DNA of 35,324 nucleotides from contig JAJCZS010000044.1 in the NCBI GenBank assembly GCA_029262275.1, positions 1 through 35,324 on the forward strand. The letters run 5' to 3'. Below the pieces are notes generated by a model. That model saw only the letters and a program-made list of their open reading frames with translations, did no database searches and was not told where the DNA came from. Positions 1 to 35,324 of the stretch are shown here, piece after piece. Position 1 is the stretch's first letter. Each line of letters starts with the position of its first letter. The stretch is from Deltaproteobacteria bacterium. Lineage in GTDB: Bacteria > Desulfobacterota_D > UBA1144 > Nemesobacterales > UBA2774. The translations under genes were made by a program, and so were the position numbers.

Positions 1-1455
1 GACAATGTATTTAGGAGAATGCAGCCAGGCACAACTAGCCTTGTAGATATACAGATCCCTGCCAATCATCAAAGTGGGACATTTTGGTATCATCCTCATA
101 AACACGGGTCAGTGTCATTTCAATTCTTTGGCGGGATGTCAGGATTTCTTATTATCGAAGGTGGTGAGGGCACCCTCGATGAAGTGCCAGAAGTAAAAGC
201 TGCCAAAGAGGTACTCATGGCTTTTCAGGTCATCAGGACTGATCAGACTGGAAATACACCTTTTGTAAATTTGATAGCACCACAGTTCAGTTCAATACCG
301 ACAAATAGCATTGGTCTATGGAGCACTTATCAGAATAGCTTTTTTTATTTGACTACAAATGGAGTTACTAACCCAGTACTACATATGAAATCTGGAGAAG
401 TTCAACGTTGGAGACTTTTAAATGCCGCCTCTGGAGTAACACTTATCGTAGCACTTGAAGACCACGCACTAAATGTCATAGCAAACGACGGAATTACGGT
501 GCCAGAGATGGTGAGCTTTGAGACAAATCAACCCTATGTTATAGGCGCCGGCAACAGAGTAGATGTGCTTATAAAAGCGGGTGAGCCGGGAACCTATTTG
601 CTTCAGGCTCTGGACACAAATGGTCCCGATGGCGAAGGCTATTCTATCATTACACAATCTGGTATAGACCCGGCTCCAAGAGACGCTAGGATAGGTTTTG
701 ATTTTCCTACCGTAGCCGGGGAATTAGAGGTTCAAGGAACAACATTCCCTTATACGCTTGCAACTATTATCGTCTCAGATGAAGAAATGAATATGGGATT
801 ACCACAAGACCCACTGCCCGTACCTAATGCTATACCAAGCATAGAGGAACAGCTCAGCACACCTCCAGATGCTGTAAGAAATGTTGCGTTTGAAATTTGT
901 GGGACTAGATTTGGTATGGAACCCACTACTTCCAGGCTGCCATCTTGTGGTTGGTATTTTGATTTATATGACGAGGATTACTGGGGAGGAATTCCTTTTA
1001 CAAGTCTACTTATGATGAGAGACGCTGATGATATGGGAGTACTAAATCCAGTGAACGATCCGTTCATGCCTAGAATTGATTATATGAAAGAAGGGTTGTT
1101 TGCCGGCGATGAACCACTATTTGATGATATGTATGCTGGAAACTTTGAGGAATGGACAATCTATAACCGTACGTTTTCAGATCACCCGTTTCATATTCAT
1201 ATTAATCCCTTCCTCGTAACGCATATCAACGGAGTACCTCTTCCACAGCCCGAATACCGAGATACGATTATTGTACCGGCTGCTAAAATGGCGGATCCGC
1301 CAAATGATTTAAATATTAATGAAGCTATTTTTGGTTCCATTACTTTCCGTACAGAGTTTGATGCTTCATTTGCAGGCAGCGCGGTTATGCATTGCCATAT
1401 TCTGACACATGAAGATGTAGGTATGATGCAGAGGATTGATATAATTGAACCGTAA
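1..1455 (+). CDS. Multicopper oxidase, 5'-truncated by the window edge
   Basis: The frame is open to base 1, so the N-terminus, including the first HxH copper motif, lies outside the window. Counting codons from base 1, a second type 2/3 copper motif, WYHPHKHG, lies at residues 30-36. The C-terminal cupredoxin domain has HPFHIH at 395-400 and HCHILTHEDVGMM at 464-476. There Cys465 and His470 would bind type 1 copper, and Met475 (Cys+10) would be the axial ligand. This ligand set is that of laccase/CueO/bilirubin-oxidase type enzymes, which oxidise a substrate and reduce oxygen to water, usually in the periplasm. The substrate cannot be read from sequence. A loop with two cysteines precedes the last domain (about residues 300-330). 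The next gene starts 16 bases downstream and is probably cotranscribed. Confidence 0.93.
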   Translation, partial: DNVFRRMQPGTTSLVDIQIPANHQSGTFWYHPHKHGSVSFQFFGGMSGFLIIEGGEGTLDEVPEVKAAKEVLMAFQVIRTDQTGNTPFVNLIAPQFSSIPTNSIGLWSTYQNSFFYLTTNGVTNPVLHMKSGEVQRWRLLNAASGVTLIVALEDHALNVIANDGITVPEMVSFETNQPYVIGAGNRVDVLIKAGEPGTYLLQALDTNGPDGEGYSIITQSGIDPAPRDARIGFDFPTVAGELEVQGTTFPYTLATIIVSDEEMNMGLPQDPLPVPNAIPSIEEQLSTPPDAVRNVAFEICGTRFGMEPTTSRLPSCGWYFDLYDEDYWGGIPFTSLLMMRDADDMGVLNPVNDPFMPRIDYMKEGLFAGDEPLFDDMYAGNFEEWTIYNRTFSDHPFHIHINPFLVTHINGVPLPQPEYRDTIIVPAAKMADPPNDLNINEAIFGSITFRTEFDASFAGSAVMHCHILTHEDVGMMQRIDIIEP

Positions 1456-1471
1456 ATAGTGGAGAACTAAA

Positions 1472-2143
1472 ATGTATAGAAAAGCCAGCATAATAAATCT
1501 AGTAATGATTATGATGTTTTGTTTAGGAGTTAACGCTTATGCCCAAAACCTAGGAGCATCGCTATCAGAGGTAGAAGGAAGGCTGGGCAAGCAGGTAGTT
1601 GTTAACCTAGCTCTTACTAACAACACAACCGCTGCACAAGGTGGGATAAACCTTTTATTCAATCCTAATGTTGCCGATATTGAAGATGTAAGTATTGACG
1701 TCTCACCAGGTACTGCTTTAGATGACACAAGCTTTTTTATAGTTCCCGGAGTTAAAATTAGGGGTGGAGAAGAAGTAAATACCAAAGGTTTGTTTATTGG
1801 AATATTCCCTGGGGAACTTCCTGCTCCACTCATTCCGAATGGAGATATTGCTACAATTATTTTTACGATAAGTGATGATGCGGAACCAGGTGATTTCACT
1901 GGTCTAAATTTCAGTTTTGTATCCTTTAATCCAACTAGTTTTGCCAGTCAAAAGGGAATACCCGTAACAATTGATAATTCAAATTTCACAAATGGGCTTA
2001 TCACTGTTAGAAGTACGGGCGGTAGCAGTTCCTGTGCTCTTGCTCAGGGAAGTATAGCTGTTAGTCGTGTTATGGATATTGCACTTATTCTTCTTATTCC
2101 AATAGCTTTTGTTGCAGTTAGGCGTATTTGGAAGAAGGGATAA
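1472..2143 (+). CDS. Secreted cohesin-like domain protein with C-terminal sorting-type tail
   Basis: A 223-residue exported protein. An N-terminal signal peptide ends near Ala-Tyr-Ala-Gln (about residues 22-25). Residues about 28-175 look like a cohesin-type beta-sandwich: a 'GKQVVVNLALTNNT' strand, 'GGINLLFNPNVADI', then a late 'ITV' strand. The C-terminus has Cys188 after a Ser/Gly stretch, Asp202, a short hydrophobic helix (about 203-216), then Arg-Arg and Lys-Lys. This tripartite pattern resembles CTERM protein-sorting signals, closest in my reading to JDVT-CTERM, in which a membrane protease processes the tail. GGAG lies about 8 bases before the ATG. It follows the multicopper oxidase by 16 bases, so the two may be made together. 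The specific ligand is unknown; no dockerin is visible in the window. Confidence 0.8.
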   Translation: MYRKASIINLVMIMMFCLGVNAYAQNLGASLSEVEGRLGKQVVVNLALTNNTTAAQGGINLLFNPNVADIEDVSIDVSPGTALDDTSFFIVPGVKIRGGEEVNTKGLFIGIFPGELPAPLIPNGDIATIIFTISDDAEPGDFTGLNFSFVSFNPTSFASQKGIPVTIDNSNFTNGLITVRSTGGSSSCALAQGSIAVSRVMDIALILLIPIAFVAVRRIWKKG

Positions 2144-2164
2144 GTAGCTCTGACGATTATACTG

Positions 2165-3991
2165 CTAAACTTCTAGTTTGTTACGCTTTTCTAGAACTGC
2201 CCTTTTAGAAGCATCAAGCTCCATCTTCCGGAGTCTCATACTCTCGGGTGTAATCTCGACAAGCTCATCTTCAGCAATAAATTCGATTGCTTGATCAAGT
2301 GACAGTGGTCTGGGTGGTCTTAGTACAACTGTAGCCTCAGAAGTGGAGCTTCTCATGTTTGTAAGCTTCTTCTCTTTTGTAATATTGACGGTAAGATCGC
2401 CGTTTCTGTTCCTCTCTCCAATTATCATTCCTGCATATACCTGGGTAGTTACCTCAACGAATAGCTCACCCCTGTCTACCATTGCAAGGCTTGCATATGT
2501 CGTAATTTTTCCCGCTCGGTCTGACACAAGCGCTCCGGTTGATCTTTGTGGGATTGGACCGTACCAAGGCTCATATCCTTCAAATAGAGTGTTCATAACT
2601 CCAGAGCCCTTTGTATCAATTAGAAACTGGCTTCTAAATCCTATCAGTCCCCTAGAGGTTACGATAAACTCAATATCAACACGACCATTGCCATTGTTGT
2701 GCAGATTAACCATGCGCCCTTTCCTTTGGGCAATATTCTCTGTAATAACTCCAACAAATTCTTCAGGTACATCTATAAAAATCCGCTCTACAGGCTCTGT
2801 AACAGTGCCGTTATCATTTTTTGTAATTACAGTAGGTTTAGAAACCATAAATTCATAACCCTCACGCCTCATGGTTTCAATCAGCACGGCCATCTGTAAC
2901 TCTCCGCGCCCAGCTACTTCAAAAGCATCCGCTCTTTCGGTGTCATTAATTTGTATTGCAACATTTCTCAGTTTTTCTCTATCAAGCCTTTCCCTTATTT
3001 GCCTGGAGGTTAGAAATTTGCCCTCCCTTCCGGCAAACGGGCCACTGTTAACATAGAAAATCATAGAGATAGTAGGCTCATCTACCTTTATACGCTCAAG
3101 AGGTACAGGATTATCAACAGCAGAAACTGTATCTCCTATCTGCACCTTCTCTTCCCCTGCTATTGCTATAATATCCCCTGCCTCAACCTTATCTACCTGT
3201 GTTTTCTTAAGTCCTGCGTAGGTATACAAAACTGAAATTTTTATTGTAGACACAGAGTCGCCTTCACCACAGAGAGAATAACTCTTGTTAGCTTCAAGCT
3301 CTCCACTCATCATTCTTCCAATAGCGAGCCTTCCCACATAGTTATCATAATCTAAATTAGTTATGAGAAACTGTGTCACGGAGCCGTCTCCAACTTCTGG
3401 ACCAGGAATTGAAGTTATGATTTGATCGAAAAGAGGGACCAGATTATCTGATGAATCATCGATTTCTTTGTGAGCAGCACCGATTTTTGCGTTTGTATAG
3501 ATGATCGAGAACTCTATTTGATCCTCATTTGCATCAAGCTCAATAAAGAGATCATAGACCTCGTCAATTACTTCATCGGGCCTAGCGTCGGGTCTGTCTA
3601 TCTTATTAATAACAAGTATGATTGGAAGCTTTTTTTCAAGCGCTTTCTGAACAACAAAGCGTGTTTGAGGAAGTGGTCCTTCACTTGCGTCAACTAAAAG
3701 TAAAGCCCCATCAACCATATTTAAGCTTCTCTCAACTTCTCCTCCAAAATCTGCGTGCCCCGGTGTATCTACAATGTTAATCTTAATATCTTTGTAGAGG
3801 ACTGCGGTGTTTTTAGCAGTGATGGTTATACCACGCTCTTTCTCCAGATCCATCGAGTCCATGACTCTATCTTCAACCTGCTGATGTTCATGGAAGACAT
3901 TGCTCTGCTGTAACATAGCATCAACAAGTGTGGTCTTGCCATGATCGACATGAGCTATAATTGCAATATTTCTAATATTATCTTTTCTCAT
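2165..3991 (-). CDS. typA: Translational GTPase TypA/BipA
   Basis: A full-length (608 aa) ribosome-associated translational GTPase related to EF-G and LepA, acting in the cytoplasm on 50S assembly and stress adaptation. G1 AHVDHGKT is at residues 13-20, followed by G2 'RGITI', G3 DTPGH and G4 NKID. Later come the domain II barrel, an EF-G-like '[18 protein letters not shown]' domain, and the TypA-specific C-terminal domain with '[19 protein letters not shown]'. A GAGAGGAA ribosome site lies about 9 bases before the ATG. It converges on the cohesin-like gene with a 21-base gap that holds no clear terminator. Confidence 0.97.
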
Positions 3992-4198
3992 ACGAATATA
4001 TTCCTCTCGTTAATAAATCATTTAAGCTTCGTGGATCTAGTAGGAAACTGCTTTAGAATAAATAGAAATGAACTTACTATCCCAGACGCCAATACCCTGT
4101 AAAAACTACCCTAATGATCCAGACTCTTGATAGAAAAGCAAACCAAATTTAATAATTTTACTAGTAGGAAGTTTGCTGGAAGGTGTTTTAAACCATGC

Positions 4199-5914
4199 TC
4201 AGTTATTAATCGAACCACCACTTCTAAGCAATTCTACCTTCTCTTTAATATCCCCGACTCTATTTTTAGATTCTTCCAGCTTTTCTGATTCTATCTTGTA
4301 GAAATTTTTAAGAGGGGTCAATGAGTCTGTAACTTGCATACTTATTCCATCAAAGTCGCGTTTTAGCTGGGAGCCTACACTAGAGGTAAGTTCCTCTATA
4401 AGCGCATCCACTTTTTGATTAAACTCTTTCATTGCGTCTCTTCTCTTTTTTGGAAGAATTGCAAAAGCTGTTGCCATAACGGCAATTGTTGCAACAATTC
4501 CAGTTATATCAACTATGAAAGAAGAAAAAGCTGATACAACAGCCGCGCCAATTGCTAACGTACCTACCTGAACTCCCAGCACAGAGGCTACTGCCCCTCT
4601 TGCCGAATCAACGAGGTTTCCGCCTAGTAAGGCTGGATCTATACTCTTTCTTTTAGATTCGAGCTCAGAACGTACTGTGTCAATGAGTCTAGTTCGATCA
4701 TATGTAAACCCAGAACCCACGGTTGGTGCATCGGGTTTTAATGAGCTGTTATAAAAGTTAATAGTGTCATCAAGTAGGGTTCTAGCTGATTTCTCTGTCC
4801 AGTTAACCATAGAGTCAAGATCTTTCTCAAGCTCTGCTACGGTTTGTCGGGATACTTTATATTCAAACTCCTTGGCAACTTTATCTTTGCTAATTAATTT
4901 AAAAATATTCTGAAACCTGATGAGCTCATCTATGAACTCAACCCCTCTTGTCTTAAACTCTAGAAGTCTGCTCCTAATTCTCTCTGTGAATTGTGAAGAG
5001 TTGCCAATTATTTCATCTTTCATACCATCTAGCTTTCTTTGAAATTCCTCTAATTTCTCAGTGTCTTGAGATATTTTCTCGAGATTAGCATCTATAGCCT
5101 TCTCGGTTTCAGAGCAAAGACTAAGCGCAAGCTCTGAGGAGCTGTCTATCTTTAACCTTATACGCTCTTCTTCGCCTAAAGTCTTGAATATATACCCCTC
5201 TAATTTTTCAAACCCGCTCTTTGAATACATAACCGTATCCGAGTTTGATTTCCCCAATTTTGCCAGTTTAGCGGATAAGGGAATAATGTGGGGCTTGAAA
5301 TTGAATCTACGTTCAAGCTCATGGGAGGTATGTGTTATAAGCTGACTTATTTCCTCTTCATCCTTAGCTATATCAATCTTGTTTAAAACAAAAACTATAT
5401 TTTTAAGCCATTCTTCCTTAATAAATTCTATAAGCTTTGCCTCACTACCAGTGACGGCACGCTCTGCTCCTATAGTGAAAAAAACGATATCTGCTTTAGG
5501 TATAAACTTTTCCGTAATATTTTGATGCTGCTCAATTGTTACATTAGTTCCAGGGGTATCGACTAATAAGATCCCTTTAAGTTTATCTTCAGAAATAGAA
5601 ACCACCCGATTGCCATCTTCTATGGATTCGAGTTTTTGATCGCCGTACTTTATGACAGTTATCTGATCTGTCGTGGGGGTAATCCCTTCGGGCAGAACTT
5701 CTTGCCCAAGAAGCGTATTGATTATGGAAGACTTTCCAGTGCTAAACTCACCTATGAAAACAATTGAAAATAAGTTCTCTAAGTTCTCTATAACTGAGAC
5801 CAGCTTATCTTTTAGATCTTCATCTGCAAGTATCTCAATCTCAGCTAAAAGATTCGTAAGCAGGAGCTTTTCTTCGAGAATAACCTTTGTGTATTTATCA
5901 TCAAGTATTTGCAT
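4199..5914 (-). CDS. Bacterial dynamin-like GTPase
   Basis: A 571-residue dynamin-superfamily protein. The GTPase domain has P-loop GEFSTGKSS (residues 55-63), a conserved switch threonine in 'GITPTT', DTPGT (119-123) and NKID (178-181). Long helical segments follow (about 265-420), then a hydrophobic stretch rich in Ala, Val and Ile (about 440-490), likely the membrane-binding paddle. A second helical segment ends the protein. Family members bind and remodel membranes or respond to membrane stress. Many bacterial dynamin-like proteins work as pairs, but there is only one copy here and no partner next to it. It is divergent from the DUF255 gene. Confidence 0.9.
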   Translation of the reverse strand: MQILDDKYTKVILEEKLLLTNLLAEIEILADEDLKDKLVSVIENLENLFSIVFIGEFSTGKSSIINTLLGQEVLPEGITPTTDQITVIKYGDQKLESIEDGNRVVSISEDKLKGILLVDTPGTNVTIEQHQNITEKFIPKADIVFFTIGAERAVTGSEAKLIEFIKEEWLKNIVFVLNKIDIAKDEEEISQLITHTSHELERRFNFKPHIIPLSAKLAKLGKSNSDTVMYSKSGFEKLEGYIFKTLGEEERIRLKIDSSSELALSLCSETEKAIDANLEKISQDTEKLEEFQRKLDGMKDEIIGNSSQFTERIRSRLLEFKTRGVEFIDELIRFQNIFKLISKDKVAKEFEYKVSRQTVAELEKDLDSMVNWTEKSARTLLDDTINFYNSSLKPDAPTVGSGFTYDRTRLIDTVRSELESKRKSIDPALLGGNLVDSARGAVASVLGVQVGTLAIGAAVVSAFSSFIVDITGIVATIAVMATAFAILPKKRRDAMKEFNQKVDALIEELTSSVGSQLKRDFDGISMQVTDSLTPLKNFYKIESEKLEESKNRVGDIKEKVELLRSGGSINN

Positions 5915-5992
5915 AAGCTCTTCGTATTACATCAATTATAACCAAGTAATTGTACAATGAGTATCATGTGTAACAATGAGTCTACTTATTAA

Positions 5993-5998
5993 TATAAT
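5993..5998 (+). promoter_or_regulatory. Possible -10 box for the DUF255 gene
   Basis: A perfect TATAAT lies in the divergent intergenic region, but without a good -35 at 16-18 bases. If used, transcription would start near base 6005. That would exclude the upstream ATG at 5976 and favour the ATG at 6045, 6060 or 6084. Confidence 0.35.
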
Positions 5999-6059
5999 CA
6001 TCCTTGTAAATGAGGAAAGGTGCAGTAAACTCAGTAAGTGCCATATGGAAAAGATCACA

Positions 6060-8288
6060 ATGGAGAAATTAGCCTCAGGGCTTATGAACAAAACCCTCTT
6101 TATAGGACTTATAACTTATCTGGTACTCTTTTGCTTACTTACTACTAATAACACCTATAGTGCGCAGGACTCAGGATCAAAACAAATGAAACATTCAAAC
6201 CGTCTAAAAAATGAAAAAAGCCCTTATTTACTACAACACGCCGATAACCCTGTGGATTGGTATCCCTGGGGAGAAGAGGCCTTTGAGAAGGCGCGCAAGG
6301 AAAATAAGCCCATACTCCTATCAATTGGATATTCAACATGCCATTGGTGTCATGTTATGGAGCATGAGTCTTTTGAAGATGAAGAAGTAGCAAAACTGAT
6401 GAATGAAACTTTTGTATCAATTAAGGTTGACCGAGAAGAAAGACCTGATATTGATAATATTTATATGACCGTGTGTCAGTTAATGTCCAAAGGGGGATGT
6501 GGCTGGCCACTCAATGTAATTATGACCCCAGACAAAAAACCCTTCTTCGCAGGAACGTATATTCCAAAAGAGAGCCGCTACGGAAGAATGGGAATGATGG
6601 AATTTGTCCCCAAAATAAAAGAGGCTTGGGAAAAGGACAAAGAGAATATACTCAATTCTGCTGACGCCGTTACAGCTGCAGTTCAAAAAGCAACCGATGT
6701 TTCACAGAATACAGAAGGTAAAGACCTTTCTACTAAAACCCTTGATACGGCTTATAATCAGCTTCTAAGAAATTTTGATGAAGACAACGGAGGCTTTGGT
6801 ACACGTCCAAAGTTTCCTACCCCTCATAACCATCTGTTCCTTCTGCGCTATTGGAAACGTACAGGAGACCCGCTGGCACTTCAAATGGTGGAAAAAACTC
6901 TCCAGGAAATGAGGCTTGGTGGAATTTATGATCACGTAGGATTTGGTTTTCATAGATACTCTACTGATCAAAACTGGCTTCTACCTCATTTTGAAAAGAT
7001 GCTCTATGACCAAGCAATGTTGGCAATGGCATACACTGAGCTCTACCAAGCTACAGGAAAAAAAGAATATGAAAACACCGCTCGAGAAATCCTAACCTAT
7101 GTGTTAAGAGATATGACATCCGCAGAGGGTGGATTCTATTCAGCAGAAGATGCGGATAGCGAGGGCGAAGAGGGAAAATTTTATGTCTGGACTGAAGAAG
7201 AACTACAAGAAACCTTAGGTAAAGAGAATGCAGAGTTAATAATTAGAACATTTAATACAAGCAAGCCTGGCAATTTTACTGAAGAAGCAGGTGGCCACCA
7301 AACCGGCGCTAACATATTGCATCTTCAAAAACCCTTAAGTGAGATCGCTATTTCATATGAAATTAGTGAAGAAGAATTCTCAACGAAAATCGAAAAAGCT
7401 CGTACCACACTTTTCAATGAGCGTGAAAAAAGAATTCACCCTTATAAAGACGACAAGATTTTAACAGATTGGAATGGGCTTATGATTGCAGCTTTTTCAA
7501 TGGCAGGCAGAGCTTTTAATGAGCCCCAGTATACACAAGCTGCAGAAAAGGCAGCTAACTTTATCCTCAAAGATATGAGAGACAGTAAAGGCAAACTCCT
7601 TCACAGGTATAGGCAAGGAGAGTCTGGAATTATGGCCAATGTTGATGATTATGCGTTTTTGATCTGGGGGCTTCTTGAGTTATATGAAAGCACTTTTGAC
7701 ATTCAATATCTAAAAGTAGCTTTGTCACTTCAAAACGATATGGACAAAGGGTTTTGGGATGATAAAAACGGAGGCTACTTCTTCACATCAGATGATGCTG
7801 AAGAATTAATTTCAAGACAAAAAGAGATATATGACGGTGCTATCCCCTCAGGCAACTCTGTAGGTGGTGTGAATCTGCTTAAATTCTCAAGAATCACTGG
7901 AAATGTAGAGTATGAGCAGAAAGCTTCCAAACTTGGTAAGGCCTTTTCTGAAACTATTGAGAGTGGTCCTATGGCTTACACTCTATTTATGACTGGGCTT
8001 GATTTCGGTTTAGGCCCCTCATATGAAGTAGTAATAGTAGGAAACCCTGAAGATGAAGATACAAAAGCTATGATAGAGGCGCTAAGAAAAACTTATAGTC
8101 CAAATAAAGTTGTGTTATTTCGAGAAAAGGAAGATGATGCTGAAATTATAGAAATTGCTGAGTTCACCCAAGCTCAATTGAGCATAGAAGAAAAAGCAAC
8201 AGCATATGTATGCTTAAATCATGTATGCAACCTGCCAACTACCGATATCAATAAAATGATTGAACTATTAACACCTAAGAAACCATAA
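6060..8288 (+). CDS. Exported thioredoxin-fold DUF255 (YyaL/SPATA20-like) protein
   Basis: A DUF255-family protein: an N-terminal thioredoxin-like domain followed by a long (alpha/alpha)6 toroid resembling glycosidases and epimerases. The family signatures are clear: '[18 protein letters not shown]', then a redox-like Cys94-His-Trp-Cys97 in '[14 protein letters not shown]', then '[11 protein letters not shown]', 'GGCGWPLNV' and '[17 protein letters not shown]'. The biochemical role of the family is not established. Frame-open starts exist at 5976, 6045, 6060 and 6084. I chose 6060 because GGAAAAG lies about 8-10 bases upstream and because the resulting N-terminus is a good signal peptide ending 'TYSA' before Gln-Asp, which suggests export to the periplasm. 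Stand-alone transcription is likely, since it diverges from the dynamin gene. Confidence 0.93.
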
Positions 8289-8354
8289 AACATATATCTG
8301 AATATATTTATGTAATAGAACAAATTAAAAAAAGTTCCGATATAATATTGTGTA

Positions 8355-8382
8355 TTGATTTTAAGTATGTTGATTTTATAAT
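8355..8382 (+). promoter_or_regulatory. Sigma-70-type promoter for the small acidic ORF
   Basis: TTGATT (8355-8360), a 16-base spacer and a perfect TATAAT (8377-8382). Expected start near 8389, leaving a leader of about 48 bases before the ATG at 8437. Confidence 0.65.
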
Positions 8383-8436
8383 ATGGTGAAAGTGAAGTTT
8401 AGTTAGATTTAAAACAAAGCAACGGAGGCTAGGAAC

Positions 8437-8598
8437 ATGCCCAGAAAAGCCAAGAGAAAAATAAAAGACTTGGTAGAAATGCTCGAAGATCCCGACAATT
8501 CAGGATACATCGGCGGTGACTACGAAGACATGATGGAGCTTATGGAAGAAGAATTGACCGAAATGGACGATCTTGAAGATCATGAAGAAATGGAATGA
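8437..8598 (+). CDS. Small acidic protein, 53 aa, unknown function
   Basis: A short ORF, MPRKAKRKIKDLVEML... to ...EDHEEME. It has a basic N-terminal helix (residues 1-12) and a strongly acidic Met/Glu/Asp-rich second half, predicted helical, with no signal peptide or membrane segment. GGAGG (8424-8428) lies 8 bases before the ATG, and a good promoter lies upstream at 8355-8382, so expression is likely. Its last 19 bases overlap the 3' end of mnmG on the other strand. I do not recognise the family. The charge layout (basic head, acidic tail) could suit a protein- or nucleic-acid-binding modulator, but that is inference only. Confidence 0.75.
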   Translation: MPRKAKRKIKDLVEMLEDPDNSGYIGGDYEDMMELMEEELTEMDDLEDHEEME

Positions 8599-10493
8599 CC
8601 CTGAGCTTGCTTATGACCACCATCCCGTTTTAAATAAACCATTAGAACAGAAATCGCAGCAGGAGTAACCCCAGAGATTCTGGTCGCTTGACCTAATGAA
8701 CCAGGGCGAATGTCTGAAAGTCTTTGGACTATCTCATTTGATAGTCCTGGAATATCGTTATATGAAAAGCTCTCAGGAATAATAAAATCCTCTAGTCTCT
8801 TAAATTTATCGATCTGCTCCGCCTGCCTTTTTATATAGCCCTCGTATTTAACATCCATTTCAATCTGAGAAATGACGTCATCAGTAATAGGGTTCAGATC
8901 AGTGTTTAATTCAAAGAACTTCAGATCTTGGTATGTTATTTCAGGGCGCCTAAGTAGTTCTTTGAGACTATGAGGTTTTTTAATAGGGGACGCGCCTAGA
9001 CTAATGAGTATCTCATTAATTTTGGAGTTAGGAACAACTTTTGTATTCTCTAATCTTTCGAACTCTTGTCTAACAGCTTTCTTTCTTACCTCAAATTTAA
9101 GATAATCCTCTTCTTTTAATAATCCGATCTTATAACCAAGCTCACCAAGCCTCATATCAGCATTATCTTCTCTTAAAACCAACCGATACTCAGCACGAGA
9201 AGTAAACATCCTGTAGGGCTCATCGACTCCTTTTGTAACCAGGTCATCAACCATAATTCCAATGTACGCTTGTGAGCGGTCCAGAATAAATGGATCCTCA
9301 CCCTTAACTCGAAGTGCTGCATTTATTCCTGCAACGAGTCCCTGGCTCCCAGCTTCTTCATAACCCGTGGTGCCATTTATTTGGCCTGCAAAGTATAGGT
9401 TGTCTATTAGTTTGGTCTCAAGCGTTGGTTTTAGTTGTGTCGGATCTACATAATCATATTCAACTGCATATCCAGGCCTCATAATTTCAACTTGATCTAA
9501 ACCGTCAATTGTTCTTACTAACTCATACTGAACCTCAAGAGGTAGACTGGTTGAGATGCCGTTTGGATATATTTCATAAGTGTTTAAACCATCCGGCTCT
9601 AAGAACACCTGATGACGGTCTTTGTCAGGGAATTTCACAATCTTGTCTTCAATCGATGGACAGTATCTTGGCCCTACGCCTTTTATTTCTCCAGAATAAA
9701 GAGGAGATTTATGAAGGTTATTATTTATTACTTCATGAGTTTTCTTGTTGGTATATGTAATGTGGCAGGGCAGCTGGTCTCTATCTATTATTGAATTTGT
9801 AAATGAAAATGGCTTAGGGTTTTTATCGCCTGGCTGCTCTTCAAGCATATCCCATTTGATTGTCCTTCCATCAAGTCTTGGAGGAGTACCGGTTTTCAGT
9901 CGTCCTACTTTAAAGCCTATGCTTCCAAATGATTCCGAGATTCCTGTAGCTGCAGCTTCACCTGCTCTACCCGAAGAAATTTTTGTAGCCCCAATATGAA
10001 TAAGCCCGTTAGGAAAAGTTCCTGGAGTAACTACTACTGCATCAGCATAAAAATGCTCTCCTAGATTAGTTTTTACCCCTGCAATTCTATCCCCTTCTAC
10101 AAGAAAGCCTTCCACCATTCTTTGTTTGATATCCATATTTGTCTCGGACTCAAGAGCCTTTTTCATATATGACCTATATGACTGGCGGTCAGCTTGAATT
10201 CTCGTGGCCTGCACCGCTGCACCCTTTCTGGTGTTGAGTCTTCTAAATTGAATCGCCGCATGGTCTGCAGCTTTACCCATCTCTCCACCCAGAGCATCAA
10301 TCTCTTTCACTAAGTGGCCCTTGCCTACTCCGCCTATTGAGGGGTTACATGACATCAGACCGATTGTATCGATGTTTGCTGTCAGAACTAGCGTACGGCA
10401 ACCCATACGAGCTGCAGCAAGAGCGGCTTCACAGCCCGCATGTCCTGCTCCGATGACTATCACCTGATGACTTTTTGGATAATTTATACTCAT
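8580..10493 (-). CDS. mnmG: tRNA uridine-34 modification enzyme MnmG (GidA)
   Basis: A 637-residue FAD enzyme. With MnmE it installs the carboxymethylaminomethyl (or aminomethyl) group at position 5 of wobble uridine-34 of tRNAs reading split codon boxes. The FAD-binding motif VIGAGHAGCEAALAAARMG is at the N-terminus. Family blocks 'SCNPSIGGVGKGHLVKEIDALGGEM', 'NTRKGAAVQATRIQADR' and 'GTTGYEEAGSQGLVAGINAA' follow, and a helical tail ends 'ISGVTPAAISVLMVYLK'. GGAAG lies about 10 bases upstream of the ATG. The partners mnmE and rsmG are not adjacent in the window. It overlaps the small acidic ORF tail-to-tail by 19 bases. Confidence 0.98.
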   Translation of the reverse strand: MSINYPKSHQVIVIGAGHAGCEAALAAARMGCRTLVLTANIDTIGLMSCNPSIGGVGKGHLVKEIDALGGEMGKAADHAAIQFRRLNTRKGAAVQATRIQADRQSYRSYMKKALESETNMDIKQRMVEGFLVEGDRIAGVKTNLGEHFYADAVVVTPGTFPNGLIHIGATKISSGRAGEAAATGISESFGSIGFKVGRLKTGTPPRLDGRTIKWDMLEEQPGDKNPKPFSFTNSIIDRDQLPCHITYTNKKTHEVINNNLHKSPLYSGEIKGVGPRYCPSIEDKIVKFPDKDRHQVFLEPDGLNTYEIYPNGISTSLPLEVQYELVRTIDGLDQVEIMRPGYAVEYDYVDPTQLKPTLETKLIDNLYFAGQINGTTGYEEAGSQGLVAGINAALRVKGEDPFILDRSQAYIGIMVDDLVTKGVDEPYRMFTSRAEYRLVLREDNADMRLGELGYKIGLLKEEDYLKFEVRKKAVRQEFERLENTKVVPNSKINEILISLGASPIKKPHSLKELLRRPEITYQDLKFFELNTDLNPITDDVISQIEMDVKYEGYIKRQAEQIDKFKRLEDFIIPESFSYNDIPGLSNEIVQRLSDIRPGSLGQATRISGVTPAAISVLMVYLKRDGGHKQAQGHSISS

Positions 10494-10571
10494 AGTATAT
10501 CTTCCACGTTATAAAAACACTGCAATTGTAAATCCTTAAACGCTTAGCGTCAATTCTTCAAAGACCTCTTC

Positions 10572-10601
10572 TTGGATAAAACTACATATCAATGGTAAAA
10601 T
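10572..10601 (+). promoter_or_regulatory. Probable sigma-70 promoter for the SCP2/radical SAM pair
   Basis: TTGGAT (10572-10577), an 18-base spacer and TAAAAT (10596-10601), placed 30 bases before the start of the SCP2 gene. A short palindrome, ACGCT-T-AGCGT (10540-10550), lies upstream between the divergent genes and might be an operator. Confidence 0.45.
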
Positions 10602-10630
10602 GCTTTTCCACTACTTAGAGGACAGCCTAT

Positions 10631-10951
10631 ATGACAACAAGAGAAATATTTGAAAAGGTAGAGAAAAAAATATCTGAGAAGTCAGGTGAATTATCTGACC
10701 TAAGGGCAGTATATAAATTTGAGCTCAAAGGCCCAGACGGCGGAACATGGATAGTAGATCTTAGAGAGGAATCTTTAGGTGTGAGAGAAACCGATGAAGA
10801 AGCTCAGTGCACTTTTAAGGGCAGTGACTCGAACTTTATTGATCTATTCACTGGCAAACTCAAACCTGAGAGAGCACTTCTGACAGGAAAAATTAAAATG
10901 TCGGGAGATATCGGGCTTGCTATGAAACTCGGCCAACTTTTAAAAAAATAG
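10631..10951 (+). CDS. SCP2 sterol-carrier-domain protein
   Basis: A 106-residue single-domain SCP-2 protein. The pattern is typical: a helix 'TREIFEKVEKKI', a strand pair 'AVYKFELKGPDGGTWIVDLRE', then 'CTFKGSDSNFIDLFTGKLKPERALLTGKIKMSGDIGLAMKLGQLLKK', which is the lipid-binding C-terminal part. These proteins bind hydrophobic ligands such as lipids or acyl-CoA; no catalytic residues are expected. GAGG lies about 11 bases upstream. The next gene starts 12 bases downstream, so the two are likely cotranscribed. A cytoplasmic location follows from the absence of a signal peptide. The ligand is unknown. Confidence 0.9.
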   Translation: MTTREIFEKVEKKISEKSGELSDLRAVYKFELKGPDGGTWIVDLREESLGVRETDEEAQCTFKGSDSNFIDLFTGKLKPERALLTGKIKMSGDIGLAMKLGQLLKK

Positions 10952-10963
10952 GGACACTTACTA

Positions 10964-11989
10964 TTGATTCAAATTCCCGACAAAATATATATTGAAGAAG
11001 CTATCCAAGACCACCCTTATACAAAAAAAATACTTTCAAAAATAGATTCGATCCCTATTACTTATATTGATGACTATAAAAAAATAGGCCAGCTAAAGCC
11101 ATTTGATCAAAGGGCCTCGGAAGATAAAAATTCTCTTGCTCTAGCAAGCAAAAAGGGGGAGCTTGTAAAAAGTATAGGCCGGATGGATCATGGTCAGTTT
11201 TACTTATTCCATGAAATAGATTGCAAATATGACTGTGAGTACTGTTACTTACAGTATTACTTTCAAACAAAAGTGCCCGTTATATTTGTTAACAGAGACG
11301 AAGTACTAGAGAATATAGAGAAGCTATTAAATGGCTTCGACAAACCATATTTTCATGTAGGTGAAGTTTGTGATGCACTCGCTTTTGATGATATAACCGA
11401 ATTTTCAATTGATATTGCCCGTCTTTTCAAAAAATACCCAAACGGAACTATCGAGTTTAGAACAAAAAGTACCAGCGTCCAAAACCTGTTATCCATAGAC
11501 GATCCGCCTGATAATGTAATACCTTCCTGGACTTTTAGTCCTCAGAATATTATTGATATGATTGAGCATAAAACCCCTTCTTTTAAAGAGAGACTGTCTG
11601 CAGCCAAAAGATGCCAGGAAACGGGCTACACAGTTGGAGTAAGGCTAGATCCAATAATAAGAGTCCCTGGATGGGAAGAGCCTTATAAGGAAATGATAAA
11701 CGAGATTTTCACAACGCTTGATTGCAGACAAATAGATTATATCTCTCTTGGAACACCCAAACATAATAAAGTTCTCCTTGAGACTATAAAAAAGAGATTT
11801 CCAGATAGCCCTACAATACTTGGAGAAATCTTTCCTTCAACTGATGGAAAATATAAGTATCTAAAATTTCATAGGGTCCATATATATAAGAGCATGATCT
11901 CATGGATTAGGGAGTTTGATTCTGATATTAGGGTTGATCTGTCAATTGAATCAGATGAGGTCAAAGAATTAGTTTTTGGGTCATGTTAA
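10964..11989 (+). CDS. Radical SAM protein of the spore photoproduct lyase (SplB) family
   Basis: A 341-residue protein matching SPL in length and layout. The iron-sulfur cluster motif is Cys87-xxx-Cys91-xx-Cys94 within 'CKYDCEYCYLQYYF', the SPL form of the radical SAM motif. Cys136 in 'HVGEVCDALAFD' lies 42 residues after the third cluster Cys. That is close to the position of the H-atom donor Cys141 of the Bacillus enzyme (44 residues after its third cluster Cys). Later blocks 'GTIEFRTKS', 'SWTFSPQNI' and 'VGVRLDPII' also fit. The start is TTG with GGGA about 9 bases upstream; no other start codon allows the full family N-terminus. Real SPL repairs a UV photoproduct in spore DNA; the substrate in this apparently non-sporulating organism is uncertain. 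Confidence 0.85.
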   Translation: MIQIPDKIYIEEAIQDHPYTKKILSKIDSIPITYIDDYKKIGQLKPFDQRASEDKNSLALASKKGELVKSIGRMDHGQFYLFHEIDCKYDCEYCYLQYYFQTKVPVIFVNRDEVLENIEKLLNGFDKPYFHVGEVCDALAFDDITEFSIDIARLFKKYPNGTIEFRTKSTSVQNLLSIDDPPDNVIPSWTFSPQNIIDMIEHKTPSFKERLSAAKRCQETGYTVGVRLDPIIRVPGWEEPYKEMINEIFTTLDCRQIDYISLGTPKHNKVLLETIKKRFPDSPTILGEIFPSTDGKYKYLKFHRVHIYKSMISWIREFDSDIRVDLSIESDEVKELVFGSC

Positions 11990-11995
11990 TAGGCA

Positions 11996-12856
11996 TCAAT
12001 ACCCGTAGTCTTTTAAGCGATCTGATATTTTATCAGAAAAAGCTTTTAAATCGGGATCCTTTAAGTATGCATAGGCCCGGCTTTTATTAGCCTCAGATGC
12101 AGTTCTTTCAATATCGCTGTCTTTAACTTCCAACTCGCAAAATTCGGATACAGATTTCAAAATTTCACTTGGACGCTCTAAAAAATCTTCATACTTTATC
12201 TCAATCGCTCTATCAGAAAGACTCTCAACATGAGATCTTGCTTCTGCAAGATACTCCTCCCATATAGCAAACCCTTCTTCCAAAGTGCCACCTCTTATAT
12301 CGACAAAAATCCTATTTTGCAAAATGAACTTGTGCATCAAGTAATACCAATAAAATGGCCTAAATTTACTATGTTTATCTTTTAGTCTGGTAAGTCCTCT
12401 TTTCCTTCGTGTAATTAAACTATTTGCAATATCTAGAGGATGGCGATATATGTGTATCACTTTAGCATCGGGAAACAAATCCAACCAAAAGGGTAATGTA
12501 AAAGTATTACGAGGGTCTTTCCAACCCCAGGGTACATCCAGACTCTTTGGCGTTCTGTATTTCAAATAATTACTAAGACCTAGAAAGGAAATCACGTGGG
12601 GTGTTGTCATGGAGAACTGAACAAATTCTCCAAATAGATCTCTGGCTTCTTTATCTTGAAGTAGATACTTTATAGATTTCGGATCCTCTAAACCAGCACT
12701 CGACTGAGTTAATAGCCAATCGTTAATCTCGCGGAAAAATACAGCCTCATGGTTTCGGGTTTTCTTTTTACCCGTAAATAGTCCAAGATTATCCAGCATT
12801 CTGGTAAGCATACTGGTCCCTGAACGACTCATTCCAATTATTATTATAGGAGACAT
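11996..12856 (-). CDS. Sulfotransferase family protein
   Basis: A 286-residue P-loop-like sulfotransferase. The 5'-phosphosulfate loop is GMSRSGTSML (residues 8-17) and the 3'-phosphate loop is within 'VIHIYRHPLDIANSLITRR'. Such enzymes move sulfate from PAPS to a hydroxyl or amino group of a sugar, lipid or protein; the acceptor is not predictable. No signal peptide is seen. It ends 6 bases from the end of the radical SAM gene and points towards it. No PAPS-making genes are present in the window. Confidence 0.85.
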   Translation of the reverse strand: MSPIIIIGMSRSGTSMLTRMLDNLGLFTGKKKTRNHEAVFFREINDWLLTQSSAGLEDPKSIKYLLQDKEARDLFGEFVQFSMTTPHVISFLGLSNYLKYRTPKSLDVPWGWKDPRNTFTLPFWLDLFPDAKVIHIYRHPLDIANSLITRRKRGLTRLKDKHSKFRPFYWYYLMHKFILQNRIFVDIRGGTLEEGFAIWEEYLAEARSHVESLSDRAIEIKYEDFLERPSEILKSVSEFCELEVKDSDIERTASEANKSRAYAYLKDPDLKAFSDKISDRLKDYGY

Positions 12857-12935
12857 TCTGTAAGTGAAATTACACTATATGCAGAGCTATGACAATGCTT
12901 TGTAGATAGAGATATACATCTAGCAAAAGTGTTTA

Positions 12936-14141
12936 CTAGATAGCAAGAAAGCTTCTTAGAACATCGCCAGTATCAGCCTCGGCTAGTTTTTCAAGCGCTC
13001 TCTTTTCAATCTGCCTGATACGCTCTCTAGTCAGGTCGAATCTTCTGCCTATCTCATCGAGTGTATAGGTTCCATCCTGATCTATCCCAAAGCGGAGCCT
13101 TATTATCTCTTCTTCCCTAGGAGTAAGAATATTCAAAGCTTCTCTTATTTCCTGGGTAAGAGCTGTAGTTGCCATAACAGTATCTGGCGCAGGCGCCTTG
13201 TCATCTGAAATGAAGTCTAGCAGAGTGGTTTTTTCCCCGTCCATAATAGGTGTATCTAGGCGGGCAGCGTCATTGGTTGATTCTAAAATCCTTTTTACAC
13301 CTTCCACTGAAATGCCAGCTATTTCTGCAACCTCTTCTGGAAGCGGCTTTCTCCCCATCTCCTTATGCAGCATAGAGCTTATTCTGTATACCTTGCTTGC
13401 TTGCTCTAATACATACACAGGAACTCTGATGGTTCTTGTCTGATCCAAAAGTGCTCTTGAAATTGCTTGGTGTATCCACCACGACGCATAGGTGGAGAAT
13501 TTATAACCTTTGGTATGGTCAAATCTTTCCACAGCCCTCATTAATCCAACATTACCTTCCTGGATTAAGTCGGTAAGCGGTAATCCTCTTCCCATATATC
13601 TTTTTGATATACTTACAACGAGCCTAAGATTAGCCTTAACGAATCTCTCTTTCATATCGCATGCGCGTTCTGAAAAAACTGTAACGAAGGCTTTTAAGCA
13701 CTGTATTCTTTTAGTTAAGTCTTTTTCGCTTATTCGGCTTTTAGATGTTGCAGTCTGTCTTTTAATAAGACTATCTCTTTTCTTTATCAGTTTATCTGCG
13801 TTTATAGTAAGTTCGATTGCTTTAGCTTCGCACTTTTTAATTTGAGCTGAAACTTCAACTTCTTCCTTTGCTGTCAATAGAGATTCAACAGCCATATCCT
13901 TAAAATAAACATAAAGAAGTCTAAACTGCTCATCAGGAGTCCATTTATCTTCTGTCTGAGTCTCTGCAACAGGACTCTCTTCAACTTCAACGGTAAATTC
14001 AGGTTGATCTTCAGTCATTCCGCTATCTGCTATGACGACAGAAGGATATGTCTGATCCTCTTCTTGTTGATTAAATTCTTCAAGTCCCTCAACCTGATTT
14101 GGAACCTGCTGCTCAACTTCTCTGAATTTTGCTGATTTCAT
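12936..14141 (-). CDS. RNA polymerase sigma-70 factor (RpoD/RpoS type)
   Basis: A 401-residue sigma factor with regions 1.2, 2, 3 and 4. Region 2 has '[27 protein letters not shown]' and '[19 protein letters not shown]'. Region 4.2 has '[20 protein letters not shown]', and the protein ends 'VLRSFLAI' as primary sigma factors do. About 65 acidic, Glu/Gln-rich residues occupy the place of region 1.1, and the large non-conserved region of enterobacterial RpoD is replaced by a short helical insert. It may be the primary factor or a group 2 (RpoS-like) factor. I chose the ATG at 14141, with AAGGG 8 bases upstream, over an in-frame GTG at 14204. A strong consensus promoter lies at 14232-14260. Confidence 0.93.
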
Positions 14142-14231
14142 AATTGCACCCTTAACCGTGTAAATAAGTGTTGCTTGTATATTTAACCCTTCCCCGATAA
14201 ACACCCCGGATACGAGCTATTCAACGGTACA

Positions 14232-14260
14232 ACTATACGACTTTTGGATATTTATGTCAA
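14232..14260 (-). promoter_or_regulatory. Strong sigma-70 promoter for the sigma factor gene
   Basis: On the minus strand: TTGACA (14255-14260, all six consensus bases), exactly 17 bases, TATAGT (14232-14237). Expected start near 14225, giving a leader of about 84 bases to the ATG at 14141. This is the best consensus promoter in the window. Confidence 0.8.
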
Positions 14261-14379
14261 GCATTTTCTTCGCATTTGCAAAAAAAGTTTTAGTGGATTA
14301 ATTGCGCAATAATCATAGGGGGTTACACGAACTCTCTACGCATCGGCTAACAGAAATTTGCTATGATACACCTCAAATT

Positions 14380-15168
14380 CTACAATGTATCATTTTTCTC
14401 TTCCAAAGACTCGTTATAAACTCTGCCCTTGTTTAAACTCTCAACAAAAACCTCTCCACCCTCTTTGCTTTGAAATATTGTTGAAAAGTTCCAGGCCTCT
14501 TGAGCGGTATTGAATTTGCCAACCTTAATGAGGTTCCAAACCTCTCCCCTTGAATTAGACATAGTAACAATATAGGAATCATAACCTTTCAATTTAAGCT
14601 CATTCATAACTTCATTTGCTTGATCCAGGTTTCCAAAAGCCGCAACCTGAAGCCTGTACGTATCTTCTTCAATTAAATTGTTAGCTGCCAACTCAGGTTG
14701 CAATACTGCTGGTTGATTATTTAAGCTTGTTGCAGATTCGTCTGAATCTATATTCATACTATCATTAATCTCTTCTTGGTCCCCTATCCCGTCACTTTCA
14801 TTTAAAGAAACTATTTCAGAATTTGAGTCTTCAGTCTGATCTATAGTTTTATCCGCATCTTTTAAAGAAGCCGGTTCAGGTGAAATAGGACGGCCGCCAG
14901 CCGTTTCTTCTTGAGAAATTTCTACAACTACTTCTTGTGATTTATTAGAACTGTTTTGATATAGCGGAGCATTATTCTCAGTCGTACTAATTTCAGTCGT
15001 ACTAATTAATGGCTCTTCACCAAAATCAGATTTATCTACCCTCATCCCAACATACACTCCCAGGGCAAATACTATAATTAAAATAAAAAAGGAACCAATA
15101 CCACTTGCGAAGCCGCCTTTTTTCTTGCCCGGTCCCGAAACTATAAGTTGTGGCTTTAACTTAGTCAT
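14380..15168 (-). CDS. Membrane-anchored SPOR domain protein
   Basis: A 262-residue protein with a short basic cytoplasmic N-terminus, one transmembrane helix (about residues 22-41) and a long acidic Ser/Glu/Asp/Asn-rich periplasmic linker (about 45-168). The C-terminal SPOR domain (about 170-246) has the repeats 'YRLQVAAFGNLDQANEVMNELKLKG' and 'WNLIKVGKFNTAQEA'. SPOR domains bind denuded septal peptidoglycan, so the protein probably acts at the division site, like FtsN or DedD. A very strong ribosome site (AAAGGGGGTG) sits 6 bases before the ATG. The linker contains a short tandem duplication (Ser-Thr-Thr-Glu repeated). It lies 71 bases downstream of tRNA-Leu on the same strand and may share its transcript. 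Confidence 0.9.
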   Translation of the reverse strand: MTKLKPQLIVSGPGKKKGGFASGIGSFFILIIVFALGVYVGMRVDKSDFGEEPLISTTEISTTENNAPLYQNSSNKSQEVVVEISQEETAGGRPISPEPASLKDADKTIDQTEDSNSEIVSLNESDGIGDQEEINDSMNIDSDESATSLNNQPAVLQPELAANNLIEEDTYRLQVAAFGNLDQANEVMNELKLKGYDSYIVTMSNSRGEVWNLIKVGKFNTAQEAWNFSTIFQSKEGGEVFVESLNKGRVYNESLEEKNDTL

Positions 15169-15239
15169 AAGAACACCCCCTTTAATATAGACCCCGATCT
15201 ACTACTCTAAACCCAGCTCGCTCAACCCATTCTACATAG

Positions 15240-15328
15240 TGGTGCCGAAGGGGGGACTTGAACCCCCACGAGCGCAATGCTCGCTGGATTCTGAGTCCAG
15301 CGCGTCTACCAAATTCCGCCACTTCGGC
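15240..15328 (-). tRNA. tRNA-Leu, anticodon CAG
   Basis: A complete cloverleaf on the minus strand. The acceptor arms GCCGAAG and CTTCGGC pair over 7 bp. The D-arm region is GGCGGAATTTGGTAGACGC. The anticodon stem CTGGA/TCCAG encloses loop CTCAGAA, with anticodon CAG at 15291-15293. A long class II variable arm (CGAGCATTGCGCTCG) and the T-arm GGGGGTTCAAGTCCCCC follow. Discriminator A is followed by an encoded CCA (15240-15242). No integrase or repeat of the tRNA end is seen nearby. Confidence 0.97.
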
Positions 15329-15371
15329 ATATTTGGTATATTTGTTAATTAATACCCAGACTCCCTTGGAT

Positions 15372-15377
15372 ATTATA
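15372..15377 (-). promoter_or_regulatory. Probable -10 box for tRNA-Leu
   Basis: A perfect TATAAT on the minus strand, 43 bases before the mature tRNA 5' end. The -35 at the expected place (ATGTCG with a 17-base spacer) is poor. Confidence 0.4.
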
Positions 15378-15457
15378 ACAGATATTTTAAGCCCGACATA
15401 GCCCTAACATATATTAATCAATGACAGTTTTGTGTTTTTGATGGTTAAACTAAAGAG

Positions 15458-16642
15458 TTATTTATCTGAGAATAAAACTAGAACACCCGTGTATGTGAAG
15501 AGATGGTTCTTATCTTGAATTGGTGCAAACTCTGAATTGCCGAAGAAGCCTACTATCGGAACACCGCCAAGAGCACTGCTTATATAAGCCGTATCTATGC
15601 CCTGATGCCCATAAAGTGAAGATCCTCTGGCGCAACAATTGAAATACAGTCCAAACTTGAAAGAATTCTCTGGATTTTGGTCGGAGGAAATCCTATCTAG
15701 CATTTGCTTAAGGTCATTCCGGGCCATCTCTGGATTTCTAAGTGCAAATCCTACTATCTGACCTTCCTCTACATTCTGAGGAACTGCAACATATCCGGTG
15801 CTCTGATCAACACCTATAAGATTTCTAACTAGATAATCCCCTCCAGTTATATCAGATTGGTCCGGATTAGGGGGAAAAGCTATAAAGAACAAACGCAATA
15901 TGTCCATTGGATCCTGAAGAATTCCCTTGGGTATTCGCTTTTTCAAAACCTCAAAAGCGGGCTCCCCATCCAATTCGGAAATAATGTTTTTATTAGCCTT
16001 TGTAATAACGCAAGGGGGGCCAATTAATTGACATCCTTGGGTAATATCAATTTTATAAGAGAACTTCCCATCCAAAAGCAATCCCGATACAGCACCTGAA
16101 GCAACGGTATCACCGTGAAATTCAAAAGTGTCATTAATCCGCGGATCTTCTGAAGCAGTAGCTCCAACAATTGGAATCTCACCTAGCCTAGATTCTATAC
16201 CCTTAAAAAGAAGCTCTGGATGAATATGAAAAGGATCGGGTAATAACGCAAGAAGAGAATTTGGACTTTTGGAGGATTTTAGAAGATCACCTATCTCTTC
16301 TCCTGCTTTCATACCCCCTGCACCTAACTGATATATAGCAAAAGGCTTTGAGCGTATATTTGAAGAAGAGACTGCTAAGACCACCACACCAGGACGAGCT
16401 TCTATTTCGCCGTGATTGGAAAGCACTCCTATTGCACTGCACCCTGTAACATTCTTCGTCTTGGTAATTTTGCAAACAATCCTTAATATCTCTTGATAGT
16501 TAGCTCTATGTGGGAAAGTACAAAAAACCATTACCCAGTCAGCTTTGCCAATACCGGCATCATGCATTGCTTGCTTTGCCGCTGCGTTTGCTGCTTCTAT
16601 GCTATTTTCGTGGTCAGAATATCCACTACCTGCTTCTATCAT
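15458..16642 (-). CDS. FIST domain protein (FIST_N plus FIST_C)
   Basis: A 394-residue cytoplasmic protein with both FIST halves and no extra domain. The N-terminal part has 'GYSDHENSIEAANAAAKQAMHDAG', 'VTGCSAIGVLSNHGEIE' and 'PIVGATASEDPR'. The C-terminal part has 'NCCARGSSLYG' and 'VGFFGNSEFAPI' and ends 'LFTYTGVLVLFSDK'. FIST domains are predicted small-ligand (probably amino acid) sensors usually joined to signalling domains; here it stands alone. CTGGAG lies about 10 bases before the ATG. It starts 45 bases after the PPOX gene on the same strand, so the two probably form an operon. Confidence 0.9.
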   Translation of the reverse strand: MIEAGSGYSDHENSIEAANAAAKQAMHDAGIGKADWVMVFCTFPHRANYQEILRIVCKITKTKNVTGCSAIGVLSNHGEIEARPGVVVLAVSSSNIRSKPFAIYQLGAGGMKAGEEIGDLLKSSKSPNSLLALLPDPFHIHPELLFKGIESRLGEIPIVGATASEDPRINDTFEFHGDTVASGAVSGLLLDGKFSYKIDITQGCQLIGPPCVITKANKNIISELDGEPAFEVLKKRIPKGILQDPMDILRLFFIAFPPNPDQSDITGGDYLVRNLIGVDQSTGYVAVPQNVEEGQIVGFALRNPEMARNDLKQMLDRISSDQNPENSFKFGLYFNCCARGSSLYGHQGIDTAYISSALGGVPIVGFFGNSEFAPIQDKNHLFTYTGVLVLFSDK

Positions 16643-16687
16643 ACTTCTTGTTCTCCAGATTATGGTTTTATTGTCATACCTGCATGC

Positions 16688-17119
16688 CTAGAGATCACCC
16701 CAAGGTATTATTTTTTCAGGGGTAATTTTAATAACTGGATAACCTAAGTGCTCTAAACCCATTTGAGCATATTGGTCATACTTTTTAGAAAGAACTCTGA
16801 GCGCATTAATGTACTCATCTCCCTTATATATCAATTCGGCTCTTCCTCTTATAATAATATAGTAAAGCTTGTTCCAATTCTCAAAGTACTCATCGATAAC
16901 TAAAGAAACATTTGGATTATGAATAATGTTTCTTACCCTCTTGAGCTCGTTTATGGAAACACTTTTAGGTTTTTTATCAATCGGAGAATAAACAAATTTT
17001 CCATCATAAGCAAAGCAAACCGGAACAACAAGGGGACTTGCTGATTCATCCACAGTTGCCAATCTAGCAATTCTACAAGAATTAATTGTGTCTATTTGTT
17101 TTTGTGACGCAGAGCTAAT
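16688..17119 (-). CDS. PPOX-class flavin/F420-type pyridoxamine-phosphate-oxidase-fold protein, likely AUU start
   Basis: A split-barrel protein resembling the 'PPOX class probable F420-dependent enzyme' family of small oxidoreductases. The core is 'RIARLATVDESASPLVVPVCFAYDG', then 'RVRNIIHNPNVSLVIDEY' and 'YYIIIRGRAELI'. The first standard start codon in frame is TTG at 17062, which falls inside the conserved 'RLATVD' strand and would delete its beginning. The frame stays open back to a TAA at 17123-17125 with no ATG, GTG or TTG. However, an ATT at 17117-17119 has GGAG exactly 10 bases upstream and gives an N-terminal helix of normal family length. I therefore annotate an AUU start; a frameshifted or decayed N-terminus is the alternative. 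The cofactor (FMN or F420) is not determined. Confidence 0.75.
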   Translation of the reverse strand: MSSASQKQIDTINSCRIARLATVDESASPLVVPVCFAYDGKFVYSPIDKKPKSVSINELKRVRNIIHNPNVSLVIDEYFENWNKLYYIIIRGRAELIYKGDEYINALRVLSKKYDQYAQMGLEHLGYPVIKITPEKIIPWGDL

Positions 17120-17143
17120 TTTTTAATAACTCCTTAATATATC

Positions 17144-17171
17144 TTGAATTATGATTTATGTCTTTTATAAT
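17144..17171 (+). promoter_or_regulatory. Sigma-70 promoter of the prs operon
   Basis: TTGAAT (17144-17149), a 16-base spacer and TATAAT (17166-17171). Start expected near 17178, giving a leader of about 45 bases. It drives prs-rplY-pth-hppA, since no other good promoter is seen within those genes' short gaps. Confidence 0.65.
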
Positions 17172-17222
17172 ACCTTGTTTTTATTTAGGGGTGATTTAGT
17201 ATTTTAAATTTTACGAGATAAA

Positions 17223-18173
17223 ATGGATAACACTAAGATTTTTTGTGGGACTTCTAATGCGCCTCTCGCTGAGGCCATATGTAAATATTTAGAAATCCCG
17301 CTGGGCAAAGCTGAAATAAGAAGGTTCAGCGATGGGGAACTTTCAACTGAGATTTCTGAGAGTGTACGTGGGTGTCACGTTTTTGTAATACAGTCCACAT
17401 GTCCTCCAACGAATGAACATATCATGGAGCTTCTAATCCTAACAGATGCTTTAAAAAGAGCTTCTGCTGGATCGGTAACTGCAGTTATACCTTATTATGG
17501 ATATGCCCGGCAAGATAGAAAGGTAAAACCGAGAGCTCCTATATCTGCAAAGCTAGTTGCGGATCTAATAACGGTTTCCGGCATCAGTCGTATTGTCACT
17601 GTTGACCTTCATGCTGGACAAATACAGGGATTTTTTAATATTCCAGTTGACCATGTATTTGGTGCACCGGTGTTACTAAAATATATCAAAGAAAATAGAA
17701 ATCACGATGATCTGGTTATAGTTTCTCCAGATGCTGGAGGAATGGAGAGGGCCAGGAGTTTTGCAAAAACTCTGGATGCGGGTCTTGCAATGACCGATAA
17801 GAGGCGACCTAATCCTAACCAAGCTGAAATTATGAATGTGATAGGAGATGTAGAAGGTAAATCTGTAATCCTTTTTGACGATTTGGTTGATACAGCTGGC
17901 ACAGCCATACAAGCAGCAAAGGCCTTACTTAAACAAGGCGCAAAGAGCGCATCTTTATGCTGCACACATGGAGTTCTTTCAGGAAGTGCTGTTGAGAGGA
18001 TAAAAGATTCAGACCTTGAGGAAGTTATAATTACAGATACTATACCCCCAACCCAAGAGGTAATAGATTGCGAGAAATTTAGAATCCTCACAATTGCGGA
18101 TCTTCTTGGGGAATCAATAAAGAGAATAACTACAGGAGTATCCATAAGTAGTCTTTTTGACTATGAAAAATAG
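17223..18173 (+). CDS. prs: Ribose-phosphate pyrophosphokinase (PRPP synthetase)
   Basis: A class I PRPP synthetase, 316 residues: ribose 5-phosphate + ATP gives PRPP + AMP, feeding purine, pyrimidine, His, Trp and NAD synthesis. Motifs are 'FSDGELSTEISESVRG', the flexible loop 'YYGYARQDRK', 'TVDLHAGQIQGFF', 'VSPDAGGMERA' and the PRPP-binding loop 'ILFDDLVDTAGT'. The start ATG has only a weak GAG upstream. It is first in a plus-strand operon; rplY follows 21 bases later. Confidence 0.98.
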   Translation: MDNTKIFCGTSNAPLAEAICKYLEIPLGKAEIRRFSDGELSTEISESVRGCHVFVIQSTCPPTNEHIMELLILTDALKRASAGSVTAVIPYYGYARQDRKVKPRAPISAKLVADLITVSGISRIVTVDLHAGQIQGFFNIPVDHVFGAPVLLKYIKENRNHDDLVIVSPDAGGMERARSFAKTLDAGLAMTDKRRPNPNQAEIMNVIGDVEGKSVILFDDLVDTAGTAIQAAKALLKQGAKSASLCCTHGVLSGSAVERIKDSDLEEVIITDTIPPTQEVIDCEKFRILTIADLLGESIKRITTGVSISSLFDYEK

Positions 18174-18194
18174 TACATGGAAGGAGCTTGAAAA

Positions 18195-18872
18195 ATGGCA
18201 CAGAGCACATTAAATGTTTTAAAGAGAAAGAGAATGGGTAAAAGTGGGGCCCGAGAAATTAGAAAGGAAGGCAATGTTCCTGCAGTCCTATATGGAAAAG
18301 GAACAGAACCAATTTCCCTTGTAATTGATCCCTCTGAGTTAAAAACAGCACTCTCTACAGACGCTGGTGAGAACACCCTTCTCGAAATAAAACTCAAAGA
18401 AGGTGAAGCCGATATTCCGAAACTATCTCTACTTAGGGAAATTCAATATGATTACCTAACAGATAAACCAATTCACTTTGATTTCCAGGCTCTTGATATG
18501 AAAGAGAAAATTACAGTTGCTGTACCTGTCCACATAGAGGGTAAAGCTAAGGGAGTTAAAGAAGGCGGAATCCTAGAGGAAATATTAAGAGAAATCAGTG
18601 TTGAGTGTTTGCCTACAAATATTCCAAACTCCTTTACTATAGATGTAACCGAGCTTGAAGTAGGGCATTCAATACATGTTAATACTTTGGAAATTGAAGA
18701 AGGCGTTACTATTCTCCACGAACCTGAAGATACAATAGCTACAGTCCTTGCACCTAAGGTTGAGGAAAAGCCTGTTAGTGATGAAGAGCTTGAAGGAGAA
18801 GAAGGTGCAGAAGGTACAGAGGATGCTGCATCTGAAGAAGCTAAAGAAGAAGGTAGCGAAGAGGGCAGTTAA
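18195..18872 (+). CDS. rplY: Ribosomal protein bL25 (CTC/TL5 type) with acidic tail
   Basis: A 225-residue long form of bL25. The N-terminal 5S-rRNA-binding domain (about 1-95) has 'GAREIRKEGNVPAVLYGKG' and 'YDYLTDKPIHFDFQ'. The C-terminal TL5-type domain (about 96-185) has 'VPVHIEGKAKGVKEGGILEE' and 'IHVNTLEIEEGV'. The last ~38 residues are almost all Glu, Ala, Gly and Ser, a flexible acidic tail. AAGGAG lies about 9 bases before the ATG. The order prs-rplY-pth is widespread in bacteria. Confidence 0.97.
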   Translation: MAQSTLNVLKRKRMGKSGAREIRKEGNVPAVLYGKGTEPISLVIDPSELKTALSTDAGENTLLEIKLKEGEADIPKLSLLREIQYDYLTDKPIHFDFQALDMKEKITVAVPVHIEGKAKGVKEGGILEEILREISVECLPTNIPNSFTIDVTELEVGHSIHVNTLEIEEGVTILHEPEDTIATVLAPKVEEKPVSDEELEGEEGAEGTEDAASEEAKEEGSEEGS

Positions 18873-18877
18873 CCCTA

Positions 18878-19480
18878 ATGATATTAGTTGTGGGACTTGG
18901 AAATCCTGGAAAACAATACACACAGACCAAACACAACGTTGGGTTTTTAGTTGTAGATGAACTAGGAAAAAGGGTTGGAATAGATATAAGTAAGGATAAA
19001 TTTCAAAGTTTATGCGGTGAGGGGTTTTTACAAGACAACAAATTATTACTTATCAAACCGCAAACTTACATGAACCGCAGCGGGGATGCGGTTTTAAGTG
19101 CTTCAAATTTTTATAAAATTGCCCCAGAAAATATTATTGTTGTTCATGATGAAATGGACATATCTCTTGGCAGGATAATGATAAGACCTGGCGGAGGAAG
19201 TGCTGGAAACAATGGGATTAAATCAGTGATCTCTAATTTAGGCACTAAAGATTTTATAAGGGTAAGAATCGGGATCGGAAAACCGGGCGAGAGAACAGAT
19301 GGTGCAAACCATGTACTTTCAGGTTTTAGCAAAAGCGAGAGTACAATGGTAGAAGATTCGATTCAAACAGCGTCAGATGCGGTATTAGAAATTGTTAACA
19401 ATGGACTTCAAAGCGCTATGAACAAGTACAATCAAAAATCTAAAAATAACGAAAACACAGAACAAAGAAGTTCTCATTAA
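18878..19480 (+). CDS. pth: Peptidyl-tRNA hydrolase
   Basis: Recycles tRNA from peptidyl-tRNA that drops off ribosomes. The catalytic set of the family is present: Asn9, His19 (general base), Asn66 in 'QTYMNRSG', Asp91 in 'VVHDEMD' and Asn112 in 'GSAGNNGIKS'. At 200 residues it is normal length, with an Asn/Lys-rich last ~15 residues. It begins 5 bases after the rplY stop, so translational coupling is likely. Confidence 0.97.
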   Translation: MILVVGLGNPGKQYTQTKHNVGFLVVDELGKRVGIDISKDKFQSLCGEGFLQDNKLLLIKPQTYMNRSGDAVLSASNFYKIAPENIIVVHDEMDISLGRIMIRPGGGSAGNNGIKSVISNLGTKDFIRVRIGIGKPGERTDGANHVLSGFSKSESTMVEDSIQTASDAVLEIVNNGLQSAMNKYNQKSKNNENTEQRSSH

Positions 19481-19499
19481 TTAAAGGAGGTTTGATAAA

Positions 19500-21542
19500 A
19501 TGGGAGAAGTAATAGCAGCCCTATTTGGGCTCATCTTAGGTGTAATTGTTTTAGGATATGCTTATCTCGTATACCGCGAGATAAAAGCTCTTCCTGAGGG
19601 CAACGACACAATGAAGGAAATCTCTGCCTCAATTCATGAGGGAGCGATGGTCTTCTTAAATAGAGAATACAGGATAATAGGGATTTTTGTTGTTATCGTC
19701 TTTATACTTCTAGGCATCTTTATTGGCTGGAAAGCGGCGATCGCATACTTAGGTGGTGCTGGTTGCTCAATACTTGCAGGATTCTTCGGCATGAAATCTG
19801 CAACCAAGGCAAACGTTAGAACTGCTCAAGCCGCAGCCACAGAAGGTCAAGGAAGAGCGCTTGCAGTAGCTTTTAAAGGTGGAAACGTAATGGGTCTATC
19901 CGTTGCAGGACTAGGACTTCTTGGACTTTCAGTAGCCTTTACATTAGGTATCGGGCTTCCAACTAATCCAAGCGACCCAACCGCACTTGCATTGTTCGCT
20001 CAGAATTTCGCTGAGATTATAGGTGGATTTGCTATGGGCGCAAGTACTGTTGCTCTATTCGCAAGAATCGGAGGCGGTATCTTTACCAAGGCCGCAGATG
20101 TTGGAGCTGACTTGGTTGGTAAGGTAGAAGCCGGTATTCCTGAAGACGACCCCAGAAACCCCGCTACAATTGCTGATAATGTTGGAGACAACGTAGGAGA
20201 CGTTGCAGGTATGGGTGCTGACCTCTTTGAATCATATGTCGGTGCTGTTATCGCAACAATGGTTATCGCAGCTGGAATGGGCGCAAACGAAATAGCGCTT
20301 ATGTCTATTCCAATAGTACTTATTGCTGTCGGAAGCTTCTCCTCCATAATAGGATCTAAAAGTGTTGAGTGGATGAAGGACCTTGAGCCTCAACTCGTAC
20401 TAAGACGAGCAACATTCTATGCTGGTGGAATTTACCTAGCACTTTCTCTAATCGTACTCTTAGTTGTAGGACTAGTAGATGGAATAGGCGGCTATATAAT
20501 CTGGATTTGGCTATCGGCTGTATTAGGGCTTTTAGCTGGTATCGCAATCGGACTATTAACCGAATACTACACCTCGGGCTCTCCTGTTAGAAAAATCGCA
20601 GAGGCATCCCAAACCGGTGTTGCTACCAACATTATTGAAGGACTTTCAGTTGGTATGATGAGCACCACGGCACCCGTAATTGTAATTGCTATTGCCATAG
20701 GAGTTTCCTACGGTTTTGCAGGACTTTACGGAATAGGAATCGCAGCTGTGAGTATGCTTGCAACCATCGGAATCACCATGTCTGTAGACGCTTACGGACC
20801 TGTAGCAGATAATGCTGGTGGTATTGCTGAGATGGCTGAGCTTGGAGAAGATGTAAGAAAAATCACAGACAAACTAGACTCACTTGGAAACACAACAGCG
20901 GCTATCGGAAAAGGATTTGCAATCGGCTCTGCTGCTCTTGCAGCTCTTGCTCTTTTTGCAGCCTTCACGAAAGCAGTCGGACTAGAATCAATCGACCTAA
21001 CACACAGCAATGTTGTTACCGGCTTGCTGCTTGGCGGCACACTACCGTTCTTACTTGGTGCCCTTACAATGGGTGCTGTGGGAAGATCTGCACAGAAGAT
21101 GGTAGAAGAGGTTAGAAGACAGTTTAGGGAGATCCCAGGACTTCTCGAAGGAGAGGCAAAACCTGATTATGCCAGATGCGTAGCAATCAGCACTGATGCT
21201 TCACTAAGAGAAATGATAGTTCCTGGAGTAATTGCTGTTATAGCACCAATCGTAATCGGACTTATTCTTGGCGCTGAAGGCTTGGGCGGATTCCTCGCAG
21301 GAGCTATTGTATCAGGTGTGATGTTGGCACTTATGATGGCAAACGCCGGTGGAGCCTGGGACAACGCTAAGAAATATATTGAGGAAGGCAATCTAGGTGG
21401 AAAAGGATCAGATGCTCATCATGCAGCAGTTGTGGGAGACACAATTGGTGATCCATTTAAAGATACCTCAGGGCCTGCAATGAACATTCTTATTAAGCTT
21501 ATGTCAATTGTATCCCTAGTGATTGCACCACTATTAATTTGA
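19500..21542 (+). CDS. hppA: Membrane-bound ion-pumping pyrophosphatase, K+-dependent type
   Basis: A 680-residue integral membrane pyrophosphatase that couples PPi hydrolysis to H+ or Na+ export. About 16 hydrophobic segments are visible. The active-site loop has '[21 protein letters not shown]' and '[22 protein letters not shown]'. The signature [10 protein letters not shown] (residues 463-472) has Ala where the K+-independent class has Lys (GNTTKA), so the enzyme should need K+. Whether the pumped ion is H+ or Na+ cannot be read with confidence. AAAGGAGG lies 10 bases before the ATG. It is last in the prs-rplY-pth-hppA operon, and codon use looks enriched for high expression. Confidence 0.97.
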
Positions 21543-21556
21543 CGAAAAGAAACAAT

Positions 21557-21584
21557 AGGGATGTGGTATAAAAGCCGCATCCCT
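21557..21584 (+). terminator. Hairpin after hppA, probable terminator
   Basis: Stem AGGGATGTGG / CCGCATCCCT (10 bp with one G-U) around an 8-base loop, 14 bases after the hppA stop. The run of T that should follow is weak (TAAATACTCTT), so termination may be partial. A second perfect hairpin, ACCCGG-TATTT-CCGGGT, lies at 21600-21616. Confidence 0.55.
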
Positions 21585-21663
21585 TAAATACTCTTAACAA
21601 CCCGGTATTTCCGGGTAATATATTCGGTAATTAAAACAATCTGTCGCTCTGATAATATCGTCA

Positions 21664-21704
21664 TACTACGATCGGGGCCCAAATGACCGAGACAGGAGGT
21701 AGTA
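21664..21704 (+). promoter_or_regulatory. Putative S6:S18 ribosomal protein leader (autoregulatory hairpin)
   Basis: Directly before rpsF the outer arms TACTAC (21664-21669) and GTAGTA (21699-21704) pair perfectly. Inside them TCGG (21672-21675) pairs with CCGA (21687-21690), and an unpaired 3' strand holds most of the GGAGG ribosome site. This matches the known idea of the S6:S18 leader: a hairpin with a conserved CCG element that mimics the S6:S18 site on 16S rRNA and hides the start region. Pairings are read directly; the assignment rests on position and motif. Confidence 0.6.
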
Positions 21705-21707
21705 CAC

Positions 21708-22292
21708 ATGGCAATTACGCCAAACTATTACGAAACGCTTTATATAACAAGGCCTGATATTCAAGAAGAAGATTTGGCCAAAATCCAGCAGAAACTCCAA
21801 GATTCAATTTCCTCAAACGAAGGTGAGATTATTAAGGCCGATAAGTGGGCCGAGAGGAATTTGGCATATGAGATTCAAGATCATAAAAAAGGCACCTATT
21901 ACATACTTGTATTTAAAGCCTTACCCAATGCAAGTAAAGAGGTAGAAAAGCATCTGCAATTCTACAGAACTGATATTCTCAGATTCATAACACTAAAAAC
22001 AACCGAAGAGGCTGTAAACAAAAACAAAGCTTCTGAGGAAAAGAAGGAAAAGACGGAGCCTACAACACCTACACCACCACCTGCTGCACCTCCTACAACA
22101 ACAGCAGCTCCGACACCTCCACCTGCAGCCCCTGAACCACCAACAGCTGCTCCGGAACCACCACCTGCGGCCCCTGAACCACCAACAGCTGCTCCGGAAC
22201 CAGCGGCTACACCGCCAACTGAGGCTCCTGCTAGTACCGAAGAAGCTAAAACAGAAAATACTGACACTCAAGAGGAAGGAGGAACGAACTAA
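21708..22292 (+). CDS. rpsF: Ribosomal protein bS6 with long Pro/Ala/Thr/Glu tail
   Basis: Residues 1-100 are a normal bS6 domain: '[19 protein letters not shown]', '[21 protein letters not shown]', and '[15 protein letters not shown]' at the end. It binds 16S rRNA helix 22 with bS18. The remaining ~94 residues are low complexity: a charged Lys/Glu link, then ~55 residues of Pro, Ala, Thr and Glu, then an acidic end. Most bS6 proteins have at most a short acidic tail. The tail DNA contains a 42-base tandem repeat. AGGAGG precedes the ATG. It overlaps rpsR by one base. Confidence 0.96.
22122..22202 (+). repeat. 42-base tandem repeat inside the rpsF tail
   Basis: Unit 1 is 22122-22163 and unit 2 is 22164-22202 (39 of 42 bases present). 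They differ at one base (CCTGCAG against CCTGCGG). Each unit encodes [14 protein letters not shown], so copy-number change would keep the frame. Confidence 0.85.
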
Positions 22293-22528
22293 TGGACTCA
22301 CGTAGAGATAGAAGATTTTTTTCTAAAAAGAAGGTTTGCAGATTCTGTACAGAATCAATAGAAATGGATTATAAAAATGTAGATTTACTATCAAGATTTA
22401 TAACTGACAGGAAAAAGATAGTACCAAGAAGAAATTCAGGGCTTTGTGCATATCATCAAAGACAGCTTTCCACTACAATTAAAAGATCAAGGTTCATGGC
22501 TCTTCTTCCATATACAGTGCTTCATTAA
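22292..22528 (+). CDS. rpsR: Ribosomal protein bS18, zinc-binding (C+) form
   Basis: A 78-residue bS18, partner of bS6 on the small subunit. The core '[22 protein letters not shown]' and the end '[19 protein letters not shown]' are diagnostic. It has Cys-x-x-Cys (residues 16 and 19, in 'VCRFCTE') plus Cys-x-x-His ('LCAYHQR'), a likely zinc site absent from the E. coli protein. The ATG overlaps the rpsF stop by one base, and AGGAGG lies within the end of rpsF, so translation is coupled. Confidence 0.97.
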
Positions 22529-22593
22529 ACTCTGTGTAGGAAAAAAGATTTAGAATACGGAATTAACTAGAAATACTCGGAGGTCTTTACAAA

Positions 22594-23205
22594 ATGAGGG
22601 TTATACTAACCGCAGATGTTGACTCAGTTGGTAAGATGGGCGAAATAACGGAAGTTAAAGATGGAATGGCCAGAAATTTTCTGATTCCACAAAAACTAGC
22701 TATAAGAGCAACTCCTGGAAACATCAAAGTTTGGGAGCAAAAAAGCAACATAATTCAAAAGCGTGAAGATGAATTAAGAACTCAGGCTCAAGGTTTTGCA
22801 TCTAATCTTGATGGAGCAAGCGTTACTATTACAGTTAAGGTTGGAGAAGAAAACAAGATGTTTGGATCTGTTACATCTCAAAACATATCAGACTCTTTAA
22901 AAGAAATAGGCCATGAGGTTTCAAGAAAGAGTATAGACCTCGATAGCCCTATTAAAGAAATAGGAACTCATGATATAAAAGTGAAACTCTACCAGGAAGT
23001 AGTAGCAAACATAACGGTAGAAGTTGAAGGGATAGATGCAAACGGAAATAAAGTAGAGATAATCCCTGAACCAGAGCCTGTTGCTGAAGTTGAAGTAGAA
23101 GCACAAACTGAGGAAGAAACAGAAGCCCCAGAAGTAGAAGCTGCTGCATCCGAACCAGAACAAGAAGAGGCAAGCGAAGAAGCAGAGGAAGAGCCAAAGG
23201 AATAA
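22594..23205 (+). CDS. rplI: Ribosomal protein bL9 with acidic tail
   Basis: A 203-residue large-subunit protein; the usual length is about 148. The N-terminal domain has 'MRVILTADVDSVGKMGEITEVKDGMARNFLIP' features, followed by the long connecting helix (about 45-75). The rRNA-binding C-terminal domain includes 'MFGSVTSQNISDSL' and 'IKEIGTHDIKVKLYQEVVANITVEV'. The extra ~50 residues are Glu/Ala/Pro/Val-rich and acidic. GGAGG lies 10 bases before the ATG. A 65-base gap separates it from rpsR, but it is in the same transcription unit by layout. Confidence 0.96.
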   Translation: MRVILTADVDSVGKMGEITEVKDGMARNFLIPQKLAIRATPGNIKVWEQKSNIIQKREDELRTQAQGFASNLDGASVTITVKVGEENKMFGSVTSQNISDSLKEIGHEVSRKSIDLDSPIKEIGTHDIKVKLYQEVVANITVEVEGIDANGNKVEIIPEPEPVAEVEVEAQTEEETEAPEVEAAASEPEQEEASEEAEEEPKE

Positions 23206-23232
23206 ATTCTTTGGCATTAATAATTATTTTTT
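23194..23232 (+). terminator. Possible terminator after rplI
   Basis: CCAAAGGA / TTCTTTGG (23194-23214, 8 bp with one G-U, 5-base loop) spans the rplI stop codon. A run of T follows at 23226-23232, about 12 bases after the stem. A longer-range AATTCTTT / AAAGAATT repeat (23205-23212 and 23235-23242) could serve the convergent gene. Confidence 0.4.
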
Positions 23233-23240
23233 ACAAAGAA

Positions 23241-24059
23241 TTACTGTGATAGGTGTAACATTTCCTTAAGCTGTACTTTTCTATAACCCGATGGAGCTGT
23301 AAACTCACTACTATCTATATTCTTTTTAGATACTTTGGTGGTCTGCTCAACAATTTCACTTCCATACACTGGATAATCAACTGCTTTCATCGGAAACCCC
23401 GAGCTAAAAACTTCGACATATGCTTTAGCATCCGTAGCACCGTTCCCCCCAAGACTATGTTCAATTGATCTAAGCTCACTAAGATATTTGGTCATCTTCT
23501 TCATATCTACTTCTTGCTGAAATCGCACATCACTGGTTATCCAAATCTCTTCATCTAGCCTGCCATCAGAGTAAATTTCGTATTTTACTGACTCATATCC
23601 TGCAATTTGTTTGCTGTCACCGGTTTTTTTATAAGTAATATTCGAGGGCATACCTTTTCCTCCAGGCAGAGCGATGCCTTGCCTCTTCATCATTTCCTCT
23701 GCTTGTTCTCTCTTGTTTGGAGGAAGCTCTGAGAGTTGCTTTCTCATCTCAGCTTCCATCTTCAGAGCATACTGTCTGTAATATGAGAAGTAATCATCAG
23801 CCTGTGTATTCGAATAGGTTCTAGACAAATTATCAACTTGTATCATTTCTCCTGTGTTCAGATCGAATATAGCAAAAAATTGGCCTTCTTCATCAAAGAA
23901 TTTGAACTTATTTTCTTGAATATAGATAGTTCCCCTTACCCGCTCACCACCCCCTTTCTCATATTTCTCCCTCTCCACAACAAGGCCAGCCATGGATTGA
24001 TATACGCAAATAAATAGAAATATAAAAACAATAAAAAGTGATCTGAGATAACCTGACAT
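23241..24059 (-). CDS. Exported DUF4412-like protein
   Basis: A 272-residue protein with a signal peptide (hydrophobic residues about 6-22, cleavage near Ser-Met-Ala) and no lipobox Cys. The rest resembles DUF4412: a beta-rich fold with 'GTIYIQENKFKFFDEEGQFFAIFDLNTGEMIQVDN', a helical insert rich in Met, Glu and Lys (about 95-130), 'KQIAGYESVKYEIY' and 'EEIWITSDV'. This is a LolA/LppX-like pattern in my reading, so lipid or lipoprotein handling in the periplasm is possible but unproven. GGAGGT sits 4 bases before the ATG. It is transcribed convergently to rplI and divergently from thi4. Confidence 0.8.
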   Translation of the reverse strand: MSGYLRSLFIVFIFLFICVYQSMAGLVVEREKYEKGGGERVRGTIYIQENKFKFFDEEGQFFAIFDLNTGEMIQVDNLSRTYSNTQADDYFSYYRQYALKMEAEMRKQLSELPPNKREQAEEMMKRQGIALPGGKGMPSNITYKKTGDSKQIAGYESVKYEIYSDGRLDEEIWITSDVRFQQEVDMKKMTKYLSELRSIEHSLGGNGATDAKAYVEVFSSGFPMKAVDYPVYGSEIVEQTTKVSKKNIDSSEFTAPSGYRKVQLKEMLHLSQ

Positions 24060-24073
24060 TTAGACCTCCGTGT

Positions 24074-24092
24074 CTAATATAGGGAATATTAG
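24074..24092. promoter_or_regulatory. Perfect inverted repeat upstream of the DUF4412 gene
   Basis: CTAATAT-AGGGA-ATATTAG: 7-base arms with a 5-base spacer, 14 bases upstream of the DUF4412 start and containing a TATATT that could be its -10 box. Operator-like. Confidence 0.4.
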
Positions 24093-24189
24093 GCTTAATA
24101 TGGGACGAGTAATAAAATAACTTATAAACAGATATTGTGCCAGATTTAAGATTCTTCTCTAACAATCGGCTATTAGGAGTTTATCTCTA

Positions 24190-24219
24190 TTGACGCACCC
24201 TTAATCTGTGATAGATTAA
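24190..24219 (+). promoter_or_regulatory. Promoter with overlapping palindromic operator upstream of thi4
   Basis: TTGACG (24190-24195), then TAGATT (24212-24217) after 16 bases. A perfect inverted repeat, TTAATCT-GTGAT-AGATTAA (24201-24219), fills the spacer and covers the -10 box. Such a layout suits a repressor or a MerR-type activator. There is no TPP riboswitch here. Confidence 0.5.
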
Positions 24220-24259
24220 AACGGACTAATTTAAGAGATTTAACGGAGGTAATTACTTT

Positions 24260-25069
24260 ATGGCTGAAACTACCAAGTTTGCCCCGATCGGTGAAAAAGA
24301 AGTAACTAAAGCGATTGTTGAGGGGTTTTCAAACGAATTTATAGAGTATATTGATAGTGATGTTATTGTTGTTGGAGCAGGACCAAGCGGTCTTGTTGCT
24401 GCCAAAGATATTGCAAAAGCAAAATACAAAGTGCTTCTAGTGGAAAGAATGAATTACCTAGGCGGCGGATTTTGGATTGGCGGCTATTTAATGAATAAAG
24501 TTACTGTAAGGACACCTGGGAATGAAGTGCTTGATGAAATAGAGGTGCCATACGAAGAAGTAGAGCCAGGGCTATGCGTTGCAGATGGTCCTTATGCGTG
24601 CTCTAAATTAATTGCTATGACTTGTGAAGCTGGAGCTAAAATTCGAAACATGACCATGTTTGATGATCTTGTATACAGAGAGAATGGCCGTGTTGCTGGA
24701 ATTGTTATTAACTGGACTCCAATTGCTAACATGCCGAAGGAAATAACCTGCTTAGATCCAATTGCAATAGAATCTAAACTCGTTATTGATGCTACAGGGC
24801 ATGATGCTTATTGTGTAAATAGGCTTTCTCAACAGGGACTTTACAAAAAGCTTCCTGGACACGGCTCCATGTGGGTTGAGAAATCAGAAGAGGCTCTCGT
24901 TGAATACACTGGGCTAGTTCATCCAGGTTTGATTGCATGTGGTATGTCTGTTAATACAACATACGGTCTACCAAGAATGGGTCCTACATTTGGCGGAATG
25001 CTACTTTCAGGAAAAAAAGCTGCTAAAGTTGCAATAGATATACTTAAAAACGGCGACGCACAATCCTGA
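24260..25069 (+). CDS. thi4: Thiamine thiazole synthase Thi4, with the sulfur-donor Cys position occupied
   Basis: A 269-residue Thi4 family enzyme that makes the thiazole phosphate moiety of thiamin from NAD and glycine. The FAD/NAD-binding motif VVGAGPSGLVAA is at 37-48, and the family block 'GGGFWIGGYLMNKVTVR' at 68-84. The motif near the active site reads CLDPIAIESK (164-173). Cys164 lines up with Cys205 of yeast Thi4, which gives its own sulfur, while methanogen enzymes have His there (HVDP) and use sulfide. The enzyme may therefore be of the single-turnover type. GGAGGT lies 9 bases before the ATG. The gene stands alone, with a strong terminator after it and no other thiamin gene in the window. 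Confidence 0.93.
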   Translation: MAETTKFAPIGEKEVTKAIVEGFSNEFIEYIDSDVIVVGAGPSGLVAAKDIAKAKYKVLLVERMNYLGGGFWIGGYLMNKVTVRTPGNEVLDEIEVPYEEVEPGLCVADGPYACSKLIAMTCEAGAKIRNMTMFDDLVYRENGRVAGIVINWTPIANMPKEITCLDPIAIESKLVIDATGHDAYCVNRLSQQGLYKKLPGHGSMWVEKSEEALVEYTGLVHPGLIACGMSVNTTYGLPRMGPTFGGMLLSGKKAAKVAIDILKNGDAQS

Positions 25070-25099
25070 GCTTAGATTTTAAACAAATTTAAAACAAAT

Positions 25100-25139
25100 A
25101 AGGGGAATAAGCTAATTAAGTTTGTTCCCCTTTCTTTTT
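25100..25139. terminator. Strong intrinsic terminator between thi4 and the convergent gene
   Basis: AAGGGGAA (25100-25107) pairs perfectly with TTCCCCTT (25125-25132), followed by TCTTTTT on the plus strand. On the minus strand the stem is followed by ATTTGTTTT, so it probably serves both convergent genes. Confidence 0.8.
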
Positions 25140-25923
25140 ATTTACTGCCCATAGATTCTGCACATTTGTCACAAAGAACTCCTTCATACTGGACTTTTAG
25201 GACCTCTTCCTGCCAGTGGGAATTAGAAAGACAACACTCTGGATTGTCACAAAAAGCCTCTCCGGTTTTTTCATATGCAATAACCTGAAGAACGTATGAG
25301 AGAAGAATAGACGATATCTTAGGATCATCATATTCTACAAATCTTCCCTTATACATTGAATCAAGTTCACTAGTATCCATACCATTTTGAGCGAGCCTAC
25401 CCTTAACATAATAGTATTCTCTTGGTTTAGCGGGGGCTTCTATCAATCCTGAGGTTGAAATTAGAGCAGGTGTGCCCATCAAGACAACCCTGGCATGATA
25501 TCTTCTGTCTTCAAACGTTCCAAATAGTCTGCCAGTAAGTATTAAATGGATGTTATTGTTATTTATCTCTTCACTAACTTTTTCTGAAAACAGGCGGTAT
25601 AGAATTCTCTGCATCCAGAATCCATCATAAAATTTTCCTAGGACACTTTCATCACCTAAAAGCTTATTAACTTCATTCTCAATCTCTGAGCGGCCTGTGA
25701 AATTAGGATCATCATGGGGAATCTCTATATCGGGTATTTGAATCGAAGATAAATCTCTTGCTAGTTTATAAATATGTTCTTGGGTTGGGGATAGAAAATC
25801 TAGGAGATTGCCTCTGTCCTCAATATGCAGTCCGTATTGCTTTAAATTCTCTACAATATAAGTAGTGTCGAGGGAGGTGGAAGGATAATCTGAATAAATA
25901 TAAAGTCGTATGTCATTTCTCAT
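25138..25923 (-). CDS. DUF6775-like putative metallopeptidase (tentative)
   Basis: About 261 residues, no signal peptide. The conserved-looking core is 'HLILTGRLFGTFEDRRYHARVVLMG', 'STSGLIEAPAKPREYY' and a C-terminal Cys cluster: 'CDNPECCLSNSHWQEEVL' then 'LCDKC'. The end resembles the zinc-binding tail of archaemetzincins (C-x4-C ... C-x2-C), but there is no HExxH motif. I recall this pattern from the DUF6775 'putative metallopeptidase' family; that link is from memory and needs a profile search. The start is uncertain: an in-frame TTG at 25938 exists, but the ATG at 25923 gives the cleaner N-terminus 'MRNDIRLYIYSD'. Neither has a good ribosome site. Confidence 0.65.
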   Translation of the reverse strand: MRNDIRLYIYSDYPSTSLDTTYIVENLKQYGLHIEDRGNLLDFLSPTQEHIYKLARDLSSIQIPDIEIPHDDPNFTGRSEIENEVNKLLGDESVLGKFYDGFWMQRILYRLFSEKVSEEINNNNIHLILTGRLFGTFEDRRYHARVVLMGTPALISTSGLIEAPAKPREYYYVKGRLAQNGMDTSELDSMYKGRFVEYDDPKISSILLSYVLQVIAYEKTGEAFCDNPECCLSNSHWQEEVLKVQYEGVLCDKCAESMGSK

Positions 25924-25974
25924 TTGGAAAAGTGGCAAAGAATTATTTGAGAAAAAAAACGAATTCTAATAAAG

Positions 25975-26442
25975 TCAGAGTTCGACTTCAGCTATTACTT
26001 CAATCTCAACAGGTGAATCGGCAGGAAGCTCTGCAACACCGACTGCAACCCTAGCGTGCCTCCCCGCTTCTCCAAATACCTCAAAGAAAAAGTCCGACGC
26101 GCCATTAACTACCCCGGCTTGAGCAGTGAACCCTTGAGCGCTGGAGACGTATCCCGTAATCTTTACTATCCTTTTAAACTTACTAAAATCACCGGTCTCT
26201 TTTCCAATAACAGCTAATGCATTAATAGAAGATACTGTGGCTGCTTGGTAGGCCTCTTCCGGAGTAACATCAGCCCCAACTTTGCCCTTAAATATTAAAT
26301 TGCCATCTTTGAGAGGAAGCTGTCCTGAAACAAATAACAAATTCCCGGAAACTATAGCAGGCACATAAGCACCTAGTGGATCAGGTGGATCAGGGAGCTT
26401 TACCCCCAACTCTTGTAAGCGCTTGTTAACTTCTGTCATCAT
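25975..26442 (-). CDS. RidA/YjgF family protein
   Basis: A 155-residue trimeric-barrel protein of the YjgF/YER057c/UK114 family. Typical blocks are 'SGNLLFVSGQLPLKDG', 'AYQAATVSSINALAVI', 'RIVKITGYVSSA' and the end 'RHARVAVGVAELPADSPVEIEVIAEVE', whose Arg is the ligand-binding Arg of enamine/imine deaminases. It is the longer (~150 aa) subgroup, whose substrate is less certain than for true RidA. Two ATGs in a row exist (26442 and 26439); GAGG is better spaced for the second. The start overlaps the degP end by 17 bases, so it is translationally coupled to degP. Confidence 0.92.
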   Translation of the reverse strand: MMTEVNKRLQELGVKLPDPPDPLGAYVPAIVSGNLLFVSGQLPLKDGNLIFKGKVGADVTPEEAYQAATVSSINALAVIGKETGDFSKFKRIVKITGYVSSAQGFTAQAGVVNGASDFFFEVFGEAGRHARVAVGVAELPADSPVEIEVIAEVEL

Positions 26443-27856
26443 CTACCTCTTGTTTGAGTGCAACATAAATAGTATTTGATCCGCGTTTTACTAAGAAAAG
26501 CAAATTTTGCCCCTGCTTTACTGAGTCTACTTGATTTCTATAATCATCTAAATTCTCTATCTGTTTTTTATTTATCTCTAAAATAATATCACCCCTAAGC
26601 AAACCGGATTCAGATGCGACTGTATTTGCTTTAACATTAGTTATAACAACTCCATCTGAATATTCAATCCCTAACTTGCTCTTGATTTGTGGAGTTATCT
26701 CCTGAACAATAAGACCTAAGTTGTTCTCAATATCATTATTTGGCTTACGACTAGATACTTGAGTGCCTTGTTCCGGTAACTCACCTAGTTTAATGCTTAA
26801 GACCTTCTCTTTGCCATCTCTAATTACTTTTAATTTAGTTTTAGTTCCTGGAGCATAGCCGGCCACCAGCTTGGGCAGCTCGGGCATTTCATCAATTTTA
26901 TTCCCGTTTAGCTCTATTATTATATCCCCTCTCTTAATACCGGCCTTCTCCGCAGGCCCCCCGGCAGTGATATCTGCAACCAGTGCTCCACTATCATCTT
27001 CTAAGTTAAGGCTTTGGGCTATCTCTGGGCTTACCTGCTGTACGTAAACTCCTATCCAGCCTCTAACAACCTTACCGCCGGCTCGTAGCTGTGAGACAAC
27101 GTTTTTGGTCATATTAATAGGGATTGCAAAACCTATCCCCTGCCCCCTAGCAATTATTGCCGTGTTAACCCCGACAACCTCTCCTTGAAAGTTAAAAAGA
27201 GGCCCACCGCTATTACCTGGGTTAATTGCGGCATCGGTCTGTACAAAATCGTCATAAGATCCAAACCCCAAAGATCTGCCTTTTGCGCTTATTATCCCAG
27301 AGGTAACCGTATGACCTAAACCAAAGGGGTTTCCTATGGCTAGTACCCAGTCACCAATCTCCAGATTGTCTGAATTCCCAAATTTAACTGCAGGTAGTTT
27401 TGTTTTAGGCTCTATCTTAAGAAGTGCTAGGTCAGACTTCGGATCAGTGCCTATTATTTTGGCAACATAGCTATCTCCATTTTGAAGTATCACCTTTATA
27501 TCAGTTGCGCGCTCAACTACATGATTGTTTGTAATTATGTATCCGTCTTCACTAAAAATGAATCCGGAGCCAAGACCCTGTCTTTTAAACTCCCTATCAG
27601 GACTATCGCCAAAGAACTTTTCAAAAAAATCATCAAAAGGATCTCCCTCTCTTCCACTGAAAGGAGATTCAGGTGATTTTCCACCTCTTTTAGTAACGCT
27701 TGTAGTACTGATATTTACTACCGAAGGGCTTAGTTGTTTAACTAGAGGGGAGAGGGATTTAAACTCGTTTGTTTGCGCATTAACATTCAGCCCTAAACCA
27801 ACAAAAACCATTAAAACTAATATTGGAATAATCAAAGTTCTTGTCATAGAAGTCAT
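26426..27856 (-). CDS. degP: DegP/HtrA-type periplasmic serine protease
   Basis: A 476-residue Do-like protease/chaperone. It has a signal peptide ending 'NVNAQ', a trypsin-like domain with catalytic His112 ('ITNNHVV'), Asp142 ('SDLALLK') and Ser216 ('NPGNSGGPL'), then PDZ1 (about 275-365) and PDZ2 (about 385-470). It degrades or refolds misfolded envelope proteins. I chose the ATG at 27856 because GGAGGT sits 9 bases before it and it gives a clean signal peptide; the frame extends upstream to 27913 without support. A minus-strand TATAAT at 27972-27977 may be its -10 box. Confidence 0.96.
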   Translation of the reverse strand: MTSMTRTLIIPILVLMVFVGLGLNVNAQTNEFKSLSPLVKQLSPSVVNISTTSVTKRGGKSPESPFSGREGDPFDDFFEKFFGDSPDREFKRQGLGSGFIFSEDGYIITNNHVVERATDIKVILQNGDSYVAKIIGTDPKSDLALLKIEPKTKLPAVKFGNSDNLEIGDWVLAIGNPFGLGHTVTSGIISAKGRSLGFGSYDDFVQTDAAINPGNSGGPLFNFQGEVVGVNTAIIARGQGIGFAIPINMTKNVVSQLRAGGKVVRGWIGVYVQQVSPEIAQSLNLEDDSGALVADITAGGPAEKAGIKRGDIIIELNGNKIDEMPELPKLVAGYAPGTKTKLKVIRDGKEKVLSIKLGELPEQGTQVSSRKPNNDIENNLGLIVQEITPQIKSKLGIEYSDGVVITNVKANTVASESGLLRGDIILEINKKQIENLDDYRNQVDSVKQGQNLLFLVKRGSNTIYVALKQEVDDDRS

Positions 27857-28048
27857 TAAATTAATACCTCCAAAGAAAATTATTTGAGGTTGCATAAATA
27901 AACACACGACCAATAATTCAATATGTATTTCTTAAAAGGATACTAAGTAAACCCAGGATTTCCATAACAAAATTATAGCTGAGTCAAAGATGTATCGAAT
28001 GTTAAATCACTAAGAGTAATCTGATTTGAAGGTTTCTGGTTAATAATT

Positions 28049-29239
28049 CTAGAGTGGCTCTTTAAGCATGGTGTCCCAGTAACGAACGTGGAGTTTGTTG
28101 GAATAGAAACGCATTAGAAAATCTCTTGCAGATGATACAAAACGGTTGTCGGCAAAAGCAAATTTACCCATCATCCTTGATTGATCCTGTATTTTGTCCA
28201 CACGAGCTCTTCTCCGCGACATATAGATGTCGAAAGCCTGTTCTATGTACTTTGAATCAGCTCTTGTAAGCTCATCTGCCAACACTGCTGCTGATTCCAT
28301 AGCCATAGATACTCCCCCTCCTGCGGTTGGTAGTATAGCGTGTGCCGCATCACCAACCAGCACTACTCTACCTTTGTGCCATTTCTTCATTTTTAAGTCG
28401 TTATAGTAACCATGGAAAATCTCATTTGGATCCTCTAGGCCTTCTAAGATCTCGGGGACTAAACCACCGAAATCCTTAAAGTTTTCCTGTATTCTATCTA
28501 TTCTTGTTTCAACAGGATCTGAACCCTGAAGTCCTTGTCTTATACTTGTAAATACAGACAGTCTTCCCTTTGTAGGCCATATTCCAAAAAATTTCCCGGT
28601 TCCCCAGTATTCTGCTATTTCCTTCATCTTTGCCAATTTAGGGTCTACCCAGAAACTCCATCCAGTCATTCCACTATAAGTAAGAGGGACATCACCAAAT
28701 ACAAGCTCTCTCGTTTTAGAGCGAACACCGTCACAACCTACAACCAGATCAAAAGTATCTTGAGTGCCATCATTAAAAGTTACGTAGACTTCGTCATTGG
28801 TCTGCTCAATCTTATCAACAGTGGTATTCATACGTATTGAACCCGGATCAACTGCCTTTTTAAGAACCTCAATTAAATCGGGTCTATAGGTACTCAACAT
28901 GGGGCCATACTTCTCAGTAACATCCTTTACTGAATAGGAGTGAATCATTTGCCCCTGCTTATCAGAAACATTGTATGTAGTGAACTGAAGTCCAGCGTCG
29001 AGTATATCCCTGTATACCCCTAGTCCTTTTAGGATCCGGCTACCTGAAGGCCAAAGCACTATCACATAGCCTACAGATCCGTACTCTGGGATTCGCTCAA
29101 CAAGAGTAGGCTTAAAACCTCTCTGCTGGAGTAATGCTGTAAAGGTTAGGCCAGCAATTCCACCACCTACTACGAGCACCCTCATCTCAGGACCATATCT
29201 AACAGGTGAGCTATATTTATCTGTATCTACCGAATTCAC
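28049..29239 (-). CDS. FAD-dependent monooxygenase (PHBH fold)
   Basis: A 396-residue group A flavin monooxygenase. The Rossmann motif is VGGGIAGLTFTALLQQRG (about residue 22 onward), the DG motif 'VVGCDGVRSKTRE' and the GD motif 'VVLVGDAAHAILPTAGGGVSMAMES'. Enzymes of this fold hydroxylate aromatic rings or other substrates with NAD(P)H and O2. The substrate is not predictable, and no ring-cleavage or pathway genes flank it. The start is GTG with GGAG 6 bases upstream. About 18 residues precede the first beta-strand. Confidence 0.9.
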   Translation of the reverse strand: MNSVDTDKYSSPVRYGPEMRVLVVGGGIAGLTFTALLQQRGFKPTLVERIPEYGSVGYVIVLWPSGSRILKGLGVYRDILDAGLQFTTYNVSDKQGQMIHSYSVKDVTEKYGPMLSTYRPDLIEVLKKAVDPGSIRMNTTVDKIEQTNDEVYVTFNDGTQDTFDLVVGCDGVRSKTRELVFGDVPLTYSGMTGWSFWVDPKLAKMKEIAEYWGTGKFFGIWPTKGRLSVFTSIRQGLQGSDPVETRIDRIQENFKDFGGLVPEILEGLEDPNEIFHGYYNDLKMKKWHKGRVVLVGDAAHAILPTAGGGVSMAMESAAVLADELTRADSKYIEQAFDIYMSRRRARVDKIQDQSRMMGKFAFADNRFVSSARDFLMRFYSNKLHVRYWDTMLKEPL

Positions 29240-29273
29240 TTTAAACTCCTAAGTGTTTTTGACTACCTTACCT

Positions 29274-29285
29274 TTAATATATTAA
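29274..29285. repeat. Perfect 12-base AT palindrome upstream of the monooxygenase gene
   Basis: TTAATATATTAA, 35 bases upstream of the GTG start at 29239. Possibly an operator or just AT-rich sequence. Confidence 0.3.
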
Positions 29286-29351
29286 CGATTGATGAAATTT
29301 AAAGGTTTTATTGTCTAATTATTATACCGTAATGGTTGGAAGGATAAATAA

Positions 29352-29789
29352 TTAATATTGAGGAACTTCTTTTTGAGAGTCCGTATAGATTTCAAGCTCA
29401 AGTCCATCTGGGTCTAGGAAATGATAGGCCTTTGGCTTGCCGTCATCTCCCATTTTCACTTCAATGAATTCAACCCCTTTATTTTTTAAGACCTCACTAG
29501 ACTTTTGCGCATCTGAAACTCCAAAGGCCACGTGATTTACACCTTCTGAATAATCCCCTTTATTTATGGTCCTATTTTTATCCTCACTAAGAGCCACAAT
29601 TGCTTTAGACTTGGTACCCAGAAAACTCTTTTTTTCGGCTCCTTGCGCTCGTCCGTCCAAAATCAGGACTAATCCCAGAACTTCTGTATAAAATTTAATT
29701 GAGCGGTCCATATCGCTAACTACTATGGCGACATGGTTTAAATCTTTAATCATTTCATCTTTGCCAACTAATTTATCAAGCCACCCCAT
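29352..29789 (-). CDS. VOC (glyoxalase/dioxygenase) superfamily protein
   Basis: A 145-residue protein with two beta-alpha-beta-beta-beta modules. His19 ('LNHVAIVVSDMDRSIKFYTEVLGL'), His86 ('VNHVAFGVSD') and a Glu in 'DGLELEIYTD' (131 or 133) form the usual metal-binding set. This could be a glyoxalase I-like lyase or a dioxygenase; length and motifs do not decide. GAGAGG lies about 6 bases upstream of the ATG. It begins 19 bases after the OmpA-domain gene on the same strand, so it is probably in its operon. Confidence 0.9.
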   Translation of the reverse strand: MGWLDKLVGKDEMIKDLNHVAIVVSDMDRSIKFYTEVLGLVLILDGRAQGAEKKSFLGTKSKAIVALSEDKNRTINKGDYSEGVNHVAFGVSDAQKSSEVLKNKGVEFIEVKMGDDGKPKAYHFLDPDGLELEIYTDSQKEVPQY

Positions 29790-29808
29790 AAGTTCCTCTC
29801 AAACAATA

Positions 29809-30870
29809 TTAGTTTACTTTGACCTTTCTCATTAATATCCACCCAACTAGAAATATGATTAAAACAATTAAGACACCCATAACCCAATAACTGCTTGTAA
29901 TAGAATAAATCAGATTGGGTTTAACATCTATAATCCTGCGGAAAGTAAGATAGTTATGATCGGAAACTATACCTTCAGATGATATAGCTACTGAAAGAAT
30001 AAGAGATTTAATGCCCTGGGTTTTAGGAGTTACCTGCCACTGCCATTTGGACGGAGAATCCTTTTCTACAGTTTTTATATGCAGGCCTTCATCAAATATA
30101 TCCAAACCGCTACCAACAAGTGCAAGTCCAATTTGATCTCCAAGTTTAACCCCTTCCAAATCCTTGGATAATGCTTTTATAAAAGTGTAGGAAACCTCTG
30201 CTTCAACTGTATAGCTCTCTCCAACCTTCAGTTCTTGAGGTGTGCTAAAAGAAATCCCCTTAGAAGCACTTTGCCTTATAACACTTTCTATCTTTTCAGA
30301 TATATCGTCCAATTTTATGTTAGATATTTGAGGCTCTGCTTCTTCAGCTTCTTCAGCTGCTTCAGTTTGATCTTCTTGAATATTCTCTAATGGTTCATCT
30401 TGAGAGATATCTTGTGTTTCTGGATTTTGTTCTTTTAAAACAGGCTCAGGAGGAATTTCAACTATTAAATTCACTCGTCTGTTCCGCGCAAGCGCTTCAT
30501 CAGTTTCTCCTTGAGCATATTTGTCTGTGCCGCCTTTACCTATTACTTCAATTTTGTTAGAGTCTAACCCGAGTTCAAGCAAATAATCTTTTACAAGCTG
30601 TGCCCGTTCTCTTGAGAGCTTTAAATTATAATCAGCCCTTCCCGTGATATCTGAGTAGCCTTCTAAAGTAACTGTATATTCATCTACATTGCCTAGGTTC
30701 TTAACACCTTCTTTTACCTTTTCTTTATTCCCCGGACCTATACCCTCTATGTCCGGCTCAAAATACACCACGACAACTTCACGAGTCTGTGCCCAGAGAT
30801 TATTTGCGAGAGAAAAACTTAAAAATGTTATGAAAAATAAGATTGTGATTATAAGTTTGTAGCTATTCAA
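29809..30870 (-). CDS. OmpA-domain protein with C-terminal membrane anchor
   Basis: A 353-residue envelope protein in unusual order. It starts with a signal peptide (cleavage near 'LWAQ', residue 28). An OmpA-like peptidoglycan-binding domain follows (about 30-140; 'VTLEGYSDITG', 'YNLKLSRERAQLVKDYL', 'ARNRRVNLIVE', with Asp74 and Arg131 as the expected diaminopimelate contacts). Next are a Glu/Gln/Pro-rich linker (about 145-180), a beta-rich domain (about 200-315; 'GESYTVEAEVSY', 'WQWQVTPKTQG') and a transmembrane helix (about 328-347) with a short basic tail. It would tie the inner membrane to peptidoglycan, with its C-terminus in the cytoplasm. The start is TTG with GGTGGAG about 9 bases upstream. 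Confidence 0.87.
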   Translation of the reverse strand: MNSYKLIITILFFITFLSFSLANNLWAQTREVVVVYFEPDIEGIGPGNKEKVKEGVKNLGNVDEYTVTLEGYSDITGRADYNLKLSRERAQLVKDYLLELGLDSNKIEVIGKGGTDKYAQGETDEALARNRRVNLIVEIPPEPVLKEQNPETQDISQDEPLENIQEDQTEAAEEAEEAEPQISNIKLDDISEKIESVIRQSASKGISFSTPQELKVGESYTVEAEVSYTFIKALSKDLEGVKLGDQIGLALVGSGLDIFDEGLHIKTVEKDSPSKWQWQVTPKTQGIKSLILSVAISSEGIVSDHNYLTFRRIIDVKPNLIYSITSSYWVMGVLIVLIIFLVGWILMRKVKVN

Positions 30871-30953
30871 ATGTGTGTGCGCTCCACCTACAATACTAGA
30901 TCTGTTTGACTAATATGGTGCTATACTAAGTAGATTACACATTAAAAGAGTTT

Positions 30954-32144
30954 TTGTTAATAAGAGCAATGTCTAGAGCTAAATCACAAATAAAAGATTG
31001 TCTTGAGGTCAATGTCTATAATTCTATATCTTCTATAGATAAGAATCTCTACAACAACATTGTAGATGCTGAGAACCCATTTCTGGAATATGAGTTCTTA
31101 GAAGCATTTGAGAAATCTGGGTGTGTAGGTCCGCATACCCCTTGGAACCCTCGCTATATAATACTTACCGATAAAAATAAGATTATTGGAGCAATTACTT
31201 CATATATAAAACTCGACTCCTATGGGGAATATATATTTGATTGGGAATGGGCCAGAGCGTATGAGAGCTCAGGGCTTAGGTATTACCCAAAGTTGGTAGT
31301 GGCTATTCCATTTACGCCAGCTACAGGAAGACGTATTTTGGTTCATCCAGACTATTCTTTTGAAGAGTGTGCTGACAAAATGGTTAAACGTTTAGTCGAA
31401 TTATGTATAGAGGAGAATTGCTCTTCAATACATTTTCTATATTTGACTGAAGATGAACAGAATTTTCTCAGTAAAAGGGGATTTTTGACGAGAATAACAC
31501 ATCAGTACCACTGGAAAAACCGAGATTACAATAGTTTTGATGATTTTCTTTGCGATCTAAGATCTGGAAGAAAAAAGCAGATCAGAAAAGAGCGCAGATC
31601 TCTTGAGGAGATGGGCCTCGATATCCAAACTCTAGAAAAAGATGAAATAAAAGAAGAGCATATCGACGCGATTTGGGATTTCTATATCGATACCCATTCC
31701 CGTAAATGGGGCAGTGCGTACTTAAACCGAGAATTTTTTGATTTGATGTTCCAGAACTTTAAGCACCGGCTAGTCTTTATAATGGCAAAGGACGGTAATA
31801 AATGGGTAGGCGGAACATTCAACGTCGTTAAGAACAACAGACTCTTCGGCAGGTACTGGGGCACACTTTACAATTACAAGAATCTACATTTTGAATGTTG
31901 TTTCTATGGATTAATAGATTATTCTATAAAGAAAGGGGTCAAAATTTTTGAGGCCGGGGCTCAAGGGGAGCATAAGTTCTTAAGAGGTTTTGCCGCAGTG
32001 CCAACTTATAGCTCTCATATGATATTGAACGAAGGAGCGCAAAATGCAATTGGTGATTATTTGATCAGAGAAAGGGAATATACGGACCATTTAATAACGC
32101 AATATAACAAACAATCACCACTAAAATATTTATACGGCAAGTAG
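30954..32144 (+). CDS. GNAT/FemAB-like acyltransferase, PF04339 (DUF482) family
   Basis: A 396-residue protein matching the 'peptidogalycan biosynthesis/GNAT' family PF04339. Signatures are 'NPFLEYEFLEAFEKSG', 'SYGEYIFDWEWARAYE', 'YYPKLVVAIPFTPATGRRILV', 'RKKQIRKERRSL' and 'GRYWGTLYNYKNLHFECCFYG'. The fold is a double GNAT like FemABX (aminoacyl-tRNA-dependent peptidoglycan transferases) and like Aat/Bpt leucyl- or arginyl-protein transferases. The substrate is unknown. The TTG start at 30954 has AAAGAG upstream; an ATG at 30969 is an alternative. It ends 15 bases before clpS. Confidence 0.85.
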   Translation: MLIRAMSRAKSQIKDCLEVNVYNSISSIDKNLYNNIVDAENPFLEYEFLEAFEKSGCVGPHTPWNPRYIILTDKNKIIGAITSYIKLDSYGEYIFDWEWARAYESSGLRYYPKLVVAIPFTPATGRRILVHPDYSFEECADKMVKRLVELCIEENCSSIHFLYLTEDEQNFLSKRGFLTRITHQYHWKNRDYNSFDDFLCDLRSGRKKQIRKERRSLEEMGLDIQTLEKDEIKEEHIDAIWDFYIDTHSRKWGSAYLNREFFDLMFQNFKHRLVFIMAKDGNKWVGGTFNVVKNNRLFGRYWGTLYNYKNLHFECCFYGLIDYSIKKGVKIFEAGAQGEHKFLRGFAAVPTYSSHMILNEGAQNAIGDYLIREREYTDHLITQYNKQSPLKYLYGK

Positions 32145-32159
32145 CTGACTAAAAAAACA

Positions 32160-32501
32160 ATGGAAGAAAAAACAATAAAACCAGGGGATCTCGAAGGTGA
32201 TCTGCTTACTCAGGAAAAGATAAATTTAAAAAGACCTGACATGTACAGCGTTATCTTGCTTAACGACGATTACACACCAAGGGATTTCGTAGTTTGGATA
32301 CTTATGAGGGTATTTTATAAAGGTGAAGCAGAATCTAACCAGATCATGCTAGAAGCTCACACTGCAGGAAAAAGCACTGTAGGCGTTTATACTTATGATG
32401 TTGCTACGACCAAAATTGCACAGGTTGATAAAATTGCAAAGCAGTATGAGCACCCACTTACTTGCATTCTAGAGGTAGAAAGTGGCGGAGAGGAAGAATG
32501 A
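32160..32501 (+). CDS. clpS: ClpS, N-degron adaptor of ClpA
   Basis: A 113-residue adaptor that binds proteins with N-terminal Leu, Phe, Tyr or Trp and hands them to ClpAP. The binding-pocket residues Asn35-Asp36-Asp37 in 'LLNDDYTP' and the His in 'IMLEAHTAGK' are kept. The gatekeeper Met of E. coli ClpS (Met40, 'YTPMEF') is Arg41 here ('YTPRDF'). The flexible N-terminal extension is about 27 residues. No clear ribosome site precedes the ATG. Its TGA stop overlaps the clpA start. Confidence 0.96.
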   Translation: MEEKTIKPGDLEGDLLTQEKINLKRPDMYSVILLNDDYTPRDFVVWILMRVFYKGEAESNQIMLEAHTAGKSTVGVYTYDVATTKIAQVDKIAKQYEHPLTCILEVESGGEEE

Positions 32502-34741
32502 TGTTATCCAAAGAACTGGAAGAGACACTAAAAAGAGCATTCGAGCAGGCAAAGGTAAGAAGGCATGAATTTATTACCTTGGAGCACATACTATTTGAAT
32601 TAACTTATGATCCCGACGCATCTGATGTGTTAATAGGATGTGGAGTGGACCTAGACAGGCTAAGAGAGTCAATTGATAACTTTATGAATGAGAATATGCC
32701 CGCTATTGAATCAGAGTATTTGCCGGATCCTCAATATACAGCAGGCTGCCAATTTGTCCTTAGACTTGCTGCAATGCATGCTGAGTCGGCTGATAAACCA
32801 GAGATAAACGGGGGAAATATACTGGTTTCAATGTTTAGGGTAGAGGAATCCCACGCTGTTTATCTTCTAAATCAACAAGGTGTTAACCGCTATGACGTTG
32901 TACGATACTTTTCGCACGGCGGATCACAATTCGAGAGACAAGAAAAGCCCACAAGCATTGCCAAAACTGATAGTGAGTCTGCACCAGAGCAAAAAGATCC
33001 ACTTTCTGAATACTGTACAAACTTGGTTCAAAAAGCGAGTGACGGCAAGCTAGACCCACTAATAGGAAGAGAATCAGAGATCGACCGTACAATTCACATT
33101 TTGGCCAGAAGAAGAAAAAACAATCCTATATTTGTAGGTGATGCAGGGGTAGGAAAAACAGCTATTGCTGAAGGTCTGGCGCTTAGAATCGCTGAGAAAA
33201 AAGTACCTGAAGCATTGGAAGAAACTGATATTTATGCCCTAGATATGGGATCTCTCACAGCAGGTACCCGTTATAGAGGAGATTTTGAAGAAAGATTAAA
33301 AGCAATAATAGACTCAGTAAAAGGCGATCAGAAAAAAGTTTTATTTATCGATGAAATCCACACTGTAATAGGTGCAGGAGCTGTATCGGGTGGCACACTA
33401 GACGCATCAAATATGCTCAAACCCGCACTTGCAAGCGGTGAAATTCGCTGTATCGGCACCACTACTTCGAAAGAATATAGGGGTGTGTTTGAAAAAGACC
33501 ACGCGCTCGCTAGAAGATTCCAAAAGGTTGATGTTTATGAGCCGAGCCAAGATGAGTGTCTTAAAATTCTTCAGGGTTTAAAGAAATATTATGAGGAATT
33601 TCATGGTGTAAGGTATTCCACACCATCCTTAAAAGCTGCGGTGGATCTTTCTGCTAAATATATGAACGACCGCAGGCTTCCTGATAAGGCAATCGATCTG
33701 ATTGATGAAGCAGGTGCTGACGTTAAACTCAGAAAATATGATTCGGAAACCAAACAAGTAACAGTTAAGGATATTGAGGCACTGGTTGCTAAGATAGCCA
33801 AGATACCTACGCGCACTGTTAAGGTTGATGATAGAAACAGGCTCATGACCCTGGCTGGTGATCTTAAGAAAGTAATTTTTGGTCAAAATGAGGCTGTAGA
33901 TCAGCTTGTTACAGCAATCCAAATGTCTCGCTCAGGACTGAGCGAGCCTAACAAACCTGTGGGTAATTTTATGTTTGCAGGCCCTACTGGTGTAGGAAAA
34001 ACTGAGCTTGCAAAACAGCTTGCTGAAGCAATGGGGATTGAATTTATCCGTTTTGACATGAGCGAATATATGGAAAAGCACACTGTGTCACGTTTAATTG
34101 GCTCCCCTCCTGGATATGTAGGTTACGATGAAGGTGGTCAGCTAACAGAAGCAGTGCATCAAAACCCCCATGCAGTCTTACTACTCGATGAAATAGAAAA
34201 GGCTCATGAGGATATATACAATGTGCTTCTTCAGGTTATGGATCATGCGACCCTAACTGATTCAAACGGAAGGAAGGTCGATTTCAGGCAGATTGTCTTA
34301 ATACTAACAACCAATACGGGATCGAGAGAAAGCAATCAGAGAAGCGTTGGGTTTGGAAAAGAGGAATATGAGGATAAAAGCGCCCAGGCAATTGAGCGCT
34401 ACTTTAGCCCTGAGTTTAGAAACCGCTTAAGTGCCACACTTCATTTCAACTCGCTTGGCAAAGAAATTGTTGAGAGGATTGTAGATAAGATGATCTCTCA
34501 GCTTGCGGAGAGATTAAAAGCCAAAAAAGTTATCCTTGAGCTCACGCCTAAAGCAAGAACGTACATAGCCGAGCAAGGCTACAACAAACAATTGGGTGCA
34601 AGACCTATCCAAAGGCTTATAGACCAGGAAATTGCACAGAAGCTGTCTCAGGAAATCCTATTTGGCAAACTATCTAGCGGCGGCGATGTTAAGATTCTCA
34701 TCAAGAAAGGTGAGTTGGATTTTGAATTTGCGGAGAACTAA
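32498..34741 (+). CDS. clpA: ClpA, AAA+ unfoldase of the ClpAP protease
   Basis: A 748-residue two-ring AAA+ unfoldase. It has an N-domain (about 1-145, ClpS-binding), D1 with Walker A GDAGVGKT (214-221) and 'VLFIDEIHT', and D2 with Walker A GPTGVGKT (495-502) and 'LLLDEIEKAHEDIYNVLLQVMD'. No ClpB-type middle coiled coil is present. 'SVGFG' (616-620) corresponds to the IGL/IGF loop that docks on ClpP. The start ATG at 32498 overlaps the clpS stop (ATGA); a second ATG follows at once, and the GGAG run inside clpS supplies the ribosome site. clpP is not in the window. Confidence 0.97.
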   Translation: MMLSKELEETLKRAFEQAKVRRHEFITLEHILFELTYDPDASDVLIGCGVDLDRLRESIDNFMNENMPAIESEYLPDPQYTAGCQFVLRLAAMHAESADKPEINGGNILVSMFRVEESHAVYLLNQQGVNRYDVVRYFSHGGSQFERQEKPTSIAKTDSESAPEQKDPLSEYCTNLVQKASDGKLDPLIGRESEIDRTIHILARRRKNNPIFVGDAGVGKTAIAEGLALRIAEKKVPEALEETDIYALDMGSLTAGTRYRGDFEERLKAIIDSVKGDQKKVLFIDEIHTVIGAGAVSGGTLDASNMLKPALASGEIRCIGTTTSKEYRGVFEKDHALARRFQKVDVYEPSQDECLKILQGLKKYYEEFHGVRYSTPSLKAAVDLSAKYMNDRRLPDKAIDLIDEAGADVKLRKYDSETKQVTVKDIEALVAKIAKIPTRTVKVDDRNRLMTLAGDLKKVIFGQNEAVDQLVTAIQMSRSGLSEPNKPVGNFMFAGPTGVGKTELAKQLAEAMGIEFIRFDMSEYMEKHTVSRLIGSPPGYVGYDEGGQLTEAVHQNPHAVLLLDEIEKAHEDIYNVLLQVMDHATLTDSNGRKVDFRQIVLILTTNTGSRESNQRSVGFGKEEYEDKSAQAIERYFSPEFRNRLSATLHFNSLGKEIVERIVDKMISQLAERLKAKKVILELTPKARTYIAEQGYNKQLGARPIQRLIDQEIAQKLSQEILFGKLSSGGDVKILIKKGELDFEFAEN

Positions 34742-34766
34742 AAATCTAGTATAGCAGGTGTGTAGA

Positions 34767-35315
34767 ATGAAGAACTGTCCCAAATGCAGCTCCGATCTAA
34801 AAATTAAGCTAATCGGATCTATAGAAGTAGATGAGTGTGAATCCTGTAAAGGAATCTGGCTCGACAAAGGAGAACTTCGCGAAGCTAAAGACCTTATAGA
34901 TCCTAACCTCAACTGGCTTGATTTTGAAATATGGAAACACCCCGAGAAATTCACTTCAAAAGAGGGTGCAATTAAATGTCCAACTTGTGATATTTCAACG
35001 GTAGGTATTGAGTATGGACATACTGGTGTCTATGTCGATTACTGTACTAACTGCCAAGGTGTGTGGCTCGAGAAAGACGAGCTGCCTAATATTATTGGGG
35101 CACTTGAGCATGATATAAATGAAAAAACTTTTTCAGAATATGTGCACGAGAGCATAGAAGAAGCAAAGGACTTAGTAACTGGCCCTGAATCCTTTATGTC
35201 AGAATGGAAGGATCTTTCCTCTGTCTTTAAATTAATGCAGTACAGACTATATGTGGAAAAGCCTAAATTCGTTGAGACGCTTACTGAGCTTAATACACTG
35301 AATCCATTTAAGTAA
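34767..35315 (+). CDS. Double zinc-ribbon (zf-TFIIB-like) protein
   Basis: A 182-residue protein with two TFIIB-like zinc ribbons. The first has Cys4-x2-Cys7 and Cys24-x2-Cys27 followed by 'GIWLDKGEL'; the second has Cys71-x2-Cys74 and Cys93-x2-Cys96 followed by 'GVWLEKDEL'. The C-terminal ~80 residues are helical and unlike anything I recognise. The ATG at 34767 has AGG about 8 bases upstream; an in-frame GTG at 34758 is less likely. It follows clpA by 25 bases and may be cotranscribed. The function of the family is unknown. Confidence 0.85.
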   Translation: MKNCPKCSSDLKIKLIGSIEVDECESCKGIWLDKGELREAKDLIDPNLNWLDFEIWKHPEKFTSKEGAIKCPTCDISTVGIEYGHTGVYVDYCTNCQGVWLEKDELPNIIGALEHDINEKTFSEYVHESIEEAKDLVTGPESFMSEWKDLSSVFKLMQYRLYVEKPKFVETLTELNTLNPFK

Positions 35316-35324
35316 TTGAACTAA

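Follow-up and report, generated by a model that had tools for sequence, protein, structure and literature searches.

A conserved PF04339 protein encoded directly upstream of clpS and clpA is a probable partner of the ClpS-ClpA N-degron pathway

ClpS reads the first amino acid of a protein and thereby marks it for destruction, and in the ClpS proteins of E. coli and Caulobacter the residues N34, D35 and H66 hold the free alpha-amine. To our knowledge, the bacterial N-degron pathway has only two enzymes with an established role ahead of ClpS, the leucyl/phenylalanyl-tRNA-protein transferase Aat (PF03588) and Bpt (Bpt/ATE1, PF04377). Other aminoacyl-tRNA-dependent transferases include FemA, MprF/A-PGS, FemX of Weissella viridescens, a FemABX enzyme of peptidoglycan branching (PDB 1xf8, 4ii9), and the peptide synthases Sbb17 and Sba18 (PDB 9wqx, 9wqy), whose acceptor is a small molecule, streptothrisamine, and for which no link to ClpS is known. 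The PF04339 family (COG3146) is widespread and highly conserved, and we know of no activity for any of its members, which counts against reading them as transferases. A prediction that COG3146 proteins are pterin enzymes was tested and failed (PMC3223725). The literature examined on DUF482, COG3146 and PF04339 yielded no connection to ClpS.

The window analysed here is a stretch of 35,324 nucleotides, contig C44 of G000, a 2.48-Mb Candidatus Dadabacteria genome. The original prediction held that a PF04339 gene in it ends 15 bases before clpS and that clpS and clpA overlap by 4 bases, and both features were confirmed, the 15 bases being counted to the ATG of clpS and the overlap reading ATGA (Table 1). 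The open reading frame of the PF04339 protein extends upstream to a TTG (30954-32144, + strand), and the ATG given in Table 1 is likely the start of the protein, since its closest relatives begin there too. The Pfam match covers the family profile at full length (positions 1-368 of 369). The clpA gene may alternatively start at 32501, where there is another in-frame ATG. Genes for an OmpA-domain protein and a glyoxalase lie upstream of PF04339 on the opposite strand. The zinc-ribbon gene beyond clpA accompanies it only in the most closely related Dadabacteria loci, and its product probably stands outside the PF04339-ClpS-ClpA system.

Table 1. Position of the PF04339-clpS-clpA locus and of the gene that follows it in the window
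Feature	Coordinates	Strand	Size and evidence
PF04339 gene (FemAB_like, COG3146, formerly DUF482; predicted tandem-GNAT, FemX-type fold)	30969..32144	+	391 aa; Pfam 455 bits (cut-off 27)
clpS, N-recognin adaptor	32160..32501	+	PF02617 104 bits; pocket alignment
clpA, AAA+ unfoldase	32498..34741	+	TIGR02639 equivalog 1093.8 bits (cut-off 993.15)
Small double zinc-ribbon (TFIIB-type) protein, downstream of clpA	34758..35315	+	PF13453

The expectation that this adjacency would be conserved in relatives was borne out. PF04339 was found in 36 of the 58 genomes of the class Dadabacteria, and in 34 of these 36 it immediately preceded clpS in the same orientation, the two others (G042 and G032) being cut by contig ends; the gap between the genes was 0-30 bases in most of these loci. 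Outside the class, Binatota-type loci and some Leptospiraceae showed the same order, and in Bdellovibrionaceae PF04339 is placed head-to-head with a clpS. In the three Bdellovibrionaceae genomes checked (G058, G059 and G212) a further clpS is present elsewhere, so the one adjoining PF04339 is a second paralog. In the PF04339 family tree the operon form occupied one clade and the head-to-head form fell apart from it, which indicates at least two origins of the linkage. Given its frequency in the class and its recurrence in other phyla in two arrangements, the adjacency of PF04339 and clpS is not due to chance. The linkage is not universal: PF04339 was unlinked to clpS in the Rubrobacter, SAR324 and Rhodoblastus loci and in most PF04339-bearing Bdellovibrionota and Spirochaetota. 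Such unlinked lineages would be expected if PF04339 were a passenger of the operon, that is, a cell-envelope or small-molecule aminoacyl transferase (FemAB-, MprF- or Sbb17-like) co-transcribed with clpS-clpA without any joint function. The targets of the relatives FemX, MprF and Sbb17 are cell wall, lipid or small molecules, and Pfam describes the family as 'Peptidogalycan biosysnthesis/recognition'. We consider this explanation rather unlikely, as it is opposed by the two separate arrangements, one of them beside a second ClpS paralog, and by the neighbourhoods of 54 distant loci, in which clpS and clpA recurred across phyla beside PF04339 and the remaining neighbours did not. The joint losses described below also argue against it.

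The distribution of the genes pointed in the same direction as their order. Among the Dadabacteria genomes, 35 had both PF04339 and ClpS, one had PF04339 only, one had ClpS only and 21 had neither; the corresponding numbers for PF04339 and Aat were 34, 2, 1 and 21. The sole genome with ClpS only (G013) encodes a ClpS-like protein of another kind, in which a DDNDHTY-type motif replaces NDDYTP, and true ClpS was thus never seen without PF04339 in the class. Neither PF04339 nor ClpS nor Aat is present in f8 or in several further families or genera, a pattern that suggests their repeated joint loss in Dadabacteria. ClpS was present in each of the 22 PF04339 genomes examined across phyla. With the reservation that counts from one phylum are not phylogenetically independent, it was found in 27 of 28 Bdellovibrionota with PF04339 versus 84 of 116 without it, and in 8 of 8 versus 78 of 141 Spirochaetota. 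In 14 control genomes the proteins formed nested sets, PF04339 (2 genomes) within Aat (4) within ClpS (5); Synechococcus elongatus, one of these controls, gave matches for all three. Taken with the conserved gene order, these data make it probable, at roughly 0.8 by our estimate, that PF04339 is a functional partner of the ClpS(-ClpA) pathway.

The idea that the PF04339 protein stands in for a missing tagging enzyme was not borne out. The genome from which the window derives carries aat at G000:C37:50792, separate from the PF04339 locus, and aat was detected in 34 of the 36 PF04339-bearing Dadabacteria and in 49 of 55 PF04339-bearing genomes outside the class. PF04339 would therefore be an addition to Aat and no substitute for it, and its role as a replacement for Aat, which accompanies it almost everywhere, was rejected. 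That Aat already provides Leu/Phe tags in nearly all these genomes was counted against the transferase reading set out below. The predicted absence of the known enzymes held for bpt, which was detected in none of the 24 Dadabacteria tested, and failed for aat. Overall bpt was present in 24 of 79 PF04339 genomes, and it occurred less often in genomes with PF04339 linked to clpS (3 of 34) than in those with unlinked PF04339 (21 of 45), a count dominated by one lineage. A strict replacement of Bpt by PF04339 was likewise unsupported, on account of that dominance and of three genomes (G064, G262 and G369) that carry both. One SAR324 genome has bpt some 2 kb away from clpS.

We compared the PF04339 protein with the known transferases by structure and by sequence profile. 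An AlphaFold2 model built from 66 relatives (mean pLDDT 93.6, pTM 0.90) displayed a tandem GNAT fold of the FemX type, and the top Foldseek match in the PDB was FemX of Weissella (E 9e-13, TM 0.56/0.64), which shares this fold over its full length. The next matches were Sbb17 and Sba18 (TM on target 0.71-0.72), FemA, S. aureus FemX and MprF/A-PGS, so that in this comparison the predicted fold was of the aminoacyl-tRNA-transferase type, as had been anticipated. At the level of sequence the resemblance to FemX was weak (11-12% identity; hhalign probability 6.5%, P 0.0056, with the FemX sequence verified against PDB 3gkr); the profile alignment was colinear and included a basic SKTKSKIKR / RSGRKKQIRKER stretch. 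PF04339 differs from FemX in its linkage to clpS in several lineages and in its extra conserved segments GEYIFDWEWA..YYPK and EAGAQGEHK. Pfam detected no FemAB (PF02388), Aat (PF03588, Leu_Phe_trans) or Bpt/ATE (PF04377/PF04376) domain in the protein, the profile matches to Aat (hhalign P 0.056) and Bpt (P 0.26) were not significant, the conserved cysteines of Bpt/ATE1 were absent from the invariant columns of PF04339, and a PDB sequence search with the PF04339 profile returned nothing meaningful. Of the proposed likeness to the tagging transferases, the FemX-type fold thus stood, in the model, and a significant sequence resemblance to Aat or Bpt did not. What PF04339 would share with Aat is the making of ClpS substrates and, as observed, the same genomes; with Bpt it would share the proposed role. 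Over the 66 relatives, drawn from several phyla, 37 columns were invariant, and K336 and R339 are invariant residues; the columns include segments GE.IFDWEWA-YPK, H-N, GR-WG, HF and E.GAQG.HK..RG, and this conservation, which was equal where clpS is distant, points to an enzyme with a single ancient reaction.

On these grounds we tentatively propose, at somewhat less than even odds, that PF04339 creates or extends N-degrons as a FemX-like aminoacyl-tRNA-protein transferase, with aminoacyl-tRNA as the presumed donor and a protein N-terminus as the presumed acceptor. The GNAT superfamily also accommodates an acyl-CoA-dependent N-acyltransferase that caps protein N-termini or side chains. Paired with ClpS, such an enzyme would be a protective eraser, because an acetylated N-terminus cannot enter ClpS; indeed, binding to chloroplast ClpS1 is blocked by N-terminal acetylation (PMC11371169). 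This chemistry would agree with weak PF13480 and PF00583 matches in the protein (Pfam) and with the annotation of plant homologs as acyl-CoA N-acyltransferases (PMC4488762, PMC3531887). We judge it unlikely, considering that the best structural matches were aminoacyl-tRNA transferases, with tandem acetyl-CoA GNATs (VipF and the clavulanate enzyme) appearing at lower TM-score, and that the acetyl-CoA P-loop [QR]xxGx[GA] after beta-4 was conserved in neither half of the protein (6 scattered chance matches in two stretches of 66 sequences).

The substrate pocket of ClpS provided a further line of evidence. In the window ClpS the canonical hydrophobic gatekeeper pair is not kept: Arg occupies the position equivalent to E. 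coli M40 (codon 32280-32282) and Ala that equivalent to V65 (codon 32355-32357). Among 52 ClpS rows from loci paired with PF04339, 44 combined R or Q at position 40 with A or T at position 65, and no unpaired row did so; the 44 rows represent all Dadabacteria loci, the seven Bdellovibrionaceae loci and, in three rows because one locus was counted twice, two Leptospiraceae. The other eight paired rows retained M40/V65, as did all 20 unpaired ClpS from PF04339 genomes in the first alignment. A control set of 40 ClpS was taken from genomes that lack PF04339: 9 carried R, Q or K at position 40, always together with V65, and none carried A65; R40 alone was accordingly rejected as a hallmark of pairing with PF04339. 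The combination of R/Q/K40 with A65 was seen in paired loci only. Lineages with unlinked PF04339 usually had a canonical ClpS pocket, and the Rubrobacter-type genomes had M40/A65. The alignment comprised 79 columns, too few to place the altered ClpS in a tree. Every aligned ClpS from a paired locus kept N34, D35 and H66, so a degron read by these proteins must still present its alpha-amine unblocked. This agrees with the transfer of an amino acid and disagrees with acetyl capping. Counted against the transferase reading were the weak hhalign support from FemX and its lack from Aat and Bpt, the many lineages with unlinked PF04339 and the eight M40/V65 rows.

The co-variation of pairing with the pocket residues, like the tight coupling to clpS in most Dadabacteria loci, could also be expected if PF04339 modified ClpS or ClpA themselves, or an internal lysine of the substrate, and so regulated the protease instead of tagging N-termini. 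This we regard as very unlikely: PF04339 is equally conserved where clpS is distant, and the pocket changes are shared by the ClpS1 of chloroplasts, in which the pocket and the preference for degrons are coupled (PMC7966870). In the transferase reading that we prefer, the PF04339 product would serve the ClpS-ClpA N-degron pathway as a dedicated partner and act beside Aat, not instead of it. The residue it adds would create a new N-terminus, the adjoining ClpS with its altered pocket (M40R/V65A) would bind this through the free alpha-amine, and ClpS would then hand the bound protein directly to ClpA.

A parallel exists in plants, where the comparison was made from the literature and from the ClpS1 pocket. 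The ClpS1 of Arabidopsis chloroplasts (PDB 7D34) has R40/A65, identical to the pair in the window ClpS, and its basic gatekeeper and Val-to-Ala change were reported to shift N-degron preference (PMC7966870, PMC11371169). The Arabidopsis PF04339 homolog At2g23390 (COG3146) was found in a chloroplast proteome (PMC3531887), and silencing of a cotton homolog affected fertility and the expression of lipid genes (PMC4488762). A connection between At2g23390 and ClpS1 was not found in the literature examined. The broadest form of the proposal, which we consider quite improbable, would rank PF04339 proteins as a third kind of N-degron maker, FemX-fold aminoacyl-tRNA-protein transferases that pair with R40/A65 ClpS, in a module inherited by cyanobacteria and chloroplasts, with At2g23390 as the producer of N-degrons for ClpS1.

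A 2024 review raises the question of whether N-degrons in chloroplasts are generated by dedicated enzymes that transfer amino acids or acetylate (PMC11371169), and PF04339 is a concrete candidate for such an enzyme. If the tie to ClpS is true, it would give a function to the PF04339/COG3146 family and an extra enzyme to the bacterial N-degron pathway. Its predicted fold and its place beside clpS in several phyla make PF04339 a candidate, accessible to testing, for an additional step in the breakdown of proteins in bacteria and perhaps in chloroplasts.

Several protease-related genes were found in the window, among them those encoding a probable metallopeptidase and an HtrA-like protease, and only among the closest Dadabacteria did the zinc-ribbon gene stay near clpA.

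Other genes in the window
Product	Position	Strand	Remark
Probable metallopeptidase, DUF6775/DUF7001	25138-25938	-	221.6 and 185.7 bits
HtrA-like protease	26426-27913		
Double TFIIB-type zinc-ribbon protein	34758-35315		downstream of clpA

Some Dadabacteria (genomes G003, G004, G009, G014 and G013; loci L187-L191) encode a further ClpS-like protein of about 125-150 aa, in which DDNDHTYEYV replaces NDDYTP and which is without the alpha-amine-binding motif. Variants of the ClpS pocket (E. coli numbering) were also observed where PF04339 was absent or unlinked to clpS. The M40 gatekeeper was R, Q or K, with V65 retained, in ClpS of Bdellovibrionota and Spirochaetota genomes without PF04339 (loci L147, L149, L150, L152, L155, L162, L179, L182 and L183), and M40 was combined with A65 (motifs NDDYTPMEHV and EAH) in Rubrobacter and an actinobacterial relative, whose genomes carry PF04339 unlinked to clpS (L192-L194). 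One SAR324 genome showed bpt and a clpS separated by about 2 kb (G067:C99:73659-76250); PF04339 was not near clpS in this genome.

A divergent clpS was found head-to-head with PF04339 in Bdellovibrionaceae (loci L060, L062, L067, L068, L069, L074 and L075; contigs G058:C31 and G212:C18), and in genomes G058, G059 and G212 the clpS facing PF04339 was a second paralog. D36 is often altered in these head-to-head ClpS proteins (motifs NDQFTPR, NDPVTPR), and N34, D35 and H66 are retained despite this frequent change.
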